Positions 1 through 64,000 of a stretch of 64,000 nt of DNA are shown here, piece by piece. The DNA lies in NCBI RefSeq assembly GCF_000970455.1, contig NZ_LAJG01000005.1, positions 310,001 to 374,000 of the forward strand. The letters run 5' to 3'. Positions within the stretch are counted from its first letter, which is position 1. Every line of letters begins with the position of its first letter. The translations under genes were made by a program, and so were the position numbers. The DNA is from Devosia soli. GTDB taxonomy: Bacteria > Pseudomonadota > Alphaproteobacteria > Rhizobiales > Devosiaceae. Under the pieces are notes generated by a model. The model worked only from the letters and a program-made list of their open reading frames with translations, did not search any database and was not told where the DNA came from.

Positions 1-285
1 ACAAAGAATCCCACCGAACTCCCACGCGGGGTTCGCGATCTGTTCATGGAGATGAGTATGGCTTGGGCGTGTGAAGCCTGGCTTAGGCCTCTTGCAAACA
101 CTGATCTGCATCACGAGCGGTTCGCCAAGGCCATGATGAAGTGTCAGCATGCAGGCGGATTTTGCGCAGCAGACGGATTTTGCCACTTTGACGGAGCTTG
201 CTTCAAAACCGCAGAACCGAAGATTGAAGCCAGAATTGAAAAACTTGAGCGCGAGCTGGCCGAGCTGAAGGCTCTTCGTTCATAG
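1..285 (+). CDS. Hypothetical protein, 5' end cut by window
   Basis: The frame is open from the first base, so the gene probably begins upstream. In-window ATGs exist at 46 and 52, but no convincing ribosome binding site precedes them. The 94 visible residues are rich in Cys and His in the middle (HAGGFCAADGFCHFDGAC), which could bind metal, and end in a short coiled-coil heptad stretch (RIEKLERELAELKAL). I do not recognise the family. It lies near the left end of the prophage, beside other small plus-strand genes, so it is probably phage accessory DNA; a host origin cannot be excluded because the left attachment site is outside the window. Confidence 0.55.
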   Translation, partial: TKNPTELPRGVRDLFMEMSMAWACEAWLRPLANTDLHHERFAKAMMKCQHAGGFCAADGFCHFDGACFKTAEPKIEARIEKLERELAELKALRS

Positions 286-407
286 GTGGCAGTCCTGTCG
301 GGATCGCCATTCCATTTTTGGGCCTTTGAAATTGCTCAGCAATCCGGCCCTATTCGTCCCACCTTTTCAGGCCTCCAAAAAGTGGGACACTTCTGTTCGG
401 GAAGAGT

Positions 408-641
408 TCACCAGGGGGCAGACGGCGGCACAGCCAGCCCAGCGCCTTCAGGCTTGCCCTTGCCGACGCAAACCGGCCGGAATCCATCCCAGCCACAATA
501 GCTCAGCCGGCCTTCGGCGCGAGGCATGCCGAAGCCGGCGTTTGGTGCGCCACACTCCTCGCAATAGTAGACCGGGAATTTATGGGTAGCGTCAGCGCTC
601 GGCGTGATAGCGCCGCTCTCGGATTGGAATTTGGTGGGCAT
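408..641 (-). CDS. Small Cys-rich hypothetical protein
   Basis: This 77-residue frame has two CxxC-like pairs (YYCEECGAPNAG and SYCGWDGFRPVCVG) spaced like a zinc ribbon. It is read opposite to the flanking plus-strand genes and has no strong ribosome binding site. The Cys pairs make it look more like a protein than an antisense shadow, but nothing else supports a function. Confidence 0.4.
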   Translation of the reverse strand: MPTKFQSESGAITPSADATHKFPVYYCEECGAPNAGFGMPRAEGRLSYCGWDGFRPVCVGKGKPEGAGLAVPPSAPW

Positions 642-684
642 AGTCTCAGGTGGAATCGGTGGCGAGTTGTGCCATTGTCTGACG

Positions 685-1014
685 ATGCCCAGAACCTATC
701 AATGGACCACAGATGACGACGAGGTCGCATTCGATGCGATCATGGTCGGCATTGGCGGGACAGATACGACGATGATCGCTGCCGGCCTCAGCTACGTCGA
801 GCCGCAGGCTAATATCTATTGGGCAACGCAGGTTACCGATCGCGGCGTGTTTGCTGCCGGCGAAATGATAGGTTGGCCCGTGGGTGAGGCGCTCGATCGC
901 GCCGAAGAGTTGCGCGCCATGATGGGCGTCCGTCGCGTTGTCATCACGCTGCAGGAGCGCGGCATGTGGCGAGACGAATGGGGTAAGTTGGCCGATACGG
1001 AGGGCTATGACTGA
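685..1014 (+). CDS. Hypothetical protein upstream of the SRAP gene
   Basis: The protein is 109 residues when started at ATG 685 (MPRTYQWTTDD); a GTG at 604 would add 27 unlikely residues. It contains IMVGIGGTDTTMIAAGL and ends in an amphipathic region. Its TGA overlaps the ATG of the SRAP gene by one base (TGATG), so the two are translationally coupled and probably co-transcribed. No family is recognised. Confidence 0.6.
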   Translation: MPRTYQWTTDDDEVAFDAIMVGIGGTDTTMIAAGLSYVEPQANIYWATQVTDRGVFAAGEMIGWPVGEALDRAEELRAMMGVRRVVITLQERGMWRDEWGKLADTEGYD

Positions 1015-1697
1015 TGTGCGGGCGCTTCACCAATGAGATGACCTGGGCGGAAATTCACGCCCTTTACAGCATTCACGACGCGCCGCCGGCTAAGACAAAC
1101 TCGCAACCGCGGTTCAACATCGCGCCAACTCAAGAGGTCGACTTCGTTCACCTCGACAAGGCCGGGAATATGGAGCTCGATCGCGGCCGCTGGTGGCTGG
1201 TGCCGTTCTACGCCAAAGAGCTGCCGAAGAACGCGATGTTCAATGCCAGGATCGAAGGCGTCGATACGTCGGGCGCATTCCGTGAAGGCTTTAAGTCGCG
1301 CCGCTGCTTGATCCCCGCCGATGGCTACTTCGAGTGGACCAAGAACATGGAGGACGGCGGCAAGGATCCTTGGCTTCTGCAGCTTCCCAATGGTGCGCCG
1401 TTCAGCTTTGCCGGCATCTGGGCTCACAACGACAATCTCGGCGTAACGAGCTGCACCATCATCACCGCGCCGGCCGTGCCTGAGATTTCGCGCATTCATA
1501 ACCGCATGCCGATCATCTTGCCGCCCGAGGCTTACAGCACATGGCTGAATACCGAAATCCAAGGCAAGGACGCAAAGGCCCTTTTGCTCGACGCTCAGAT
1601 CGATAGCCAGCTCGAATTCCATCGCGTCAGCCGCGAGGTCAATTCCAGCCGCTACGAGGGCACCGACACCAAGAAGCCACTGATCAACTCGCTCTAA
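1014..1697 (+). CDS. SRAP-family (YedK/HMCES-like) abasic-site protein
   Basis: SRAP proteins sense abasic sites in single-stranded DNA and form a covalent thiazolidine link through Cys2. The 227-residue protein starts MCGRF, which leaves Cys2 at the N terminus after Met removal. The other active-site residues are visible at Asn77 (FNARIE), Glu107 (GYFEW) and His162 (RIHNRMPI), each two positions later than in E. coli YedK as I recall it. The length is normal for the family. It is coupled to the preceding small gene and followed by a terminator at 1881-1914. A phage copy could protect replicating phage DNA or act in the host SOS response; that role is inference. Confidence 0.93.
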   Translation: MCGRFTNEMTWAEIHALYSIHDAPPAKTNSQPRFNIAPTQEVDFVHLDKAGNMELDRGRWWLVPFYAKELPKNAMFNARIEGVDTSGAFREGFKSRRCLIPADGYFEWTKNMEDGGKDPWLLQLPNGAPFSFAGIWAHNDNLGVTSCTIITAPAVPEISRIHNRMPIILPPEAYSTWLNTEIQGKDAKALLLDAQIDSQLEFHRVSREVNSSRYEGTDTKKPLINSL

Positions 1698-2013
1698 TAG
1701 AACTCGTTTTTCCATAGCCGGATCGTGCGCGTGCCAAGCGCGGTTGAGCAAGCAACCGATGCGTACTGGCGGCAGACGGCGAAGGCTAAGATTCGCGCTT
1801 AAAAACCTGACAAAAACAGATTGGTCTGTTGCTAAAACGTTCTGGCTCCTTGACCCAAAACCTGAATCGAAGCCAAATACAAAACGCCCGTCTCCTTGGG
1901 GGAGCGGGCGTTTTCTGTAACCGCCTTTTGGGCGACCGTTTTGCAAGTGCACCTTCTATCGAAAATGACGGTGCGGTCAAGTCCAAAAGGCACTGATATA
2001 TAGGTGTCTTTAT
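1698..2013. other. Intergenic gap between SRAP gene and KilA-N gene
   Basis: This 316-base gap holds the bidirectional-looking terminator at 1881-1914. The last 30 bases before the KilA-N start are A/T-rich (TGATATATAG), which may be its promoter -10 region. I see no tRNA, no repeat and no other convincing gene in it. Confidence 0.5.
1881..1914 (+). terminator. Rho-independent terminator after SRAP gene
   Basis: The arms AAAACGCCCG and CGGGCGTTTT, extended by CTCC/GGAG, form a hairpin flanked by A4 and T4, so it could stop transcription from both directions. Confidence 0.8.
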
Positions 2014-2781
2014 ATGGCTGAAGTGCCAGATTTAATTGTCCGCGATCAGGTCGTCAGGTTCACCACGGATGGCCTAGCCAGGCTCAACGATGTTTGGGCG
2101 GCAGCAGGATCACCCAAGAATCGCCTTCCGGCGGATTGGATGAGGCTGCCATCGACCCGCCGGTTCATTTCCGCGCTGCTCGAAAAGATCACGGGAAAAT
2201 CCCATAGCTGGTCAGATTCTGAAATAAGATCAGTGCATTACGTCAAGAACGGCATCGGCACCTTTGCTGACGTCCGCATGGCGTTAGCCTATGCAGAGTA
2301 TCTCGACGCCAAACTGGCAATTGAGGTCCGCGAGGTATTCCTACGGTTCAAATCGGCAGACCCTCTACTTGCTGATGAAGTTTTGAGCCGTGCAAATGCT
2401 GAGGCAAATGAATGGGTGGCGCGGCGCGCAATGAGCCGCGTCGTAAGATCGCAGTTTACTAACGAGCTCAATGCACGTGGTGTGAGCAAGGGCATTGAGT
2501 ATGCCATCTGCACCAACGTCACATATGAACGCGTCTTAGGCGGGCCAGCCAAGGCTCTGAAGGCCGCTCGTCGCCTTCCTGCCAAAGCGAACTTGCGGGA
2601 TAACCTGAACGTCCGGGAACTGGCATTCATCGCCGCGGCCGAAGCTTTGTCGGTCGAGCGAATGGAAGAGGAAGATAGTCATGGCTTCGTTCAGTGTCAT
2701 GCCGCGACAAATGCCAGCGCCACTGTGATTGGCCGCGCGATTGCGGCTGACCGTCTTGCGCGGAAAAGTCAGCAGAAATAA
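2014..2781 (+). CDS. KilA-N domain protein (possible antirepressor)
   Basis: Residues about 12-110 match the KilA-N pattern: FTTDGLARLNDVW near the start, then a DW.R..STRRFI segment and ADVRMALAYAEYLDAKLAIEV. KilA-N is a DNA-binding domain found in phage antirepressors and in proteins of large DNA viruses. The C-terminal 145 residues are of unknown fold and basic (ARRAMSRVVRSQF). It stands alone between two terminators, which suggests an independently expressed accessory gene. Antirepressor function is inference from the family; the true target is unknown. Confidence 0.8.
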   Translation: MAEVPDLIVRDQVVRFTTDGLARLNDVWAAAGSPKNRLPADWMRLPSTRRFISALLEKITGKSHSWSDSEIRSVHYVKNGIGTFADVRMALAYAEYLDAKLAIEVREVFLRFKSADPLLADEVLSRANAEANEWVARRAMSRVVRSQFTNELNARGVSKGIEYAICTNVTYERVLGGPAKALKAARRLPAKANLRDNLNVRELAFIAAAEALSVERMEEEDSHGFVQCHAATNASATVIGRAIAADRLARKSQQK

Positions 2782-2795
2782 CACACCCAATCAGC

Positions 2796-2823
2796 AAAAG
2801 CCCTGCCATCCGGTAGGGCTTTT
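2796..2823 (+). terminator. Rho-independent terminator after KilA-N gene
   Basis: The hairpin AAAAGCCCT/AGGGCTTTT has a short loop and is followed by T-rich sequence. It lies 15 bases after the KilA-N stop and also faces the end of the minus-strand lysis genes. Confidence 0.85.
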
Positions 2824-2828
2824 GTCCT

Positions 2829-3314
2829 TTATGGCGCAGCGATCACTTCCAAATCTTCTGTCTCGACGAGCAGCGTTTTTGAAATCTGCGTCCCCGGCTC
2901 CGTCATAAGGAAGCTTAGACGAACGCGGTATCGTCCCGGCGGAAACTGGCATGAATCGAGACCGGCCAGCCGAGAGAGCTGACTATCGACGGTAACTGGC
3001 ACCCCGCCCTCATAGAGCACGGTTGGGCCGCCGCCAGAGCAGACGACATTGCCTGTAGTGGTTTCCCGCGGCGAGACAGCAACCCGGATCAGCAAGTCGA
3101 GTGTGGGAGTGCCAACGAAGCGCAGCTTCGGTTCATCAGGAAGAACGGCGTCACGGACCTGGAAGGAACTGAGCTCGAGCCAGTCGCCGGGCGACGCCTG
3201 TTGCATCTCAGCGAATGCCGCAGCCGCCCGCAGGTTCTGAAACCAGTCAGCTCCCGCCATCACGCCAACCGCTAAAGCGCCGCCGACAACGGCCGAGATA
3301 ATCGTCCGTCTCAT
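2829..3314 (-). CDS. Membrane-anchored hypothetical protein of lysis block
   Basis: The protein is 161 residues from an ATG whose ATGA overlaps the stop of the upstream gene, which fixes this start over a longer frame reaching 3464. Residues 4-24 form an N-terminal membrane anchor or signal; the rest is predicted to be exported and contains two Cys (VVCSGGG and DSCQF). It is the last gene of the lysis block, the position often held by a spanin-like or accessory periplasmic protein, but no spanin signature is visible. Confidence 0.65.
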   Translation of the reverse strand: MRRTIISAVVGGALAVGVMAGADWFQNLRAAAAFAEMQQASPGDWLELSSFQVRDAVLPDEPKLRFVGTPTLDLLIRVAVSPRETTTGNVVCSGGGPTVLYEGGVPVTVDSQLSRLAGLDSCQFPPGRYRVRLSFLMTEPGTQISKTLLVETEDLEVIAAP

Positions 3315-3589
3315 TTTGCCACCCCGTGAAGGCCGAGAAAGTCGAGCACCCCAAGCCGCAGGGCGGCCAAGAAAGCCAATGCCCCACCAAAGAACAGGAT
3401 AACCTGGCGGAGGCTCGCACCCCATCGGCCGAGCGTCTTCCACGCGATCATGAACCTTGCCCATTCCTTCAATACCTCCGCTTCATCGCGGTTGAAGACG
3501 ACGACATCATCTGCCTTTTCCTCTCCAAGGGCTTCGGCAAGGCGGGCCATTACCTGGCGCTCCGCATCCGTCAGAGTTTCTTTGGTCAC
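3311..3589 (-). CDS. Small membrane protein of lysis block
   Basis: This 92-residue protein has a charged helical N terminus (TLTDAERQVMARLAEALGEEK) and a hydrophobic segment around residues 60-84 (RQVILFFGGALAFLAAL), probably one or two membrane passes. It overlaps the next gene by ATGA, so the two are coupled. Size and position fit a holin accessory or antiholin, but this is not proved by sequence. Confidence 0.65.
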   Translation of the reverse strand: MTKETLTDAERQVMARLAEALGEEKADDVVVFNRDEAEVLKEWARFMIAWKTLGRWGASLRQVILFFGGALAFLAALRLGVLDFLGLHGVAK

Positions 3590-3616
3590 TGCGCATAGCC
3601 CTTAGAGAGGGGTTGG

Positions 3617-3970
3617 TTACTTGCCGCGGAGGCGATCCCAGAGCGTCCGTGGCTTTGGCGCCACTGCAGCCTTGGCCTCAATCTCACTGGCTGCTCGGGT
3701 GTCGGGCTTGATAGGGATTTGCTTCGCGTCAGCGGTTACAACCTGCGGACGCTTGGTCGAAAGGAAAGACCAGATATAGCCCCAGAGCGCGATGCCGATC
3801 GGCACGAGGGCGCCAAGCGTGACTTCCTGCCAGCGGCCAGTGAAAAGCCGCTCAATCGCGTCCTGAGAGGCTGGCGACAGGTTGGAGTAAATCGTCCAGA
3901 GGACACCGAAGATGCCGCCCAGTTCGAGCGCGCGACGGGCGAACCAGCCGACAATGACGTTTTGAAACAT
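3617..3970 (-). CDS. Holin-like membrane protein
   Basis: The 117-residue protein has two hydrophobic segments, about 15-30 (LELGGIFGVLWTIYS) and 52-70 (GALVPIGIALWGYIWSF), and a basic C-terminal tail (RTLWDRLRGK), the usual layout of a phage holin. It lies three bases after the endolysin gene. A holin would time the opening of the inner membrane. The family was not recognised by name, so the call rests on topology and position. Confidence 0.65.
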   Translation of the reverse strand: MFQNVIVGWFARRALELGGIFGVLWTIYSNLSPASQDAIERLFTGRWQEVTLGALVPIGIALWGYIWSFLSTKRPQVVTADAKQIPIKPDTRAASEIEAKAAVAPKPRTLWDRLRGK

Positions 3971-3973
3971 GGT

Positions 3974-4594
3974 CTAGAACCTCACAAAGAAAAAGGCCCC
4001 CACAAGGAGGGCCAGGAAGATGATTGCGACGATGACGCCGGCGGGCTTGATGCCGCCGGTCTTTGGCGGCGGCAGCGGGTCGACGGGTATGGGCGCAGGC
4101 TTTGGATCGGCCGGCGCAGTGCGATCGGCTTCCCATGCTGCCAGCGCGATCTTTGCCCAGCGGATGCGGCTGTCGTAGTGCTTCACGCCTGCGCGAAGAA
4201 ACGCCTGCTCGAAAGCCTTCACTTTCGCCTCAAGCCCGATAGCAGCTTGGGTCTTGCCAATTGCGGCACCTTCGGTTCCCTCAATGCCTTTGAGTTCGAG
4301 GTAGAGCCAGGCGTAGTTGGCCTCGTCGCTGGCAGGGTCTTTGCCGGTGCGCATGCAGTACGCTTCGAACGCGCGGCGCCGCGGGCCGGTCCACTGCATC
4401 CACCCCCAACCCCCGCGAGATCCTACGACGGTTGGCTTAATCTCCTGCAAGGCGGTGAAGCCAAGGCTCTCGTGACCGGCGTTGCCGACGATCGCCGCAG
4501 CTGCCTGTATTTCGATTGGAAAGTCATCAAGGAGCTTGGCCATTATGCCAGGCGCCTTCGCGCGGAAATTCGCTTCCGCGTTTGCATTGGCCAT
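3974..4594 (-). CDS. Endolysin, phage lysozyme2-like, with C-terminal membrane segment
   Basis: The start at 4594 is set by an AGGAGG eight bases upstream; the open frame reaches further but that part is not translated-looking. Residues about 15-80 match the phage tail lysozyme (lysozyme2) pattern, with NAGHESLGF (Glu42 the likely catalytic acid) and GWGWMQWTGPRR. After residue 155 comes a proline-rich linker and then a membrane helix at 186-204 followed by VRF. A membrane tether at the C terminus is unusual; most anchored endolysins carry an N-terminal signal-anchor. It heads the lysis block. Confidence 0.85.
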   Translation of the reverse strand: MANANAEANFRAKAPGIMAKLLDDFPIEIQAAAAIVGNAGHESLGFTALQEIKPTVVGSRGGWGWMQWTGPRRRAFEAYCMRTGKDPASDEANYAWLYLELKGIEGTEGAAIGKTQAAIGLEAKVKAFEQAFLRAGVKHYDSRIRWAKIALAAWEADRTAPADPKPAPIPVDPLPPPKTGGIKPAGVIVAIIFLALLVGAFFFVRF

Positions 4595-4612
4595 ATCGGC
4601 CTCCTGTGATGA

Positions 4613-4645
4613 AGGAAAAGAAAAGGCCCAGCAGATGCCGGGCCT
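4613..4645 (-). terminator. Terminator just upstream of endolysin
   Basis: On the minus strand the hairpin arms AGGCCC/GGGCCT (4624-4645) are followed by a pyrimidine-rich T tract (TTTTCTTTTCC). It lies about 20 bases before the endolysin ribosome binding site, so leftward transcripts must pass it to reach the lysis genes. Confidence 0.65.
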
Positions 4646-4914
4646 ATTGGGTGGTTGCGTCAGGGGTGCTGACGCACAGATAATGTTGAAATCTTTCGTG
4701 CCGAAACGGCAGTCAAGGTGGTAGGGACGAACTGCCGAAAACCGAATACGTTGCAGTAACCGGTGGCGCCGCATACTATATATAGCGTTCAGCAGCGCCT
4801 GACCTAAGCAAGTTACCTGAATGATAAACTATTGCGCCACGACCCTTGCCCGGGCCGTAATCGCTTAGTGCTGCGCGGTAAAACGATCACCCACAAAGCC
4901 AAGAAAGGCTACAT
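4646..4914. other. Gap upstream of the lysis block
   Basis: The sequence is A/T-richer than its neighbours and includes ACTATATATAG near 4776. It should hold the promoter for the minus-strand lysis genes, but I cannot point to a convincing -35/-10 pair. No gene or RNA is recognised. Confidence 0.35.
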
Positions 4915-5004
4915 GTGTCTCAAGAATACATCGTTCTTATGGTTCTATACCTGCAGCTCGCTGAAGCTGGCATAGCGCTCCTTCGTCAGCTTCTAGACGA
5001 ATAA
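4915..5004 (+). CDS. Possible 29-residue membrane peptide
   Basis: A GTG-started frame encodes MSQEYIVLMVLYLQLAEAGIALLRQLLDE, written here as one hydrophobic segment (about residues 6-12) followed by an amphipathic helix. It ends in TAA seven bases before a strong hairpin (5011-5038). The start has only a weak AAGG-type binding site. Small size makes this tentative. Confidence 0.3.
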   Translation: MSQEYIVLMVLYLQLAEAGIALLRQLLDE

Positions 5005-5010
5005 GTTGCA

Positions 5011-5038
5011 GGCCGAGGCTGCCCGAACAGCCTCGGCC
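5011..5038 (+). terminator. Strong hairpin, terminator-like
   Basis: Perfect 11-base arms (GGCCGAGGCTG/CAGCCTCGGCC) enclose a six-base loop. There is no clear T tract on either strand, so it may be a terminator of weak type, an RNA-stability element or a protein-binding palindrome. Confidence 0.5.
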
Positions 5039-5106
5039 CACCCACAATCGGTGTGAGGGCGTGAGGGCGTCCTCTGCATTTGCAGTGGGCGCTATAAACT
5101 GCATAA

Positions 5107-5382
5107 ATGTTCAACTTAATCGGCCAAGCGGAGATCTACACCGTGACTAGTCCATACGATGGTAAATCCTTGAAGGAGTTACTAGCAGAGTACCGAGCAT
5201 CAGAGAAAACCGGACTGGATCGGTTTACAGTAAAGGGGATTTCCGATGAATTCCGGCAGGCTTTGATAACTGCGTATTTCAACGAGAAACCGTCTAAGTT
5301 CGTAGACAGCTATATCGATGCTAATGCCCCAGGCCCCGTATTAATAAACCACCTGGAAGCGTTCTTAGCTGGAGAGCGTTAG
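5107..5382 (+). CDS. Hypothetical protein, 91 residues
   Basis: The frame starts MFNLIGQAEIYTVTS and is mostly predicted soluble, with a helical LKELLAEYRASEK segment. Codon use is lower in GC than the phage structural genes (TTA, AGA, GTA occur often), suggesting recent transfer. No ribosome binding site of strong type is seen. It starts the accessory block between the lysis and tail genes. Family unknown. Confidence 0.6.
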   Translation: MFNLIGQAEIYTVTSPYDGKSLKELLAEYRASEKTGLDRFTVKGISDEFRQALITAYFNEKPSKFVDSYIDANAPGPVLINHLEAFLAGER

Positions 5383-5494
5383 AACGTGGGGATTGCCGCC
5401 CATTGGGAAGATTCCCGAAAGCTCCTCGATGTGGGAGCCGACTTAACCCAGCAATCTACTGATGCATTACCAAAAACGTCAGGGGGTGCTCTTG

Positions 5495-6373
5495 GTGAGC
5501 CATTTAATCTCCGCCAAAGCCAAGTTAAGGCGAGCTGACACGCATATTGCGGACCTTGACCGAGCACTAGGTGCCTTCTTAGAAACCCGCCCCTTTACAA
5601 CTAGAAGCGACATTATAGCGAACGTCGGCCAAGTCTGGCGTTTTGTACCCACCGCCATTCCACTGGAGATCGAGTCAATCGTGGCGGACGCCGTCCACAA
5701 CCTTCGCACGCCTTTAGACAAAATGCTTACGGCCTATGCAGATCATATTGCTGACGTTTCCAGAAAAGGACATCGCCACAAGGGAATTGGGTTTCCGACT
5801 GGAGCGAATGTTAACGCTTTTGAGCGATCGCTAGCGGATCAAAAGAAGCACTTTCCAGCTGCGGTCATCGACTTTTTGAAAGATGCCGAACCTTACCGAG
5901 GGGGTAAAGGCGCCCTCATCTTCGCCATGCATGACCTGGATATCGGTGAAAAGCATCACCCCCTTTTGATGCCAATCATTTTGGGCAGCCGTAAGAAACA
6001 GTTGGGCACGATGAAAACATCGCAGGGGTTCCCGCTAAGGTGGGGTAGCCGAAGTGGGTCCCACATGGTTCCTGCCAGTCATGCCAGACCGGGGCAGTGG
6101 GACATGGTAGTTCCCGATGGCGTGTTGAAACCGGTCTATCGTACCGGGCCAAGTGGTGAAAGATTTCTAGAGTTCTCGACCCCATACGACGACATGGAAT
6201 TTCTGACCACCACACCTGGCACCGTTGTCGACATGGATTTTCAACCCAATCTAAGTGTCGGCTTCTACGACATTCCCGATTTTGAAGGACAGCCAATCGT
6301 AGACGTTCTCAAGCTGGCAAGAAGTATGGTCGAGGAAATCCTCGCATCTTTTGAATGTCGCTTCTTAATCTGA
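5495..6373 (+). CDS. Conserved hypothetical protein with HNLRTPLDK motif
   Basis: I place the start at GTG 5495 because AGGGGG lies about ten bases upstream; an ATG at 5462 would add eleven residues. The N-terminal half has a heptad-like helix (LISAKAKLRRADTHIADLD) and then ADAVHNLRTPLDKML, a pattern I have seen in scattered soluble proteins of unknown role whose genes travel with mobile DNA. The C-terminal half is predicted beta-rich. No catalytic motif is visible. GC is lower than the surrounding phage backbone. Confidence 0.7.
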   Translation: MSHLISAKAKLRRADTHIADLDRALGAFLETRPFTTRSDIIANVGQVWRFVPTAIPLEIESIVADAVHNLRTPLDKMLTAYADHIADVSRKGHRHKGIGFPTGANVNAFERSLADQKKHFPAAVIDFLKDAEPYRGGKGALIFAMHDLDIGEKHHPLLMPIILGSRKKQLGTMKTSQGFPLRWGSRSGSHMVPASHARPGQWDMVVPDGVLKPVYRTGPSGERFLEFSTPYDDMEFLTTTPGTVVDMDFQPNLSVGFYDIPDFEGQPIVDVLKLARSMVEEILASFECRFLI

Positions 6374-6391
6374 CTAAGTTCAGGGGCGGTG

Positions 6392-7897
6392 CTAGGGTGT
6401 GGGCACGAGCGCTTGCTTACGGCCTCGGTCTAAACCAGTGAGCAGAAGAAGAACGAGCGCACCAAGGCCAAACGCGGCTGGCGAGAAAGCCTCTTCCTGA
6501 AATGCGGCATTCACGATCATCACCACAAATGCAGACGTCAGAAACGCGCGATAAATCGGCCGGAACGGCTCGACGGCTTTGGTGTATCGCTTCCAGACCC
6601 AGTAGCAGAGCGGCAAGCAAACAATGCCCAATTGGTAGGCCATGACCCCAATCGCGCTTTCTACGGGGCGTGCTGCGCCTGAGGCGATCGCCTGAGCATT
6701 CTTAACCGCCAGTACCTCACCACTTAAGTTTCCGCCAAGCCCTAAACCATGCCCCCACGGCGTGGTCAAAAGCGATTGTAGCCCAGCGATCAGGCCATAA
6801 ACGTGCACGTCGCTACTATAGAGCCCATACGCGATAACGACCGCAGCATAAGAAAGGCCGAAAAGGTAGGGCGCCGTTCGCCGGAACAGCCCCAGCCGCA
6901 CCAAATAGACGGTGGCAACGGGCGCTGCAAAAAGTACAAGTGGCCCCTTCGCGGAAATCAGGATCAGGGCGACGAAACATCCGGCAGTGAGGACGTAGCG
7001 CCGGAAATAAAACATCGACAGCCCTAGTGTAGCGACTATGTACGCCGTGCTTATTGGATGCACAGAGGGGCCGTAGATATTCGGAACAAAGATGTCCAAC
7101 CGGAAGGCGCCAGTTAGGTTGAACAAAGAACGTTGGCTGCCAACAATGAAGCTCTCGACATCATCGATCGAGAAGCTACCTGGTCTCTTGAGGGCTTGGA
7201 AATCAACCGTGCCAGCAAAAGAGTGATAAATGGCAGGAGCGAGAACCTCGACCAGCAGGAGCGAAAGGACAATGATCGTAAAGACCATCAGAAAGCGCCG
7301 AAGGTCTTCCCCGTTTACTCGATCACGCAGATAAAAACCCAAACACACTGAGATCAGAGGAACGGTGAAAAGCCGAAAATACGACGCTGCACTAACAAAG
7401 TCTGATCGTGCACCACCGTAAGCTGCGTACACAGCAACAATAAGAACGCCGCCGACAAACAACATGTTGTCCTTCTTCAGGATCTGCATGCTTGCGACCA
7501 TCAGCATCATGAAGACAAGAGCCATCACGATGTAATTTGCCCCCTGCGCCAACGAGAAATCGCCGGCACGTTCCAACAATGCTGGCGCAAAGATCGAGAG
7601 GCTCAGATTTTGAAAAATGATCGCGAAGACGATCAAACCAAGCGTCGGCAAGGGCTTTCCATAGGCGAAGAAAACTGCGGCTGCCAAGACTCCAAAGCCG
7701 GCACCTACACCGAAAAGTACGGTGGCGGCTGCGAACGTCGCGATTGTGCCGGCTCCTAGCAATACAGCGAGTAACGTCGCTTCCCGACGCTTTGTGCGCG
7801 TCGGGATTGATTGAACGGTTGGAGCTTCACCGATGGCTGTCAGAGTACTTTCCCCAAAGCATCCGCCACCGGACCGGCTAGTGGCCCTCTGACACAT
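6392..7897 (-). CDS. O-antigen/exopolysaccharide polymerase-like (Wzy/ligase type) membrane protein
   Basis: About ten to twelve hydrophobic segments are spread over the protein, with a large extracytoplasmic loop between about residues 215 and 285 (AGTVDFQALKRPGSFSIDD...), the layout of Wzy polymerases and O-antigen ligases. The ATG at 7897 lies inside the upstream SEL1 gene and has no good binding site. A CTG at 7843 overlaps that gene's TGA in the manner of ATGA and follows GGGGAAAG, so the real N terminus may be there (483 residues). A prophage polymerase could alter the surface glycan that phages use as receptor. Substrate unknown. Confidence 0.75.
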   Translation of the reverse strand: MCQRATSRSGGGCFGESTLTAIGEAPTVQSIPTRTKRREATLLAVLLGAGTIATFAAATVLFGVGAGFGVLAAAVFFAYGKPLPTLGLIVFAIIFQNLSLSIFAPALLERAGDFSLAQGANYIVMALVFMMLMVASMQILKKDNMLFVGGVLIVAVYAAYGGARSDFVSAASYFRLFTVPLISVCLGFYLRDRVNGEDLRRFLMVFTIIVLSLLLVEVLAPAIYHSFAGTVDFQALKRPGSFSIDDVESFIVGSQRSLFNLTGAFRLDIFVPNIYGPSVHPISTAYIVATLGLSMFYFRRYVLTAGCFVALILISAKGPLVLFAAPVATVYLVRLGLFRRTAPYLFGLSYAAVVIAYGLYSSDVHVYGLIAGLQSLLTTPWGHGLGLGGNLSGEVLAVKNAQAIASGAARPVESAIGVMAYQLGIVCLPLCYWVWKRYTKAVEPFRPIYRAFLTSAFVVMIVNAAFQEEAFSPAAFGLGALVLLLLTGLDRGRKQALVPTP

Positions 7898-9153
7898 ACA
7901 GTCAAGTTGTTTTCAGCGCAAAATGCATTCACAGCACGAATTGTGGAACCGGTTAATTGACCGGTTGCCGTCCCCTGAAAAACACCTCGTTCACCGAGCG
8001 CCGACTGCAACAAATAAACGTAGCTATTCTCGTTCAGGCGCTTGATACGAGGTAGAGCAGAAGCCTTCTGCGATTGGTCGAGCAGAGTGAATTGGCTGTA
8101 GGCACTTTGGAAAGCCGTCCTATCAGCCGCGAGCGCAGATTGCAGTATAGCGCCTTCATAGGTTTTGGCCCGGTCTGGCAGGAAACCCGCAGACGCCTCA
8201 AACACGGCGTTCGCGCGCCGAGCGTTCGGCTGCAATTCCGGTTTGGCGCCATCGAGGTAGAGCGCAATCAACCTGCGGGCTGAAGCGGCGTCTTCCTTGG
8301 CAACACCGGCGTCCAAGATAGAAATGCCCTTCTGGACACTGCGCTTAACGCCCTGCCCGCTAATGTAGGCGTCAGCAAGCGCGACGGCTGCCCCAGGAAC
8401 ATCTTCCAAAATTCCCTTTTCTAATAGAGCAACGCCTTCGCTAACTCTGCCCACATGGCCATCCAAACGAAGCTGCGCCAATCTGGTCAGCCCTTTTTCG
8501 GCCCCGAGATCGGCGGCCTGTTGGAAAAGTTCATCTGCGCGCTCATAATCCGGAGCATGGATGCGGTTCAGCCGGAAGATATCACCGAGAGGAACGTACG
8601 CCGCCTTTTCGCCAATTGCGATTGCCTTCTCGTACGCAGCGATCGCGCCCTCGGCATCCCTTGCCTTTGTATAATAGTCGCCGAGATACATGAGCGCAGG
8701 GCCCCAGCCCGCGTCTCCTGACTGTGTATAGTAGCTGAGCGACTTCGCCTCGTCGGGTAAGAGCGGTGTGTCTGCTCGATAGAGCTCGCCGAGTCGAGCA
8801 AGCGCTTTCCCGTCTCCTGCCTTTGCACCGATCTCAAAAAATCTCTTTGCGCTCGCAGGATCTGGCTCGCCGAACACCCCGCTACGATATAGGTCGCCGA
8901 GGGCCACTGAGGCAACAGCGTCACCGCTTTCGGCGAGCTCTGTAAGCTCCGAGCGAGCTTCTTCGAAGCCAGTTGCCGCATCTCCCTGCCGTAGGATTTC
9001 AAGCAGTTCCTGAACGGTCCGTGTTGCAACAACCTCGACCTGAACCGGAGGAGAGTCCGTCGAAACCGCTGCGTCTTGTGCGTTGGCTGCGGCAAGCGCT
9101 CCAGACGAAATACACAACATCATCCCCGCTAGGATGCTTACGTGAGTTTTCAT
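7840..9153 (-). CDS. SEL1/TPR-repeat periplasmic protein
   Basis: An N-terminal signal peptide (residues 1-25, cleavage near ANA-QD) is followed from about residue 75 to 310 by SEL1-like repeats, such as ASVALGDLYRSG, GKALARLGELYRAD and GAAVALADAYISGQG. The last 60 residues (LLQSALGERGVFQG...STIRAVNAFC) resemble a small peptidoglycan-binding-like fold. SEL1 proteins are scaffolds, and in rhizobia several act in exopolysaccharide control or assembly. The coupled stop/start with the polymerase gene suggests the two work together in one envelope complex. Confidence 0.8.
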   Translation of the reverse strand: MKTHVSILAGMMLCISSGALAAANAQDAAVSTDSPPVQVEVVATRTVQELLEILRQGDAATGFEEARSELTELAESGDAVASVALGDLYRSGVFGEPDPASAKRFFEIGAKAGDGKALARLGELYRADTPLLPDEAKSLSYYTQSGDAGWGPALMYLGDYYTKARDAEGAIAAYEKAIAIGEKAAYVPLGDIFRLNRIHAPDYERADELFQQAADLGAEKGLTRLAQLRLDGHVGRVSEGVALLEKGILEDVPGAAVALADAYISGQGVKRSVQKGISILDAGVAKEDAASARRLIALYLDGAKPELQPNARRANAVFEASAGFLPDRAKTYEGAILQSALAADRTAFQSAYSQFTLLDQSQKASALPRIKRLNENSYVYLLQSALGERGVFQGTATGQLTGSTIRAVNAFCAENNLTVCVRGPLAGPVADALGKVL

Positions 9154-9257
9154 GATATGCCCCTGTAGTTGCCTCCCGAGGCATAAAGCTAGAATGAACC
9201 GGCCGTTTAGACAACCGCATGCCGGCCAATTAGACTTCGGTTAGCTTGGTGAGCCAG

Positions 9258-9431
9258 ATGAGACAAGAAAACTACTACATCATTATGATCTTGCTCATCA
9301 TTTTTGCGGCGATGTACATCTACGTCAGCACTGACCGAGATGTGAGCTACCACGTTGATCGCCAAATGGAGATGATAGCGGCTAATCCAAATTGCTCGCA
9401 AATCAACTGGGATGGAAGCTGCGCCAACTAG
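9258..9431 (+). CDS. Small single-pass membrane protein
   Basis: The 57-residue product begins MRQENYYIIM and has one membrane helix (about residues 6-26), then a hydrophilic tail with two Cys (NPNCSQINWDGSC). A GGTGAG sits just upstream of ATG 9258; a TTG at 9246 would add four residues. It converges with, and overlaps by four bases, the end of the tailspike gene. It is plus-strand, unlike the late genes, so it is likely an independently expressed accessory gene. Confidence 0.55.
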   Translation: MRQENYYIIMILLIIFAAMYIYVSTDRDVSYHVDRQMEMIAANPNCSQINWDGSCAN

Positions 9432-12151
9432 GGCGCAACTGACTTTTTGATGCCGACGCGATATGTTGCCGAGCCGGGCGTTACGCTGCCCGCCCCTGCG
9501 TTGCGGACCTTCACCCTCACAGTGTCGGGAGCGCTGACCCGAGCGCTAATATCAATATCGTCTCCGAAATCGACTGATGCACTCACGTAGCGTACCCAGT
9601 CTCCAATGACGGCCCCTGGAACAGAAACGTTCAGATAGGCCGATGTCCCTGCGGGGATAGCCCCCAACGTTGCCGACTGACTCGCCGCTAGTTCCAAGGC
9701 GCCCAGTTGAGCACCGTATGCAACACCCGCCGACACAGGCGAGGGAAGAACTCTCGTCACCGCCTCAAAGACGTTCTCGCCCATGATCAGATAGCCGCCG
9801 CTACCTACCGTCAGGGCACTCTGGTCGATGCGCAGACCGCCGCCGCTGAAGGAAACTTCACTCAACTTGAAACCAAGAACCGCCCCAGGGGTCACTGCAG
9901 TAATGTGCCTTGCGCCATTGGACAGGGATTTCCCGCCCCGCCAATGCGTTAGCAATGAACCTGCAGGCTTCGCAATTTCGAGCATCGCTAGCGTAGCTGG
10001 CCGGCCACCCCAAGAGATATCGACATCGAGCATCTTTAGATGCTGCTCCGCCGTGGAGGTGAACTTGAGATTCGCGCCCGTCCATGAACCGCGGATAATC
10101 TGCAAAGACCGCAGCCCGCAGCTGATTGGAGTGCCGCTTGTGGCAGTGCATGTCACTTCGCAATCTTCAAATACTAGTGCAGCGTACGCGCTAAAAGCAT
10201 TCGCGAAATTTAGATTCGGTATTTTGCAGCAACGGAACAGCATCTCCACATCGACGCCAGCGTCAAAAAACGCATTTCCGCCCAAGGTAATCAAACTGTT
10301 GTCGGCTAGGTTTTTCCGGTCCGAAAGTGCCGTGGATTTTTTAAAAGTTACCTGGTTACCCAAGTAGCTATCACGGAGCACCAGACCGTCGGCATTTAGA
10401 TCGGCAATTGAAGAAAAGCGCGAGGATTCAATGGTGAGATCTACCACACCCGAACGCGCAATAATCTGATTTCCATTGTGCCCACTAACGAGGATGTTTC
10501 TTGCGCGATTACCGAAGGCATCACCTGATCCAGCGAACTGCAAATGGCCGGCACAGCCCTCGTAGATCAGGTTGTGCTCATACTTCCCGTGGGTGGTAAA
10601 AGTTGCGTTCTGCGTTTCCCCTTCGGAACAGCCTACCACTTTGGCAAAAGCCGATCCGGTGAAATCGACAACGTGCCTGTCACGCAACCCCCGAAGCCTT
10701 TCGGCATACGCGTAGAGAACACCATAGAATCCAGCTGTATAGCCTTCCCGGTTTGGCGTAGCTGTCCGCTTAACTTCGCACCTGATTGCACTGGCGTCGT
10801 TGCACAAGTAAAATTGGACGGTCCTTTTGGGCGCATTTGCATAAGTGATCCCTTCAGCTTTGCAGCCCACAGCAAATTTGAAAGTCACGCCGCTTGATGC
10901 GGCCAGACGCCCTGCCGCATCGTCTGTATACGTGCGGCCATAGACGATATTGAGGTTACTGACCTCAACATTTCGGACGGGTGTTACGTGTGTGAAGCGT
11001 ACTACTGCACCTGCAGGCACATTCCACCCGCGCCTGTAGTCAAAGTAAACCTGTCCGGTTTCTGTACGGACGCATCTAGCCAGCAAATCCACAATGTGGT
11101 CTGCTTCGATATTGCTGCCAGGGGCGACCTGTATCCAATAATAATCGTCTACTACAAAGCTGGCGGAACTATTTACCGACCAAGCATTCTGCCCAGCGGG
11201 ATGATCAGCTGCGAGAGTTTGGTCGTAGAAGCTGTCTTGTGTGCCGAAAAACGAGAGTGCGCCATATACCACATCGAACTCAGCCCCATCCGTACGAGCC
11301 GCATCAACGATGAGCGTCGAACCTGACCAGTCAATTTTGCAATTACCTATATCTGCCGGCGTGAGAGTCAGCAGCCGGTTTAGGGTGTAATTCCCTTTTG
11401 GAATAATGAGCCGTGCGTTCTTGCTTGCTTTAATCGCCGCCTCGAGTTTATCGGCGAAGGTTGCTCCTACGAACGAACTGAAGAGAGGGGCAGTTGGAGC
11501 TAAGCTGGTATTGATTGTGGCCCGCGTCCGCTCCTGTGTGTTGACTTTGAGGACGAGCGACCCACCAACTTTACGATAAAAGGTTTGATCGCCACCAGCT
11601 GTCTCATCAGCAAAAACCCCAATGACGTCGCCGTTGGCATAGCTTGCAAAAGAGGCATCCGCAGCGGACTTCGAATCAGCCCAATGGTCAACACCGCTCC
11701 CTTCAGCTGCCGCAAGCGCTGCCTCTTTCGCTGCAAGGGCTATGTCTCTCGCATCCTCTGTGTCCTCAAGGATTTCCGCTCCTTGTTGGACGACGTTGCC
11801 CAGCTCGATCAGCGCGTTTGCACGGGCGGTAGCAAGGTCGGAAAGTGCAGTTACGAGATCGGATGAGATGGCACCTAACGCTTGCGACCTAGCATCGGCG
11901 AGCGCGGCCAAAGCAGCATCTCTGGCGGCCGAGATCGCAGGGATTGCGCCGTTGACCAGCGCAATGCCATCGAGCAGCTGCTGAGCGAGACCGCCGAGCG
12001 CGAGGCGCAGGTTCGCCTTTTTCGGGTTCCACGGGCCAGACTGCGGATCGCCTACAGGAAGCGGAGCATTCGTTGGCTCGCCCGGCAAGCCGTCGCCGCT
12101 GTAGCGCCTGAATTCTCTAAATTCGCGCAGGATGTCGTCGACTACAGTCAT
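9428..12151 (-). CDS. Tailspike / tail fibre protein with beta-helix domain
   Basis: The 907-residue protein starts with a short adaptor region, then an Ala-rich coiled-coil (about 60-150, RDAALAALADARSQALGAIS), then a segment typical of right-handed beta-helix proteins (from about 215: SFVGATFADKLEAAIKASKNARLIIPKGNYTL, the pectate-lyase-like entry motif), and a small C-terminal beta domain. Such spikes bind and often cut surface polysaccharide. It is the last structural gene of the late operon. A hairpin GGGCCT/AGGCCC (12154-12175) surrounds its ribosome binding site and may lower its translation. Confidence 0.85.
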   Translation of the reverse strand: MTVVDDILREFREFRRYSGDGLPGEPTNAPLPVGDPQSGPWNPKKANLRLALGGLAQQLLDGIALVNGAIPAISAARDAALAALADARSQALGAISSDLVTALSDLATARANALIELGNVVQQGAEILEDTEDARDIALAAKEAALAAAEGSGVDHWADSKSAADASFASYANGDVIGVFADETAGGDQTFYRKVGGSLVLKVNTQERTRATINTSLAPTAPLFSSFVGATFADKLEAAIKASKNARLIIPKGNYTLNRLLTLTPADIGNCKIDWSGSTLIVDAARTDGAEFDVVYGALSFFGTQDSFYDQTLAADHPAGQNAWSVNSSASFVVDDYYWIQVAPGSNIEADHIVDLLARCVRTETGQVYFDYRRGWNVPAGAVVRFTHVTPVRNVEVSNLNIVYGRTYTDDAAGRLAASSGVTFKFAVGCKAEGITYANAPKRTVQFYLCNDASAIRCEVKRTATPNREGYTAGFYGVLYAYAERLRGLRDRHVVDFTGSAFAKVVGCSEGETQNATFTTHGKYEHNLIYEGCAGHLQFAGSGDAFGNRARNILVSGHNGNQIIARSGVVDLTIESSRFSSIADLNADGLVLRDSYLGNQVTFKKSTALSDRKNLADNSLITLGGNAFFDAGVDVEMLFRCCKIPNLNFANAFSAYAALVFEDCEVTCTATSGTPISCGLRSLQIIRGSWTGANLKFTSTAEQHLKMLDVDISWGGRPATLAMLEIAKPAGSLLTHWRGGKSLSNGARHITAVTPGAVLGFKLSEVSFSGGGLRIDQSALTVGSGGYLIMGENVFEAVTRVLPSPVSAGVAYGAQLGALELAASQSATLGAIPAGTSAYLNVSVPGAVIGDWVRYVSASVDFGDDIDISARVSAPDTVRVKVRNAGAGSVTPGSATYRVGIKKSVAP

Positions 12152-12216
12152 GTGGGCCTCAAAGCGAAAAGGCCCGCCGCGAGGCAGGCTGAAGAAACTG
12201 GGATAGGTTCGAAGGG

Positions 12217-12717
12217 CTAGGTGAGCGGTACGGCTCGCAGAGCCATGACGCCGAAGGTGACAATGCGGGCCGGCGTGCCGACGGCGAGGCCAGATGGAAT
12301 AGCGATGCGAATTTCGACTTGGCCGGCGTTCCGGCAGACCAGCTGTGGCAGCGACCAGCCATCGGGCAGGTATTCCGACATGATGGGCTGCAGGAAGTCG
12401 CCGGGCCGAATGCCCGCCAGAGGCTTCACCGCTCTCTGTGTTGCCTGAAGCGTGATGCCCAGCGTCACTGCCGGGATCGTAATGCTCGTATCGCCGAGCA
12501 GCGTCGGCTTCATCGTCTTGGCTAGGTCATCGATGATCAGTTGCTGCTTGCTGATCAGCTGGCCTTGGGTTTTGACGAGGGCGGCAAGGTCTGCCGTCAT
12601 CGCCGTCATCTGCTGTGTGACCGCCTGTTGAAAGGCGCCGAACTGTTCCCGTAGAGCTTTGTCAATCAGCGCTTGAGCACGCTGCTGTCTGCGGAAATCA
12701 GTGATCGAATTCATCAC
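12217..12717 (-). CDS. Phage tail-associated hypothetical protein
   Basis: The 166-residue protein has a helical, probably coiled-coil N-terminal half (LIDKALREQFGAFQQAVTQQMTAM) and a beta-rich C-terminal half (GDTSITIPAVTLGITLQ). Its ATG overlaps the stop of the J-like gene by ATGA. Position between the tail-tip protein and the tailspike suggests an adaptor or connector for the spike; this is inferred from order only. Confidence 0.7.
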   Translation of the reverse strand: MMNSITDFRRQQRAQALIDKALREQFGAFQQAVTQQMTAMTADLAALVKTQGQLISKQQLIIDDLAKTMKPTLLGDTSITIPAVTLGITLQATQRAVKPLAGIRPGDFLQPIMSEYLPDGWSLPQLVCRNAGQVEIRIAIPSGLAVGTPARIVTFGVMALRAVPLT

Positions 12718-14807
12718 ACCACCTCTGCTGTCACAGGCCCTGCAGGTGTTGAGCGATTGCCATTGGCGTCTTCAGCCGTGACGAAGTAGGACCAGTCACC
12801 ATCTGCCGGCGTATCATCGTAGAAGAGTACCCCGTTCGGCGCTCCGTACTGCAAGTTGATCTGAGCGCCCGGGTCAAACGGCATGCCCTCGGGCACCCGG
12901 TAGACACGAGCCGCGTAGAACTGCGCGAAGTTTGGATTGCGCCAGGACACAGAGACCGTCTCGCCGTCGACATCGACCATAAGCTCTGATGGCGGCGGTA
13001 CCGGCACCGAAGTGTCGAGCGTCGCGTAAGGGAAGCTCCATTCGCCGACGACATTCTGCGGGCCGACCCACCGGGACGTTGCCTGATACTGGCCAGGCGC
13101 AGCGGGTTCGAAGATCGCCGAGACATTGTCGTCTTGGGTCTGCATGTTCTGCCAGGTGCTGCCGGCGCCGCGGCGGATCTGAACCTGAAGCTCAAGCCCA
13201 TCGCGCGTTGCTGGCGTCACGGCAGCCTCGATCGTATCGCCATCGACGGCGGAGAGCGTCAGGTTCTGCGGTACCGGGAAAGTCAGGTCCGGCGCCGTGT
13301 CCTCTGGAATGGCGGGATTATCGCCCTCTTCCGTTGCCGGATTCCACTGATAGGCTGCTTCGCTGAAGGTCAGAACCTCCATATCGATACGGCTGAGATC
13401 CGTCTCAATACGGAAACCGCCGAGATAGAAGGCGCTGTCGATTTCAAGCTCGGGAATAACAAGCCGGGTAGAGCGCTCATTGATTGCCCGCAGCCCCGAA
13501 AGATTGGTGCTGACCGAGCCTTTCCACTCGGGATTGTGCTTCGCCCGGTGGATCTTCGCCAGCCGGCGCGCCTGAGACGGCGACGGAACGAAGTCCAGAT
13601 CAAGTTCGGCAGGGATAGGCCCGCGATCGTCCTGGTCGGCGAGATCGATCCAAGGAGTGGCCTCGATCGTCTGATAGTCGTGAGCCGCCGAGGTATACAT
13701 GATCTTGAGCTCATTGAAGGCGGCGAACTTATCGCTTCCCTGCTCGAGATTGTGAGCAATGATATCTTGCCCGGTGATAGTGACGGTCGGCGCTTCCCAC
13801 TTGCCGCCGCGGATAGCGATCTTGCCCTGCGCATTCTGGTAAAGCTCGGCGTCACACGTCGCCTTCATCTTCGTCAGAATGGCTTCAGGATCGTCCGTGA
13901 GCTGGTAGACGCCCCAAAGCCGATATCGAGGCTCATACCCACCAGCTTTCAGCGGCACAGCCTCGTCGCAGAGGTTCGCGAAAGCAATGAAACTGGCAAT
14001 GTCTATGTCGCTAAGCGACTTACGAAACCCGTCCGGATGCGTCAGATAGTCGAGAATGCATAGACCGGAGTTGTCCGACCAGCCCGTCGTGTTCGATCGC
14101 GGATCCCATACTTCCGACAGCCGACACACTGCGCGCAGCGGCGTGTTGTAGCCGTCGGGAAAGATCCGCTGAAATTCCTCTTGAGGCGGAGAGCGAAACC
14201 GGGCCGCCAAGTAGGCAATGCCGCGCAGCCGATGCTCTGAAGTCCAAACGCCGGGAAAGGCGCCTGCAATCATCGGATCGGCCGTCTGTGACGTCGTACC
14301 CAAATACTGGTATATTCGAATTGCGTACTGGGTCTCGCCGCCGAAACGGCCGTTGATGAACCAATTGAAGCCGTCGGTAACAACGTCACCGTTTCCGTCC
14401 AAGGTGACGGTCTTGTCCCCTACCCTGATGCTCTCGATCGCGCTGATATAGCCCGAGTGCATCATGACGATCTGATAGAGCGAACCGTTCGTGCTGTCGA
14501 AGAAGGCGCGCGTTCCTCCCAAAAGTGCACGCCCATATCCCCGCAGACGCGGCCCGACAGTCTGATTGATGACCGATTGTGCCTGTGGCGTCGTCATCAC
14601 GGGAGGTTTCGGTGCGAAGAGGCTGTAGAGGCCCAACAGCGCCGCGCCAATGGCAATATTTGCCACGGCACCTGCGACGGTCGCGCTGAGGCCAATGCCA
14701 ACCAGCGCCGTCGTCAGATAGCCAGCGATCGCTGTGAATATGGCAAACTGACGCCGAGGTGTGGGAGCTTCCCAACCTCTTGGCGGCCACCGGGACCAAT
14801 CGCTCAT
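12714..14807 (-). CDS. Tail tip host-specificity protein (J-like)
   Basis: Starting at ATG 14807, which overlaps the upstream TAA (TAATG), the product is 697 residues. It has hydrophobic segments near residues 20-65, the conserved APKPP and YGRALLGGTRAFFDS regions typical of J-like proteins of rhizobial siphophages, and two fibronectin type III-like repeats in the last 180 residues (PPPSELMVDVDGETVSVSWRN). It forms the tip that contacts the receptor. It is coupled to genes on both sides. Confidence 0.85.
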   Translation of the reverse strand: MSDWSRWPPRGWEAPTPRRQFAIFTAIAGYLTTALVGIGLSATVAGAVANIAIGAALLGLYSLFAPKPPVMTTPQAQSVINQTVGPRLRGYGRALLGGTRAFFDSTNGSLYQIVMMHSGYISAIESIRVGDKTVTLDGNGDVVTDGFNWFINGRFGGETQYAIRIYQYLGTTSQTADPMIAGAFPGVWTSEHRLRGIAYLAARFRSPPQEEFQRIFPDGYNTPLRAVCRLSEVWDPRSNTTGWSDNSGLCILDYLTHPDGFRKSLSDIDIASFIAFANLCDEAVPLKAGGYEPRYRLWGVYQLTDDPEAILTKMKATCDAELYQNAQGKIAIRGGKWEAPTVTITGQDIIAHNLEQGSDKFAAFNELKIMYTSAAHDYQTIEATPWIDLADQDDRGPIPAELDLDFVPSPSQARRLAKIHRAKHNPEWKGSVSTNLSGLRAINERSTRLVIPELEIDSAFYLGGFRIETDLSRIDMEVLTFSEAAYQWNPATEEGDNPAIPEDTAPDLTFPVPQNLTLSAVDGDTIEAAVTPATRDGLELQVQIRRGAGSTWQNMQTQDDNVSAIFEPAAPGQYQATSRWVGPQNVVGEWSFPYATLDTSVPVPPPSELMVDVDGETVSVSWRNPNFAQFYAARVYRVPEGMPFDPGAQINLQYGAPNGVLFYDDTPADGDWSYFVTAEDANGNRSTPAGPVTAEVV

Positions 14808-15229
14808 TAGAGAACCTTCACCCACGCGACTTCGGCTTCAAGGAAGCCGAACCGCTTTAGAATTTCAGCTGCACGCTCGTTATGCGGCGGCGTCGACATG
14901 CGGGCCGCAAAGCAGCCGCAGGACTTTGCCCAGCCAATATATCGCCTCAGCAGCTGCAAGCCGCCGCCCTGCTCAGCCCACCACCCGTGCTCGATCGCAA
15001 TCGGTAGCATCGAGATCGACGCCGTCCCGATCGATGCAGCCAGAAACCCAGTCGCCTTCGACGGAGCGTCAACGACCCAGACAGATGCCAAAGGACTTGC
15101 AAGAAGTCCTCCAACAAAGCGGGCAGTTACGAGATCGTCGACCTCGATTGGCGACTGCACCGAAGCGCGCAGCCGGCCGGTCATCGCGACAATTGCCGCG
15201 ATGTCGTCTTTCCTTGCCTGCCTGATCAT
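14807..15229 (-). CDS. GNAT-like acetyltransferase in tail module
   Basis: The 140-residue protein starts MIRQARKDDIAAIVAM, a typical GNAT beta1-alpha1 entry, and ends with ERAAEILKRFGFLEAEVAWVKV, matching the GNAT C-terminal beta-alpha-beta. The acetyl-CoA loop is not strongly conserved. It is sandwiched between tail-tip genes with one-base overlaps, so it is made with the virion parts. Whether it modifies a host or virion protein is unknown. Confidence 0.65.
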   Translation of the reverse strand: MIRQARKDDIAAIVAMTGRLRASVQSPIEVDDLVTARFVGGLLASPLASVWVVDAPSKATGFLAASIGTASISMLPIAIEHGWWAEQGGGLQLLRRYIGWAKSCGCFAARMSTPPHNERAAEILKRFGFLEAEVAWVKVL

Positions 15230-15820
15230 TCAGAACACGGGCCACCGGATCACTTTTTGAACGAGATCAGGCAGTTGCTCTAGACCCCGATCTCCAGGAA
15301 AGCGGCCCTGCTGGTCCCGGTCCGTCAGCCGCCCAAAGGCCGGCTTTCGGCGTGATGTCCAAATGCTCTCGGCAGTGAGTGAGACCGAACGTTTGTCGGC
15401 CCCCTGTGCGCCGTAAGACATCTGATCCATGGTAAGCGAAGCGATCACGTAGGGCTGATCTAGCGGCGCCCATGGTTGCACGGCACCATCGTTCGGCGCG
15501 ATTTCAAAGAATTGCAGAAAGATCGTGCAGGGCCGGTCTTTCACGCGATCGCTGGCATTGCGCGCCAGATTGACGATAGTCGCATCAACGCCCGAGAGCG
15601 TGAACGTCGTCCGTGGCGCCGTCGTACCGATAGGCTGTTCCAGCCCATCGATTTGGATCATCTCGCCTGTGCCCTGCCAAGTCTGGCCACCAGCGAGCAG
15701 ATCGCCGAAGCCCATCCACCACCGACGGGGCGTGTCTTTGAAATCCATATGCACCAAGATCGAGGCAGCAACCTGCCGACCGGCAAGATACGACTGAACC
15801 GTCTGGCTGAAGAAAGCCAT
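15230..15820 (-). CDS. Tail tip/baseplate hypothetical protein
   Basis: The 196-residue protein includes WWMGFGDLLAGGQTWQGTGEMIQIDGLEQPIG and later SYGAQGADKRSVSLTAES, a pattern found in tail proteins downstream of tape measure genes in alphaproteobacterial phages. It overlaps the upstream gene by one base. The role is assigned from gene order: distal tail or tip assembly. Confidence 0.7.
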   Translation of the reverse strand: MAFFSQTVQSYLAGRQVAASILVHMDFKDTPRRWWMGFGDLLAGGQTWQGTGEMIQIDGLEQPIGTTAPRTTFTLSGVDATIVNLARNASDRVKDRPCTIFLQFFEIAPNDGAVQPWAPLDQPYVIASLTMDQMSYGAQGADKRSVSLTAESIWTSRRKPAFGRLTDRDQQGRFPGDRGLEQLPDLVQKVIRWPVF

Positions 15821-16524
15821 CAGATCGCCTCGACCAATTCCAGAGCCAACGAACCCGAGCCACGACGACTGAGCATGTCACTGCCCTGGTCGTCGGTCGC
15901 AAAGCGCATCAAGCAAACAGGCTTATCGAGGATAATTGGCTCGCCGCTTGCAGCCGTTGCCCTGAGCCGGGGCCAGAAACGAACCTTAGTCGGGCCTCCC
16001 ACCGTCTCCTGCCAAACGTGCGAAGCGAGATAGACCCGCGAACCGATGCCGAAGTAATGTCCTGGCCGCGGCCCCTCACCATCATTGATCGTGATGCTAA
16101 TTTCCGTCGTGCCCGATACAGCCAAGGCCGACAGTTGAGCCGCCGGCATTTCGTTCTGACCAAAGCCAGACCAGTCAAAATTGAAAACCCCGCCATCATG
16201 CGGGGTATTATCGTCATAGCCGACGGCATGGACCTGCGAGAGCTTTCGTCCATTGGCGTTGACCGGCCGAAACAGATCCCACTTCGGCACCAAGACAGTC
16301 CCGGCGCGCCCCGACATCTGAGCAAGGAATGCTCGCAAGGCGAGGTTAGAGCTTTCGCCTCGGAGCGCCAAAACCACCTTCGCCTGCCACCGGCCGGCGT
16401 CGGAGACAATGACCTGCTCCGATCCATTTAATGACAGCCCGCCTGTTCTAGACTGAACCGCTGGCGTCAAATGCACTTGGCGCGGCAAGATCGGCACCGG
16501 CCACTGCATACCGTTAGCAGCCAT
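15820..16524 (-). CDS. Tail protein downstream of tape measure
   Basis: The 234-residue product (MAANGMQWPVPILPRQV...) is beta-rich with a conserved-looking LFRPVNANG and GGGP-type loop region. It lies directly after the tape measure gene with a one-base overlap, the usual site of the distal tail protein. No catalytic motif is seen. Confidence 0.7.
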   Translation of the reverse strand: MAANGMQWPVPILPRQVHLTPAVQSRTGGLSLNGSEQVIVSDAGRWQAKVVLALRGESSNLALRAFLAQMSGRAGTVLVPKWDLFRPVNANGRKLSQVHAVGYDDNTPHDGGVFNFDWSGFGQNEMPAAQLSALAVSGTTEISITINDGEGPRPGHYFGIGSRVYLASHVWQETVGGPTKVRFWPRLRATAASGEPIILDKPVCLMRFATDDQGSDMLSRRGSGSLALELVEAI

Positions 16525-18794
16525 CAGCCGTACCTCTGGTTTGCGTCACGCATGATGGACGGAAGCTGCTTATTGTTGCGCTTGATCTGCTGACCTGCGA
16601 CCTGCCCCGACACCTGGGTGATGAGCGGGACCAAATTCCCGTCCACAACCTGGAAATCGGCTGAAACAGTGATCTGCCCGCCGCCCGATCCGCTTTGCTG
16701 CGAAGACATGCCCGCGATGTTCGGGATTTTCGGGATGATCGTTCCGCTTCTTCCGGGGACGAACAACTCGGGACGCTTTTCGCCGACTAGGTAGGCCTTG
16801 CCGGCTTGGACCGATCCGCCAGTTTCCTTTTTCCCGCCAAACAGCGTTCCAAAAAGGCCCGCGAATAGTCCACCGCCGCCACCCCCACCTAATCCACTCA
16901 GGATTCCATCGAGCCCGATCTTCAGTAGGCTTTTGCCAAGCTCTTGGAGCGTATTATTGAGGATCTCGCCAGCATCACGACCTTCGAGAAAGCCATCGAT
17001 GATGCTGTCGAGCGCTCGCTTGCCTGCGGCAGCTAAGTCGTCAGCGGTCTGCCGTGCCTTATCCTGAGCCTCTGCCAGCTTGGCAGCCTCAGCGGTCGCT
17101 TGGGCATATCCACTGGCTAGTTCTTCGATTTTCTGTCGGCGCTGATCGTCCAGCGGAAGACCCGCTTCCTTGGCAGCATTTTCGAGCTCCATCTGAGCCC
17201 GCAGACGTTCCATCGCCAAGCCGTAGTCATTGACCAGCGGATTGAGGCCGCGCTGAAGCTCGGTCTCGCGGTTCATCAAGTCGATGCGTCGCTGATAGTC
17301 AGCCAGCTTGTCACCGAACCGGTCGGCACCAGACTTCTTTGAGCCACCTCCGCCTTTGCCACCAGCCGCAACTGGCGGCGCGTAATCGGAGATCGAGACT
17401 GGTTTCACGACAGGCTTCGGCTGATTACCAAGCTGCTCAGCTCGTTGATCCGCAATGTTCGTAGTCGAACTCTGTCCGGCAGCGGCAGCAGCGACCGCCG
17501 CCGCCGTTGCTACAGCCTCGCCGCGGACAGCAAAAAGCTGATCGACCAATCCACCAAGCTGCTCGATAAGCGGACCAAAATCGCCAGCGTCACCAATTGC
17601 CTGAATCGCTTCAGCTGCGCTTTCGGCTGTTCCCTTGCCTTCCAGAAGCTGCTGGATGAAGTCTTTGACAACCGGCTCAAGCTCACCAAAGCCATTCGAT
17701 GCGTTCAGTGAGAATGTTGCAAGCGCTTGTTCTGCCTGGGCCGTTGCGAGCTCCGCATCTGATAAAGAAGCCCCATATCTGTCAAAGCCAGCCGCGACAG
17801 CATCCACGGCGCCTGCGATCGCCTGCAGCTCCCTTTCTGTCCCAGCAAAAACCGAGTTGCTAAAGGTATCCGCGGCGCCGCCAATGAAATTCAGGAAGCG
17901 ATCAATTGCAGGACCGTTTTCTTCCGCGACATTGCCGATCCGAACGATATAGTTTGCGAGCTGATCGAGGCCGGTCGCTAATCTCGAAGACCCGTTAGTG
18001 GCATTGTCGAACTTACCCGCTGTATCGATCAGGACGTTTTGAAGCCTGATGAAGCCTTGGCTGATGGTTAGCTCAGAGCTAGCCACCTTATCACGCAAGA
18101 CGACCGAGCCTGCTTCAAAAGCGCGAAAGAATGCCTCGCTGCTGAGCTTGCCATCGATGACGAGGCCACGAAGCTTCGCCACCGATCCGCCTGCCTCTTC
18201 CAATCCGGCCGCGACCGCCTGCAGAACAGGCAGAGCGCCTTCCTGGATCGAATTGAATTCTTCCGCACGTACGGTTCCTGCGCCAAGGGCCTGCGAAAGT
18301 TGCAGAAGTGCGCCAGATGCGGTTTGTGCATCCGTCCCCGCCACGCGCAACGCCACGGCGACATTGTCTGTGAACCCCAAGAGCTCTTGCGTCGTGACGC
18401 CCAGCTCTTTTTGAACGATCGATGCGCGACCGAAGAGTGTAACTAGGCTCTCTACCGGAGCGGCATTGCGCTGCGCCGATGCAAAGAGTTTGTCGTATAC
18501 GTTGGACAGATCCTCTCCTGATAAGCCCGCTACCTTCAGCGAGTTTTCGATCCGAGTGCTGGCATCGATAAGCTGCTGAGCGCCTCGCAGCGCTGCGGCC
18601 CCCGCGAACGCACTGGCGATGCCACGGTTCAGAGATAGATAGCTCGTCTCGATCCGCTTGCTCATCCCGTCAAAGCGCCGCTCGATCTTGCGGGCGCTCT
18701 GATCGGCCACGCCATTGGCCTTGTTCATGGCTCGCTCAAAGCCACGAATGGAAGCCTCGAGCGAGACGACAAGTTTCTCGACGTCTGTCGCCAT
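16524..18794 (-). CDS. Tape measure protein
   Basis: At 756 residues it is the second longest phage gene here. The N-terminal 240 residues match the tape measure domain (VVSLEASIRGFERAMNKANGVA, LRGAQQLIDASTRIENSLKVAGL, and later EEFNSIQEGALPVLQAVAAGL). The middle is helical; around 665-685 a glycine-rich hydrophobic stretch (LSGLGGGGGGGLFAGLFG) could span the membrane during DNA injection. Length suggests a tail of roughly 110 nm if the usual 1.5 angstrom per residue holds. Confidence 0.93.
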   Translation of the reverse strand: MATDVEKLVVSLEASIRGFERAMNKANGVADQSARKIERRFDGMSKRIETSYLSLNRGIASAFAGAAALRGAQQLIDASTRIENSLKVAGLSGEDLSNVYDKLFASAQRNAAPVESLVTLFGRASIVQKELGVTTQELLGFTDNVAVALRVAGTDAQTASGALLQLSQALGAGTVRAEEFNSIQEGALPVLQAVAAGLEEAGGSVAKLRGLVIDGKLSSEAFFRAFEAGSVVLRDKVASSELTISQGFIRLQNVLIDTAGKFDNATNGSSRLATGLDQLANYIVRIGNVAEENGPAIDRFLNFIGGAADTFSNSVFAGTERELQAIAGAVDAVAAGFDRYGASLSDAELATAQAEQALATFSLNASNGFGELEPVVKDFIQQLLEGKGTAESAAEAIQAIGDAGDFGPLIEQLGGLVDQLFAVRGEAVATAAAVAAAAAGQSSTTNIADQRAEQLGNQPKPVVKPVSISDYAPPVAAGGKGGGGSKKSGADRFGDKLADYQRRIDLMNRETELQRGLNPLVNDYGLAMERLRAQMELENAAKEAGLPLDDQRRQKIEELASGYAQATAEAAKLAEAQDKARQTADDLAAAGKRALDSIIDGFLEGRDAGEILNNTLQELGKSLLKIGLDGILSGLGGGGGGGLFAGLFGTLFGGKKETGGSVQAGKAYLVGEKRPELFVPGRSGTIIPKIPNIAGMSSQQSGSGGGQITVSADFQVVDGNLVPLITQVSGQVAGQQIKRNNKQLPSIMRDANQRYG

Positions 18795-18795
18795 G

Positions 18796-19041
18796 CTACA
18801 AAACCTCGAAAGTCACTATCGCCGCTGGCACCAACCGCAGGCCATCGAGCGTGTAAGTCTGCGTAGAGAGTTGGCCGGGCGGCGTTGCGTCCAGCTCCTG
18901 CATCCGTTCCCAGATGCGGTCTTTTTCGTCTTCGCTAAGCTTGCCGCTTTGCTTTGGCGTATTGGCTTCGACGTATCCCTGCCAGGCCGAGAAGAATTCC
19001 CAGACCGAGGATCGTTTGACCGCGTGGACGTCCCAACCCAT
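18796..19041 (-). CDS. Tail assembly chaperone, downstream (T) part
   Basis: This 81-residue segment (MGWDVHAVKRSSVWEFFSAW...) can start at its own ATG, but its frame stays open upstream to the A7 run at 19128-19134 inside the preceding gene. It is therefore best read as the -1 frameshift extension of that gene, equal to the T part of the lambda G/GT pair. It ends two bases before the tape measure start region, the standard place. Confidence 0.8.
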   Translation of the reverse strand: MGWDVHAVKRSSVWEFFSAWQGYVEANTPKQSGKLSEDEKDRIWERMQELDATPPGQLSTQTYTLDGLRLVPAAIVTFEVL

Positions 19042-19061
19042 CGCAGCGCCCAGGCCGTAGA

Positions 19062-19457
19062 TCAGGCCGAAGCGCCACTTTCCGTTTGCGAGACCGTCGA
19101 GCTTTTCGCCCTCCGTCTCGCCCGAGGTTTTTTTAGCGGTTCATCTGGAGCCCCCTGCACTCCAGCCGACACGATGGCATAGGCCAGCATGACGTTTTCC
19201 ATTGGAGGGCGGCTTTCGACATAAGCCTCCACAAGAGAAAGGGCTTTGGCTGGCTCAGCGCCTCCGCCAATCAACGCAAGCCTGATCGTGCTGCTGATGT
19301 CGCCAATGCGCCAGTGCTTGCCGCCAAGCCGTTCGAGCAGGAAGTATGGGCCGCAGTCTGTGGCTTCTTGGAGTAGAGCAAGCTCGCCCCATCCCAGCCG
19401 AAAGGTATATTTGCCATCAGCCCACGACAACGGGCCGATGGATGCGTCGCGCGCCAT
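19062..19457 (-). CDS. Tail assembly chaperone, upstream (G) part
   Basis: The 131-residue protein has the helical core seen in chaperones of GTA-gp10 type (LSWADGKYTFRLGWGELALLQEATDCG...) and a basic tail (KKPRARRRAKSS). Its start overlaps the tail tube stop (TAATG). Codons CTA AAA AAA at 19136-19128 create a slippery heptamer near the 3' end, so a fraction of ribosomes should enter the T frame. Chaperones of this type coat the tape measure during tail assembly. Confidence 0.85.
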   Translation of the reverse strand: MARDASIGPLSWADGKYTFRLGWGELALLQEATDCGPYFLLERLGGKHWRIGDISSTIRLALIGGGAEPAKALSLVEAYVESRPPMENVMLAYAIVSAGVQGAPDEPLKKPRARRRAKSSTVSQTESGASA

Positions 19458-19906
19458 TAGCTGGTCGCCGCTGACGTACGGACCATCTCGCCATCAGACT
19501 GCAGCGAGAAATTGCCCGTGACACGTCCGGTGTTACTGGCGGCGCCCAGCTCGGCCGATTCAACATGCATGGCGCCGGTCCACGTCCATGTCGTCGTGGG
19601 GAATTCCAGCTCGACCTTGACGGGAACCGGATCGGCGCTTTCTACGGCATCGAGCCAAGCTTCGACGCTTGCCTGAGCAAGAACGCCCTCGCCCGACACC
19701 GACATGCTCAGCGAAACGGCATCGCGGCCCAGCCATTCCATAGCTGTCGGGTCATCGCAGTCAGGGATGCTGACTTCTTCCAGGCCTTTGCTGATAGTCA
19801 GCGATTTCGAAGTCAGGCCGCACGGCGCTGCATAGACGATTGGGCCCGCTCCGCTTCCGAGAAGAATGCGCATCATGCCGCCCTTAGTGGTGACTGGTTT
19901 GGCCAT
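19457..19906 (-). CDS. Major tail tube protein
   Basis: The 149-residue protein shows the tail tube pattern with VTTKGGMMRILLGSG at the start, ISKGLEEVSIPDCDDP and a WTWTGAMHVESAELGA region, like the GTA-type tail tube family. It lies between the tail terminator and the chaperone pair. Its stop overlaps the chaperone start. Confidence 0.85.
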   Translation of the reverse strand: MAKPVTTKGGMMRILLGSGAGPIVYAAPCGLTSKSLTISKGLEEVSIPDCDDPTAMEWLGRDAVSLSMSVSGEGVLAQASVEAWLDAVESADPVPVKVELEFPTTTWTWTGAMHVESAELGAASNTGRVTGNFSLQSDGEMVRTSAATS

Positions 19907-19919
19907 GAGGCCCTCCTAT

Positions 19920-20360
19920 TTAGTGGGTTTCGACCAAGGCTTCGAACTGGATCAGGCCATGGTTCGTGACGCCGTCGCTCTCGCGAAGGATCCGGGTGAT
20001 GCCTGCCTCGATCGAGACAAGCGCATTGGTGGTCATGGGTAGATCGGCGCGATGCAAAGCCTTGCGGACTTCACCGATGATCTTCCGCGTTTGCACGCTG
20101 CCGTAGGCTTCGCCTGAACCCCACGACCAAACGTCGATCTGGAATGTGATGCTGAGCCCGTCGATGCAGTCAGCATCTTCAGTGTCGACGATGACAGCGC
20201 CGAACGAAATGTAGGGGCTCGTGACATCAGGCACGAGCACGCCGCCGGCGGTGCGCTCGGGTACCCGGTCATAAATCTTGGTACCGACAAGCGCGACGAG
20301 CGCCGTCGACTGCCGGAGCTTATTCAGCGCCGCCAACTGCAATTCATACGTCGGTTCCAT
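19920..20360 (-). CDS. Tail terminator/completion protein (DUF3168 type)
   Basis: The 146-residue protein has LQLAALNKLRQSTALVALVGTKIYDRVPE followed by PYISFG and ITFQIDVWSW, the typical DUF3168 pattern. Such proteins cap the tail tube and form the joining ring. It sits between the gp10-like protein and the tube gene. Confidence 0.85.
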   Translation of the reverse strand: MEPTYELQLAALNKLRQSTALVALVGTKIYDRVPERTAGGVLVPDVTSPYISFGAVIVDTEDADCIDGLSITFQIDVWSWGSGEAYGSVQTRKIIGEVRKALHRADLPMTTNALVSIEAGITRILRESDGVTNHGLIQFEALVETH

Positions 20361-20361
20361 G

Positions 20362-20829
20362 TCAGCCCCCGGCTGCTACTCGCTTGGCGGCTTTGTTGAC
20401 GGCGCGCGTTACGCGGCCTCTGGCCCGTTTCCGGCTCGCTCGATAGGCAGGATAAAAGAATGGTTGCGCCGCAGTGCCAGGGTTCTTTGAACCAGCAAAG
20501 CGACCGCCGTTCAGATGGGGCGCTGTACCGAACTCTATGAAGCGTGCGTAGTAGGCATCTGGACCACCTGCGAATACGGTGATGCGCAAGTTGCCCGAGC
20601 TACTCGACTTGACCTTCCCGAGAATGATGGCGCCTTGAGGAGCGTCGCCATAGGTCCAGGCAATGCTGTTGCGCAGATCGCCGCTGTCTGTCGGTACTAG
20701 CGATTTCGCGAGCGCCACGATCTCATTCGCGCTTTGCTCGATCGCCGCCTTAATCTCAGCTTCGACGACAGCGGGAAATCGCTTTAGCTTCCGCTTAAGG
20801 CGATCGAGGCCGAAGACCTTGGTGGCCAC
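20362..20829 (-). CDS. HK97 gp10-like neck/tail protein
   Basis: The 155-residue sequence has EIKAAIEQSANEIVALAKSLVPTDSGDLRNSI, then YYARFIEFGT, the two hallmarks of the HK97 gp10 family. It works at the head-tail joint. The C terminus is strongly basic (RASRKRARGRVTRAVNKAAKR). Confidence 0.88.
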   Translation of the reverse strand: MATKVFGLDRLKRKLKRFPAVVEAEIKAAIEQSANEIVALAKSLVPTDSGDLRNSIAWTYGDAPQGAIILGKVKSSSSGNLRITVFAGGPDAYYARFIEFGTAPHLNGGRFAGSKNPGTAAQPFFYPAYRASRKRARGRVTRAVNKAAKRVAAGG

Positions 20830-21192
20830 TTACTGCCCGCCCTCGACAGCAAGAAATTCCAGCCACTGGTTCTTGCCATCCGGATCGGCCGGAGGAGAGG
20901 TAATGGCGAAGATCCGGTTTTCATTGCGGGCGTCGACCAGGCGCCAGGCCGTAGTGATCTGGCGCGTCTGCGAGGTATTTCGTACAGTGACGACAAACGG
21001 CTGAGTGCCGCCGAGCCGGGCAGCGTCGACGCCTTCGCCGCCGGTGCGCGGCTTCAAGCCGGCGCTGATGGTGAACTTCGTCACGAAGGCACCGGCGCCC
21101 GGGAGCGGAGTACCCCAGCCATCATCCTGCGGCTCTGCCATCTGGCAGTGAACGCGCTCCCGCAGCGCCCCTGCCCGGCGGTTATCAGGCAT
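20830..21192 (-). CDS. Head-tail adaptor (head closure) protein
   Basis: The 120-residue product begins MPDNRRAGALRERVHCQ and has FVVTVRNTSQTRQITTAWRLVDARNENRIFAI and DGKNQWLEFLAVEG, the pattern of SPP1 gp16-like head-tail adaptors. It overlaps the preceding small gene by eight bases. Confidence 0.82.
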   Translation of the reverse strand: MPDNRRAGALRERVHCQMAEPQDDGWGTPLPGAGAFVTKFTISAGLKPRTGGEGVDAARLGGTQPFVVTVRNTSQTRQITTAWRLVDARNENRIFAITSPPADPDGKNQWLEFLAVEGGQ

Positions 21193-21391
21193 CGGCCTTC
21201 GGCTTTGCTTGGGCGCCGACCTTCTCGCCCTTCTTAGCGGCGAGAGCGGCCTCTACGACGGCGTTGGTGATCTTGCCAGACGCCGCAGCGCCGGTGACGA
21301 TCTCGCCTTCGTCGCCCTTCTTGAAAGCCACGGTCACTTGGCTCGTGGGCTTGTAGTCGAAGTCAGCGGTAAAGCGGAAACGTTCGGTCAT
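21185..21391 (-). CDS. Small hypothetical structural-module protein
   Basis: The 68-residue protein (MTERFRFTADFDYKPTS...) has a short SH3-like beta start (VTVAFKKGDEGEIVTG) and a Lys/Ala-rich tail. It lies between the connector genes. Possibly a decoration or connector accessory; not recognised further. Confidence 0.65.
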   Translation of the reverse strand: MTERFRFTADFDYKPTSQVTVAFKKGDEGEIVTGAAASGKITNAVVEAALAAKKGEKVGAQAKPKADA

Positions 21392-21402
21392 GGCGATGCT
21401 CC

Positions 21403-21705
21403 TTAGACGCGCAGCCAGCGATAGGGGTTGATGAGGTTCTTCGACGAGGCCGGCAGCGACACTTCGCCCTCGCCTGCCCGATTGTCGTACATGGCGGTGA
21501 TCGCCATTAACGCGGCGACCTTGAACGTCGCTTCCTTCCCAAACGGGACCAGGGAGATGTTGCAGTACTGGAGCACCTGCTGCTCGGCAGCATCCATCAT
21601 GGCCTCGATGAGCGTGTCGTCATCGTTTCCCTCGACGCGCAGGTGCAGCTTGACCTCGTCAAGATCATAGAGCGGGCCGAGAGTGGCGATGACGACATTG
21701 CCCAT
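21403..21705 (-). CDS. gp6-like head-tail connector
   Basis: The start at 21705 (MGNVVIATLGP) is chosen because the sequence upstream in this frame is low in protein character and lies over another gene. The 100-residue protein shows LYDLDEVKLHLRVEGNDDDTLIEAMMDAAEQQVLQYCN, the typical HK97 gp6-like pattern. It forms the first ring below the portal. Confidence 0.87.
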   Translation of the reverse strand: MGNVVIATLGPLYDLDEVKLHLRVEGNDDDTLIEAMMDAAEQQVLQYCNISLVPFGKEATFKVAALMAITAMYDNRAGEGEVSLPASSKNLINPYRWLRV

Positions 21706-21709
21706 GGTC

Positions 21710-22060
21710 TTAGTCCTCGGACTTGCTGTCGGTGGACTTTCCGTCGGCGACTTCGATGCCCTGCTCGCGCAGGTTTTCGGCGACAGCTTCAGCGCCGGTC
21801 TTGGTGGGATCGTTGAAGTCGATCCGGTTCTGGTCGACCGTGGTACCAGCGCGCGGGTTGCTGTCGACAGCTGGATGGCTCGGATCAACGTCGGCGACGG
21901 TCTGCACCGGTGCACCCGACGAATTGAATTCAGTGGCATCGGCGATATTCGCCGGACCGCCGCCATCGTTTTGCGAGGCATCGCCGCTATTGCGGATCTC
22001 GACCGTTTCTGTCGTGTGGTTGGATGCACCTGTCGGCACATCGGTTTTCTTGGTTGCCAT
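21710..22060 (-). CDS. Acidic low-complexity protein after capsid gene
   Basis: The 116-residue protein is rich in Asp, Ser, Thr, Asn and Gly, with few hydrophobic residues, so it is probably disordered. The end (GIEVADGKSTDSKSED) is acidic. Similar small proteins follow capsid genes in other phages and may decorate the head, but no family is recognised. Confidence 0.65.
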   Translation of the reverse strand: MATKKTDVPTGASNHTTETVEIRNSGDASQNDGGGPANIADATEFNSSGAPVQTVADVDPSHPAVDSNPRAGTTVDQNRIDFNDPTKTGAEAVAENLREQGIEVADGKSTDSKSED

Positions 22061-22127
22061 GATAGCCTCCTGGAAAGCGTTGAAGCAGCGGGCCGGGATG
22101 GTCCGCTGTCAGTGCTTGATCAGCGCC

Positions 22128-23405
22128 TTAGCTGTTCGCCGCGACTTTGAGGGCGCGCATCGTTTCGGGATTGTCGACGCCGCCACCGACACGCTTCGTG
22201 GTGTAGAAGTGCACGAAGGGCTTGTTGGTGAACGGGTCGCGCAGGACACGGATACCGACGCGATCAACGACCATGTACGTCTGGTACATATCGCCATAGA
22301 GCGCTGCGATATTGCCCGCGGCGACGGCCGGCATGTCCGGGATGTCGACGATCTGCTCACCCGCCAGGGTAGCCGGCTGGCCTGCCTGGAAAGAGGGCTG
22401 CCAGAGATAGTTGTTCTGACCATCCTTGAGCTTGCGCATCGCTGCCTGCGAACCGCGCGCCGTGAAGAGCTTCGCATTGGCGCGGAACTCGCTGGGCAGG
22501 CTGTAGAACAGGTCGATGAAGCCATCGGCGGTGAGAGCTGCGGCAGCACCGCTGTTCACGACCGGGATCGCACCCCACGGATGGCGAGCGGCGTTTGCAG
22601 CGCCTTCGACATAAGTGAGAATGCCGTGCGGCTTGTTCACACCGTTGCCGGAGAGAAAAGCGATGCCTTCCTGACGGGCAAATTCGGTGTCGACTTCATC
22701 GCCCAGCCACGCTTCCAGGTCGATCGCTGCGTCGTCCAGCATCTGCTGCGAAATCGCCGGGTTGGCGTAGATTTCGCCGAGCGGGAAGTCGAGCGAGCCG
22801 AACTGCGGCGTGCTGGTAGCGGGGCGCGAGGCGGTTTCACCCACCCAGCCCGAACCAACGGCGCGATCGGTGTAGAGCCGCTTGAAGCCGGCCACAGTCG
22901 TGGAGATGACACGAGCGTGGGCACGGATCGGCGAGACCAGCTTAAGCTTACCGGTGATGCTGCGGTCCCATTCAACCGGGGCCAGGTAGCCGCCGTCGGC
23001 GTCGGTGCCCTTTGTCATGGCGGCGTTGACTTCGGCGCCGGCATTGTCGCCCTTGCGCATGTGAGCCTTGAAGGCGTTCACATACTCCGGGTCAGCCGGG
23101 AGATCGCCGATCACACCATTTCCGACACGGGCAGCAGCAATCTTGGCGTTCAGGTCGTCAACGACGGTCTGAAAGTTGCCGACAGCAGCATCAATGCGGG
23201 CGACCTTTTCGTCGAGCACGACGTCGGCCTTCGAATTCAGCTTTTCGTCGTTCGAGCGCTTGAACTCTTCGAACGCGCTCTTCAGCTCGGCAATGACGGC
23301 TTTCGGGTCGGAGGCATCTGCGCGGAGGCGCATGCCGGTGACGGCGCGAGGCATGGCAAGCGCAGTCGAGCCCGCAAACATGGCGGGCGTGGTAAAGTGC
23401 TTCAT
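22128..23405 (-). CDS. HK97-fold major capsid protein
   Basis: The 425-residue protein has an N-terminal helical delta domain (about 35-100, IAELKSAFEEFKRSNDEKL) that should be cut off by the upstream protease. The shell domain contains GGYLAPVEWDRSI, the E-loop, NPAISQQMLDDAAIDLEAWLGDEVDTEFARQEG and a GIRVLRDPFTNKPFVHFYTTKRVGG end, all typical for HK97 capsids. Order protease then capsid is standard. Confidence 0.95.
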   Translation of the reverse strand: MKHFTTPAMFAGSTALAMPRAVTGMRLRADASDPKAVIAELKSAFEEFKRSNDEKLNSKADVVLDEKVARIDAAVGNFQTVVDDLNAKIAAARVGNGVIGDLPADPEYVNAFKAHMRKGDNAGAEVNAAMTKGTDADGGYLAPVEWDRSITGKLKLVSPIRAHARVISTTVAGFKRLYTDRAVGSGWVGETASRPATSTPQFGSLDFPLGEIYANPAISQQMLDDAAIDLEAWLGDEVDTEFARQEGIAFLSGNGVNKPHGILTYVEGAANAARHPWGAIPVVNSGAAAALTADGFIDLFYSLPSEFRANAKLFTARGSQAAMRKLKDGQNNYLWQPSFQAGQPATLAGEQIVDIPDMPAVAAGNIAALYGDMYQTYMVVDRVGIRVLRDPFTNKPFVHFYTTKRVGGGVDNPETMRALKVAANS

Positions 23406-23415
23406 GGTGAAGCTC

Positions 23416-24294
23416 CTATGACTTGAGGAATGCAGCCAGACCCAGAAGGTCTGTCAGGTGTTCGCCAGCGCCCGGCGTGGCATCATCAACGGCAGCGCCT
23501 GGCGTGCCCTTGATTTTGTTGATGCGGGCCCGCGCATCGGTGCGCGTGTGACCCGCAGAAACCAATTCAAGCTCGAGCGCGCGGAGATCATTGACCTCTC
23601 GGTCTTGCGCCTTTGCTTTCTCATCGACTTTGACCGCATCAGCATCGAGAAGCGCATCGGCGAACCCGCGCTCGATTGCCATGGATCCCGACATGAACGT
23701 TTCGTCGTCCATCCACTTGGCGATCTTCTTGGCGTCGCTGCCAGACCGCTGCGCATAGACGTCGACCATGGCCTGATCAAACGGCTCTAGGAACTCGGCC
23801 GTTTCGCGCATGTCGTGGCGGTTGCCCATCGCCAAAACCCAACAATTGTGGATCATGATGAAGGAAGCGGCGCCAATTTCGATGTTGTCGCCCGCCATGG
23901 CAATGATCGAAGCGGCTGAGGCCGCCATGCCCATGACTTGGACGGTGATGGGCTGCGGATGCTCGCGCAGCACGTTGTAAATCGCGATGCCTTCGAACAT
24001 GTCACCGCCGGGCGAGTTGATCTGGCAAGTGACCGGCCGATCGCCGATGGCGCGAAGCTGCGATGCGACCTTCTTCGCGGTGATCCCGCCGCCAGACCAG
24101 AAGTCCTCGCCGACTACATCGAACATGGTGATGACATTGTCGCCCTGCTCAAGAGCATTCGGTCGGAGGCCGGCCGCGTCGGCTGACCACTTCTCGAAAA
24201 CCTGCGGCTTGGTCAGCGCAGAAACGTCACGGCTGGCAGGCATTGGCATTGCGCCTGGGCGGGCCTTGGCAAATACGCGGCGATTATAGTTCAT
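23416..24294 (-). CDS. ClpP-like (S14) head maturation protease
   Basis: The protein shows the ClpP fold with INSPGGDMFEGIAIYNVL, the nucleophile in GMAASAASIIAMAG (Ser126), His149 in FIMIHN and a likely Asp at 173 or 178. The last 80 residues are helical. It cleaves scaffold or delta domains during head maturation. Four genes upstream to downstream (terminase, portal, protease, capsid) are in the classical order. Confidence 0.93.
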   Translation of the reverse strand: MNYNRRVFAKARPGAMPMPASRDVSALTKPQVFEKWSADAAGLRPNALEQGDNVITMFDVVGEDFWSGGGITAKKVASQLRAIGDRPVTCQINSPGGDMFEGIAIYNVLREHPQPITVQVMGMAASAASIIAMAGDNIEIGAASFIMIHNCWVLAMGNRHDMRETAEFLEPFDQAMVDVYAQRSGSDAKKIAKWMDDETFMSGSMAIERGFADALLDADAVKVDEKAKAQDREVNDLRALELELVSAGHTRTDARARINKIKGTPGAAVDDATPGAGEHLTDLLGLAAFLKS

Positions 24295-24556
24295 CTGCGT
24301 TCTCCTGAACCGGGACAGGCACCGGCGCGATTGTCACGGCAACTGGGGGATGACCGCCGCCGAGAACGTGAAGCCAAATCGGCGCGCCATTCATCAGCCT
24401 CTCAAGCTCTTCAGCCGATGGCCGCCACTGTGAGACAAACCCCTTCTCATGCCGAATGCATGGGAGCCCCAAGACTTCAGTGCCTTCGCGCTCGGCATCC
24501 CAACCAATGGGGGCGCCAAGGTTGGCGTTGGCTCCTGGGATGACTTCAATCTTCAT
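24284..24556 (-). CDS. Hypothetical protein between portal and protease
   Basis: The 90-residue protein includes GLPCIRHEKGFVSQWRPSAEELERLMNGAPIWLHVLGGGHPPVAVTI. This W.P..EEL..L..G.P..L.V.G..HPP pattern recurs in small phage proteins. Overlaps both neighbours (11 bases and ATGA). Role unknown. Confidence 0.75.
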   Translation of the reverse strand: MKIEVIPGANANLGAPIGWDAEREGTEVLGLPCIRHEKGFVSQWRPSAEELERLMNGAPIWLHVLGGGHPPVAVTIAPVPVPVQENADEL

Positions 24557-25821
24557 TCTGGATTCCCCGGGTTAGCAGGCTTGGCGTCCATCGCGCCCTT
24601 GCTGACGGTGTTGCCATCCGCCGTTTCCGGCATGTCGTTGATGTTCCGGACTTCGTTCTGCGACATCCAGCCAGGCGCGCCGCCGGCGCCGAGAGCTTTA
24701 GCGAAGAAGTCGGCCTGATCCTTGGTGGACCCGCGCAGCAAAGCGGCCGGATTAAACTTCACCGAGAACATATCCTTCTCGTCGCCGACCAGAAGCGACC
24801 GCTCTGCGGCCTGCTGCCAGGCTTCAAACCACGGGCCCAAAGCATACTGGACGAAGAAGCGACCGAGGGCTTCGATACCTGAGCCCCAGCTAGTTTCGTC
24901 GACCATAAGCAACGGCCGCGGCACTCCGGTAACGCGGGCGATTTCCTCGACCTGCATTTTGCGGAACTCGGTCAGCTGCGCATCGCGCGCGTTCTGCCCA
25001 ATGGATACCCACTCCAAGCCTTCTTCGCCGATCAGCGTCTTGCCGGCGTTTTCTGCGCCTTCCTTCTCGGCCATGCTCTGCTTGAGGCGCTCAAAGGCAG
25101 GATCGGAAAGCTTTCCCGGGTGCTTGAGCATGCCGCCAACAAAGGCGCCGTTTTTGAAGAGTCTCCCCGCGGCAAGCTCGGCACTGATCGACAAGCCAAT
25201 GGCGTCGCGAGCTTGTTTCACCAGCGATAGCCCGGTGATCCCGTCGAGCGAGAGGCCGCGCAGGTGAAAAATCTCGTCAGCTTTGTAAACGCGCGCCGCG
25301 CCCTTCCCCGGCTGATATTTGTAGTTGATGGACCAGTCGTCGTTTTGGGTGAGCGTGACCTTGTCAGGATCGAGCGGCACGAGACGCACAATCTTTTTCC
25401 GACCGGACCGAACGTCCATTGATCGGATGATCAGCGCATACGCGTTGCCCTTCACCAGGGCCCGCAGCTGCATCAGCGTCCGGAAGTCAAACGCGGTCTG
25501 ATAATTATTCGGCTCCCGATGGAGTAGCCGATAGAGCGGATGCTCGGTCGCCTTCTCCTTGGTCTCTTCGTTGATGACCTGCAACGGCAGCATGCCGATC
25601 GCGTAAGAAATCAGCGACACCGCGCGAAACAGCGAAGTGTTCCGCATGGCGCTTTCGACATTCACCGTCGCGCCTGACGCCGAGGCATTGCCATCGCGCA
25701 TCAGCTCGATCAGCCGCGGGTCATCCATCGAAATAAAGACACCGCCCTGCCCTACATCAGCGCGAGGCTCGTGCCGAGACGCAGCAACGGCATCGCGGCG
25801 GAAGAAATCGAAGATGCCCAT
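24553..25821 (-). CDS. Portal protein (HK97 family)
   Basis: The 422-residue product shows the HK97 portal signature: MRNTSLFRAVSLISYAIGMLPLQV, HPLYRLLHREPNNYQTAFDFR, GNAYALIIR, and the helical wing with VTGVPRPLLMVDETSWGSG. It forms the dodecameric DNA channel and the terminase dock. It is three bases from the terminase gene. Confidence 0.95.
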   Translation of the reverse strand: MGIFDFFRRDAVAASRHEPRADVGQGGVFISMDDPRLIELMRDGNASASGATVNVESAMRNTSLFRAVSLISYAIGMLPLQVINEETKEKATEHPLYRLLHREPNNYQTAFDFRTLMQLRALVKGNAYALIIRSMDVRSGRKKIVRLVPLDPDKVTLTQNDDWSINYKYQPGKGAARVYKADEIFHLRGLSLDGITGLSLVKQARDAIGLSISAELAAGRLFKNGAFVGGMLKHPGKLSDPAFERLKQSMAEKEGAENAGKTLIGEEGLEWVSIGQNARDAQLTEFRKMQVEEIARVTGVPRPLLMVDETSWGSGIEALGRFFVQYALGPWFEAWQQAAERSLLVGDEKDMFSVKFNPAALLRGSTKDQADFFAKALGAGGAPGWMSQNEVRNINDMPETADGNTVSKGAMDAKPANPGNPE

Positions 25822-25824
25822 GCG

Positions 25825-27519
25825 CTAGATCATCCTCATTCCGCGCTCTTCGTAGACAGACGGGCCGCCTTGAGCTTCGGGGTTTCTGACCATCACGGTC
25901 ACTGCGTTAAAGAGCGCCATCATCGGGTCGATCTTGGCGTCGCCAGCGGTTTGTTTCGTCGCCCTGATGGCCGTCGCCGTCGCTTCGATCTTCAAATTCG
26001 TCACGCACCAAGCCATCATCGGCGAAACAGCGTGCTTAAAAGTGCCATTTGCCAGCCGACGCTCTGTCGTCTTGATGGCGTTCATCATCATGATGCCTTG
26101 CGGCGCCGCGACGATCAGACCAGCCTCTTGCGTGATGCCGATTTCGTCGAGCGCTTCGACCATTTCGCCGAGGCCGGCAGCGTCAGCCGCCACACAGGCC
26201 AAAAGGCCGCGCTCTTTGACGTCACGAATGATCTCGACGATCGCCGAGATATCTTCGAGCTCGTCACTGACGATTGTCAGCTCGCCACCCTTCTTGAAGT
26301 CCAAAAGCCGGGGCGCGATGCTCTTGCGCCGTTCCAAAACACCCTCATGAGCCCAAGCATGGGTCCACGAGATCCATTCCTTCGTTTCCTTGTGCCGACC
26401 GACCAATGTCAGGCCGTACAAGTCATCAAGGCCGCCACCGTCAAGGCCGGGCACAACGACCTCGCACATGTCGAGGAATGCGCCTAAATCGGCGAGAGTG
26501 CGACCAATCTCGGCCGTCTCCCCCTTTTTCCAATAGTCAGCACCAGGCCAGCGGTTTGCCCGCAGGTTCATGCCGATTTCGACGTTCAGATGCTTAGCGA
26601 GAAACACGCGCCGAGCGTCAGGATCAGCCGCCTTCTTCAGTTCGTCTTCAAGCCACTCCTGATCGACTGATCGGCCCATGTTCGGGTTGGTGACATAGAA
26701 GTTTTCCGGCTCCAGATAAGCCTCTGAGGCCAGCATCTTCGGCGGGAACTCATAGAGAAGGCCGAAGCTCTTTCGGTCCTCGATCTTGCCGTCGCGAATG
26801 TCGCGGTAATAGTCCAGCTTCGCCTTGAACACGCCAGCCGGCGGCTCATCGCTCTGCGTCGAAAGGTAGATCACGAAGCCTTCCGGCCTCGACACCAGCC
26901 CGCCCGTCGCCTCTCGCAGCATCGCATCAGCATGGGGACGCTTGCCGAAGACCCAAAGCTCGTCGACGAGCACCCTGCCCGCCTTTTTGCCAGACACCGT
27001 GTCCGTGTCGGCAGCGACGACCTTCAGCGCCGCCTTGTTCACCCTATGCGTAATTGTCCGCAGGTGATCCTGGACGTGAAGCAGCGCCTCGAGATCCGGA
27101 TCAGCGCGCACCATGGCGGCTGCCGGCTTGAAACTGTTCTGCGCCACCTCAATCGTCGGCGCCAAGATCAGCAGCTCTTCTGAATGCCGCCAGTTGAGCA
27201 GCAGCGCTGTCACCATGATGCCGGCGGCGATCGTCGACTTTGAATTCTTCTTGCTGATGAGCAGGAAGAACTCGCGGATCATCTGCCGGCCAGTCTCGGC
27301 ATCGTAGGCGCCGAAGATGGCGGCGACGAAATCGAAAACCCATTGCTCGCAGGCATCGCCGAATGTCGGGCTGCCAGCAGCGTCGACGATCCGCAGCTCT
27401 TTGAAGATGCGAACCGCTTCTTCAGCCTCGTCCGGAAACAGCGGCTTGAAGGGCACCAAGCTCCGGCCGGTGACGATGCGTCGCTCCCAGTCGGGCAGTC
27501 CCGTCGTCCATTCCTTCAT
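25825..27519 (-). CDS. Terminase large subunit
   Basis: The 564-residue protein has an ATP-binding segment LISKKNSKST (about 88-97, a deviant Walker A), Walker B VLVDELW with Asp186/Glu187, and a C-terminal nuclease with acidic clusters (VVPGLDGGGLDDLYGLT and ADAAGL). It belongs to the HK97-like terminase type that usually works with a neighbouring HNH nuclease on cohesive-end genomes. Confidence 0.95.
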   Translation of the reverse strand: MKEWTTGLPDWERRIVTGRSLVPFKPLFPDEAEEAVRIFKELRIVDAAGSPTFGDACEQWVFDFVAAIFGAYDAETGRQMIREFFLLISKKNSKSTIAAGIMVTALLLNWRHSEELLILAPTIEVAQNSFKPAAAMVRADPDLEALLHVQDHLRTITHRVNKAALKVVAADTDTVSGKKAGRVLVDELWVFGKRPHADAMLREATGGLVSRPEGFVIYLSTQSDEPPAGVFKAKLDYYRDIRDGKIEDRKSFGLLYEFPPKMLASEAYLEPENFYVTNPNMGRSVDQEWLEDELKKAADPDARRVFLAKHLNVEIGMNLRANRWPGADYWKKGETAEIGRTLADLGAFLDMCEVVVPGLDGGGLDDLYGLTLVGRHKETKEWISWTHAWAHEGVLERRKSIAPRLLDFKKGGELTIVSDELEDISAIVEIIRDVKERGLLACVAADAAGLGEMVEALDEIGITQEAGLIVAAPQGIMMMNAIKTTERRLANGTFKHAVSPMMAWCVTNLKIEATATAIRATKQTAGDAKIDPMMALFNAVTVMVRNPEAQGGPSVYEERGMRMI

Positions 27520-28085
27520 TTCGTGTTGTCAGCGACCAATCGGGGCGGCTGACGAGTGCCGAACTTGTTCGCGGCCGTCTCAGCGTTGCGCTGCGCCTCT
27601 TCCTTCTTCCCGCCTGCCGGCGCTCCGGCCTCGTTCAACGTCTTCATGGTCAAGGCGATGTCCTTCATCGTCTTCGCCCGCTCGCCGAGTGAGATCGCTT
27701 TCAGCAGTGCTTGCCGCCGGCGCGGATCGCCCTCTTCCTGGCAGATCATATCTTCCAGCTCGCCAGCGTGCGAGGTGACGGTCTCGAGCTCTTCCATCAG
27801 CCTACCGGCCAGGAGCCGACCACGGTCGGTCAAAGCTTCAGGCTTGATCGAGGGAGGAGGCAGAATCTCGCCCTGCATTGGCGCCGAGCGCTGAGACCTG
27901 GCTTCCTGAAATGGGCTTTCGACCTTCGGCTTGCGCTCCCAGCCCTGCTCTTTCGACTTCTTGTTGATGGCCGTGTGCGAGACCCCGTACCAACGGGCGA
28001 TCTCGCGGACTGTCATCACACCAGCACGGTAATCGCGCTCGATGCCAGCCCAGTCTATGGGCTTGTCTTCTTTGCGCTTTTTCAT
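27516..28085 (-). CDS. Terminase small subunit
   Basis: The N-terminal 60 residues form an HTH (DWAGIERDYRAGVMTVREIARWYGVSHTAINKKSKEQGW). A helical oligomerisation region follows (about 85-150) and a basic, disordered tail. Small subunits bind the packaging site and recruit the large subunit, whose gene overlaps this one by ATGA. The gap upstream (28086-28200) with TTCCAG repeats is the natural candidate binding site. Confidence 0.88.
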   Translation of the reverse strand: MKKRKEDKPIDWAGIERDYRAGVMTVREIARWYGVSHTAINKKSKEQGWERKPKVESPFQEARSQRSAPMQGEILPPPSIKPEALTDRGRLLAGRLMEELETVTSHAGELEDMICQEEGDPRRRQALLKAISLGERAKTMKDIALTMKTLNEAGAPAGGKKEEAQRNAETAANKFGTRQPPRLVADNTK

Positions 28086-28200
28086 GTGGTTTCCAGGTTA
28101 GTTTCCAGTTGGAAACTTCCAGTAGAGGCAAATTCTCTGCGTGAGGGGGACGCGGGTGCGGAAGGCGAGGGCCTTCCAGACTTTCGACACCCCCCCCCGG
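28086..28200. promoter_or_regulatory. Candidate packaging (cos/pac) region
   Basis: Directly upstream of the terminase small-subunit gene lies a cluster of TTCCAG units around a perfect palindrome GTTTCCA-GT-TGGAAAC (28101-28116), followed by a run of C at about 28190. Such arrays next to terS commonly are small-subunit binding sites. The assignment is by position and repeat structure only. Confidence 0.4.
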
Positions 28201-28434
28201 TCACTTCCGGGGCGCGGGCGGGCGCCCCATGTCGGGGGTCGGGAATACCGACGTCCAACCGCGAGCAGCATCGTGCCACGGGTCACCACGGCCGCTGTAC
28301 TCACGCCATGGACCTGCGACACCACATCGGCACTGCAAGTGAACCAAGTTGCTGAAAATGCCCTTGAACTTGACGTCCGGGTCAGACCCACACTTGGGGC
28401 AATCAGCGATGACGTATCGGGGGCAGTAGCTCAT
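28201..28434 (-). CDS. Lar-like restriction alleviation zinc protein
   Basis: The 77-residue protein has CPKCGSDPDVK near the start, then VHLQCRCGVAGPW and a final DAARGWTSV, which is the layout of the Lar restriction-alleviation family (two CxxC pairs and an A..AWN-like end). Lar proteins reduce cutting by host restriction enzymes. Overlap with the HNH gene is ATGA. Confidence 0.7.
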   Translation of the reverse strand: MSYCPRYVIADCPKCGSDPDVKFKGIFSNLVHLQCRCGVAGPWREYSGRGDPWHDAARGWTSVFPTPDMGRPPAPRK

Positions 28435-28784
28435 TGCGCTCTACGCTCTTCCCTCTGCGCCTCGCTATCGTGCCATTCCTTCGACACGGCTTCGAGGTTG
28501 TTGATGTCCCAGAACAGTTGCTCATCGCCCTTGTGCGGCACCTTGTGGTGGACGACAGGACTGGTTGGCGCCGGCGCCTTGCCGGTGAGGATGATGCCAG
28601 TGTGCTGGCACGTGTAGAGATCGCGCTCTAGGACAGCCTGCCTGAGCTTCTGCCAACGGGCCGAATGGTACCAGCCGCGCACCGTTGCGTCTGGGCTGTA
28701 CCGGGTATCTCGGATTTCTCTCGGAGTGGATAAGCGCGGCGGAAGCTTAGCCAGCCTGGGCTTGAGAGTGGTAAGCTTGGGCAT
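28431..28784 (-). CDS. HNH endonuclease of packaging module
   Basis: The 117-residue protein matches the phage HNH pattern: WQKLRQAVLERDLYTCQ, then VVHHKVPHKGDEQLFWDINNLEAVSKEWHDSE. The first Cys pair is incomplete (one Cys only), which is seen in some family members. HNH proteins next to HK97-type terminases help the cos cleavage reaction. Only 13 bases separate its start from the divergent gene at 28798. Confidence 0.85.
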   Translation of the reverse strand: MPKLTTLKPRLAKLPPRLSTPREIRDTRYSPDATVRGWYHSARWQKLRQAVLERDLYTCQHTGIILTGKAPAPTSPVVHHKVPHKGDEQLFWDINNLEAVSKEWHDSEAQREERRAQ

Positions 28785-28797
28785 TCAGGAGGTAACC

Positions 28798-29067
28798 ATG
28801 GCTTACACAGAATTCACGGGCAATGAAGCTCACGAGGTGATCTGCATCCGCGTTCGCAAAAACGAAAAAGGGGATACTGTTGCTTCGCTCCACAGAAGCG
28901 GACCAGTGAAAGAAGCAGGCGAATACCTGTTTTTACCTGAGGGCGAGTTTTCGGTGCCTGAAGCGATCATTCGCGCAGAGCCTTTAGGCATCAAGCACAA
29001 CGCGCCGATAGTCATCAAAGTCGAAGAGGGCGCTGAATGGGAAGGCCGCTGGGGCGAACTACAATAA
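28798..29067 (+). CDS. Hypothetical accessory protein, single-gene unit
   Basis: The start is fixed by AGGAGG eight bases before ATG 28798; a longer frame from 28726 is not needed. The 89-residue product is acidic and predicted soluble. It is read against its neighbours and followed at once by a strong terminator, the design of a moron. Its promoter would have to lie inside the HNH gene. Family unknown. Confidence 0.75.
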   Translation: MAYTEFTGNEAHEVICIRVRKNEKGDTVASLHRSGPVKEAGEYLFLPEGEFSVPEAIIRAEPLGIKHNAPIVIKVEEGAEWEGRWGELQ

Positions 29068-29070
29068 AAA

Positions 29071-29096
29071 AGCCCGCACTGGGCGGGCTCTGTTTT
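29071..29096 (+). terminator. Rho-independent terminator
   Basis: Hairpin AGCCCGC/GCGGGCT followed by CTGTTTT and preceded by A6, right after the stop of the gene at 28798-29067. Confidence 0.88.
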
Positions 29097-29147
29097 CGGC
29101 GGATTACGCCTTAGCGTAAAAACCATGACACTGATTTGGGCCGTTCG

Positions 29148-29741
29148 TCAAGCGGCCTTCATCTTGTCACCGATGCGATAGTGCCGAGCGAGGGCATTAA
29201 GCCCCTCTCGCAGCCAACCGATCAGGTGATGGAGCTCCTGATCTTCAAGCACGCAATACTGAAGGGCTGCGTATAAGGCGCCAGAGCCTTTCAACTGGTT
29301 CTGACGGTCTTGGATGGCCGCAGTTGCGGCCCGCCACGCTGAGAGAGCGGCTACGTTCTTCGGCACGTTCTCATAGTCGCCGCTGCCGCCTTTGGTGGCG
29401 TTCAGATCGATAGCGCCAGGCTGACGGGGAGAGCGAACAGCAATAGCCATTTCATGGTACTGCTCGAGATAGACCTTGGCCGCTTCATACTGCTGGGGCG
29501 TGATTTCGCCAGTCATGGCAAGCCGACCGACGAAAGATCCTGCCCTCACGTCGCGGCAGTCTTCCGGCTTGAGGCCGTGCATCTTGTTTCGAGCCTCAAC
29601 ACCCGTCCGGAGCATTTCCCGTTCGTCCTGGTCAAGCTGACCGGTCAGCCGCTTGGTGACATCGTTTTTCTTGCGGGAAAGGCGGCCATTGGTTTCGCGA
29701 GTGCCGTACTGCGCTTTAGGTCCACGTTTGCCCATGGTCAT
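29148..29741 (-). CDS. Phage hypothetical protein (MGKRGPK type)
   Basis: The 197-residue protein is basic at its N terminus (MGKRGPKAQYGTRETNGRLSRKK) and helical later. The start at 29741 overlaps the upstream stop by ATGA; a second ATG lies two codons on. The N terminus resembles that of small terminase subunits and of other phage DNA-binding proteins, but no HTH is clear. It is the last gene of the leftward early group. Confidence 0.7.
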   Translation of the reverse strand: MTMGKRGPKAQYGTRETNGRLSRKKNDVTKRLTGQLDQDEREMLRTGVEARNKMHGLKPEDCRDVRAGSFVGRLAMTGEITPQQYEAAKVYLEQYHEMAIAVRSPRQPGAIDLNATKGGSGDYENVPKNVAALSAWRAATAAIQDRQNQLKGSGALYAALQYCVLEDQELHHLIGWLREGLNALARHYRIGDKMKAA

Positions 29742-30034
29742 TGCCTCTTGTTGGATGGGATGGATGGGAATTTCATGTGCAGCTCGCCCTTATGGCCACT
29801 AATGCGCATCCTGAGATGGTCTGGATCGTCCGATGTAGCGGGGCGGCTAAGACCGAGTTCTGTCATCAGTGCCATGCTCGGTTTCATAAGGTTGGTGTAG
29901 AACTCGAAGTCCTCGAGGGTGAGCAGGTCCGAGCCGCACTTAGGGCAAGGCTTGCCGATCATGTCGCCAGTGATTTCCGCCACATCCTCGATATGGTCGC
30001 AGCCCTCAGCATCGCATTTCAGGAACTTGCTCAT
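29738..30034 (-). CDS. Small zinc-ribbon-like protein
   Basis: The 98-residue product starts MSKFLKCDAEGCDHIEDV and has a second pair in GKPCPKCGSDLL, so two CxxC-type knuckles can bind zinc. The start at 30034 is preferred because the upstream part of the frame lacks protein character. Coupled by ATGA to the next gene. Confidence 0.7.
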   Translation of the reverse strand: MSKFLKCDAEGCDHIEDVAEITGDMIGKPCPKCGSDLLTLEDFEFYTNLMKPSMALMTELGLSRPATSDDPDHLRMRISGHKGELHMKFPSIPSNKRQ

Positions 30035-30092
30035 TTCAGCCTCAGTCGGTTGGATTGGATGGATTGAGATGCACGTTGATCGAGAGCGGCTG

Positions 30093-30965
30093 TCATGCTG
30101 ATGCCCGCGCTTGCTCGATTTCCTCAATGCGGAATGTTGCGCTACCGGATTTCCCAAGGATCACCGGTCGTCCGCGCATCTTCTCGACAGCCTTGAAGTC
30201 CGGATGATCGGGTTTGAGGACGACGAGGCCATTGTCCGCCGGCGGCACTGGGTCGGATCTCAGCGGCAGATGCAGAAAATCGACCCATGCACCAGTTCGA
30301 ATCCACTTCCCGAGACCAGGGCGGAATTTCAGTTGGGCGTTCGGATCGACTTTGCGTGCCTCGCTGTCTTCCAGGTGCCACTGGGTGAACCGCTTGACGG
30401 CGATGACAAGACGATTGGTCTCTTCATCCGTCAGTCGCGAGAATTCACGCTTGGCCTCTGTCCGGTTGGCGCCGGGCCGCTGAGGAAACCAGCTCCAAAC
30501 ATCGTCAAACGAAACTCGCTCGCACGCTTCCGAGCGAAGCGAGGTATTGGAAGGATGATCTGGAAGTATAGTAGGAACGTGGTTCCTCACCTTAGCGGAA
30601 CCTGGTTCCGCACCTTCGCCAAAACGTGCGGAACGTAGTTCCTCACCTTCATCAACATCTTGATATTGCTCGCCTAGATGTTGTGTCGGCCATGATGCTT
30701 CATACTCGTGGTTCCGCCACTTTTGGCCACGAAATCCATGCTCTCGCTTGACGAGCCACCCCGCTTCAACAGCAGCGTCGATGTGCTTCCGAACCGCTCG
30801 GTCGGAAAGCCCGCTTGCTTCGGCCAGCTGCTCTTGGGTCGGGTAGCATCCGCCGCCGACGTCGTTCATGAAGCAGGAGATGGTCAGTAGCACGTGCCTG
30901 GTCGTCGGAGGCAAATCCGACTTCAGGACAGCATGACGCCATGACCAGGAGCGTGTTTCCGTCAT
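30093..30965 (-). CDS. Replication-type winged-helix (HTH_36-like) protein
   Basis: Residues 15-95 fit a helix-turn-helix found in phage replication initiators: TTRHVLLTISCFMNDVGGGCYPTQEQLAEASGLSDRAVRKHIDAAVEAGWLVKREHG. The middle is poorly conserved and the C-terminal 60 residues are beta-rich. It follows the DnaA domain IV-like gene with ATGA overlap, so the two may act together in starting phage replication. Function is inferred. Confidence 0.75.
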   Translation of the reverse strand: MTETRSWSWRHAVLKSDLPPTTRHVLLTISCFMNDVGGGCYPTQEQLAEASGLSDRAVRKHIDAAVEAGWLVKREHGFRGQKWRNHEYEASWPTQHLGEQYQDVDEGEELRSARFGEGAEPGSAKVRNHVPTILPDHPSNTSLRSEACERVSFDDVWSWFPQRPGANRTEAKREFSRLTDEETNRLVIAVKRFTQWHLEDSEARKVDPNAQLKFRPGLGKWIRTGAWVDFLHLPLRSDPVPPADNGLVVLKPDHPDFKAVEKMRGRPVILGKSGSATFRIEEIEQARASA

Positions 30966-31651
30966 CCAGCGCCACCGTCGAGCGGCTTGCGCCGAAGCCC
31001 TAGACGGTGGGCCATGACGTTTACTGCATTGCTGGTTGTACCTAACTCCTCCACCAGAACCCGAGTGGGCACGCCGTTCTTGTAGGCGCGCGCCACGGCC
31101 TTTTGCAGGGCAGTTCGTGGCGTATGTGGGTCGTCGACCCTCAGCGGAAGCTTTCGGCCACTGTTCGGGCGCAGCAGAGCGCGCGTGCCCTCAAACAAGT
31201 CTACAAGCTTGCCGCGAGCGTTGTACTTGTTCATCGCATAGCAGACGGTGCTATGGTCTTTACCGAAGAGGCGGCCAATCGCAGGCAGGCTTGCCTGGGT
31301 ATGCTGGTATGTCAGCACGAGGGCGTGGTGTCGGGCATCGACAACTTCTCGCGTCCGGTTGCTTCCGAGAATATCCGAAGCATCGACACCACCGGCCAAG
31401 GCAGCGTACTCCACCAAGAACCGCCACGAGCACGCCCGCAGCATGTTCAGCGGCACACCATTGCTATCCGTTTCGCTGATCGCTTCAGGAAGCGCGACAA
31501 TCGGCTGTTTAGGGGATTCTCGGCGCAGCCTTTCTCGAACACTAGCACTATGGGCTAGCATTTCTTGCGCTGATGAAAAGGTGCGGTCTACAGGCGCCTT
31601 CGGATGATGGCTGTGCTGCGTTCTGATTAAGGGCAGATACGAGACCGTCAT
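30962..31651 (-). CDS. DnaA domain IV-like DNA-binding protein
   Basis: Residues 88-150 match the DnaA C-terminal domain: ILGSNRTREVVDARHHALVL followed by LPAIGRLFGKDHSTVCYAMNKY, including the HTH and the DHSTV signature that reads the DnaA box. No AAA+ domain is present. The last 45 residues form a second HTH-like element (GVPTRVLVEELGTTSNAVNVMAHRLGL). It may bind DnaA boxes of the phage or the host origin. Confidence 0.82.
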   Translation of the reverse strand: MTVSYLPLIRTQHSHHPKAPVDRTFSSAQEMLAHSASVRERLRRESPKQPIVALPEAISETDSNGVPLNMLRACSWRFLVEYAALAGGVDASDILGSNRTREVVDARHHALVLTYQHTQASLPAIGRLFGKDHSTVCYAMNKYNARGKLVDLFEGTRALLRPNSGRKLPLRVDDPHTPRTALQKAVARAYKNGVPTRVLVEELGTTSNAVNVMAHRLGLRRKPLDGGAG

Positions 31652-31872
31652 TTTTCGATCCGGGCCTTCGGGCCGCGCTTGTCGAGCATGCGCTGAAGGG
31701 TTCGACGGTGCAGGCCCATCCGTCGCGCTGCCGTAGTCACGCAGCCACCCTCAGCGGCAAGGACTGCCCTGACGTAATGGAACTGCACCTCACTAGGCGA
31801 AAGGCTGAGCGACGAAATGCCAGCATGTAGGCGCTGGGCATGACTCTGCTGGGATTGGATGACGGAGGTCAT
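31648..31872 (-). CDS. Orphan Fis-type HTH protein (ActR/RegA effector-like)
   Basis: The 74-residue protein is nearly all HTH. VQFHYVRAVLAAEGGCVTTAARRMGLHRRTLQRMLDKRGP closely resembles the C-terminal DNA-binding domain of ActR/PrrA/RegA response regulators, with no receiver domain. Coupled by ATGA to genes on both sides. It may regulate phage genes or interfere with the host redox regulon. Confidence 0.78.
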   Translation of the reverse strand: MTSVIQSQQSHAQRLHAGISSLSLSPSEVQFHYVRAVLAAEGGCVTTAARRMGLHRRTLQRMLDKRGPKARIEK

Positions 31873-31982
31873 TTTCCCCTACCCTTCTTCTTTGCAAGTG
31901 TTTTGATGATGGATTTGGATGAGGGCTTGGACTTGTGGCCTTGCCAGGTTTGTTTGGGCTTCTGGGAGAGGCGGAGTGTCAT
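31869..31982 (-). CDS. 37-residue basic protein between methyltransferase and Fis-HTH genes
   Basis: The start ATGA at 31982 overlaps the methyltransferase stop, and its own stop overlaps the next start by ATGA, which strongly supports translation. The product (MTLRLSQKPKQTWQGHKSK... ending KKKGRGK) has about twelve Lys/Arg and is likely disordered and nucleic-acid-binding. Family unknown. Confidence 0.65.
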   Translation of the reverse strand: MTLRLSQKPKQTWQGHKSKPSSKSIIKTLAKKKGRGK

Positions 31983-32974
31983 GCGACGGCATCCGCGAAC
32001 AGATGCTCGGTCTGCGAGCGTTCCAAATCCGCGATGTTCTTGACCGCCTGGCGGAAATAGCTGGACTTGAGCTCGAACCCTAAGCCCTTCCGGCCCATTT
32101 CGACGGCGCTGTAGACCTCGCTGCCGATGCCGAGGAAAGGCGTAAGAACCGTCTCCCCGGGAAGGCTCCACAGGTCGATGCACCGCTCGATTACGTCGAG
32201 CTGCAGCGGCGAGATATGGACTTCATCCTTTTCATCGCGTGCATTGCGATACTGCAGCGTGCGGGTCTGGCTGATATCCATCCATACCGGCGAGGCGTAG
32301 CGCTGCCAGACAAGAACCGAACGCCACATGTCGCGGGGCCACGGCTTCCAAGTCTGGCCGGCGTCGGCGGGCGGGTTTGCGCAATAGCGTTCATAGGCAG
32401 CATCGGACACATCGAGACCTTCGCCGACGAAGCGTTCAAACATGCCAACGACAGGGTCAGCATTCTCGCCGGGCTTCCGGAACGTGACGATGTAATCGGC
32501 GAGCCCCTGCCCGCTGATGGTGCTGTCTTTCGTCACCTGCTTGTGCAGGAGGCGAATGGACTTGGTGCGCTGCTGGGCAACGACGGGGTCTTTCCAGATG
32601 CAGACCTCGGAATGGAAGATCCAGCCTGCATCGCAATAGGCTTGGACAACCTCGCCGCGGAAGTCGCGCATGCCAATGAAGCCATCGCGGGCCTTGCTCG
32701 TCGGCAACTGCATACAGTGAACCGAATGCAGTCTGCCCGGCTTAGTGACGCGCAGAAGCTCCTGGATCAGGAAGGCGTAATGCGTCCAGAAGCCCTCTTT
32801 GTCGTTGTTCGAGATATCCCGATCGGAATTGCTGAAGCGGTACAGGCCTTCGAACGGTGGCGAGTGGATGCCGAAGTCGATGCTGTCACCAGGTACGGCG
32901 CGAATTAGCTCGCAGCTGTCGCCCTGATAAATCGCATAGCGGTCAGTGATGACCTGTTCGATCGCATTGATCAT
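31979..32974 (-). CDS. DNA methyltransferase (N4-cytosine/N6-adenine type)
   Basis: The 331-residue protein has catalytic motif SPPF (38-41) before the AdoMet motif FLGIGSE (280-286), the beta-class order. The long middle part may contain the target recognition domain. SPPF-type motifs occur in both N4C and N6A enzymes, so the target base is not decided. No restriction enzyme partner is visible, so it probably protects phage DNA. It overlaps the helicase gene by ATGA. Confidence 0.88.
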   Translation of the reverse strand: MINAIEQVITDRYAIYQGDSCELIRAVPGDSIDFGIHSPPFEGLYRFSNSDRDISNNDKEGFWTHYAFLIQELLRVTKPGRLHSVHCMQLPTSKARDGFIGMRDFRGEVVQAYCDAGWIFHSEVCIWKDPVVAQQRTKSIRLLHKQVTKDSTISGQGLADYIVTFRKPGENADPVVGMFERFVGEGLDVSDAAYERYCANPPADAGQTWKPWPRDMWRSVLVWQRYASPVWMDISQTRTLQYRNARDEKDEVHISPLQLDVIERCIDLWSLPGETVLTPFLGIGSEVYSAVEMGRKGLGFELKSSYFRQAVKNIADLERSQTEHLFADAVA

Positions 32975-34353
32975 GCTGCGTTTCCGATCCAGTTGGGGAG
33001 CGTCATGGGCACGGCCGGCGAATAGTCGGCGCGCGTGCGGGCCATGCCGCGAATGTTTTCGGCTGATAGGTCGGCCATATGCTCGACCATGGCGGCGGCC
33101 ATGCGCTCAGCGTCCGCTTCTTTGCGGCGCAGGTTTGCCACCACGGCGCCCTCAGTTTCTGCGCTGATGAAATGAACGGTAACTGGCTTCTGCTGTCCGA
33201 AGCGCCAGAACCGGCGCTCTGCCTGATAAATCTGCTCGAAACTGTCGTTGAGCCCGACGAATCCGGTGTCAGCGCAGTGCTGCCAGTTCATGCCGAAACC
33301 GGCGATGCTCGGCTTAGTGATCAGGACGCGGATATTGCCGTCAGTGAAGGCGTTAAGCTTGGCTTCTTTGGCGTCGTCCGAATCCGAACCAGCGACTTCC
33401 ACAGCGCCGGGGATCGATAAGCGCAGTGCCTCGCTCTCTGCGTTCAGGTTGCACCACCAGACGAAAGGTCGGCCTCCTGGCGTGATCGAAGCGGCGAGCT
33501 CGACGCGCTGCGCAACGGTATCGCGGCGCGCGGCAATGCGCTCTTGCATGGTGCGGGCTTCCATAGGGAATAGGAGCCCGGTGTCCATGCTAGGGGCATA
33601 TTCGGCGGCAACGACGTGCTGATGCCGTTTTATGGGCGGCAGATCATAGCCTTCATCGGAATATCCAAGGTCGGAAGGCTTGCGCAGCATGACGGCCCAC
33701 GAGGCCATCCACTTCCAAAACTCAGTTTCGGCATGGCCCTTGAGGCGCCACTTCTGCGTATCGCCACCGTCATGGGTGAAGAACGTCGCGAGCATGTCGG
33801 TGTAAGACATGGCACCAATGAACTCGGCATGATTGCCAAGCTCCATGAAATCGTTCGGCGCCGGTGTCGCTGTCGCCGCAAGGCGGAAAGGAACATCGCG
33901 GCAGTCATTGATCAGCTTTGTTCGATATTTGCCGTCGGTGCTCTTAAGGATCGAGCTTTCATCGAGAGCTACGCCCCCGAGCTCGCCAAGCGCAAAGCGA
34001 TCGAGCTTCTGATAGTTGGTGACCTCGATCACGCCGTCAGACTGCGCTGTGACCACTCGGGCAGGCACGCCGAAACGATCCGCCTCGCGCTCATGCTGAT
34101 GCGACACAGCCAGTGGGGCGAGCAGTAACACCGGCTTGCGGGTATAGCGCGAGACCTCATGCGCCCAGACAAGCTCCATAAGCGTCTTGCCCAAGCCCGT
34201 GCCGGCGAACAGCGCTGCGCGACCGCGGCGCAGTGCCCACTGCGTTATGTCGCGCTGATGCGGGAACATAAAGCTGGGAAGCTCGATCCGTTCGGTGATG
34301 CCGGTCTCTGGATCACTGATCTGCTTTTGGGCAAGGAAGTCGGCGTAGCTCAT
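32971..34353 (-). CDS. SNF2-like DEAD/DEAH helicase/translocase
   Basis: The 460-residue protein has Walker A GTGLGKT (51-57), DESS (131-134) as motif II, TATP (161-164) as motif III and a motif VI QAERRFWRFGQQKP (377-390) of SNF2 type (QxxxRxxRxGQ). It lacks extra recognition domains. It is coupled to the methyltransferase gene. It may remodel DNA during phage replication or modification; exact role unknown. Confidence 0.88.
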   Translation of the reverse strand: MSYADFLAQKQISDPETGITERIELPSFMFPHQRDITQWALRRGRAALFAGTGLGKTLMELVWAHEVSRYTRKPVLLLAPLAVSHQHEREADRFGVPARVVTAQSDGVIEVTNYQKLDRFALGELGGVALDESSILKSTDGKYRTKLINDCRDVPFRLAATATPAPNDFMELGNHAEFIGAMSYTDMLATFFTHDGGDTQKWRLKGHAETEFWKWMASWAVMLRKPSDLGYSDEGYDLPPIKRHQHVVAAEYAPSMDTGLLFPMEARTMQERIAARRDTVAQRVELAASITPGGRPFVWWCNLNAESEALRLSIPGAVEVAGSDSDDAKEAKLNAFTDGNIRVLITKPSIAGFGMNWQHCADTGFVGLNDSFEQIYQAERRFWRFGQQKPVTVHFISAETEGAVVANLRRKEADAERMAAAMVEHMADLSAENIRGMARTRADYSPAVPMTLPNWIGNAA

Positions 34354-34571
34354 TCCCCACCACCCTGCAGCCGCTCCACCATGGCTTTGGCGCGACGGTT
34401 TTCGAGGCTTTGCCGTGCGATCTCACTGAGACCTGATGGGCGTCCGCTTGCTGCTGCTTGGATTGCCTGCTTCCGAGCCTTTTCACTGCGACCGGCCTTT
34501 GACCTGACGAAGCTTGCAAGCTCCCGCTGCCGAGCATTGAATTCGCGGGTCCAGTTGCGGGTGTTGCCCAT
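34350..34571 (-). CDS. Small basic hypothetical protein
   Basis: The 73-residue product (MGNTRNWTREFNARQREL...) is rich in Arg, Ala and Ser and predicted helical. Its stop overlaps the helicase start by ATGA. Unknown family; the coupling suggests a role with the helicase or methyltransferase. Confidence 0.65.
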   Translation of the reverse strand: MGNTRNWTREFNARQRELASFVRSKAGRSEKARKQAIQAAASGRPSGLSEIARQSLENRRAKAMVERLQGGGE

Positions 34572-34573
34572 GA

Positions 34574-34780
34574 TCAGAACTCCAGTTCGATCGCCGGCGG
34601 AGGAGGCTTAGGACGCCCCATTCGCTTCGGCTTGTTTCCTAGGTGGAACTGTCCGCAGTGCGGGCAGCGGTAAGCCTCAAGGGCATGCATGCGCTGACGG
34701 GGTTCGGTCGCTTCCCGATACGTCGCGAAGGCGCGCTTCCCTTGGCATTGCGTGAGTGCGGAACGGCGGACTGTCTTCAT
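34574..34780 (-). CDS. Small zinc-finger-like protein
   Basis: The 68-residue protein has a CPHCGQFHLG knuckle after a basic helical N terminus with AYRCPHCG. This resembles small phage zinc proteins of early regions. The start overlaps the upstream gene region closely. Function unknown. Confidence 0.65.
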   Translation of the reverse strand: MKTVRRSALTQCQGKRAFATYREATEPRQRMHALEAYRCPHCGQFHLGNKPKRMGRPKPPPPAIELEF

Positions 34781-34783
34781 GTC

Positions 34784-35302
34784 TCACCTGCCCCAGCCTC
34801 GCGATTGATCGGCGCGCTCGTCGGCGTCGGTGAAGCGAGCTCCGGGCAGATCCAATCCGCCAAAGCGTTGGACCTCCTCAAAATCCACTTCGCCAAGTTC
34901 GCTCGCCGCCGCAGAGGCAATGATCGCATCAAGGCGTTCCTGACGAGCTTTGAGATGTTGCCTTTCACGGCGGGCCTCCTCGACAGCGATCGCCGTCAGA
35001 TCCTGAATTTCGTAATGGTCGACACGTCGCGCTTCCTTCTTCCAAAGGGCGCGCACTCGACGTTCAGTCCACTGGCGGTTTCGCTCTCTGAGGACTTCTC
35101 GGGGCAAGCTGCGTTCGTGCGCCTTGAGCGCTTCGAAGATTTCATAAATGGCAGTGCCGACGTTTCTGCCCGGTCCAACCGGGAAGGCGTCCTGCATGAT
35201 CGATGCGGCCATACGCACGTCAGTCATGATGCGTCCTGCCTTGGCCGATTTGGCCAAGCTCTTGGCTGACAATTCCACGTCCTTGTTCCTGTCTGCTGGC
35301 AT
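34784..35302 (-). CDS. Helical hypothetical early protein
   Basis: I use ATG 35302 (MPADRNKDVELSAKSLAK), giving 172 residues, although no good ribosome binding site precedes it and the frame extends to 35428. The product is charged and helical (REVLRERNRQWTERRVRALWKKEARR). The 5' part overlaps another frame by 82 bases (see 35220-35603), so the start, or even a natural frameshift, remains open. Confidence 0.6.
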   Translation of the reverse strand: MPADRNKDVELSAKSLAKSAKAGRIMTDVRMAASIMQDAFPVGPGRNVGTAIYEIFEALKAHERSLPREVLRERNRQWTERRVRALWKKEARRVDHYEIQDLTAIAVEEARRERQHLKARQERLDAIIASAAASELGEVDFEEVQRFGGLDLPGARFTDADERADQSRGWGR

Positions 35303-35603
35303 GTTGGGAGCCAGGACAGGACGCAGACGAGGAAAGGCGACGAAGACGATGGATCGACCGGTCAGCGAAGAATTGAGAGCCTTGCTGCGCCGGCAGGAAA
35401 TGCGCGGATCGACGGCGGGAACCGTCAAACCGCACGCGATGCGTTGGGCGAATGACCTCCTCGATAGGGAGGAGGGTTTCGAAAGAGATCATTCGCCCGC
35501 CGGCGGGAGGGAACGTCGCCGGTATGGGAATTACAAAGCCAGGGTGCGCATCATCAGAGCGCGTCCGTTCTTGGCGATAATTGATGGCGGGAAGAGCTGA
35601 CAT
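35220..35603 (-). CDS. Hypothetical protein coupled to small membrane gene
   Basis: The ATG overlaps the upstream TGA (TGATG), which favours real translation. The first 60 residues look protein-like (PPAGGRMISFETLLPIEEVI), but the last 60 are Ser/Arg/Gln-rich and overlap the next gene. Either the gene truly ends here, or the reading shifts into the 34784-35302 frame. Confidence 0.4.
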   Translation of the reverse strand: MSALPAINYRQERTRSDDAHPGFVIPIPATFPPAGGRMISFETLLPIEEVIRPTHRVRFDGSRRRSAHFLPAQQGSQFFADRSIHRLRRLSSSASCPGSQHASRQEQGRGIVSQELGQIGQGRTHHD

Positions 35604-35794
35604 CAGTCGTCGCCCCGCGCCTTACGCTCGAGCGCGCCGAACACGAGCAGCGCAACCGGCAGCGAAATCACAATACAGCCCAGCAGCAGGCCGGCGCCTC
35701 GCGCGATCAGTAGGCAAAAGCCAAGAGCCGCAGCGAACACCCAGAGGGCAAATGCAAAGTCCGACAGAAAGCGAGCTGTGTGGCGCGAGGTCAT
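35603..35794 (-). CDS. Small two-pass membrane protein
   Basis: The 63-residue protein has two hydrophobic segments (about 10-28 and 33-53, LLLGCIVISLPVALLVFGAL) and a charged tail (ERKARGDD). Coupled by ATGA to the GapR/ParB-like gene. Could be a superinfection-exclusion membrane protein, but no family signature is seen. Confidence 0.6.
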   Translation of the reverse strand: MTSRHTARFLSDFAFALWVFAAALGFCLLIARGAGLLLGCIVISLPVALLVFGALERKARGDD

Positions 35795-36906
35795 ACCGCA
35801 AGCTCCGCAACTGCTTTGATGATCTCGCGCTTGCGCTCTGGCGCCAGCACAGAAAGCCGCTGAACAACAAGCTGCTTTTCGCGATCGGTCATGATCCGGC
35901 CGGCCATATTCCAGCGGATGCAGTCCATCAGCGGATCGCTGCCGTCATACTGGACGACCTGGTATTCCGTGGAGTGACCGTCGAGCCCGATGGCGCCGCG
36001 CGCCGTCATATACCGGGCCCAGCCATCGAGGATCGAATTGCCGATCTTGACGATCGGGGCCGCCTTGGCGCCGGCGATGTCATCGGCGATGACGACGATG
36101 TCCTGCCCCAGCGTGCCGAAGGCAGTGGAATAGGGATGGCGCTCTACACCTTCAGGCGGAGTGCTTTCCCATACGACGACGCCAGGGGCAGCATAGAGGG
36201 AGGCCGGAGCGGCAGAGGCCGAAGCCTCCACCGACTTACCCGCAACGTCGGCATTATCGCAGAGCGCCGACTGTCCCTGCCCTTCCGGGGTTTCTGCCCG
36301 GTGCGATTCCTGAATTTCTGCGTCAAGACCGGCGCCGACGCTCGCCCTACTCGCATCTGCCGTCACACCGTCGGCAGGCGTCTCAATGTCCTGCTCAGTC
36401 GTGCCGCCGTCTGTGGATGCTTTCGCTTCGGGATTTGGTGCGACCTGATCGTTGCTTGGGGACGAGTGCACGACCAGGTCGCTTCCAGCCGCTTTGGTCG
36501 GCTGGTTTTTGGTGAGATCATTTTGCTTGTTCGACAAGTCGCTCTTTGGAGCGATGTTGGCGGCCTCGACGATGGCGAGGGCTGGATTCGATCGAAGTGT
36601 CGCCACGGTCGTCTTGGCGGGAAATTCTTCAATGTTTTCTACGCGTGCGTGCGCGGAGCTTTTTTCGGAGGCATGAACGGCATCCCAATACAGGTCAAAG
36701 ACCGTGTCCTGCTCCTCGCGCTCGTCAGCGGGAAGGCGGCGCTTCTGGATGACCTTGCGCAGTTGCTTGGTGTCGAACCCGGAAGATTTTGCTTCCTTGT
36801 AGACTTCAGACTTGTCCGCGTTGAGCGCAACGATCTCGTCTTCGAGGCTTTCGATGCGGCGAACGAAATCCTTCAGTTTGTCCTGAGCAAGGTTTGTGTC
36901 GGCCAT
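35791..36906 (-). CDS. GapR (DUF2312) domain fused to ParB-like domain
   Basis: Residues 1-80 match GapR, the alphaproteobacterial protein that binds overtwisted DNA: LKDFVRRIESLEDEIVALNADKSEVYKEAK then FDTKQLRKVIQKRR. A disordered linker of about 170 residues follows. Residues about 255-350 read like a ParB/Srx-type domain: HPYSTAF, SILDGWARYM (292-301), QYDGSDPLMDCIRWNMAGRIMTDREKQLVVQRL. Host GapR is about 90 residues and stands alone. The fusion suggests a phage DNA-topology or partition protein. Nuclease or CTPase activity is not shown by sequence. Confidence 0.8.
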   Translation of the reverse strand: MADTNLAQDKLKDFVRRIESLEDEIVALNADKSEVYKEAKSSGFDTKQLRKVIQKRRLPADEREEQDTVFDLYWDAVHASEKSSAHARVENIEEFPAKTTVATLRSNPALAIVEAANIAPKSDLSNKQNDLTKNQPTKAAGSDLVVHSSPSNDQVAPNPEAKASTDGGTTEQDIETPADGVTADASRASVGAGLDAEIQESHRAETPEGQGQSALCDNADVAGKSVEASASAAPASLYAAPGVVVWESTPPEGVERHPYSTAFGTLGQDIVVIADDIAGAKAAPIVKIGNSILDGWARYMTARGAIGLDGHSTEYQVVQYDGSDPLMDCIRWNMAGRIMTDREKQLVVQRLSVLAPERKREIIKAVAELAV

Positions 36907-36909
36907 GGC

Positions 36910-37263
36910 CTATCTCCCCACTACAGCGAGAGATTGATTGCGGCCCTTGATTTTCCGCATGGCGCCGCGAGCTACGAGCTGATGGACGCCCCGATGAACG
37001 GCCGACTTACTGGACAAGCCAAGCCCGGCGCCGATCTGGTCATAAGTCGGGGAATAACCATGCTCGTCGATGAAGGCTTCGACGAAGGCCAGCATCTTGG
37101 ATTGGCTCTCGTTGAGGCCATAACCTTGAACCTTCTGCTCGGCTTCCACGGCCATGATGATCCTGGCCGTGTATTCGAGATCGTCGCGAACGTTGCGGTG
37201 CGCATCCATGAGGATAGCAGCACGCTCGGCAATGCTGGCGGGGATATCGGAAGGAAGGGTCAT
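36910..37263 (-). CDS. LexA-type DNA-binding domain protein, no peptidase domain
   Basis: Residues 52-115 match the LexA winged helix (LNESQSKMLAFVEAFIDEHGYSPTYDQIGAGLGLSSKSAVHRGVHQLVARGAMRK). The autocleavage domain is missing. It could occupy LexA-like boxes without being cleaved in the SOS response. It overlaps the Cro-like gene by ATGA. Confidence 0.8.
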   Translation of the reverse strand: MTLPSDIPASIAERAAILMDAHRNVRDDLEYTARIIMAVEAEQKVQGYGLNESQSKMLAFVEAFIDEHGYSPTYDQIGAGLGLSSKSAVHRGVHQLVARGAMRKIKGRNQSLAVVGR

Positions 37264-37460
37264 GCTGCGGCTCCCTCAGACTTTGAGGCGAAATCCGCAA
37301 ACGTGACCTGGCCTTCAGTGGCCTTCTCGATTTCAGCAATGACGGAGAGCGTCAGATGATCGCCATTCATGTAGCGATGCACCTGCTGGCGGCTCTTTTT
37401 GATCCGCTTTGCGAAGTCGGTTACGGTGGTGTGTTGCCGGATATACGCTTCAAGCTGCAT
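37260..37460 (-). CDS. Cro-like HTH repressor
   Basis: Starting at ATG 37460 the product has 66 residues: MQLEAYIRQHTTVTDFAKRIKKSRQQVHRYMNGDHLTLSVIAEIEKATEG, a short XRE/Cro fold. The 5' extension in the frame to 37496 is unlikely since it runs into the operator. The operator 37460-37478 touches the start codon, and there is no normal ribosome binding site, so it may be leaderless. It heads the leftward early genes. Confidence 0.8.
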   Translation of the reverse strand: MQLEAYIRQHTTVTDFAKRIKKSRQQVHRYMNGDHLTLSVIAEIEKATEGQVTFADFASKSEGAAA

Positions 37461-37478
37461 GTAACAATTTCTGCTACA
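37460..37478. promoter_or_regulatory. Operator palindrome 1 (repressor/Cro gap)
   Basis: TGTAACA-ATTTC-TGCTACA is a 7-5-7 inverted repeat with six of seven arm pairs. It overlaps the cro-like start and should block its transcription when bound. Confidence 0.7.
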
Positions 37479-37502
37479 ACTTGGAGCGCACGTCAAGCAC
37501 TA

Positions 37503-37521
37503 TGTAACATTTTTTGGCATA
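37503..37521. promoter_or_regulatory. Operator half-site/weak palindrome 2
   Basis: TGTAACA-TTTTT-TGGCATA keeps one full arm and a degenerate second arm with the same 7-5-7 spacing, 43 bases from operator 1. It lies between the divergent repressor and cro-like genes. Confidence 0.5.
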
Positions 37522-37522
37522 G

Positions 37523-37556
37523 ATGCGACATTCGCCATGCTGGATAGATGTCGCAT
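37523..37556. promoter_or_regulatory. Inverted repeat before repressor start
   Basis: ATGCGACA (37523-37530) and TGTCGCAT (37549-37556) form perfect 8-base arms with an 18-base spacer, the second arm covering the ATG at 37555. It might be a site for another regulator or an mRNA hairpin over the start. Confidence 0.4.
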
Positions 37557-38277
37557 GGCAAACTGGCTTGAACCGTTCATCAAAAATTCGCCCGTCGCTT
37601 CGCAGGAAGCGCTTGCGGATCTGCTCGGTGTTTCCCGCGCCACGGTGAACCGGCTAGCCAATGATCACAGCAAGCTCAAGCGCGACCGCGCGGAACTGAT
37701 GGCGCCACACCTGGGCGTGACAGCTGAGGATCTGATGCTGAACCGGCTGCCTTGGGAGGCGAAGACAAGTGCGCCACCTGATGGCGAGCACATCAGGCGC
37801 GGCCTTCCGCTGGGCTCAGCGATCGTCGTGGCCACGGTAGAGGCCGGCGCCTGGCGCGAGGTTGATGAGTTCGACCAGTCAGACCCGGAATGGGTAGCGG
37901 TCCCGCCAGATGACAAATACCCCGACGCCACCCAGGACGTTTACAACGTAGCCGGCGACAGCATGAATGCGCTGCAGCCTCATCCGATCACGCCCGGGTC
38001 GCGCGTCGTTGCGATCCGCTATGATGAGATCGCTTCTCGCGCGCCGCTGCGCGACGGTCTAGTGGTTGTGGTGCAGCGCTCGAGGAACGGCGGTCAGGAG
38101 CGCGAGCTCACCGTGAAGCAAGTGGCCTGGTTCGATGACCGGATTGAGTTCCAACCCAGGTCCACCAATCCTAAGCACAAGCCCATCGTTGTTGAGCATG
38201 ACAGCTGGGAAGACAATGGGGTCGAGGTCGCCATCGTGGGGCTGGTGAGGGATATTATCCATAGGTTGCCGGGATGA
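37555..38277 (+). CDS. CI/LexA-type prophage repressor (S24 peptidase)
   Basis: From ATG 37555 (MANWLEPF) the protein has 240 residues; an ATG six codons earlier is possible. The N-terminal 60 residues are an HTH (SQEALADLLGVSRATVNRLANDHSKL). The C-terminal S24 domain has VEAGAW with the Ala-Gly cut site (97-98), Ser136 in AGDSMNA and Lys188 in LTVKQVAW. RecA-triggered self-cleavage would induce the prophage. It is divergent from the cro-like gene and its operators. Confidence 0.9.
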   Translation: MANWLEPFIKNSPVASQEALADLLGVSRATVNRLANDHSKLKRDRAELMAPHLGVTAEDLMLNRLPWEAKTSAPPDGEHIRRGLPLGSAIVVATVEAGAWREVDEFDQSDPEWVAVPPDDKYPDATQDVYNVAGDSMNALQPHPITPGSRVVAIRYDEIASRAPLRDGLVVVVQRSRNGGQERELTVKQVAWFDDRIEFQPRSTNPKHKPIVVEHDSWEDNGVEVAIVGLVRDIIHRLPG

Positions 38278-38326
38278 CCGGACGCGTGAATCAGGCAAGT
38301 TTACCGAACCTTAACTTGCTCGACAG

Positions 38327-38860
38327 ATGGTGTTGACATATATGTCCACACGTGACGTCATTCGAGAGTGTGTAGATGCCGGAGAACTGTACCGAATAAC
38401 CCCTCGATTGCCAGGGACACCAGTGATGCGGGAGGTGTTTGCTACCCCGGACGTATACAGGTTCCTGAATGGTAAGACTGACAACGTCCGCCGGGAACTT
38501 GCGAAACGAGCTGCGGATTCGCGCGTAGCGATCGACCGGTTCATTGCCGGAGCAAGCGTCACTGTTGGGATGGACCCCTTTGACAAAGCTGCGCGTTGTC
38601 AACTTGCCAGAAATTACCCGCCCAACGATGGGATATGGGATTTCAGAATACGCGACCCCAAACCACATGTCCGCATTTTTGGCGGGTTTGCGGAGCGCGA
38701 CGTGTTTGTGGCTCTCGATTATCGAAATCGGGATGCATTGGATTTTGACGGCGCTGTCGCCACCATGGTGCTTCTCTGGAAGGACATGTTCGACAGCTAT
38801 CAACCAGTAACGGGAGACAACATTAATGCTTACCTATCAGATAAGTGGACCCCTGTCTGA
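38327..38860 (+). CDS. Toxin-like protein (RelE/HigB, Gp49-like) of TA-like pair
   Basis: The 177-residue frame begins at ATG 38327 or, more likely, 38342 (MSTRDVIRECVDAGEL). Its C-terminal half (NDGIWDFRIRDPKPHVRIFGGFAERDVFVALDYRNRD) has the WDFRI..RIFG..VAL.YR look of phage-derived Gp49/HigB toxins, but the protein is longer than usual. The next gene encodes an XRE protein and overlaps by 35 bases, the common toxin-antitoxin arrangement. Confidence 0.6.
   Translation: MVLTYMSTRDVIRECVDAGELYRITPRLPGTPVMREVFATPDVYRFLNGKTDNVRRELAKRAADSRVAIDRFIAGASVTVGMDPFDKAARCQLARNYPPNDGIWDFRIRDPKPHVRIFGGFAERDVFVALDYRNRDALDFDGAVATMVLLWKDMFDSYQPVTGDNINAYLSDKWTPV
38335..38346. promoter_or_regulatory. 12-bp perfect palindrome at toxin-like gene start
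   Basis: GACATATATGTC is self-complementary and covers the second ATG (38342) of the next gene. A preceding TTGACA is formed with its first bases. It may be an operator for the XRE protein of the same operon. Confidence 0.45.
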
Positions 38861-39269
38861 GCCGGAGGGCAATGATCCCGTAGATCCGTTTGACATTCAT
38901 TATATGGGCGCCAACTCCCGTCACCTTGCTCATGAACTGATCGTAGCGGCTTTCAAGAAAAGCGGACTTACGAAAGCTGAAGTAGCTAAGCGACTGGGGT
39001 GGAAAGATCGTTCGCGGATTAGCAAGCTTCTGAACGTGCCTGCCAATATTACCGTGGAGACGCTAGGGGAGCTTCTGTTTGTTATAGACGGGAGTGAGCC
39101 CAACTATTCCCAAAACTGGCCCTGCCGAGCGCAACACGGCAACGGTGGCCACCCGGAATGGCTAAAAGTGCCCGGAGCAACCACGACGACGTCAACTAGC
39201 CCAGCGAAAGTATTTTACTCCCAGGAAGCGAAAGCGAAAATCACCCGCACCTCAGAGGCGGCACTGTGA
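38826..39269 (+). CDS. XRE-family antitoxin-like protein
   Basis: Residues about 32-85 form an XRE HTH (NSRHLAHELIVAAFKKSGLTKAEVAKRLGWKDRSRISKLLN). An N-terminal PFDIHYMG segment and a Thr/Ser-rich tail flank it. The start lies inside the toxin-like gene. The stop overlaps the next start (ATGA), making a three-gene operon. Confidence 0.68.
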   Translation: MLTYQISGPLSEPEGNDPVDPFDIHYMGANSRHLAHELIVAAFKKSGLTKAEVAKRLGWKDRSRISKLLNVPANITVETLGELLFVIDGSEPNYSQNWPCRAQHGNGGHPEWLKVPGATTTTSTSPAKVFYSQEAKAKITRTSEAAL

Positions 39270-39658
39270 AGCCAAAGTACACTGTCGTCTTCTGTGATGA
39301 CATCCGTCAGGAGACTTCTGGTAAGAACATTCTGATCGGGGTGTATAGTGGCGACTTATTGCCTGCAGTTGTTCCAGGCAGCTTCCCGCTGTCAGTGTAC
39401 ATCAAAGTACAAGGGCTCTCCGGCCATCACCGTTTTCGGATGAAACTCACCTCGCCAAACGGCCACATCGCTATGGAAATCGAAGATGAAGTTGAATTCG
39501 TGCCGGAATCTGACAGCCTCCCCTTGTCATTCCAGAATGCAGTCATCCAGGTAGAATCTGCAGGCAAAATAACGGTAGAATTTACGCTCGACGACAATGA
39601 TCCCGAGATTATTGGCGAGCTGGCCGTGCACATACCTCAGACATCTCCCGCTGCTTAA
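39266..39658 (+). CDS. DUF6941-like hypothetical protein
   Basis: The N terminus (TVVFCDDIRQETSGKNILIGVYSGDL) matches small conserved proteins of the DUF6941 type as I know them; the remainder is beta-rich (RFRMKLTSPNGHIAMEIEDEV). These proteins have no established function and often lie in mobile DNA. Coupled to the XRE gene. Confidence 0.65.
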   Translation: MKPKYTVVFCDDIRQETSGKNILIGVYSGDLLPAVVPGSFPLSVYIKVQGLSGHHRFRMKLTSPNGHIAMEIEDEVEFVPESDSLPLSFQNAVIQVESAGKITVEFTLDDNDPEIIGELAVHIPQTSPAA

Positions 39659-39945
39659 TGTTGCTCCCCCGGGGCCGGGTTAGAATTGCTATTCAAACGT
39701 CCGTACATCGCCATGCGTCGCCAGTACGACCGGATCATCGAAGTCGCCGGTATCAGCGTCCCCAGTGCGAGAAAAGCGATGACCGCTTGTCGCCTTGCCG
39801 CCGTTGACTGCGCCCATCGAAGGCACTCCGCTTCCGAAGTAGCCACCCTCGCCTCATCTGCCACCAGGCTCTTGCCCATCTTCCTGTAACTCTGCACCAC
39901 GTAATGGGTGACGCGGCTGTTGTGGTCTATGCGAGCGACTTGCAT
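39655..39945 (-). CDS. Small membrane-associated hypothetical protein
   Basis: From ATG 39945, which overlaps the upstream TGA, the product has 96 residues (MQVARIDHNSRVTHYVVQSY). A hydrophobic segment (AVIAFLALGTLIPATSM) near residues 62-78 could span the membrane. It converges with the DUF6941-like gene. Unknown role. Confidence 0.55.
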   Translation of the reverse strand: MQVARIDHNSRVTHYVVQSYRKMGKSLVADEARVATSEAECLRWAQSTAARRQAVIAFLALGTLIPATSMIRSYWRRMAMYGRLNSNSNPAPGEQH

Positions 39946-40256
39946 CAGTGGCTCCTGGTCTTGTCTGGATCGAATGTTCGAAGCGCTTGCTGGATCCGCG
40001 GGACGGTTTCGGGCTTGAGGTTGCACATGATCATCATGTCGTCGTGCGACGCTTCGCCCGGCTCTGCTGGCCGGTTCATGATCGGAATAACCGTGAACTC
40101 ATCGTCATCGGCGAAGGGTCCGAACGGCTCAATGCGGAAGCGATAGCCGGGGAACTCATCGCCAAGATAGGTTAGAAGCCGGGCTTCGGCCCACTCAACC
40201 GCCTTGCCCAGCCCGGCCGGCGCAATGACGATAAACTCGTTCACTTCACGCTGCAC
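39945..40256 (-). CDS. Hypothetical protein of leftward small operon
   Basis: The 103-residue protein (MQREVNEFIVIAPAGLGKAVEWAEARLL...) is alpha/beta in look with PGYRFRIEPFGPFADDDEFTVIPIMNRP. It overlaps its upstream gene by 11 bases and its downstream gene by one. Not recognised. Confidence 0.65.
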   Translation of the reverse strand: MQREVNEFIVIAPAGLGKAVEWAEARLLTYLGDEFPGYRFRIEPFGPFADDDEFTVIPIMNRPAEPGEASHDDMMIMCNLKPETVPRIQQALRTFDPDKTRSH

Positions 40257-40470
40257 GGTTCGCCTCCGACGTCTTGAATGCCACGATCTCGGCGCCCTCC
40301 GCTTCGCACTTCGGGCAGCGGAAAGGCAGGTCGCGGATTTCGGGATGCTCCATCAATTCATCTCCATCGACAGGCATGGGCCGCCCCGGCGGGAGAGCCA
40401 CGGTTTTTTGGTAAAGCTTCGCGCATCCGCCACAGCGGACGTGCAGCAAGATCGATGCTCCGTCACACAT
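40246..40470 (-). CDS. Zinc-ribbon-like hypothetical protein
   Basis: ATG 40470 gives 74 residues; a GTG three codons earlier is an alternative. Two Cys pairs (VRCGGCAKLYQK and PFRCPKCEAEGAEIVAFK) form a typical zinc ribbon. It heads a three-gene leftward unit and is divergent from the rightward early arm, so the operators at 40564-40614 may also affect it. Confidence 0.65.
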   Translation of the reverse strand: MCDGASILLHVRCGGCAKLYQKTVALPPGRPMPVDGDELMEHPEIRDLPFRCPKCEAEGAEIVAFKTSEANRAA

Positions 40471-40563
40471 AACAGTCACTCGCGTTCACGTTCTGTTCTT
40501 ATTAAGCATCCACCCCGAGAAAGAGTCGAGTCGCAAAACGGGTAAAATGCACACGTTCAATCG

Positions 40564-40582
40564 TGTTACACTTTTTGCTACA
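40564..40582. promoter_or_regulatory. Operator palindrome 3 (rightward arm)
   Basis: TGTTACA-CTTTT-TGCTACA has the same arm sequence and 7-5-7 spacing as operator 1 at 37460-37478. It lies immediately upstream of the promoter at 40589. Confidence 0.72.
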
Positions 40583-40588
40583 TCTATG

Positions 40589-40616
40589 TTGACACTGTAG
40601 CAGAAACTGTTACAGT
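40589..40616 (+). promoter_or_regulatory. Promoter of rightward early arm
   Basis: TTGACA (40589-40594) is a consensus -35 box; TACAGT (40611-40616), 16 bases on, is a fair -10. The palindrome at 40596-40614 fills the spacer, so repressor binding should block RNA polymerase. Confidence 0.65.
40596..40614. promoter_or_regulatory. Operator palindrome 4 (on promoter)
   Basis: TGTAGCA-GAAAC-TGTTACA is a near-perfect 7-5-7 palindrome whose centre is 32 bases (three helical turns) from that of operator 3, fitting cooperative binding. Confidence 0.75.
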
Positions 40617-40660
40617 TATTTCCATCAGATCACCGAGGCGATGCCTCTAGGGAGATGGAA

Positions 40661-40963
40661 ATGGCTCTGGATCACGGCGCGCTTAACATTCCGCTCAACA
40701 AGCGTGGGAACATCGATGCCCAGCTCGATCGCTATAAGGCGACTGAAGCGAAGAAGGCTCGCGCCGACCGAAAAGAGCAGTCCGCATCTACCGCAAAGCT
40801 TCGCATTCAGGCCAAGCAGCTCTTCGCTCACGTGACCGACGAACGCATCGCTGAACTGGCCACCAAGTGCCAAGTCACGCCCGCCGCCATCCGCAAGCAG
40901 ATCAAGTCGGACGCTCACTGGCAGCCGGGCCTTGTCATCCTTCTGCTGGCGCCGCGCGCCTAA
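40661..40963 (+). CDS. Hypothetical early protein, first of rightward arm
   Basis: I start at ATG 40661 (MALDHGALNIPLNKRGN) because AGGGAG sits nine bases upstream; an ATG at 40655 overlaps that site. The 100-residue product is basic and helical in the middle (KATEAKKARADRKEQSAS). It is directly controlled by the operator-covered promoter. No family recognised. Confidence 0.7.
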   Translation: MALDHGALNIPLNKRGNIDAQLDRYKATEAKKARADRKEQSASTAKLRIQAKQLFAHVTDERIAELATKCQVTPAAIRKQIKSDAHWQPGLVILLLAPRA

Positions 40964-40989
40964 CCCTTTCCCTCCCAGGAGCGGCGGGT

Positions 40990-41289
40990 ATGCGGATAAT
41001 GCACCCGCCGATTTATTCAATGGCCAGGACGCCAGGACTTCGGAAGATCACGCCAGGCTGGAAAGACGACAGCCTTTATCGCCGGCGCCGCCCTGTTACC
41101 ACCCCGCCAGTGCCTCGCTCTGCCGAGCAGATCGAACGCAGCACGCAAGCCTTTCTCGACGCAATGAACGAGCGGCTGAAGTCTTACGGCCAGAAGTCCC
41201 TCGAGAAGATCGTCGACCAGGAAGCCCGCATTGCTATCGAGGGCGATACGGCAATGGATGATGTTCCGTTTGGGGAGACGGGGGAATGA
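40990..41289 (+). CDS. Hypothetical early protein
   Basis: AGGAG upstream of ATG 40990 fixes the start (MRIMHPPIYSMARTPG). The 99-residue product has a basic N-terminal part and an acidic helical C-terminal part (LEKIVDQEARIAIEGDTAMDDVP). Its stop overlaps the next start by ATGA. Confidence 0.68.
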   Translation: MRIMHPPIYSMARTPGLRKITPGWKDDSLYRRRRPVTTPPVPRSAEQIERSTQAFLDAMNERLKSYGQKSLEKIVDQEARIAIEGDTAMDDVPFGETGE

Positions 41290-41390
41290 ACCGGTTCATT
41301 GAGCCGTTGGTCTACGTGCTGCTGCCGCCCCTCTGCTTCTCCTTCACCTTCTGGCTGCGCTTTGACGTTCCGATCTGGAGTGCCTTCTGA
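41286..41390 (+). CDS. 34-residue membrane peptide
   Basis: ATGA overlap with the preceding stop and TGATG overlap with the next start support this tiny gene. The product starts MNRFIEPLVYVLLPPL and is mostly one hydrophobic segment (YVLLPPLCFSFTFWLRF). Role unknown. Confidence 0.6.
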   Translation: MNRFIEPLVYVLLPPLCFSFTFWLRFDVPIWSAF

Positions 41391-41941
41391 TGCCAAACCA
41401 CGTCATTACCCAAATCGTCTTTCGCAATGTCGATGCAGCAGCACAGGCTGAGATTCTATCGAAGGTGAGCAGCAAGAAGGCGGAGATCGACTTCGAGGTT
41501 CTGCTGCCCATTCCTCTCAACATTTGGCTTGGCAACGTCGGCACAAAGCACGAGGAAACTTTTCGCGCAGGCAATGCACTAGAATGGTGCAGTGAGAACT
41601 GGGGCACAAAGTGGAACGCCTATGGCCTGTCCGAAGGCGCGGGGCCTCGCTACAGCACAATTGCCCAGACCGATGACACCCTCACCCTAACTTTTCAGAC
41701 GGCATGGTCTACGCCTTACGGCTGGCTGGTCGCGCTTCAGAACAGCATTGGCCGACGCTTCGAATATCGCTGGCTGAGCGAAGGCCAACATGACGCCTTT
41801 GCTGGCTATTTCGAACCGGTCACAGACGACTGGAAACGGGAGCCTTGGAGCGAGTACATCGCTGACGAGCAAATGCGGCGCCATCTCCATTTACTGAAAT
41901 GGGGCGTCGAAGAATTCCCCGACGAAGATGGTGCAGCGTGA
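41390..41941 (+). CDS. YubB/DUF1281-like ferredoxin-fold protein
   Basis: The 183-residue protein begins MPNHVITQIVF and has LLPIPLN followed later by CSENWGTKWNAYG and FQTAWSTPYGWLVAL, the pattern of DUF1281/YubB-type plasmid and phage proteins. Their function is not established. It is coupled on both sides. Confidence 0.75.
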   Translation: MPNHVITQIVFRNVDAAAQAEILSKVSSKKAEIDFEVLLPIPLNIWLGNVGTKHEETFRAGNALEWCSENWGTKWNAYGLSEGAGPRYSTIAQTDDTLTLTFQTAWSTPYGWLVALQNSIGRRFEYRWLSEGQHDAFAGYFEPVTDDWKREPWSEYIADEQMRRHLHLLKWGVEEFPDEDGAA

Positions 41942-42114
41942 TGGCACACCCCGTCATAGAGCTCGTCCGCTTCCTCGTGAACCGTCCCGGCTGGATCTTC
42001 TGCGGCCTCGACGATCCACCGCATCCTCCTCCTGGCTTCTCTCTAGAGACCAAGGATGACGGCTTCCTTGGATATGTAACCCACTATCGTTTTGTGCCGG
42101 AGGTGAAGGGATGA
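41941..42114 (+). CDS. 57-residue hypothetical protein
   Basis: The ATG at 41941 overlaps the upstream TGA. The product (MAHPVIELVRFLVNRPGW...) has a Pro-rich middle (DDPPHPPPGFSL). Its stop overlaps the next start by ATGA. Unknown. Confidence 0.6.
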   Translation: MAHPVIELVRFLVNRPGWIFCGLDDPPHPPPGFSLETKDDGFLGYVTHYRFVPEVKG

Positions 42115-42413
42115 ACCACCGTGCAACAGGTCCAATCAGCCCCGAGCAAATGCGCCAGCTTGCCGACGCTCCATATGGCAAAGCCGCTGAGGTGCTCCGA
42201 CTTCACGATCCGCTCTTCGGCAAGAAGGAGGGCGACAAGATTAAGTGGCGCGTCGAGGTCGAAACCGAAGCTCGAATGGTGGCTACGACGATCGTCGAAG
42301 CGGCATCAAAAGAGGAAGCCGAGGCGATCGTATCGAAACGCGATGCCAACAGCTTCGATTGGGACTGTTACGACGCCAATGACTTCAACGTCGAAAGCGT
42401 GGAGCCAGCATGA
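42111..42413 (+). CDS. Hypothetical protein, 100 residues
   Basis: The sequence is helical at the N terminus (SPEQMRQLADAPYGKAAEVLR) and includes KWRVEVETEARMVATTIVEAASKEEAEAIVSKRD, reminiscent of small PRD/CBS-like beta-alpha folds of phage early proteins. ATGA coupling at both ends. Confidence 0.65.
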   Translation: MNHRATGPISPEQMRQLADAPYGKAAEVLRLHDPLFGKKEGDKIKWRVEVETEARMVATTIVEAASKEEAEAIVSKRDANSFDWDCYDANDFNVESVEPA

Positions 42414-42550
42414 AAGCCACCTACCTCATAGGCTCTGGCCGCCCTCTGTTTGAGCTTCCTGAAGGAAAGTTCTTCGGGGCCTTCACTCAACGTCTTGTTC
42501 CTATTCCTTCCCCTTCTGACCGTGCTGTTGAACCGAGAAAGGCAGCGTGA
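42410..42550 (+). CDS. 46-residue hypothetical protein
   Basis: A short frame with ATGA overlap at its start and TGATG overlap at its end. The product (MKATYLIGSGRPLFELPEGK...) has a KFFGAF core and Pro/Ser-rich tail. Family unknown. Confidence 0.55.
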   Translation: MKATYLIGSGRPLFELPEGKFFGAFTQRLVPIPSPSDRAVEPRKAA

Positions 42551-43155
42551 TGGCGAACAATTACACTTCGGCCGGCGCGCGCATCTCTGCTGATGGTCGG
42601 TATCGATACCATCTTTGGCGCGAGTGGAGACTTTGGCCAGAAGCGGCGCATTGGGGATGGTGGAAAGACCCTGATACGGGCGAGCAAATTGTAGACGGCG
42701 CCGGTGAGCCGATCGGCTGGCCGAAGTCTGTTCTGTTCGTAATGCTGAATCCGTCGACCGCCGATGGAGAGACTGACGACCCAACTATCCGGCGCTGCGT
42801 CGGATTTGCGCGGTCGTGGGGCTATGATCGCATGGATGTGGTGAACTTGTTCGCATATCGCGCGACCGATCCCGCTGCACTACTGGCGCTGAACCATTTT
42901 GACGATCCTGTCGGACCCGACAATTGCCGCATCGTCAGTCAGCTCATCGCGGAACGTGAGGAGTTCGGCGCAATAGCGATCGACAAGGTGGTCTGCGCCT
43001 GGGGCAATCACGGGGCACACCTCGGACAAGACGAGACCATGCTGGGATGGCTGGGTGATTGCCCGCGCTACGTTCTCAAGGTCTCGAAGGATGGCCATCC
43101 CGGCCATCCGCTTTACCTGCCCAAGACATCGCCGTTGGTGGAGTTTCGCTCATGA
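42550..43155 (+). CDS. DUF1643 family protein
   Basis: The 201-residue protein has RYRYHLWREW, then VLFVMLNPSTADGETDDPTIRRCVGFARSWGYDRMDVVNLFAYRATDP and DNCRIVSQL, the full DUF1643 pattern. The family is widespread in phages and bacteria, function not settled. A GTG one codon upstream is not needed. Confidence 0.88.
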   Translation: MANNYTSAGARISADGRYRYHLWREWRLWPEAAHWGWWKDPDTGEQIVDGAGEPIGWPKSVLFVMLNPSTADGETDDPTIRRCVGFARSWGYDRMDVVNLFAYRATDPAALLALNHFDDPVGPDNCRIVSQLIAEREEFGAIAIDKVVCAWGNHGAHLGQDETMLGWLGDCPRYVLKVSKDGHPGHPLYLPKTSPLVEFRS

Positions 43156-43364
43156 GAAAGCTTTCCGACCAAGAGCGCCAGCTACTGCAGCTCATCTCCA
43201 ACGCCGGCGGTTCGATCTGCCCAGGCATCGATGTTTCCATCCCTCGTGAAGGCCACAAGTCTCTTCGTAGGATGGAGAGGGCTGGGCTGCTGAGGGTGGA
43301 AGAGACCGATGATGGGCCAAGGTTTCATCTGACATCGCTTGGGATGGAGGAAGCCAATGGCTGA
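43152..43364 (+). CDS. Small winged-helix-like protein
   Basis: The 70-residue protein (MRKLSDQERQLLQLISNAGGSI...) ends with SLRRMERAGLLRVEETDDGPRFHLTSLGMEEA, a winged-helix wing pattern. ATGA coupling with DUF1643 gene. Possibly a small regulator. Confidence 0.6.
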   Translation: MRKLSDQERQLLQLISNAGGSICPGIDVSIPREGHKSLRRMERAGLLRVEETDDGPRFHLTSLGMEEANG

Positions 43365-43581
43365 GAAGTTTGCCCTGTTGGCCATCCGCAAAGGCGAAGT
43401 GCGTGGCATGTGCGGGATTATCGAGGACGCCGCGTTGAAAGAATGTGTGTCCGAATGGGCGCTCGACCCAACCGTTGACTGCATGATCCGCGTGCCGATC
43501 GAAATTGCGAGGAAGAGCTTCGACGCGACCGAACAACAGGTTCGGGAATGGCTTAAGGAGATGGCCGATGCCCCGGCATAA
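43357..43581 (+). CDS. Hypothetical protein, 74 residues
   Basis: ATG 43357 overlaps the preceding stop by eight bases (ATGGCTGA). The product (MAEKFALLAIRKGEVRGMCGIIED...) is mixed alpha/beta with no motif. Part of the dense small-gene run. Confidence 0.6.
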   Translation: MAEKFALLAIRKGEVRGMCGIIEDAALKECVSEWALDPTVDCMIRVPIEIARKSFDATEQQVREWLKEMADAPA

Positions 43582-43969
43582 CTTCTCCACCAAGGTGAAA
43601 CGACAGGCTCGGGAGCGCTCCGGCGGCTTCTGCGAGGCCGTTGGTGAAGTCTACGGCTTGGAGCCCGGCCAGCGCTGCAATGCGCCTCTGACAGGCAAGC
43701 GCGTCGAGATAGACCACTATCCAATTCCAGCGACGGATGAAGGCAGCGACGTGCTCGAAAATGCTGTCGCCTGCTGCGTCAAATGCCATTCCCACAAGAC
43801 TGCCACTTACGACGTGCCGATGCAGGCAAAGGGCAAGCGGGTAGCCGCGCGCAATCTCGGCATTTCTCAGCCAGGCACCCTGCCCGGCGCCCGCATCAAG
43901 TATTCCCGAGCCCGAGGTGTCTGGATCGACCGCGCCACCGGCCAAATCGTGGAGAATCCTACGACATGA
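43568..43969 (+). CDS. HNH endonuclease
   Basis: The 133-residue protein starts MPRHNFSTKVKRQARERSGGFCEA and has VEIDHYPIPATDEGSDVLENAVACCVKCHSHKT, a canonical HNH core with Cys knuckles. It may be a homing-type or repair nuclease. It is separate from the packaging HNH at 28431-28784. ATGA overlap with the next gene. Confidence 0.85.
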   Translation: MPRHNFSTKVKRQARERSGGFCEAVGEVYGLEPGQRCNAPLTGKRVEIDHYPIPATDEGSDVLENAVACCVKCHSHKTATYDVPMQAKGKRVAARNLGISQPGTLPGARIKYSRARGVWIDRATGQIVENPTT

Positions 43970-44634
43970 CCTCCCCAACGAGCGTACCAATGTCCAGTGA
44001 AACAGTGAGCGATCGCCTCGATCAGCTTGAAGCCATCATCCATGAACTGGCCGACGAAGTAGCGCCAGGCGGCCCAGAAGACCGCGCATGGGCAATCATC
44101 AATGAACTCCGCTCCAAGCCTGTGGCAAGCGGGGTAGAGGTGAAGCCGCTGGATTGGACCTGCATTGCCGGTCATGACGGCCATTTCTGGCGCGCACCGA
44201 ACCCATTCGGTGGCTTGCCGTTGGAATCTCAAACTGGCGAACAGAAGGCACGCCACGAAGCCGACTACCGCAACCGTATCCTGTCAGCGCTCGAACCAGC
44301 CACAGCGCCAGTGGTGAGTGAGCCGGTGGCGCAAATGCGTGATACATGGGACATGGAGGGTGACCCCATTATCTGGCTTGAAGGGTGCGAAACTCTAAAA
44401 GTTGGTGACTACCTCTACGCCTCTCCCCAGCCCCAGCCAAAGGCGGTGACAGAAGATATGGTGGAGCGCTTGGCCGTCAGTGTATTCGATCAGACAAGCG
44501 ACAACGACACAGTGCCATGGGAGCGACAGCCGGGGCGAGTGCGAAACCAAACCCGAAAGCAAGTTCGGCAGGTGCTTACCGCTTTGCGCATCCACGCCCC
44601 CGCCGCCCTCGAAGCAGCCATGAAGGAGGCTTGA
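43966..44634 (+). CDS. Hypothetical early protein with helical N terminus
   Basis: ATG 43966 overlaps the upstream stop. The 222-residue product has a helical head (SDRLDQLEAIIHELADEV), a middle with FWRAPNPFGG and QKARHEADYRNRILSAL, and a helical end. The last two motifs recur in Rhizobiales phage proteins of unknown role. Confidence 0.68.
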   Translation: MTSPTSVPMSSETVSDRLDQLEAIIHELADEVAPGGPEDRAWAIINELRSKPVASGVEVKPLDWTCIAGHDGHFWRAPNPFGGLPLESQTGEQKARHEADYRNRILSALEPATAPVVSEPVAQMRDTWDMEGDPIIWLEGCETLKVGDYLYASPQPQPKAVTEDMVERLAVSVFDQTSDNDTVPWERQPGRVRNQTRKQVRQVLTALRIHAPAALEAAMKEA

Positions 44635-44637
44635 GGA

Positions 44638-45090
44638 ATGTCCTACGAGAAGCAGGGCACTGCCCACGATCCGCATGCCGCCGGGTTCGCTCTTCAGGGC
44701 CGAGCCAAGCCTCCTGCTCTCCCTGCAGTTGATGGAGGGGAAATAGTGGAGCGCCTGCTCGAACCATGTCGAGACTACACCGGCGAAATGATCGTTCGTC
44801 ACAGCACGCCTCGATACGAGGTCCACTGCGAAGTTCTCTACGACGCCGCCACCCTCATCACCACCCAGCAGCAGGAGATCGAGAGGCTGACGAAGGAGCG
44901 GGACGAATGGCAAGATCGCGCTAACCGTCAGCAGGTCCGCGCATCCGCTGCAGAATCCCGCGTCCAATCCCTAGAGGAAGAGGTGAAGGTATTGCGGGAG
45001 GCGTTGAAGCCGTTTGCCCTAGCTCCTGACGAATGGACCGTGGAAACGGTGAACGCAGCCCGCGCCGCTCTCAAGGAGAACGGGCAATGA
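44638..45090 (+). CDS. Coiled-coil hypothetical protein
   Basis: The 150-residue protein has a clear coiled coil from about residue 78 to 125 (TTQQQEIERLTKERDEWQDRANRQ) and ends ALKPFALAPDEW...AARAALKENG, an end typical of short phage early proteins. Coupled to the next gene. Confidence 0.68.
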   Translation: MSYEKQGTAHDPHAAGFALQGRAKPPALPAVDGGEIVERLLEPCRDYTGEMIVRHSTPRYEVHCEVLYDAATLITTQQQEIERLTKERDEWQDRANRQQVRASAAESRVQSLEEEVKVLREALKPFALAPDEWTVETVNAARAALKENGQ

Positions 45091-45326
45091 GGCTAACTCA
45101 ACGACAGTTGGAAATACTGCGCTACAACGAAACGCTTTCTGTCTCGACCATCACTCAAAACGTATGGGGTCATATCGGAAACTCCGCAGTAAAGGTTAAC
45201 CGCAAAACATTCGATGCTTTGATAAAGGCGGGGATGTATCTGCCGCATGCCCAAAGTCAGCTAACGGTCGTCTATTCTCGCACGATCGCCGGTCGCGCCG
45301 CCCTCTCCCAAGGAGAGAAGCCATGA
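45087..45326 (+). CDS. Small helix-turn-helix-like protein
   Basis: ATG 45087 overlaps the previous stop (ATGA). The 79-residue product begins MRLTQRQLEILRYNETLSVSTITQNVWG and looks like a winged-helix entry. Its stop overlaps the next start. Confidence 0.58.
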   Translation: MRLTQRQLEILRYNETLSVSTITQNVWGHIGNSAVKVNRKTFDALIKAGMYLPHAQSQLTVVYSRTIAGRAALSQGEKP

Positions 45327-45415
45327 CCCTAGCAACCGCAAAGATCCTTGGCCTGGTGCTTATTGCTCTGGCGGCACTGGCGCTTATTGCCGGCCATCAG
45401 GCGGGGTGGTGGTGA
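45323..45415 (+). CDS. 30-residue membrane peptide
   Basis: A tiny frame with ATGA overlap at the start and TGATG overlap at the end. The product is one hydrophobic helix (ILGLVLIALAALALIAG) with HQAGWW at the end. Translation is supported by coupling. Confidence 0.58.
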   Translation: MTLATAKILGLVLIALAALALIAGHQAGWW

Positions 45416-45708
45416 TGGGCCTCCTTACCCCCAAACAAGTCCGAGAGATGCTCAACATCTCAGATCGCCAGCTCCGTGACTTGACGGAAGACGGAGCAAT
45501 CCCTTTCATTGATATCGGACGCGGCGCCCGTCGCGCGGCTCGGTACGATCGTGCAGACATCGAAGCCTTTATGGCTCAACGCAAGAGGCTGCTATGTCGG
45601 TCTTCAAACGACCAGGCGCCGATACCTACTCCTACGACTTCTATGTCAAAGGTCATAGATTTTCGGGCGCCCTATCGACCAGCAACAAGCGCGAGGCAGA
45701 AAGCCTAG
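45415..45708 (+). CDS. Excisionase-like HTH protein (AlpA/HTH_17 type)
   Basis: The 97-residue protein starts MGLLTPKQVREMLNISDRQLRDLTEDGAIPFIDIGRGARRAARYDRADIEAFM, the MerR-like HTH_17 fold of excisionases. It lies directly before the integrase gene and overlaps it by 115 bases, so the last 38 residues (Pro/Thr-rich) share DNA with the integrase N terminus. It probably directs excision. Confidence 0.8.
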   Translation: MGLLTPKQVREMLNISDRQLRDLTEDGAIPFIDIGRGARRAARYDRADIEAFMAQRKRLLCRSSNDQAPIPTPTTSMSKVIDFRAPYRPATSARQKA

Positions 45709-46754
45709 AGTCGAAAATCAAGGCTCAGGCTCGAGCAGAGATTGCCGCCTCCGCGGCTTTCCGCGCAGATCGAATGACCTGGGACATTGCCGCCTCACGC
45801 TACTGGCAAGAGGTCGGGCAGCATCACAAGAATGCTGGAACGACGTGGAAGTCGTTGGGCTGGCTCACCGAGGCCATAGGCCCCAAGACGCCGATCGAGA
45901 CGATAGGCGACAATCTCGTTGCCGAGCTCGTGGCGCGCCGTCGCGCCGAAGCGAAGCCATCGAACCGAAAAAGCGGGTTGAAGAAGGCTCCAAAGCTTAT
46001 CGGCCCCGCAACGGTCAATCGAACCATGACGCAGGTTCTGCGCAAGGTGATCAACCGGGCGGCGAAAGTCTGGAAGGTCAAGATAGGCGACATCACCTGG
46101 CGCCAGCACATGCTTAAGGAGCCCAAGGAACGAGTGCGCGAGGCGACGGCCTATGAAGAGGCAGCGATCATGGATGGCCTTGACCGCGGCTATGATGACG
46201 CCGTGTCATTTGCTTTCGCATCGGGCTGCCGTCGCATGGAGATAGTGGGGCTGGTTTGGGAGCGGGTGGACTTCGGGAACAAGCAGTTCACCGTGGTCGG
46301 AAAAGGCAATAAGGCCAGGGTCATTCCCATGACGCGGGCGCTGTTCCTAATCCTATGGCGTCAACAGGGGAACCACCCCGAGGCAGTATTCACCTATGCC
46401 GCTGCGCGCGTGAGCAAGCGCGAAGGCGCGGAACGCATTCGGGGCGCCCGCTATCCGATCACCGACGCAGGGTTGCGGACGGCAATGCGACGAGCGGTTG
46501 ATGCCGCCGGGGTTACAGCGTTCCGGTTTCATGACACCCGCCATACCATGGCAACACGAACCTTGCGCGCCTCGAATATGAAAGTGGTGCAGAACTTGTT
46601 GGGCCATGAGCGCATCACCACAACCGAGAAATATGCTCACGTTATGGTCGAAGACGTTCGTGCTGCGATGGAAGCAGCAACTCCCACCAAAAGTCCCACC
46701 GACGAGGATATTGATGGAACTAAGACGCTGAAAATGGTACAAAAACGAGACTAG
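45594..46754 (+). CDS. Tyrosine recombinase (phage integrase)
   Basis: The 386-residue protein has an N-terminal SAM-like core-binding region (about 60-165) and a catalytic domain with Arg213 (GCRRMEI), Lys240, His313/Arg316 (HDTRH), His338 (LLGH) and the nucleophile Tyr347 (TTEKYAHV). It ends eight bases before the tRNA-derived attachment core. AAGAGG precedes the start. It integrates the phage into a tRNA-Pro gene. Confidence 0.95.
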   Translation: MSVFKRPGADTYSYDFYVKGHRFSGALSTSNKREAESLESKIKAQARAEIAASAAFRADRMTWDIAASRYWQEVGQHHKNAGTTWKSLGWLTEAIGPKTPIETIGDNLVAELVARRRAEAKPSNRKSGLKKAPKLIGPATVNRTMTQVLRKVINRAAKVWKVKIGDITWRQHMLKEPKERVREATAYEEAAIMDGLDRGYDDAVSFAFASGCRRMEIVGLVWERVDFGNKQFTVVGKGNKARVIPMTRALFLILWRQQGNHPEAVFTYAAARVSKREGAERIRGARYPITDAGLRTAMRRAVDAAGVTAFRFHDTRHTMATRTLRASNMKVVQNLLGHERITTTEKYAHVMVEDVRAAMEAATPTKSPTDEDIDGTKTLKMVQKRD

Positions 46755-46761
46755 GAGAGCA

Positions 46762-46809
46762 TGTCTGGGGGACAAAGGGTCGTCGGTTCAAATCCGGCCG
46801 CTCCGACCA
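46762..46809 (+). other. Attachment site: 3' half of tRNA-Pro(GGG)
   Basis: The sequence folds as the 3' part of a tRNA: anticodon loop CTGGGGG (46765-46771, anticodon GGG), stem ACAAA, variable GGGTC, T-arm GTCGG-TTCAAAT-CCGGC, acceptor strand CGCTCCG, A and encoded CCA. The 5' anticodon stem is wrong from 46761 leftwards, so the 5' half is not here. This marks the junction of phage (left) and chromosome (right); the intact tRNA should lie at the left end, outside the window. Confidence 0.88.
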
Positions 46810-46949
46810 TTCACCTTCATCTTCGATCGCGGCGCCGCCGGACCTGATCACGGTCCGCGCACTTTTACGCATGTTTGAGCGGTCCGCACGCAACGCCTTG
46901 CTATGTCATAAGTTAATCGGCTTGGATTAATCCCGATAAAGGGTTCGTC

Positions 46950-48635
46950 GTGCGTAGTGGTGATTTAGAGAGTTTGTCGCGCGCGGAACTCGAGGATGAA
47001 GTGCACCGCCTGAGGGCGGTGGCGCAGGCCGTGCAGCAGAACGATGCCGAGGTCCGGTATCGGGCCTTGTTCGAGGCTATCGACGACGGTTTTTGCATCA
47101 TCGAGTTCTTCGATGGTCCGGATGGGCCGCTTAGCGACTATATGCATATCGAGGCCAATTCCGGCTACGAACGGCATACGGGGATCAAGAATATCATCGG
47201 CAAGACCTTGCGGCAGATTGCGCCCGACGAGGTCGATGGATGGCTCGAGCTTTATGGCGGAGTGCTCGCAACCGGTAAGCCGATCCGGTTCGAGCGGCAT
47301 TTCGTGGCGGTCAGCCGATATATCGAGGTGTCTGCCTCGCGCGTCGAGCCGGCCAGCCTCAATCAGGTTTCGGTGCTCTTTCGCGACGTGACTTCCCGCA
47401 AGAAAGCGGAGGCAGCCCTTGTTGCCAATGAAGCGGCGCTCGAGCAGCGGGTGGCCGAGCGGACTTCGGAGCTGATGCGCGCCGAGGAGCAATTGCGCCA
47501 TGCCCAAAAGATGGAGGCCGTGGGGCAACTGACGGGCGGCATCGCCCATGACTTCAACAATCTCCTGGCCGGCATTTCGGGTTCGCTCGAAATGATGCAG
47601 GCGCGTATCGCGCAAGGGCGGACCGGCGAGCTCGATCGCTATGTGACTGGCGCACAGGGGGCCGCCAAGCGCGCGGCGGCGCTAACGCAACGTCTGCTCG
47701 CCTTTTCGCGCCGGCAGACGCTGGACCCGAAACCGGCCGATATCAATCGTCTTGCCATGGGCATGCAGGAGCTGATCACGCGCAGTGTCGGCCCGATGAT
47801 CGACGTTGAGACCGCGCTGGCAGGCGGGCTTTGGGCTTGCTTCGTCGATGTGGGACAACTGGAAAACGCGCTGCTTAACCTCTGTATCAACGCGCGCGAT
47901 GCCATGCCCCATGGTGGCAAGCTGACGATCGAAACCGCCAATCGCTGGTTTGATGAACGCGCGGCGCGGCAGCGGGGCCTGTCGGCGGGGCAATATGTGT
48001 CCCTCTGCGTGAGCGATACCGGCGTCGGCATGGCACCAGAGGTGGTCGAACGCGCGTTCGATCCCTTTTATACGACCAAACCGACAGGCGCCGGAACCGG
48101 GCTCGGGCTTTCGATGGTGCATGGCTTTGCCGGCCAATCGGGCGGCACGGCGCGGATCTATTCGGAGGTGGGCCAGGGAACGATGGTCTGCATCTATCTG
48201 CCCCGGCATCTGGGCAACGCAGAGACGGACGATATCGCCCCGGACCCCCAAGCCGTCCAACCCGCTCTCGGCTCGGAGACGGTGCTGGTCGTCGATGATG
48301 AACCGCTCGTGCGGATGATTGCCGTCGAAATCCTTGAAGACCTCGGCTATCACGTGGTTGAGGCGGGCGATGGACCCGAGGCCATGCGGCACCTGAACTC
48401 CGACCAGCGCGTCGACCTTCTGGTGACCGATGTCGGCCTGCCAGGCGGGATGAACGGACGGCAGCTTGCCGATGCGGCGCGCGGCGTGCGACCGGAGCTC
48501 GGCATCCTGTTCATCACCGGCTATGCCGAGAATGCCGTGCTCAATCACGGCCATCTCGAACATGGCATGCAGGTGATGACCAAGCCATTCCGCGCTGAGG
48601 ATTTCGTCCGGCGCATAAGGGACCTCTTGCCCTAG
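46950..48635 (+). CDS. Hybrid sensor histidine kinase
   Basis: The 561-residue host protein starts at GTG 46950 with AAAGGG upstream. Domains: helical start, PAS (about 35-150), coiled coil, HisKA with His200 ([11 protein letters not shown]), HATPase (LINARDAM-like N box, [12 protein letters not shown]), and a C-terminal receiver with Asp494 (VTDVGLPGG). No membrane helix is seen, so it is cytosolic. It shares a CTAG with the end of dinB. The signal is unknown. Confidence 0.92.
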
Positions 48636-49888
48636 GCGTCTGGCAGAAGGTTCTTTTCGGCTAGCTCACGAAAGGCATCCGGAACGGTTTGGCGGCGGTC
48701 AAAATGGACGGCGGCATAACCCACAGCCTCACGCCCGAAGCGCTCACGCACCGCGTCCATCGCGCGGTCTGCTGACCAACGTGCAATGCCTTGACGGGCA
48801 CCTGGCCGGCGCTTTTCGTCAGGCAGGCCCAAAGGCAGCTCGAGCTGAATATCGGCCTGTTCGCTGATATGCGACACGGAAACGGCGAGAAGACTGATGG
48901 TCTTTTCGCGTGGGTGATCGGCAAGGGCTGCCCGGACGAGCTCTTCGGCGATTTCGGCGACCATGACCGTTGCGGAAATGGGTGCGTCGAGCGTCATGGA
49001 GCGGGTCACGGCGCGCATGTCCGAAAAACGCACGCGCACAGTGATGGTCCGGCCAGCGAGAGACTTGGCCCGCAGCCGGGTGCTGACCCGATCGGCGAGG
49101 TGGCGGAGCGCCGGCTTGAACACGGCTTCGGTCGCGGGGCGGCGACCGAGGGCGGATTGAGCGCCGGCCGATCGGGCGCGACGCTCGGTGACAATCGCGC
49201 GCGGGTCACGATTCCAGGCGAGATCGGAAAGCTTGTCTCCGGCCGCCGTACCGAGAAGACCGCGCAGCGAACGGCCTGGCGTTGCTGCCAACTGGCCGAT
49301 GGTGAAAATGCCCTCATCCTTGAGCTTGGCCTCGGTGACCGGGCCGACGCCCCACATGAGACCGACCGGTAGATCGTGGAGGAATTCACGCTCGCTGCCG
49401 GGATCGACGATAACGAGTCCGTCGGGTTTGGCGACCTGCGAGGCGATCTTGGCGAGGTGCTTGGTGCGCGCGACGCCGACGGAAATCGGCAAACCCAACT
49501 CTTCGCGGACGCGGCGGCGGATGGTGGCGGCGATCTCGCCGGGTGTGCCGAAAAGATGCGTGCAGCCGGAGACATCGGCAAAGGCTTCGTCAATCGAAAT
49601 ACGCTCGACCGCCGGGGTGAAATCCTCGAGCACGGCAATCGCGAGATCGCCGAGACGCTGATATTGCTCGAAAGTGCCGCGGACGAAATGCAGGTGGGGG
49701 CAAAGTTCGCGGGCCTTGCGGCCGGACATGCCACCGCGCACGCCAAAGGCCTTGGCCTCATAGGATGCGGCCAGGACCACACCGCCCCCAACCGCGATCG
49801 GCTTGCCGCGCAGCTCAGGATTGAGCAGTTGTTCGACGGAGGCATAGAAAGCATCGAGATCGGCGTGGAGAATATTGGCCTGCTGCAT
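48632..49888 (-). CDS. dinB: DNA polymerase IV (Y family)
   Basis: The 418-residue protein has the Y-family palm: HADLDAFYASVEQ (Asp10) and ERISIDEAFADVSG (Asp100, Glu101), then the SVGVARTKHLAKIASQVAKPDG finger region and the little finger domain. It copies damaged templates. It stands convergent to the kinase gene. No LexA box was identified in the short upstream stretch. Confidence 0.92.
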   Translation of the reverse strand: MQQANILHADLDAFYASVEQLLNPELRGKPIAVGGGVVLAASYEAKAFGVRGGMSGRKARELCPHLHFVRGTFEQYQRLGDLAIAVLEDFTPAVERISIDEAFADVSGCTHLFGTPGEIAATIRRRVREELGLPISVGVARTKHLAKIASQVAKPDGLVIVDPGSEREFLHDLPVGLMWGVGPVTEAKLKDEGIFTIGQLAATPGRSLRGLLGTAAGDKLSDLAWNRDPRAIVTERRARSAGAQSALGRRPATEAVFKPALRHLADRVSTRLRAKSLAGRTITVRVRFSDMRAVTRSMTLDAPISATVMVAEIAEELVRAALADHPREKTISLLAVSVSHISEQADIQLELPLGLPDEKRRPGARQGIARWSADRAMDAVRERFGREAVGYAAVHFDRRQTVPDAFRELAEKNLLPDA

Positions 49889-50035
49889 GCGCGCCTCGGC
49901 GGTTTTTGTTCCTTATTTGTTCCCTTTGACGAACACGAGTCAAGAGGCCTTTGGCGTGGCAGATCAGGCAGAAAGGGCAGCCGTTATCGGCGCGGCAGCG
50001 TCGCGGAAATGGGCCATGTCACGGCGAATAGCACT

Positions 50036-50431
50036 CTAGAAACGGACGAGGTCAGGGTCGACCTGCGGCGCAAGGCTTTGGCAGCGGGCAAGGGCCTCCT
50101 CGTCGAGGATGCCGGACGCAAGGCACGCAAGGAGCGTAGCGTGGCTGGCTTCAAGGGCTTGAAAGGCGGAGGCCGCACGCAAGGTCTCGTCGCCGATCAG
50201 GAGGAAAACGGCCTCGCGTCCGCTCCTACCCTTGAGCTCCATCGAACCGGCTGGGAGCGTAGCAAGCGCGTGTGCCTTTTCGACCATCGCGGCGGAGACG
50301 AGGATGCTGTAGCCGACGGTTTTGCAGGCGCCCTCGATGCGGCTCGCGACATTGACGGTGTCGCCTGGGATGGTCACGTCGTTGAGGCGGAGCGCCTCGA
50401 TGGTGCGCCAGAAACCGCCTGCCCGTCGCCC
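50036..50431 (-). pseudogene. Decayed class III adenylate/guanylate cyclase fragment
   Basis: The frame reads RLNDVTIPGDTVNVASRIEGACKTVGY-type sequence, the end of a class III cyclase catalytic domain (normally TVIGDTVNVASR). Upstream codons continue the domain briefly and then hit a TAG at 50432-50434; the N-terminal catalytic half, including the metal-binding Asp residues, is missing. The fragment abuts the araC-type gene. It is a 5'-truncated remnant. Confidence 0.75.
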
Positions 50432-50437
50432 CTACCC

Positions 50438-51352
50438 CTAGTTGTAAGGCGCGCGGGCTGTGACCCTTGTCGGCAGCGCCGAATTGGGCCGGGAACGCAG
50501 ATCACGGCGGAAATCGCTTGGCGACATGCCGGCGATCTTGCGGAAGAGCTTGTTAAACGCGCTGAGCGAACCGAAGCCGCTCTCCATGGCGACCTGGAGG
50601 ACATTGGCCTCGTCGCGCATAAGCAGCGCCTGGGCGTAAGACAGCCGGATCAGGTTGACATAGTGATTAAGCGTCATGCCGGTGCATTTCTTGAAAACCG
50701 TCATGGCGTATTTCGGGTGGACGTCGGCAGCCACTGCGATATCGACGGAATCGATGTCCTCGCGAAAATTATCGGCGATGAAATCGCAGATACGGACGAC
50801 GATGGGAGAAATGTGCTGGTCGTTTCCCTGAGCGCCGGTTTTGGTCTCGTGGCCGGACAAAAGCTCGTATGGCGCAAAGCGGATGCGCTCGATGCGCAAA
50901 AGCAGTTCGTCGATCGCCATGCTGACGCGGAGCGGATCGCCGGAGCGGACATAGTCGTTCCAGCGGGCGAAATTGACCGGGTCGGACGGGTCAGTGGCGC
51001 GCGTCAGGAGGGTTGCGCCCTGCATCAGGCCGGCCTGCACATCCTGCGGCAGGCGCAGGCGGAAGAAATGGACGAGCGGCAGATGGCCGCCGGCATAGAT
51101 AAGATCGTCCGAGGCGTCGTCGAGCCGATGCGGCTGGCCACCCCAGAACAGCGCCAGATCCCCTGCACCGAAGCGCACTTCGTAGCCGCTCATCGCATAA
51201 TGGGCCCAACCGCGGACGATGAAATTGACTTCGACCTGGGCGTGCCAATGGGACGAGCGCATCAGGAGCGGAGAGGCATGGAACATATTGAGTTCGGTGG
51301 GCAGGCGCTCGACGCCATCGAGGGCCGGCTCGTAGTAGCCGCGCGCTGTCAT
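50438..51352 (-). CDS. AraC-family transcriptional regulator
   Basis: ATG 51352 (MTARGYYEPALDG) gives 304 residues. The N-terminal cupin (HWHAQVEVNFIVRGWAHYAMSGYEVRFGAGDLALFWGGQPH) should bind a sugar-type ligand, and the C-terminal double HTH (DFIADNFREDIDSVDIAVAADVHPKYAMTVFKKCTGMTLNHYV... ESGFGSLSAFNKLFRKIAGMSPSDFRRDLR) is typical. It is divergent from the oxidoreductase fusion, which it probably controls. Confidence 0.9.
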   Translation of the reverse strand: MTARGYYEPALDGVERLPTELNMFHASPLLMRSSHWHAQVEVNFIVRGWAHYAMSGYEVRFGAGDLALFWGGQPHRLDDASDDLIYAGGHLPLVHFFRLRLPQDVQAGLMQGATLLTRATDPSDPVNFARWNDYVRSGDPLRVSMAIDELLLRIERIRFAPYELLSGHETKTGAQGNDQHISPIVVRICDFIADNFREDIDSVDIAVAADVHPKYAMTVFKKCTGMTLNHYVNLIRLSYAQALLMRDEANVLQVAMESGFGSLSAFNKLFRKIAGMSPSDFRRDLRSRPNSALPTRVTARAPYN

Positions 51353-51566
51353 CTTACTTTCCGCCAATTCCAAATACCCGATAAGCGCGACGGCCAAACG
51401 TGACGCGATAGCTTAGGTTTGGCTCGGCACAAGAGCAAGGGAGGAGAAGGCGCGGGGATCGCAAGATCGAACGCGCCTTGCTGCGTCCGGACTTCCGGGC
51501 GCCCCATAGCGGTGCCGACTTCAAACGAACAAGCCGCCGGACCGGCAGGCTTTGCGAGGACTGACC

Positions 51567-53570
51567 ATGACTGACAAGAAGATTCGCTGGGGCATCATCG
51601 GCCCGGGCAGCATCGCCAAGGCATTTCGCGGCGGCGTGAACGGTTCGGAGCACGGGGTGCTGGCGGCTATCGCGACGCGCGACCCGAGCAAGCCGAATCT
51701 CGCGACGGATTTTCCGGGCGTTCGTGTCGTTCATGGCTATGACGCGCTCTTGGCCGATCCCGAGATCGACGCCGTCTATATTGCCGTGCCGCATACAGGG
51801 CACGCTGAATGGGCGATCAAGGCGGCGGAAGCCGGCAAGCACGTGCTGGTCGAAAAGCCACTGGCGCTGTCGGCCCATGAAATCGACGCGGTTTTCCATG
51901 CGCACAAGAAGGCGGGCACCTTCGCCGGCGAAGCCTTCATGTATCGCCTCCATCCGCAGGTGAAGCAGCTCATCGAGCTCATCACGTCCGGTGCCATCGG
52001 CGAAGTCCGGATGATCCAGTCGAGCTTCGGCTTCTCGATGGGCAAGTTCCAGCCGCAGCACCGGCTTTTTGCTTCGGCACTGGCCGGCGGCGGCATTCTG
52101 GATGTTGGCGGGTATCCTGTTTCGATGGCGCGACTCATCGCCGGCGCGGCTATGGGCAAACCGTTTGCCGATCCAGTGAAAGTTGCAGGCACGGCAAAGC
52201 TCAATGATGAAGGGACGGACGATTGGGCAGCGGCCATCCTGACCTTCGAGAACGGCATCGTGGCGCAGGTGTCCTGCGCAGTGATGACCAACCTCGACAA
52301 TGTGCTGCGCATCCATGGCTCCGAGGGCCGGATCGAGGTGCCTGATTTCTGGTTTGCCAATGGCAATCGCGACCAGGGGCTTGGCCGCATCGACATCATC
52401 AAGGGCGGCAAGACCGAGACGGTTTCGGTCAATGAAACGGCTCACGTCTATTCGTTCGAGGCCGATGCCGCCTCGCTCGCCATTCTCCAAGGCAAGCAGG
52501 AATTCCCGGCGCCCGGCATGACCTGGGCCGATAGCCTGGGCAATGCGCGCGTGCTCGACCAGTGGCGCAAGGATGCGGGGATCGAATATTCGGTAGAGAA
52601 ATCGACCAATCGCATCAACACCATCGATAACCGCAAGCTCGGCCCGAATACCGGTGTCATTCCGAAGCGGTCGATCCCGGGCCTCAACAAGCCGGCGTCG
52701 GCCGTTGCCATGGGCTTTGAGGATTTCCGCACTTTCTCGTCGGGCGCGATCCTGCTCGATGCCTTCTGGGAACGCGGCGGCAATATCTTTGACACGGCCT
52801 TCATCTATGCGGGCGGCTATACCGAAAAGCTTTTCGGCGAATGGCAGAAGAGCCGCGGCGTGCGCGAAGAGGCCGTGGTGATCGGCAAGGGCGCGCACTC
52901 TCCGCTCGTTTATCCCGACGTCATCTCCAAGCAGCTGACGCAATCGCTCGATCGCCTGCAGACGGACTATGTCGACGTCTATTTCATGCACCGCGACAAT
53001 ACCGACGTACCGGTCGGTGAGTTCGTCGATGCCATGGATGCCGAGGTGAAGGCCGGGCGTATTCGCGGGCCGTTCGGCGGCTCGAACTGGACCAAGGAGC
53101 GCATGGACGAGGCGATCGCCTATGCCGAGCGCACCGGCAAGACCAAGCCGCAGGCGCTGTCCAACAATTTTGCCCTCGCCGAAATGCTCGATCCGATCTG
53201 GGCCGGTTGCGTGACCGCTTCGACCCCAGACTTCAAGCAGTGGCTGATCGACCGGCAGGTCACCAATTTCTCATGGTCGAGCCAGGCGCGCGGGTTCTTT
53301 ACGGATCTTGCTGGCCGCGACAAGCGAGACAATGAGGAACTGGTTCGTGTCTGGTACAACGAGCAGAACTTTGGCCGCCGCGATCGGGCGATCGAGTTGG
53401 CCAAGCAGCTCGGGCATAATCCGATCCATGTGGCGCTGGCCTATGTGCTGGCCCAGCCCTTCCCCAGCGTGCCACTGATCGGGCCGCGTCGTCTGGTCGA
53501 ACTCGAAGACAGCCTCAAGGCGTTCGAGATCAAGCTGACGCCGGAACAGGTGAAGTGGCTCGAAGGCTAA
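51567..53570 (+). CDS. Gfo/Idh/MocA oxidoreductase fused to aldo/keto reductase
   Basis: The first 330 residues are a Gfo/Idh/MocA dehydrogenase (GIIGPGSIAKAF for NAD(P), then HVLVEKPLAL and HPQVKQLIELITSGAIGEV). From about 345 to 665 follows an aldo/keto reductase with tetrad elements DTAFIY, VIGKGAHS and YFMHRDN and a C-terminal SVPLIGPRR cofactor region. The two halves could perform coupled steps on one sugar. Start MTDKKIRW at 51567, upstream ATG at 51552 less likely. Confidence 0.9.
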   Translation: MTDKKIRWGIIGPGSIAKAFRGGVNGSEHGVLAAIATRDPSKPNLATDFPGVRVVHGYDALLADPEIDAVYIAVPHTGHAEWAIKAAEAGKHVLVEKPLALSAHEIDAVFHAHKKAGTFAGEAFMYRLHPQVKQLIELITSGAIGEVRMIQSSFGFSMGKFQPQHRLFASALAGGGILDVGGYPVSMARLIAGAAMGKPFADPVKVAGTAKLNDEGTDDWAAAILTFENGIVAQVSCAVMTNLDNVLRIHGSEGRIEVPDFWFANGNRDQGLGRIDIIKGGKTETVSVNETAHVYSFEADAASLAILQGKQEFPAPGMTWADSLGNARVLDQWRKDAGIEYSVEKSTNRINTIDNRKLGPNTGVIPKRSIPGLNKPASAVAMGFEDFRTFSSGAILLDAFWERGGNIFDTAFIYAGGYTEKLFGEWQKSRGVREEAVVIGKGAHSPLVYPDVISKQLTQSLDRLQTDYVDVYFMHRDNTDVPVGEFVDAMDAEVKAGRIRGPFGGSNWTKERMDEAIAYAERTGKTKPQALSNNFALAEMLDPIWAGCVTASTPDFKQWLIDRQVTNFSWSSQARGFFTDLAGRDKRDNEELVRVWYNEQNFGRRDRAIELAKQLGHNPIHVALAYVLAQPFPSVPLIGPRRLVELEDSLKAFEIKLTPEQVKWLEG

Positions 53571-53857
53571 CTGTCCGCATACCCTTGGTGCTGCACCCTC
53601 CCCTTGACGGGGAGGGTTGGGGAGCGGTGGTCACGAACTCGATTATCGTGGCTCCCGCACCCCCTCCCATCCTCCCCTATCAAGGGGGAGGTGTCGCGGC
53701 GGTGCTTGCCTCTTCATCCGGGAAAACTATTTCTCATCGCTTCGAAGAGAATTCATCCGCGCTGTTCAGCCAAAGAAGACAGTTTGTACCGGCTGACGTG
53801 GTTGCCAGGTCAGATGCCCTACCCTATCTTATTCATCGTGAGATTACGATCTCACGC
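53571..53857. other. Intergenic region with inverted-repeat element
   Basis: It holds a roughly 100-bp element (53594-53693) with similar C/G-rich ends, then about 160 bases without visible genes before the FMN riboswitch. Promoter for the riboswitch transcript should be within the last 100 bases; no clear box is identified. Confidence 0.5.
53594..53693. repeat. MITE-like inverted-repeat element A1
   Basis: The left end has a perfect hairpin (arms CCCTCCCC/GGGGAGGG, 53596-53616) and the right end another (CCTCCCC/GGGGAGG, 53671-53691). The two ends are close reverse complements of each other (CACCCTCCCCTTGA against CACCTCCCCCTTGA). No coding capacity. Confidence 0.6.
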
Positions 53858-53998
53858 TGTTCTCAGGGCGGGGTGAAACTCCCCACCGGCGGTAAGGCGG
53901 CAACGCCAAGCCCGCGAGCGCTTCCAGCTTGAGTTGGAAGGTCAGCAGATCCGGTGTGATTCCGGAGCCGACGGTTATAGTCCGGATGAAAGAGAAAG
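53858..53998 (+). ncRNA. FMN riboswitch (RFN element)
   Basis: The conserved RFN landmarks occur in order: CTCAGGGCGGGGTGAAACTC, CCCACCGGCGGTA, AGCCCGCGAGCG, GGTCAGCAGATCCGGTG, GATTCCGGAGCCGACGGT and TATAGTCCGGATGAAAGAGA. It binds FMN and usually lowers expression of the downstream gene. Here that is a transporter, with a GC hairpin (54019-54042 region) and a GTAACC/GGTTAC hairpin (54061-54083) between it and the start as possible expression platform. Confidence 0.95.
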
Positions 53999-54097
53999 AG
54001 TTGGTAAGCGCTTGACGGCGCTCGCGTTTTGTCGCGAGCATGTCTCGTGGTCGCCTTCTCGTAACCCTGAGGAAACTGGTTACGGAAAGGACGACAC

Positions 54098-55069
54098 ATG
54101 AACCAGATTTCCTCGTCTACACACTCTGGTGCCGCTTCGGGCGCCGTTTTCATGCTCGCCGCAAGCCTCGCCTTTGCAGGCTCCAACACATTGCAAGCGG
54201 TTCTGCCGACGCCGATCGAATATGGCGGGTTCGGCATGAGTTCGACCGGTATGGCGTTCTGGCAATATGTCATCGCCTCGATCCTGGCATTGCCCATCAT
54301 CATGCGCATTGGCCTGAGGAATTTGCGCACCAGCCATCCTATCGCGCACGAAATCCGCGCCTTTGCGTCGGCGCTGGGCGTGCACGTCTTCGTTTATGGC
54401 TTCGCTTCGGGAGTGCCGATATGGCAGATGGTGACCCTGCTCGCCACGGGGCCGTTGTTCATCATCCTCGGTTCTACCCTGTTTCTGGGCGAAAGAGCCT
54501 CGAGTGCTCGGATCGGCGCGGCGCTGACGGGCTTTGCCGGCGCGATCATCGTTTCGGGCGTGGGTGCTGAAGGGTTCACCTGGCAGACCTTCGTGCCGAT
54601 TCTGGCGGCCGCACTTTGGGCAACGACGGACATCCTGACCAAATATCTGACGCGACAGGGAGAGAGCCCGGAAACGCTCACCATTTCGCTGCTCGTCTTG
54701 ATTACGCCCAATCACCTCGCAATCCTATTGCTGGCTACGGCCTTTGCGTGGGCTCTGCCGGCGGGCGCGGCGCCGGGCTTCCCGTTTGCATTGCCTTCGG
54801 GCACTGGCCTCGTACTGCTCTTGCTGCTGGGGGCTTTGACGGGTGCAGCGCAGTATCTCCTGAGTTTTGCCTATCGCGCGGCCGATGCCACGTTCCTGCA
54901 ACCGTTTGGCGATTTGAAGGTGCCTCTCGGAGCGATCGTGGGCTGGATCGTGCTAGGGCAGGTCCCGTCGATCTGGTTCTGGCCCGGCGCTGCGCTGATT
55001 ATCCTCGCGTCGCTTTTCCTCTATCTCGTGGAAGGCCGCGATCGTCCGCCTCACTTTGCGGCAGCCTAG
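54098..55069 (+). CDS. ribN: EamA/DMT-family transporter, riboflavin importer RibN-like
   Basis: The 323-residue protein has about ten membrane helices in two EamA repeats (GAVFMLAASLAFAGSNTLQAVL start; LLLLGALTGAAQYLLSFAYRAADATFLQPFGDLKVPLGAIVGWIVLGQVPS end). A GGAAAGGA binding site precedes ATG 54098. Its control by an FMN riboswitch matches the RibN riboflavin importers of Rhizobiales. The substrate is inferred from the riboswitch plus family. Confidence 0.88.
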   Translation: MNQISSSTHSGAASGAVFMLAASLAFAGSNTLQAVLPTPIEYGGFGMSSTGMAFWQYVIASILALPIIMRIGLRNLRTSHPIAHEIRAFASALGVHVFVYGFASGVPIWQMVTLLATGPLFIILGSTLFLGERASSARIGAALTGFAGAIIVSGVGAEGFTWQTFVPILAAALWATTDILTKYLTRQGESPETLTISLLVLITPNHLAILLLATAFAWALPAGAAPGFPFALPSGTGLVLLLLLGALTGAAQYLLSFAYRAADATFLQPFGDLKVPLGAIVGWIVLGQVPSIWFWPGAALIILASLFLYLVEGRDRPPHFAAA

Positions 55070-55081
55070 CGTTCCAACGCT

Positions 55082-55095
55082 AGAATAATTCTTCC
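55082..55095 (-). promoter_or_regulatory. IolR-type motif upstream of regulator
   Basis: On the minus strand GGAA-GAATTA-TTCT fits the GGAA-N6-TTCC type motif recalled for RpiR-like inositol regulators of rhizobia, with one mismatch. It lies 55 bases before the regulator start, suggesting autoregulation. Confidence 0.45.
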
Positions 55096-55149
55096 AAATT
55101 TAGCGCCGGCAATGCGATATTGCCGGCGTTGCTATTTTGGGGGACGCGA

Positions 55150-55989
55150 ATGGAGCGGGGAGAGATTTCAGCGGCGCCGAAGAATTTCGAGGTGTTGCGG
55201 GAGCTTATCCTCGAGCGGCGGCGCGAGCTGCCGAAGCGCCTGGCGCAGGTAGCGGCCTTTGCGCTCGATCATCCCGATGAGATCGCCTTTGGCACGGCGG
55301 CAAGCATTGCGGGCGCCGCAGAAGTGCAGCCATCAACGCTGGTCCGGTTTTCGCAAGCCTTTGGTTTCGATGGCTTTTCGGCGCTGCAAACGGTGTTTCG
55401 GGCGCGGTTGCGGGAGCGCAATTCGAGCTATGAAGACCGGTTGGCGGAGCTCGAAAGCGGGGACGCGGCGCCGGCGGGATCAGCTGCAATCCTGGGGTCC
55501 TTCATTGCCGCCGCGCATCGCAGCCTCGACAATCTGGGCACTGCAATCGACCCCAAACGCTTCGAATCCGCTACCATTACGTTAGCATCGGCGCGCACAA
55601 TTCACCTTATTGCACGCCGGCGTAGCTATCCGATCGCGACCTACATGGCCTATGCGCTGTCGCAGCTCAAAATCCGCTGCCAGATCGCGGGGACGGCCTC
55701 GGGGATCGATGATGATCTGCTCGCCATGGCCGATCCGGGTGATGCAGCTTTTGCGATCAGCTTTTCATCCTATGCACCGGAGACGATCGCACAGGCTTCG
55801 GCGCTTGCGGCGCGGGGCATTCCTGTCGTGTCGTTGACCGACTCGGCATTTTCGCCATTGGCGGAATGTTCGACCGTTTGGTTCGAGCTAGTCGAAGCCG
55901 ACCATGCCGGGTTCCGGTCACTCTCTGCGAGCATGGCTTTTGCAATGGCTCTGGCCGTCGCTATCGCGGAGGAACGGCGGCGGGGATGA
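55150..55989 (+). CDS. RpiR/MurR-family regulator (IolR-like)
   Basis: GGGGGA upstream fixes ATG 55150 (MERGEISAAPKNFEVL). The 279-residue protein has an N-terminal HTH_6 (LPKRLAQVAAFALDHPDEIAFGTAASIAGAAEVQPSTLVRFSQAFGFDGFSALQ) and a C-terminal SIS domain for phosphosugar binding. Being next to iolC it is probably the repressor that responds to an inositol pathway intermediate. Confidence 0.88.
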   Translation: MERGEISAAPKNFEVLRELILERRRELPKRLAQVAAFALDHPDEIAFGTAASIAGAAEVQPSTLVRFSQAFGFDGFSALQTVFRARLRERNSSYEDRLAELESGDAAPAGSAAILGSFIAAAHRSLDNLGTAIDPKRFESATITLASARTIHLIARRRSYPIATYMAYALSQLKIRCQIAGTASGIDDDLLAMADPGDAAFAISFSSYAPETIAQASALAARGIPVVSLTDSAFSPLAECSTVWFELVEADHAGFRSLSASMAFAMALAVAIAEERRRG

Positions 55990-55999
55990 TTTTTGTAAT

Positions 56000-56043
56000 G
56001 GAACAGAAATTCTATATTTGAACCGATTTGGAAGATGTGTTTC
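56000..56043 (+). promoter_or_regulatory. Tandem IolR-type motifs before iolC
   Basis: GGAA-CAGAAA-TTCT (56000-56013) and GGAA-GATGTG-TTTC (56030-56043) lie 30 bases apart, three helical turns, just upstream of the iolC start. Each has one mismatch to GGAA-N6-TTCC. Confidence 0.5.
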
Positions 56044-56081
56044 AATTCCTCCAACGATCAGCCGTTGCGGGAGGAATTTTG

Positions 56082-57980
56082 GTGACCACACAACAGACGC
56101 TCGATGTGATCACCATTGGCCGGGCCTCAGTGGATCTTTACGGCCAGCAGATCGGTACGCGGCTTGAGGATGTCGGCAGCTTCGCTAAATCCGTCGGCGG
56201 GTGCCCGACCAATATTTCTGTCGGCACGGCGCGGCTGGGGCTGAAATCGGCGCTGATCACGCGGGTCGGCAATGAGCAGATGGGCCGGTTTATTCGCGAG
56301 CAGTTGCAGCGCGAGGGGGTTGAAACTAAGGGCGTCGTGACCGACCTGGATCGGCTGACGGCGCTGGTGCTGCTTTCGGTCGAGAACGACAAATCATTCC
56401 CGCTGATTTTTTATCGCGACAACTGCGCCGATGCGGCGCTGGATGAAGGCGATATCGACGAGGATTTCATCCGCTCGGCCAAAGCCGTGCTGGTGACCGG
56501 CACGCACTTTGCCAAGCCCAACAGCGACGCGGCGCAGCGCAAGGCGATGCGGATCGCCAAGGCGAATGGCGGCAAGGTGGTTTTCGATATCGATTATCGG
56601 CCGAACCTTTGGGGACTGGCGGGCCATGATGCGGGCGATAGCCGCTATATCGCTTCGGACGAGGTGTCCAAGCACCTGCAAACGGTGCTGGCCGATTGTG
56701 ACCTGATCGTCGGGACCGAGGAAGAGGTGCTGATTGCCTCGGGCGAAAGCGATCTGACCGCGGCGCTGAAGACTATCCGGTCCTATTCGAGCGGTACGAT
56801 CGTGCTCAAGCGCGGGCCGATGGGATGCATCGTTTATGACGGGGAAATTCCGGACGATCTTGAAGACGGGATTGTCGGAAGGGGCTTTCCGATTGAAGTC
56901 TATAACGTGCTCGGGGCCGGCGACGCGTTCATGAGCGGGTTTTTGCGCGGATGGTTGCGCGGCGAGCCGCATGAGACGAGCGCGACCTGGGCCAATGCCT
57001 GCGGCGCTTTTGCGGTGAGCCGGCTGCTGTGTGCGCCGGAAATTCCGACATGGACGGAGCTCAACTATTTCCTCGAGCATGGCAGCAAGGAACGGGCGCT
57101 GCGCAAGGACGAGGCGATCAATCACGTGCATTGGGCGACGACGCGGCGGCGCGAGATTCCGAGCCTGCGGGCGCTGGCCATCGACCACCGGCTGCAGCTG
57201 GAAGACATGGCGGCGGGCGATGCGCAGAAGCTGGCGCGGATACCGGAGCTAAAAGTGTTGGCCGTAAGGGCGGCGGCGCAGGTGGCCGGCGGGCGCGATG
57301 GCTTTGGCATGCTGCTCGACGACAAATATGGGCGCGATGCGCTTTATGCGGCGAGTGTTATCCCGAATTTCTGGGTGGCCAAGCCCATCGAGCTGCCGGG
57401 ATCGCGGCCGCTGCAGTTTGAGTTTACGCAGGATCTGGGGTCGCGGCTGGTCGAGTGGCCGGTGGATCACTGCATCAAGGTGCTGTGCTTCTATCATCCG
57501 GACGATACGGCCGAGTTGCGGCAGATGCAGATTGCGAAGCTACGCTCGGCATTCGATGCGGCGCGTAAGGTTGGGCGCGAATTGCTGGTCGAGATAATCG
57601 CGGGCAAGCATGGCGAGATCGATGATCGCACCGTGGCCCGGGCGATGAGCGATATCTATGCCGCCGGGATCAAGCCGGACTGGTGGAAGCTCGAAAGCCA
57701 GGATGAGAAGGCCTGGCGGCAGATCGACGCGACGATCGACGCCAATGACCCTTATTGCCGCGGTGTGGTTCTTCTCGGGCTCGATGCGCCGCAGGAGGAA
57801 CTGATGGCTGGCTTCAAGGCGGCCAAGGGGGCAAAGTGGGTCAAGGGGTTTGCCGTAGGGCGGACGATTTTCGGCGATGCCGCGCGGGCGTGGCTCGATG
57901 GGCGGGTCGGCGACGACGAGGCCGTGGCGATGATGGCGGAGCGGTTTGGTGGGCTGGTTGCTGCTTGGGATGGGGTTTGA
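56082..57980 (+). CDS. iolC: Bifunctional 5-dehydro-2-deoxygluconokinase / DUF2090 aldolase-like (IolC-IolJ type)
   Basis: GTG 56082 follows GGGAGGA and is preferred to ATG 56028. Residues 1-315 are a PfkB kinase (SVGGCPTNISVGTARLG, and NVLGAGDAFMSGFLRGW with the catalytic Asp). From about 320 the DUF2090 domain follows (LPGSRPLQFEFTQDLGSRLVEWP, VEIIAGKHGEIDDRTVARAM), thought to be the aldolase that splits the phosphorylated product. This fused form is usual in Rhizobiales. It is the first structural gene of the cluster. Confidence 0.93.
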   Translation: MTTQQTLDVITIGRASVDLYGQQIGTRLEDVGSFAKSVGGCPTNISVGTARLGLKSALITRVGNEQMGRFIREQLQREGVETKGVVTDLDRLTALVLLSVENDKSFPLIFYRDNCADAALDEGDIDEDFIRSAKAVLVTGTHFAKPNSDAAQRKAMRIAKANGGKVVFDIDYRPNLWGLAGHDAGDSRYIASDEVSKHLQTVLADCDLIVGTEEEVLIASGESDLTAALKTIRSYSSGTIVLKRGPMGCIVYDGEIPDDLEDGIVGRGFPIEVYNVLGAGDAFMSGFLRGWLRGEPHETSATWANACGAFAVSRLLCAPEIPTWTELNYFLEHGSKERALRKDEAINHVHWATTRRREIPSLRALAIDHRLQLEDMAAGDAQKLARIPELKVLAVRAAAQVAGGRDGFGMLLDDKYGRDALYAASVIPNFWVAKPIELPGSRPLQFEFTQDLGSRLVEWPVDHCIKVLCFYHPDDTAELRQMQIAKLRSAFDAARKVGRELLVEIIAGKHGEIDDRTVARAMSDIYAAGIKPDWWKLESQDEKAWRQIDATIDANDPYCRGVVLLGLDAPQEELMAGFKAAKGAKWVKGFAVGRTIFGDAARAWLDGRVGDDEAVAMMAERFGGLVAAWDGV

Positions 57981-57985
57981 GGCGT

Positions 57986-58095
57986 ACCCCCACCTAGCCT
58001 CCCCCTGGTAGGGCGAGGGACCTGCCGGTGGCGTACATGTTCGCGGCAAGAGCCGATGCGTCCCTCCCCCTCGCAGGGGGAGGATAGGTGGGGGT
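57986..58095. repeat. MITE-like inverted-repeat element A2
   Basis: The ends CCCCCACCTAGCCTCCCCC (from 57987) and GGGGGAGGATAGGTGGGGG (to about 58094) are reverse complements with one mismatch, enclosing 70 bases. The right end also has its own hairpin (CCTCCCCC/GGGGGAGG, 58063-58083). It resembles the element at 53594-53693 and sits between iolC and iolD. Confidence 0.65.
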
Positions 58096-58200
58096 TGGGT
58101 AAGTGCCCCGCCCTCGTGGTTCGAGGCTACGCTGCGCTGCGCACCTCACCATGAGGGATACTGAATAGGTCTGCAAAGACCAAAAGAATGAGGAGTGGCC

Positions 58201-60048
58201 ATGAGCCAGACGACTGTTCGATTGACGATGGCTCAGGCCGTGGCGCGGTTTCTTACCGCTCAAAAGACGGTGATTGCGGGCGAGACGGTGCCGATTTTTG
58301 GCGGGGTTTTTGCGATTTTTGGTCACGGCAACGTGGCCGGGGTGGGCGAGGCGCTATATGGCGTCAAGGAGGCGCTGCCGACCTATCGCGGGCAGAACGA
58401 GCAGAGCATGGCGCATGCGGCTATTGCTTATTCCAAAGCCAATTTCCGCCGCCGGTTCATGGCGGTGACGAGTTCGATCGGGCCCGGCGCGCTTAACATG
58501 GTGACGGCGGCAGCGCTGGCGCATGTGAACCGTATTCCCGTGCTGCTGCTGCCGGGCGATGTGTTCGCCAATCGGCTTCCGGACCCGGTGCTGCAGCAGG
58601 TCGAAAACTGGGCCGACGGCACGGTTTCGGCCAATGACTGTTTCCGCCCAGTGAGCCGCTATTTCGATCGAGTCACGCGGCCCGAGCAGATCATTCCGGC
58701 GCTCCGGCGCGCGATGCAGGTGCTGACGGACCCGGCTGAATGCGGGCCGGTGACGCTGAGCCTTTGCCAGGATACGCAGGCGGAAGCCTATGATTATCCC
58801 GAGAGCTTTTTTGCGGAAAAGGTCTGGATGCCGCGGCGGATCATGCCGGATGCGGACGAATTCGCGACCGCAGCGGCCGCGCTGAAGCTGGCGAAGAAGC
58901 CGGTGATCATCGCGGGCGGCGGCGTGCTTTACTCGGAAGCGACGGAAAGCCTTGCGGCTTTTGCCGAAGAGCACGGCATTCCGGTGATGGAGACGCAGGC
59001 GGGCAAGAGCGCCCTGCCCCATGACCATGAACTCAATATGGGCTCGGTCGGCGTGACGGGTTCGTCGGCATCCAACATCCTGGCTGAAGAGGCCGATGTG
59101 GTGCTGGCGGTCGGCACGCGCCTGCAGGATTTTACCACGGGCTCGTGGGCGCTTTTCAAGAACGAGAATGTGCGGGTAATCGGTCTCAACGTGCAGCCGT
59201 TCGACGCGCACAAGCACAATGCGCTGCCGCTTGTGGCGGATGCTCGTGTGGGACTTGAAGCGCTGGATGCCGCACTGATGGGTTGGCAGGTTGATCCCGA
59301 TTGGACGTATAAAGCCTTGCGCGGCAAGGAAGATTGGATCAAGGACGCCGATGCGGCGCGCGCGGCGACCAATGCCGAACTGCCGTCGGACGCGCAGGTG
59401 ATCGGCGCCGTGCAGCGTGGGCGGACCAAGGCGACGCTGGTCTGCGCCTCGGGCGGTCTACCGGGCGAATTGCACAAGCTGTGGCGCGCCGATGCGCCGG
59501 GCAGCTATCATCTCGATTATGGTTTTTCGACCATGGGCTATGAAATTGCCGGTGGGCTCGGCGTCAAGTTGGCGCGGCCGGAGGACGATGTCGTCGTCAT
59601 GGTCGGGGACGGCTCGTACCTGATGATGAATTCGGAGATCGTCAGCGCAGTGATGATGGGTGTGTCGCTGACCATCGTGCTGCTCGACAATTCAGGCTTT
59701 GGCTGCATCAACCGGCTGCAGATGGCGACCGGCGGGGCGAACTTCAACAACCTCTTCCGCGACACTTATCATGTCGAAATGCCGAACGTAGACTTTGCGG
59801 CGCATGCGGCATCCATGGGCGCTGTGGCAAAGAAGGTGGGTTCGGTGGCGGAGCTTGAGGCCGAGCTGGCGGCGAGCGAAGGCCAGGGCGGCGTGCGGGT
59901 GTTTGTCATTGATACCGATCCGCTGATCACCACGGATGCCGGGGGGCATTGGTGGGATGTGGCGGTGCCGGAGGTGAGCGATCGGCCGACGGTAAATGCG
60001 GCGCGCGAGGGATATGTGAAGGCGCTCGCGGCGCAGCGGATTGGGTAG
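58201..60048 (+). CDS. iolD: 3D-(3,5/4)-trihydroxycyclohexane-1,2-dione hydrolase (IolD)
   Basis: ATG 58201 (MSQTTVRLTMAQAVARFL) has GAGGAG upstream. The 615-residue protein shows the ThDP-enzyme fold: GHGNVAGVGEAL at the N terminus with Glu-containing PTYRGQNEQSMAH, a central domain, and the ThDP motif GDGSYLMMNSEIVSAVMMGVSLTIVLLDN. It opens the ring of the trione. Acting after IolE in the myo-inositol pathway. Confidence 0.95.
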   Translation: MSQTTVRLTMAQAVARFLTAQKTVIAGETVPIFGGVFAIFGHGNVAGVGEALYGVKEALPTYRGQNEQSMAHAAIAYSKANFRRRFMAVTSSIGPGALNMVTAAALAHVNRIPVLLLPGDVFANRLPDPVLQQVENWADGTVSANDCFRPVSRYFDRVTRPEQIIPALRRAMQVLTDPAECGPVTLSLCQDTQAEAYDYPESFFAEKVWMPRRIMPDADEFATAAAALKLAKKPVIIAGGGVLYSEATESLAAFAEEHGIPVMETQAGKSALPHDHELNMGSVGVTGSSASNILAEEADVVLAVGTRLQDFTTGSWALFKNENVRVIGLNVQPFDAHKHNALPLVADARVGLEALDAALMGWQVDPDWTYKALRGKEDWIKDADAARAATNAELPSDAQVIGAVQRGRTKATLVCASGGLPGELHKLWRADAPGSYHLDYGFSTMGYEIAGGLGVKLARPEDDVVVMVGDGSYLMMNSEIVSAVMMGVSLTIVLLDNSGFGCINRLQMATGGANFNNLFRDTYHVEMPNVDFAAHAASMGAVAKKVGSVAELEAELAASEGQGGVRVFVIDTDPLITTDAGGHWWDVAVPEVSDRPTVNAAREGYVKALAAQRIG

Positions 60049-60070
60049 TCACTAGCCTATAGTGGTCGTC

Positions 60071-60136
60071 ACCACCGGGCTTGTCCCGGTGGTCGATGCG
60101 GAGGCGAGATGCATTGCCCAGACAGGCCGGGCAATG
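60071..60136. repeat. Short palindromic repeats B (two units)
   Basis: ACCACCGGG/CCCGGTGGT (60071-60093) and CATTGCCC/GGGCAATG (60112-60136) are adjacent hairpins between iolD and iolE. The same two unit types recur at 62235-62299 and one at 62906-62928. Confidence 0.65.
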
Positions 60137-60183
60137 ACGATGAAATGAGAGAATCGAGCGCGGGGAGAGATACCCCTCACCCT

Positions 60184-60207
60184 GATTTTCGCTGAAAGCG
60201 AAAAATC
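60184..60207. repeat. Short hairpin C before iolE
   Basis: GATTTTCGCT and AGCGAAAAATC pair around a three-base loop, followed by CCCTCTCCCGCGAGGGG. It is part of the iolD-iolE gap and probably another dispersed repeat. Confidence 0.5.
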
Positions 60208-60258
60208 TGTCCCTCTCCCGCGAGGGGCGAGGGAGGTGCGGTGGATGAGGAGACAAGA

Positions 60259-61176
60259 ATGAAAGCCAAGCTTGGGATGTCGCCGATCGCGTGGTGGAAC
60301 GATGATCTGGTGGAGCTCAGCGATGATGTGTCGCTTGAAGAATGCCTGCGCCAGTCGCGGTCGGCGGGATTTACCGGCATGGAGAAAGGGCGGCGGTTTC
60401 CGGATGATCCGGAGGTGATGCTGCCGATACTGCGCGCTGCCGACGTGACGCTCTGTGGCGGGTGGTTCTCGGGGACGCTGATTGAGGAAGAGCTGACGGC
60501 AAACAAGGACCGCATTCTGCCGATGATCGAATTGTTCAAGGCGGTCGATGCGCCTTGCATCGTTTATGGCGAAGTGGGGCGGTCGATCCAGGGCAAGCGG
60601 AATGTGCCGCTGGCGCAGAAGCCGAAGCTTTCGGACGACGAGATGAAGGCCTATGGGCGCAAGGTGACGCAATTTGGTGAATGGTGCGCCGAGCAGGGCA
60701 TGCCGCTGAGCTATCATCATCATATGGCGGCCGTGGTTGAGACCGAGCCGGAGTTGGATGCGTTCATGGCAGCTTCAGGAGAAGGCATTCCGCTGTTGCT
60801 TGATGCGGGGCACCTTGCTTTTGCAGGCGGCGATCCGCTGCGCGCGATCGACAAGCACCATACACGCATCAACCACGTGCATGTGAAGGATATTCGCCGC
60901 GCCGTGGTCGATGGGCTGGATCGGACCCAGCAGAGCTTTTTGGACGCCGTGGCGCTGGGGGCATTCACCGTGCCGGGGGATGGCTCGCTCGACTTTGGCG
61001 CGATTGTGCAGCGGCTGGCCGATCACGGCTATGAGGGCTGGTTTGTCGTCGAGGCCGAGCAGGATCCGAAGAAGAACCCGCCGCTCAAAATGGCGCAGGT
61101 GGGGCATAAGGAGCTGATGCGGGTGATGACGGCGGCGGGCTACACCGTCGAGACGCAAGGTTTTCCCAACGCGTGA
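60259..61176 (+). CDS. iolE: Inosose dehydratase (IolE)
   Basis: GAGGAG before ATG 60259 (MKAKLGMSPIAWWNDDL) gives 305 residues. The TIM-barrel xylose-isomerase-like pattern with SYHHHMAAVVETEPELDAFM, LLLDAGHLAFAGGDP and NHVHVKDIR supplies the metal ligands. It dehydrates scyllo-inosose to the trione used by IolD. Confidence 0.95.
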   Translation: MKAKLGMSPIAWWNDDLVELSDDVSLEECLRQSRSAGFTGMEKGRRFPDDPEVMLPILRAADVTLCGGWFSGTLIEEELTANKDRILPMIELFKAVDAPCIVYGEVGRSIQGKRNVPLAQKPKLSDDEMKAYGRKVTQFGEWCAEQGMPLSYHHHMAAVVETEPELDAFMAASGEGIPLLLDAGHLAFAGGDPLRAIDKHHTRINHVHVKDIRRAVVDGLDRTQQSFLDAVALGAFTVPGDGSLDFGAIVQRLADHGYEGWFVVEAEQDPKKNPPLKMAQVGHKELMRVMTAAGYTVETQGFPNA

Positions 61177-61215
61177 CATTTGCTAAGGCATGCGCCAGCT
61201 CGGAAGGATTGGCGC

Positions 61216-61467
61216 ATGGCTCTCAAGGAAAACGATCTGAACTGGTTCCGACCACTCTGGCGGCGTGTTGCCATCGTGGTGTTCCTGACGGCCTGGCTGA
61301 TCTGGGAGGTGGTCTGGACCAAGGAAACGCTGTGGATGGTGCTGGTGGGCGCGGCCCTTGCCTATTCACTCTGGAATTTCTTCTATGCCTTCCCCAAGGA
61401 GGAGCCAAAGAATGAGCAAATCCCCCCTGCTGGTCCGATCGACGGCGACGAGCGGCAAGATCCATGA
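61216..61467 (+). CDS. Small two-pass membrane protein in iol cluster
   Basis: The 83-residue product (MALKENDLNWFRPLWRR...) has two hydrophobic helices (about 17-34 and 40-58, TLWMVLVGAALAYSLWNFF). It overlaps the iolB start by 56 bases. Not a known pathway enzyme; could help an inositol transporter or be unrelated. Confidence 0.7.
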   Translation: MALKENDLNWFRPLWRRVAIVVFLTAWLIWEVVWTKETLWMVLVGAALAYSLWNFFYAFPKEEPKNEQIPPAGPIDGDERQDP

Positions 61468-62212
61468 TGTGACGCCGGCTTCGGCCGGCTGGACGCATGT
61501 CGGGTTTGGGCTGCACAAGCTGAAACCGGGCGAGGCCTATGGCGAGGCGACGGGCGAGCGCGAGGTATGCCTGGTGCTGGTTTCCGGCAAGGGGCGCTTT
61601 GCCGTCGACGGCGAGGATTTTGGCGAGCTCGGCGAGCGGATGAGCCCGTTCGAGGGCGCGCCTTGGGCGCTTTATGTGCCGGCGGGGCGAGACTGGGCTG
61701 TCGATGCGACGACGGACCTGGAACTCGCAGTGTGTTCGGCGCCGGGCGGCGGGAATTTTCATGCCAAGGTCATTCCGCCGGGGACGCATCCGCGGATTTC
61801 TCGCGGCAAGGGCGCTAATGTCAGGCATGTCTACAACATCATGCCGGAGGACGATGGCTCGGCCAATGCGCTCCTGGTCGTTGAAGTGATTACGCCGCAA
61901 GGCAATACTTCGTCCTATCCGCCGCATAAGCATGATCAGGACAATCTTCCGCACGAGAGTTTTCTCGAAGAGACCTATTATCATCGCATGAACCCGCCGC
62001 AGGGGTTCGCCTTCCAGCGCGTGTTCACCGATGACCGGAGCCTCGATGAAGCGATGGCGATCGAGGATGGGGATGTCACCCTGGTGCCGCGGGGATACCA
62101 CCCGGTGGCGACGACGGCGGGGTATGATCTTTATTATCTCAACGTCATGGCTGGGCCGAAGCGGGTGTGGAAGTTTTACAATGCGCCCGAACATGAGTGG
62201 ATGTTGAAGTAG
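61412..62212 (+). CDS. iolB: 5-deoxy-glucuronate isomerase (IolB)
   Basis: GGAGGAG upstream fixes ATG 61412 (MSKSPLLVRSTATSGK). The 266-residue bicupin has YPPHKHDQDNLPHESFLEETYYHRMNPPQGFAFQRV, the metal site of the family, and VPRGYHPVATTAGYDLYYLNVMAG. It isomerises the IolD product before the IolC kinase step. Confidence 0.95.
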   Translation: MSKSPLLVRSTATSGKIHDVTPASAGWTHVGFGLHKLKPGEAYGEATGEREVCLVLVSGKGRFAVDGEDFGELGERMSPFEGAPWALYVPAGRDWAVDATTDLELAVCSAPGGGNFHAKVIPPGTHPRISRGKGANVRHVYNIMPEDDGSANALLVVEVITPQGNTSSYPPHKHDQDNLPHESFLEETYYHRMNPPQGFAFQRVFTDDRSLDEAMAIEDGDVTLVPRGYHPVATTAGYDLYYLNVMAGPKRVWKFYNAPEHEWMLK

Positions 62213-62234
62213 GGCTTCTATCCCAGACTCCGTC

Positions 62235-62299
62235 ATTGCCCGGTTTATCCGGGCAATCCAGTTCGCGATGGCATGGACCACCGAGACAAGCCCGGTGGT
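62235..62299. repeat. Short palindromic repeats B after iolB
   Basis: ATTGCCCGG/CCGGGCAAT (62235-62257) and ACCACCG/CGGTGGT (62277-62299) repeat the two units seen at 60071-60136 in opposite order, as if inverted. Confidence 0.65.
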
Positions 62300-62340
62300 G
62301 ACGGTGGCAGTGAGGCGTTCGAGCTTGACGCCGCGAAGTG

Positions 62341-62808
62341 CTAATCGAGCATATTTTCCGGAGCTGTGCCGTCGGTGAGGAAGGAGAAGGTGTAAGTTGT
62401 GCCTTTGGTGTCGGTTGCCTCGCAGGTGTATTGTGCGGGGCCGGCGGTGGGATCTCCGGCGAGGAGGCACTTTCCCAAGGCTTTTCGGTCGACATTGTTG
62501 TTGCCACTGCCGTCTTCGCCTTTGGTGATTTGATCAACAGCGAGTGCGAGATTGCCGTTTTCGGCGCTGGCTGGCCCGCTGAGGACGAAGAAGCGGCCGT
62601 TTGGATCGTCGGTCCAGATGGAGAGGTCCATGCGGCTATCGGTATAGACCACCTGCATGACTTCGCCCGAGCAGAGGCTGGTCAGGTTTTCGTTGCCGAC
62701 AAGAAAGCTCTGACAGGTGCCGCGGAGGGTGAAGACCGAATGGGGTTCGGCGCTTTGGGCGGTGGGGGACATCAGCAGGAGGCCGGTCACTAGGGGCAGG
62801 AATTTCAT
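62341..62808 (-). CDS. Secreted hypothetical protein
   Basis: ATG 62808 (MKFLPLVTGLLLMSPTAQSAEP) gives a signal peptide of about 19 residues and a 155-residue protein with four Cys (GTCQSF, SLCSGE, GKCLLAG, YTCEATD), probably two disulfides in the periplasm. No family recognised. It lies between iolB and the iolG-like gene but is not a known inositol gene. Confidence 0.75.
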   Translation of the reverse strand: MKFLPLVTGLLLMSPTAQSAEPHSVFTLRGTCQSFLVGNENLTSLCSGEVMQVVYTDSRMDLSIWTDDPNGRFFVLSGPASAENGNLALAVDQITKGEDGSGNNNVDRKALGKCLLAGDPTAGPAQYTCEATDTKGTTYTFSFLTDGTAPENMLD

Positions 62809-62905
62809 GGGCTCACAGGGCTTTGGGCCCGTCAATTGTCCAAATGAAAAAGGGCGCTGTGGTGGCGCCCTTCTTGTTTCCAAGTTTGCCGGCTCCCGAT
62901 GATGG

Positions 62906-62928
62906 ATTGCCGGGACAAGCCCGGCGAT
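62906..62928. repeat. Short palindromic repeat B
   Basis: ATTGCCGGG/CCCGGCGAT with a five-base loop, between the secreted protein gene and the iolG-like gene. Confidence 0.55.
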
Positions 62929-62965
62929 GACGACGGGGAGGATGGATGGAAGCTGCCCGCTTGCG

Positions 62966-64000
62966 TCAGCGGCCCTGGAACACGCTCTTGTCGGCCATGA
63001 CGCCGGTGATCTCGCTCACTTTGACCGCCCTGCCCTCTTTCACCGATTTCAGCGCGGCATCGGCCAATGCAAGCGCTATGAGACCATCGGTGCCGCTGGG
63101 GGATGCCGGGGATTTGGATTCGACAAAATCGATGAAGCTCGAGATTTCGCGGGCATAGGCTTCGGTGTAGCGGGTCATGAAGAAGTCGTGGAGCGGCGGG
63201 CGGGTATAGCCCGAGGCATTGGCGACTTCGATCGAGACGGGGCGCTGGTTTTCGATGGCGACGGCGCCCTTGGAGCCATGCACTTCGACGCGCTGATCAT
63301 AGCCATAAGTGGCGCGGCGGGAATTGGAGATGGTCGCGTGCTTGCCCGAGGCCGTCGAGAGCATGACTGAAACGCTGTCATAATCGCCGGCGGCGCCGAT
63401 GGCCGGGTCGACGAGGACAGAGCCCTGGGCGGTAACGGTTTCGATCTCTTCGCCCAGCATGAAGCGGGCAATGTCGAAGTCGTGGATGGTCATATCGCGG
63501 AAAATGCCGCCCGAGCGCTTGATGTAGTCGACGCCCGGCGCGCCGGGATCGCGCGAGGTGATGGTCACCATTTCGACGGCGCCGACCTGGCCTTCCTCGA
63601 TCGCCTGCTTGACGGCCTGGAAGTGCGGATCGAAGCGGCGGTTGAAGCCGACCATTAGGGTCGCGCCGGTTTCGTCGACGACGCGGAGACAGGCTTTGAC
63701 GCGCTCGACATCGAGGTCGACTGGTTTTTCGCAGAAGATCGCCTTGCCGGCGCGGGCGAAGCGCTCGATCAGATCGGCATGGGTGTCAGTGGGGGTACAG
63801 ATGACCACGGCGTCGATATCGGCGGCGGATTCTATGGCTTCAATGGTGCGGACTTCGGCGCCGTACTGGGTTGCAATGGCATTGGCCGCATCAGCCATTG
63901 GGTCGGCGACGGCGGCGAGCTTTGCCTTGGGATTGGAGCCAATGGCCTTGGCGTGAACCTTGCCAATGCGGCCGGCGCCGAGAAGGCCAAAACGAACGGT
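62966..64000 (-). CDS. iolG: Inositol 2-dehydrogenase-like Gfo/Idh protein (IolG), N terminus cut by window
   Basis: The frame remains open to the window edge (TVRFGLLGAGRIGKVHAKAIG), so only the first one or two residues are missing. It has the GAGRIG nucleotide loop, EKPVD, and the IHDFDIARFMLGEE active-site region (DxxxH-type) of inositol dehydrogenases. It converges on the cluster from the other strand. Assignment to inositol rests on the neighbourhood and on IolG-like motifs. Confidence 0.85.
   Translation of the reverse strand, partial: TVRFGLLGAGRIGKVHAKAIGSNPKAKLAAVADPMADAANAIATQYGAEVRTIEAIESAADIDAVVICTPTDTHADLIERFARAGKAIFCEKPVDLDVERVKACLRVVDETGATLMVGFNRRFDPHFQAVKQAIEEGQVGAVEMVTITSRDPGAPGVDYIKRSGGIFRDMTIHDFDIARFMLGEEIETVTAQGSVLVDPAIGAAGDYDSVSVMLSTASGKHATISNSRRATYGYDQRVEVHGSKGAVAIENQRPVSIEVANASGYTRPPLHDFFMTRYTEAYAREISSFIDFVESKSPASPSGTDGLIALALADAALKSVKEGRAVKVSEITGVMADKSVFQGR

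Follow-up and report, generated by a model that had tools for sequence, protein, structure and literature searches.

The window, a stretch of 64,000 nucleotides of Devosia soli (NZ_LAJG01000005.1, positions 310,001 to 374,000), contains a prophage that carries terminase, capsid, integrase and methylase genes and is also present in IMG/VR as a 46,697-base contig (L006, L013). One of its early genes encodes a GapR domain, a long linker and a ParB-like domain in a single polypeptide. The features of this gene and its neighbourhood are as follows.

30093-30965, same strand as the fusion gene and downstream of it: O-like initiator
30962-31651, same strand, downstream: DnaA-C-terminal-type protein
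32971-34353, same strand, downstream: helicase
35603..35794 (-): ORF of 63 aa that overlaps the fusion gene at its end, hydrophobic by eye, no Pfam match at E <= 1
35791..36906 (-): GapR-linker-ParB-like fusion gene, 371 aa, ATG start, early gene of the prophage
35800..36177 (-): ParB-like C-terminal domain, residues about 244-369 (AlphaFold2, Foldseek, hhalign)
36199..36645 (-): disordered linker, residues 88-236 (pLDDT < 50; blastn blocks with 77-98% identity to different relatives)
36676..36888 (-): GapR domain, residues 7-77 (PF10073, E 1.1e-22; sequences of solved GapR structures matched by phmmer, best E 6.3e-16)
36910..37263 (-): gene with a LexA-type DNA-binding domain, upstream of the fusion gene (PF01726, E 1.6e-10)
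37260..37496 (-): cro-like HTH gene (PF01381, E 2.5e-5)
37537..38277 (+): divergent CI-like repressor with HTH and S24 peptidase domains (PF01381, E 9.3e-7; PF00717, E 2.6e-6)

The rightward region of the prophage also encodes a DUF1643 protein (42547-43155, plus strand; PF07799, E 7.7e-37).

The gene order S24 repressor, cro-like, LexA-like, fusion places the gene behind cro, and the first-pass annotation was right to call it an early gene. Among relatives, 24 of 35 divergent ORFs encode an S24 repressor, and 14 of 70 upstream ORFs have a LexA-type domain. A full-length relative at locus L007, with 41% identity, indicates that the reading frame is real. AlphaFold2 (31 rows) modelled the protein confidently at residues 10-50 and from about residue 241 onward, and the 133 residues with pLDDT below 50 all fall within 88-225, leaving a disordered middle of about 150 residues. 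The architecture first proposed from the letters alone, a GapR domain followed by a linker and a ParB-like region, is therefore upheld by the PF10073 match, the AlphaFold2 model and the predicted ParB-type fold, and the motifs ILDGWARY and GSDPL lie where they had been placed. The observation of a GapR-ParB fusion is thus confirmed.

The profile search that had been suggested for the GapR half gave a clear result, with PF10073 (GapR_DNA-bd) matching over 71 of 72 positions at 79.8 bits (cut-off 22.6). The protein misses the stricter cut-offs of the NCBIfam GapR equivalog (57.9 bits vs 140) and of PRK13694 (69.7 bits vs 94). Helices are predicted at residues 3-41, 46-56 and 60-87 in the AlphaFold2 monomer. 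Its N-terminal 71 residues align without gaps to GapR of Caulobacter crescentus, and E28/R65, Y82 and most of the basic residues of helix 2 are retained. Eight residues of GapR, K34, K42, K49, K56, K59, K60, R63 and K66, are described as phosphate contacts (PMC7498317). The first-pass annotation would have abandoned its idea if the residues that hold DNA were missing; in the ungapped alignment five of the eight positions are basic in the fusion (K40, K47, R50, K51, R57), while three differ from the Caulobacter protein (K34 to I25, K42 to S33, R63 to Q54). Caulobacter GapR is also a stand-alone protein of 89 aa, whereas the module here occupies the N-terminal fifth of a phage protein of 371 aa. 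The host genome encodes three other GapR-type ORFs, all stand-alone and of 85-103 aa, so that the GapR module of the fusion could be redundant. GapR in Erythrobacter phages was reported as the first in a phage (PMC12185513), yet proteins annotated as DUF2312 occur in phage records that predate this report.

The C-terminal domain is more diverged. No Pfam family matches it at E <= 10, and PF02195 (ParB_N) is matched by the C-domains of only three of 32 relatives, weakly (best E 0.032). When the whole 371-aa model was compared with the PDB by Foldseek, the first three matches were all of ParB type, namely PNOB8 ParB-N (5k5d), PadC (6ryk) and Noc (7nfu), with E values of 0.012, 0.043 and 0.34; no match fell below 0.001. 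Against viral models, a protein without a name came first (E 7.4e-4), and one annotated as 'ParB-like nuclease domain protein' came third. A profile built from five relatives picked out, in a related genome, an ORF for a ParB-methyltransferase (L055), and the 32-row C-domain family aligned with eleven N-domains of ParB-methyltransferase ORFs at an hhalign probability of 99. A ParB/Srx-type fold is therefore likely, as a prediction from models and profiles. Of the ParB check proposed at first, the fold was predicted as expected, and the Pfam match to a ParB family was not found. That the domain is instead some other small alpha/beta fold, and the ParB-like assignment wrong, would fit the lack of a significant Pfam match and an hmmsearch of PDB sequences with the C-domain that gave nothing under E 0.59 (the best being SbnI, which we take to be a ParB/Srx-type enzyme). 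The hhalign result and the leading Foldseek matches argue against this reading, which we regard as very improbable.

Four residues, D57, G58, R61 and R100, are invariant in all 32 C-domains, and they include the G and R of the LDGWxRY motif. The CTP pocket of ParB is marked by the motifs GxxR and ENxxR. The family retains GWxR and has not retained the E of ENxxR, and this loss makes nucleotide binding by the domain uncertain. A heading in a survey of ParB folds states that NTP binding is not predicted by sequence or by AlphaFold3 (PMC12704722). The ParB-methyltransferase fusions and divergent ParB-CTPase folds treated there resemble the C-domain in profile and in predicted fold, and they are likewise found in phage and likewise fused to a foreign domain. 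The protein described here differs from them in that its partner is GapR and that PF02195 barely detects the domain; the main text of the survey contains neither 'GapR' nor 'DUF2312'.

According to Pfam and the AlphaFold2 model, the protein ends at the ParB-like domain and has neither the central HTH nor the C-terminal dimer domain of ParB. This bears on the suggestion, made in the first-pass annotation, that the fusion could guide partition. A partition protein of an extrachromosomal prophage would be in keeping with the ParB-like fold and with a relative in Devosia sp. SL43 (WP_236900009.1, whose entry already carries the name 'GapR family DNA-binding domain-containing protein'), which is found together with phage genes on a circular record of 44.65 kb. 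However, none of the eight ParA (PF13614) matches in the host genome lies in the window or elsewhere on its contig (C44), the PLSDB gene tables, which are incomplete, list no parA for the SL43 record, and both the window prophage and the SL43 element carry integrases. Without ParA in the window and without an HTH, a role in partition is scarcely to be expected, and a ParAB system, which would also need the dimer domain, was rejected.

The fusion is a member of a widespread family of shuffled early proteins. A scan with the C-domain recovered 33 viral contigs, one of them the window's own, and ten loci in genomes of Devosia, Ensifer, Shinella, Pseudorhizobium and other Rhizobiales. It matched 10 of 101 related genomes, one match being the ParB-methyltransferase of L055, and 20 of 397 genomes sampled from the order; five of these were strong (E <= 1e-39), and the weaker ones among those listed were mostly ParB-methyltransferases. 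The GapR domain (PF10073) is present in 25 of 31 C-domain proteins, and the others have N-modules of the LSSKF, IPDD or MITRK type. The first-pass annotation did not know this architecture from described phages. In the main texts searched we too found no paper describing a GapR-ParB fusion, GapR, ParB, phage and fusion occurring together in one unrelated paper, and 'GapR', 'ParB' and 'DUF2312' are absent from the main text of two papers on phiLM21-type phages. The architecture is nevertheless one of several within the family and not peculiar to the phage. Protein p022 of Sinorhizobium phage phiLM21 (AII27774.1, 'hypothetical protein'), encoded by the second gene behind cro, has the ParB-like C-domain and similar linker blocks, and differs in its IPDD-type N-module, which is remotely GapR-like at most (hhalign probability 89). 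Conversely, EVB88_065 of Rhizobium phage RHph_N28_2, directly behind a short gene beside an S24 repressor, has a GapR domain and linker and differs in ending with a Cys/His motif.

Comparisons at the DNA level demonstrate that N- and C-modules have recently been swapped between genes of this family. Loci L043 and L132 are 94% identical in N-module and linker, and one ends in a ParB-like domain and the other in a Cys/His motif; L010 and L028 (96%), and L039 and L041 (95%), share their C-modules and differ in their N-modules. When viral contigs were scanned for GapR, the best 80 of at least 539 loci contained 84 GapR ORFs, 59 of them approximately stand-alone, and six of the extended ones had, by eye, a Cys/His motif at their end. 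Scanning with one linker cassette gave 31 loci, in which GapR was combined with Cys/His 16 times, with a ParB-like domain twice and with other ends twice, and other N-modules with ParB-like four times, with other ends four times and with Cys/His three times; the start of L226 is probably wrong and some contigs duplicate earlier loci in these counts. The recurrent C-terminal C..C...HC..C of GapR-linker proteins (L090, L132, L111, L092, L063 and others) is possibly a small zinc module. The LSSKF and MITRK N-modules have no detectable relation to GapR (hhalign probabilities of 0.7 and 1.7), and the LSSKF type was dismissed as a GapR on this ground, its AlphaFold2 model being helical but poor (pLDDT 60.8).

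The linker itself is a mosaic of cassettes shared with other genes of the family, as seen in blastn blocks. Among 47 genes, the linker blocks all agree in strand, and in 84 of the 88 gene pairs that have only a linker block in common the block is in the same frame, so that the cassettes recombine in frame. Mismatches in the linkers are commonest at codon position 3 (933 vs 552 and 413), and the linker is thus under coding constraint. Three other accounts of the linker DNA were set aside. The 447-nt linker matches only itself in its own genome and 10 of 101 genomes overall, and is not a host-wide repeat; the arms of a double hairpin within it, treated as a genome repeat, matched 10 of 101 genomes, seven of the matches lying in the fusion gene family, with three matches for the reversed control; and a search for iterons or a replication origin gave two-copy families and distant inverted pairs alone.

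We propose, at a probability of roughly 0.4, that the fusion serves a temperate phage as an early regulator anchored to DNA, with GapR gripping the DNA and a nucleotide-dependent effector head on a tether. The GapR module would form a tetramer that grips DNA through the backbone and, as GapR does, may prefer DNA that is AT-rich or overtwisted. The disordered tether of about 150 residues would carry the ParB/Srx-fold head, which may bind nucleotide and, once loaded, dimerise or engage a partner. Immediately after the lytic switch, the head could in this way be delivered to phage DNA that is being transcribed or replicated and there affect transcription or replication. The proposal draws on the PF10073 match with its five basic contacts, the ParB-type fold with the invariant G and R of LDGWxRY, the gene order and the frequency of S24 repressors, the GapR domain in 25 of 31 C-domain proteins, the module swaps, and the in-frame linkers with mismatches commonest at codon position 3. 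Against it stand the three lost contacts, scores below the NCBIfam GapR cut-offs, the modest Foldseek E values, the lost E of ENxxR, the family N-modules that are not detectably related to GapR, and the stand-alone GapR-type ORFs of the host. The shuffled phage regulators of the KilA-N/BRO kind exchange DNA-binding and effector modules in early proteins in the same manner, although their domains are unrelated to those described here.

The neighbouring genes raise the question of replication. The protein could mark overtwisted DNA in front of the phage fork and, as GapR does, stimulate the topoisomerases of the host, while its head contacts phage replication proteins. The O-like initiator, the DnaA-C-terminal-type protein and the helicase downstream on the same strand, and the role published for GapR in Caulobacter (PMC12185513), agree with such a helper function. 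The initiators are, however, about 4 kb away, neither fused nor adjacent, and N-modules unrelated to GapR occur at the same place, and we consider this function unlikely. The strong shuffling of modules can also be read in terms of the host, the fusion competing with host GapR on the nucleoid or bringing its head to the DNA of an invading phage, in which case an arms race would lie behind the rapid exchange. For ParB fusions in phages, the survey of ParB folds suggests a part in anti-defence or in the interaction of phage and host (PMC12704722), and BstA offers a precedent from a prophage for a protein that acts at phage replication sites. Such takeover or anti-host activity seems to us decidedly unlikely. 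As an early regulator or otherwise, the protein is of wider interest. GapR and ParB are DNA clamps that have been studied separately, and phages have joined the one to the probable fold of the other, each being exchangeable. With both DNA-binding module and head swapped and the early position constant, the family provides natural chimeras in which the role of each module can be asked.

The most surprising part of the locus is the RNA elements within and behind the fusion gene, which are the following.

36430..36516 (-): element A, a tandem double hairpin in linker-coding DNA, in frame (covariation, RNAalifold, model R1, 75.2 bits)
35446..35522 (-): element B, downstream of the fusion gene, a tandem double hairpin whose loops are of CCUCC type (z -4.9 in the window)

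Element B was found under a looser folding rule after 47 of 69 family genes, with 35 of the 47 at z <= -3, and in two antisense and five upstream controls. Under a strict rule that required contiguous stems it was detected at 11 of 70 genes but not in the window, and a mixed descriptor gave 23 sense and eight antisense matches in 72 genes. Since C-rich loops turn G-rich on the opposite strand, the antisense control is not a fair one, and the upstream control is fairer. At genome loci the element was present in nine of nine (antisense two, upstream one; one short locus left out), a result that mostly repeats genomes already counted, only L269, L271 and L272 being new. The MAFFT alignment was too gapped for pairs to be counted. 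The Rfam search, which covered 27 loci and parts of the window, gave no match to element B in the window, and in six relatives gave matches to ar14 (RF02344) or CcsR1 (RF02791) that lie under the gathering cut-offs (L204 46.6 and L210 45.9 vs 58.8; L028 38.0 and L029 37.1). The loop in the window is AACCCUCCUCCCUA, and L204, L206, L210 and L200 carry CCUCCUCCC in both loops. Loops of the CCUCCUCCC type are described as anti-Shine-Dalgarno motifs in RNAs of Rhizobiales (PMC3927594, PMC10746234). Element B resembles ar14 and CcsR1 in these loops and in having diverged stems; it has two hairpins where they have three. A literature query combining CCUCCUCCC and phage returned no papers.

Element A is present in 16 genes of the set, not in all. 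In these 16 sequences 97.9% of cells are paired, and double changes number 16 against 4.0 (sd 1.5) in shuffles. The covariation of 0.222 against 0.095 was reached by none of 500 shuffles, a comparison that relatedness of the sequences can inflate, and it comes mostly from helix 1, helix 2 being mostly invariant. Model R1 finds one strong copy in the window and copies of at least 69 bits in 11 of 136 family genomes, among them that of L249, a GapR-ParB gene that was not among the sequences of the model. A locus of another genus, L258, scores 32.6 bits to element A within the linker of an unrelated protein; there the second stem is paired differently. In outline alone, such double hairpins recall the putRNA of HK022, of about 70 nt with two stem-loops in an early operon (PMC9378689). 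Element A was also considered as a terminator and rejected as such: an A-run before it makes a terminator-like site on the other strand in the window alone, and this was not kept in the relatives examined.

Other RNAs are lodged in the linkers of relatives. A complete tRNA-Arg(TCT) lies in frame in L024 (2067-2142, plus strand) and in L070 (1893-1968, minus strand), according to ARAGORN and Rfam, and the two acceptor stems differ, by eye, by a paired change; a pattern search for the tRNA cassette matched its own contig alone. The DUF3800-VIII RNA (RF03075) exceeds the Rfam cut-off, again in frame, in L008 (6266-6332, plus strand) and L050 (1073-1139, plus strand), and its model matched 2 of 136 family genomes, that of L050 itself and one site with no long ORF across it. 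Both RNAs lie near or touching element A, in an order that varies among relatives.

It is possible, though on the whole doubtful, that the linkers are double-coded, their DNA docking in-frame RNA cassettes (double hairpin A, tRNA-Arg and DUF3800-VIII RNA). Such cassettes would have to stay in frame, and disorder in the linker protein would be the price of carrying RNA. Together with element B, the early mRNA would then serve as messenger for the modular GapR-ParB regulator and also as several riboregulators, which might be antiterminators of the put kind or anti-Shine-Dalgarno RNAs. Should the linker RNAs prove functional, these genes would clearly exemplify protein linkers that selection on RNA has shaped. 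A more extreme version, in which the gene is mainly a carrier of RNA elements acting in cis or trans and the linker owes its disorder to selection on its DNA as RNA, could appeal to the covariation of element A, to its companions in varying order and to the related double hairpin of L258. We consider it improbable: both folded ends are conserved as proteins, the frame and codon positions of the linker show coding constraint, and element A is confined to part of the set.

The linker cassettes were also seen in proteins of other composition. In L059 (1286-2164, plus strand) and L258 (827-1984, plus strand) the same cassettes accompany a different coiled-coil start and, by eye, an HTH-looking end, and in L221, L222, L223 and L225 a cassette is attached to an N-terminal domain that resembles, again by eye, another type of ParB with the motif LADGFHR.
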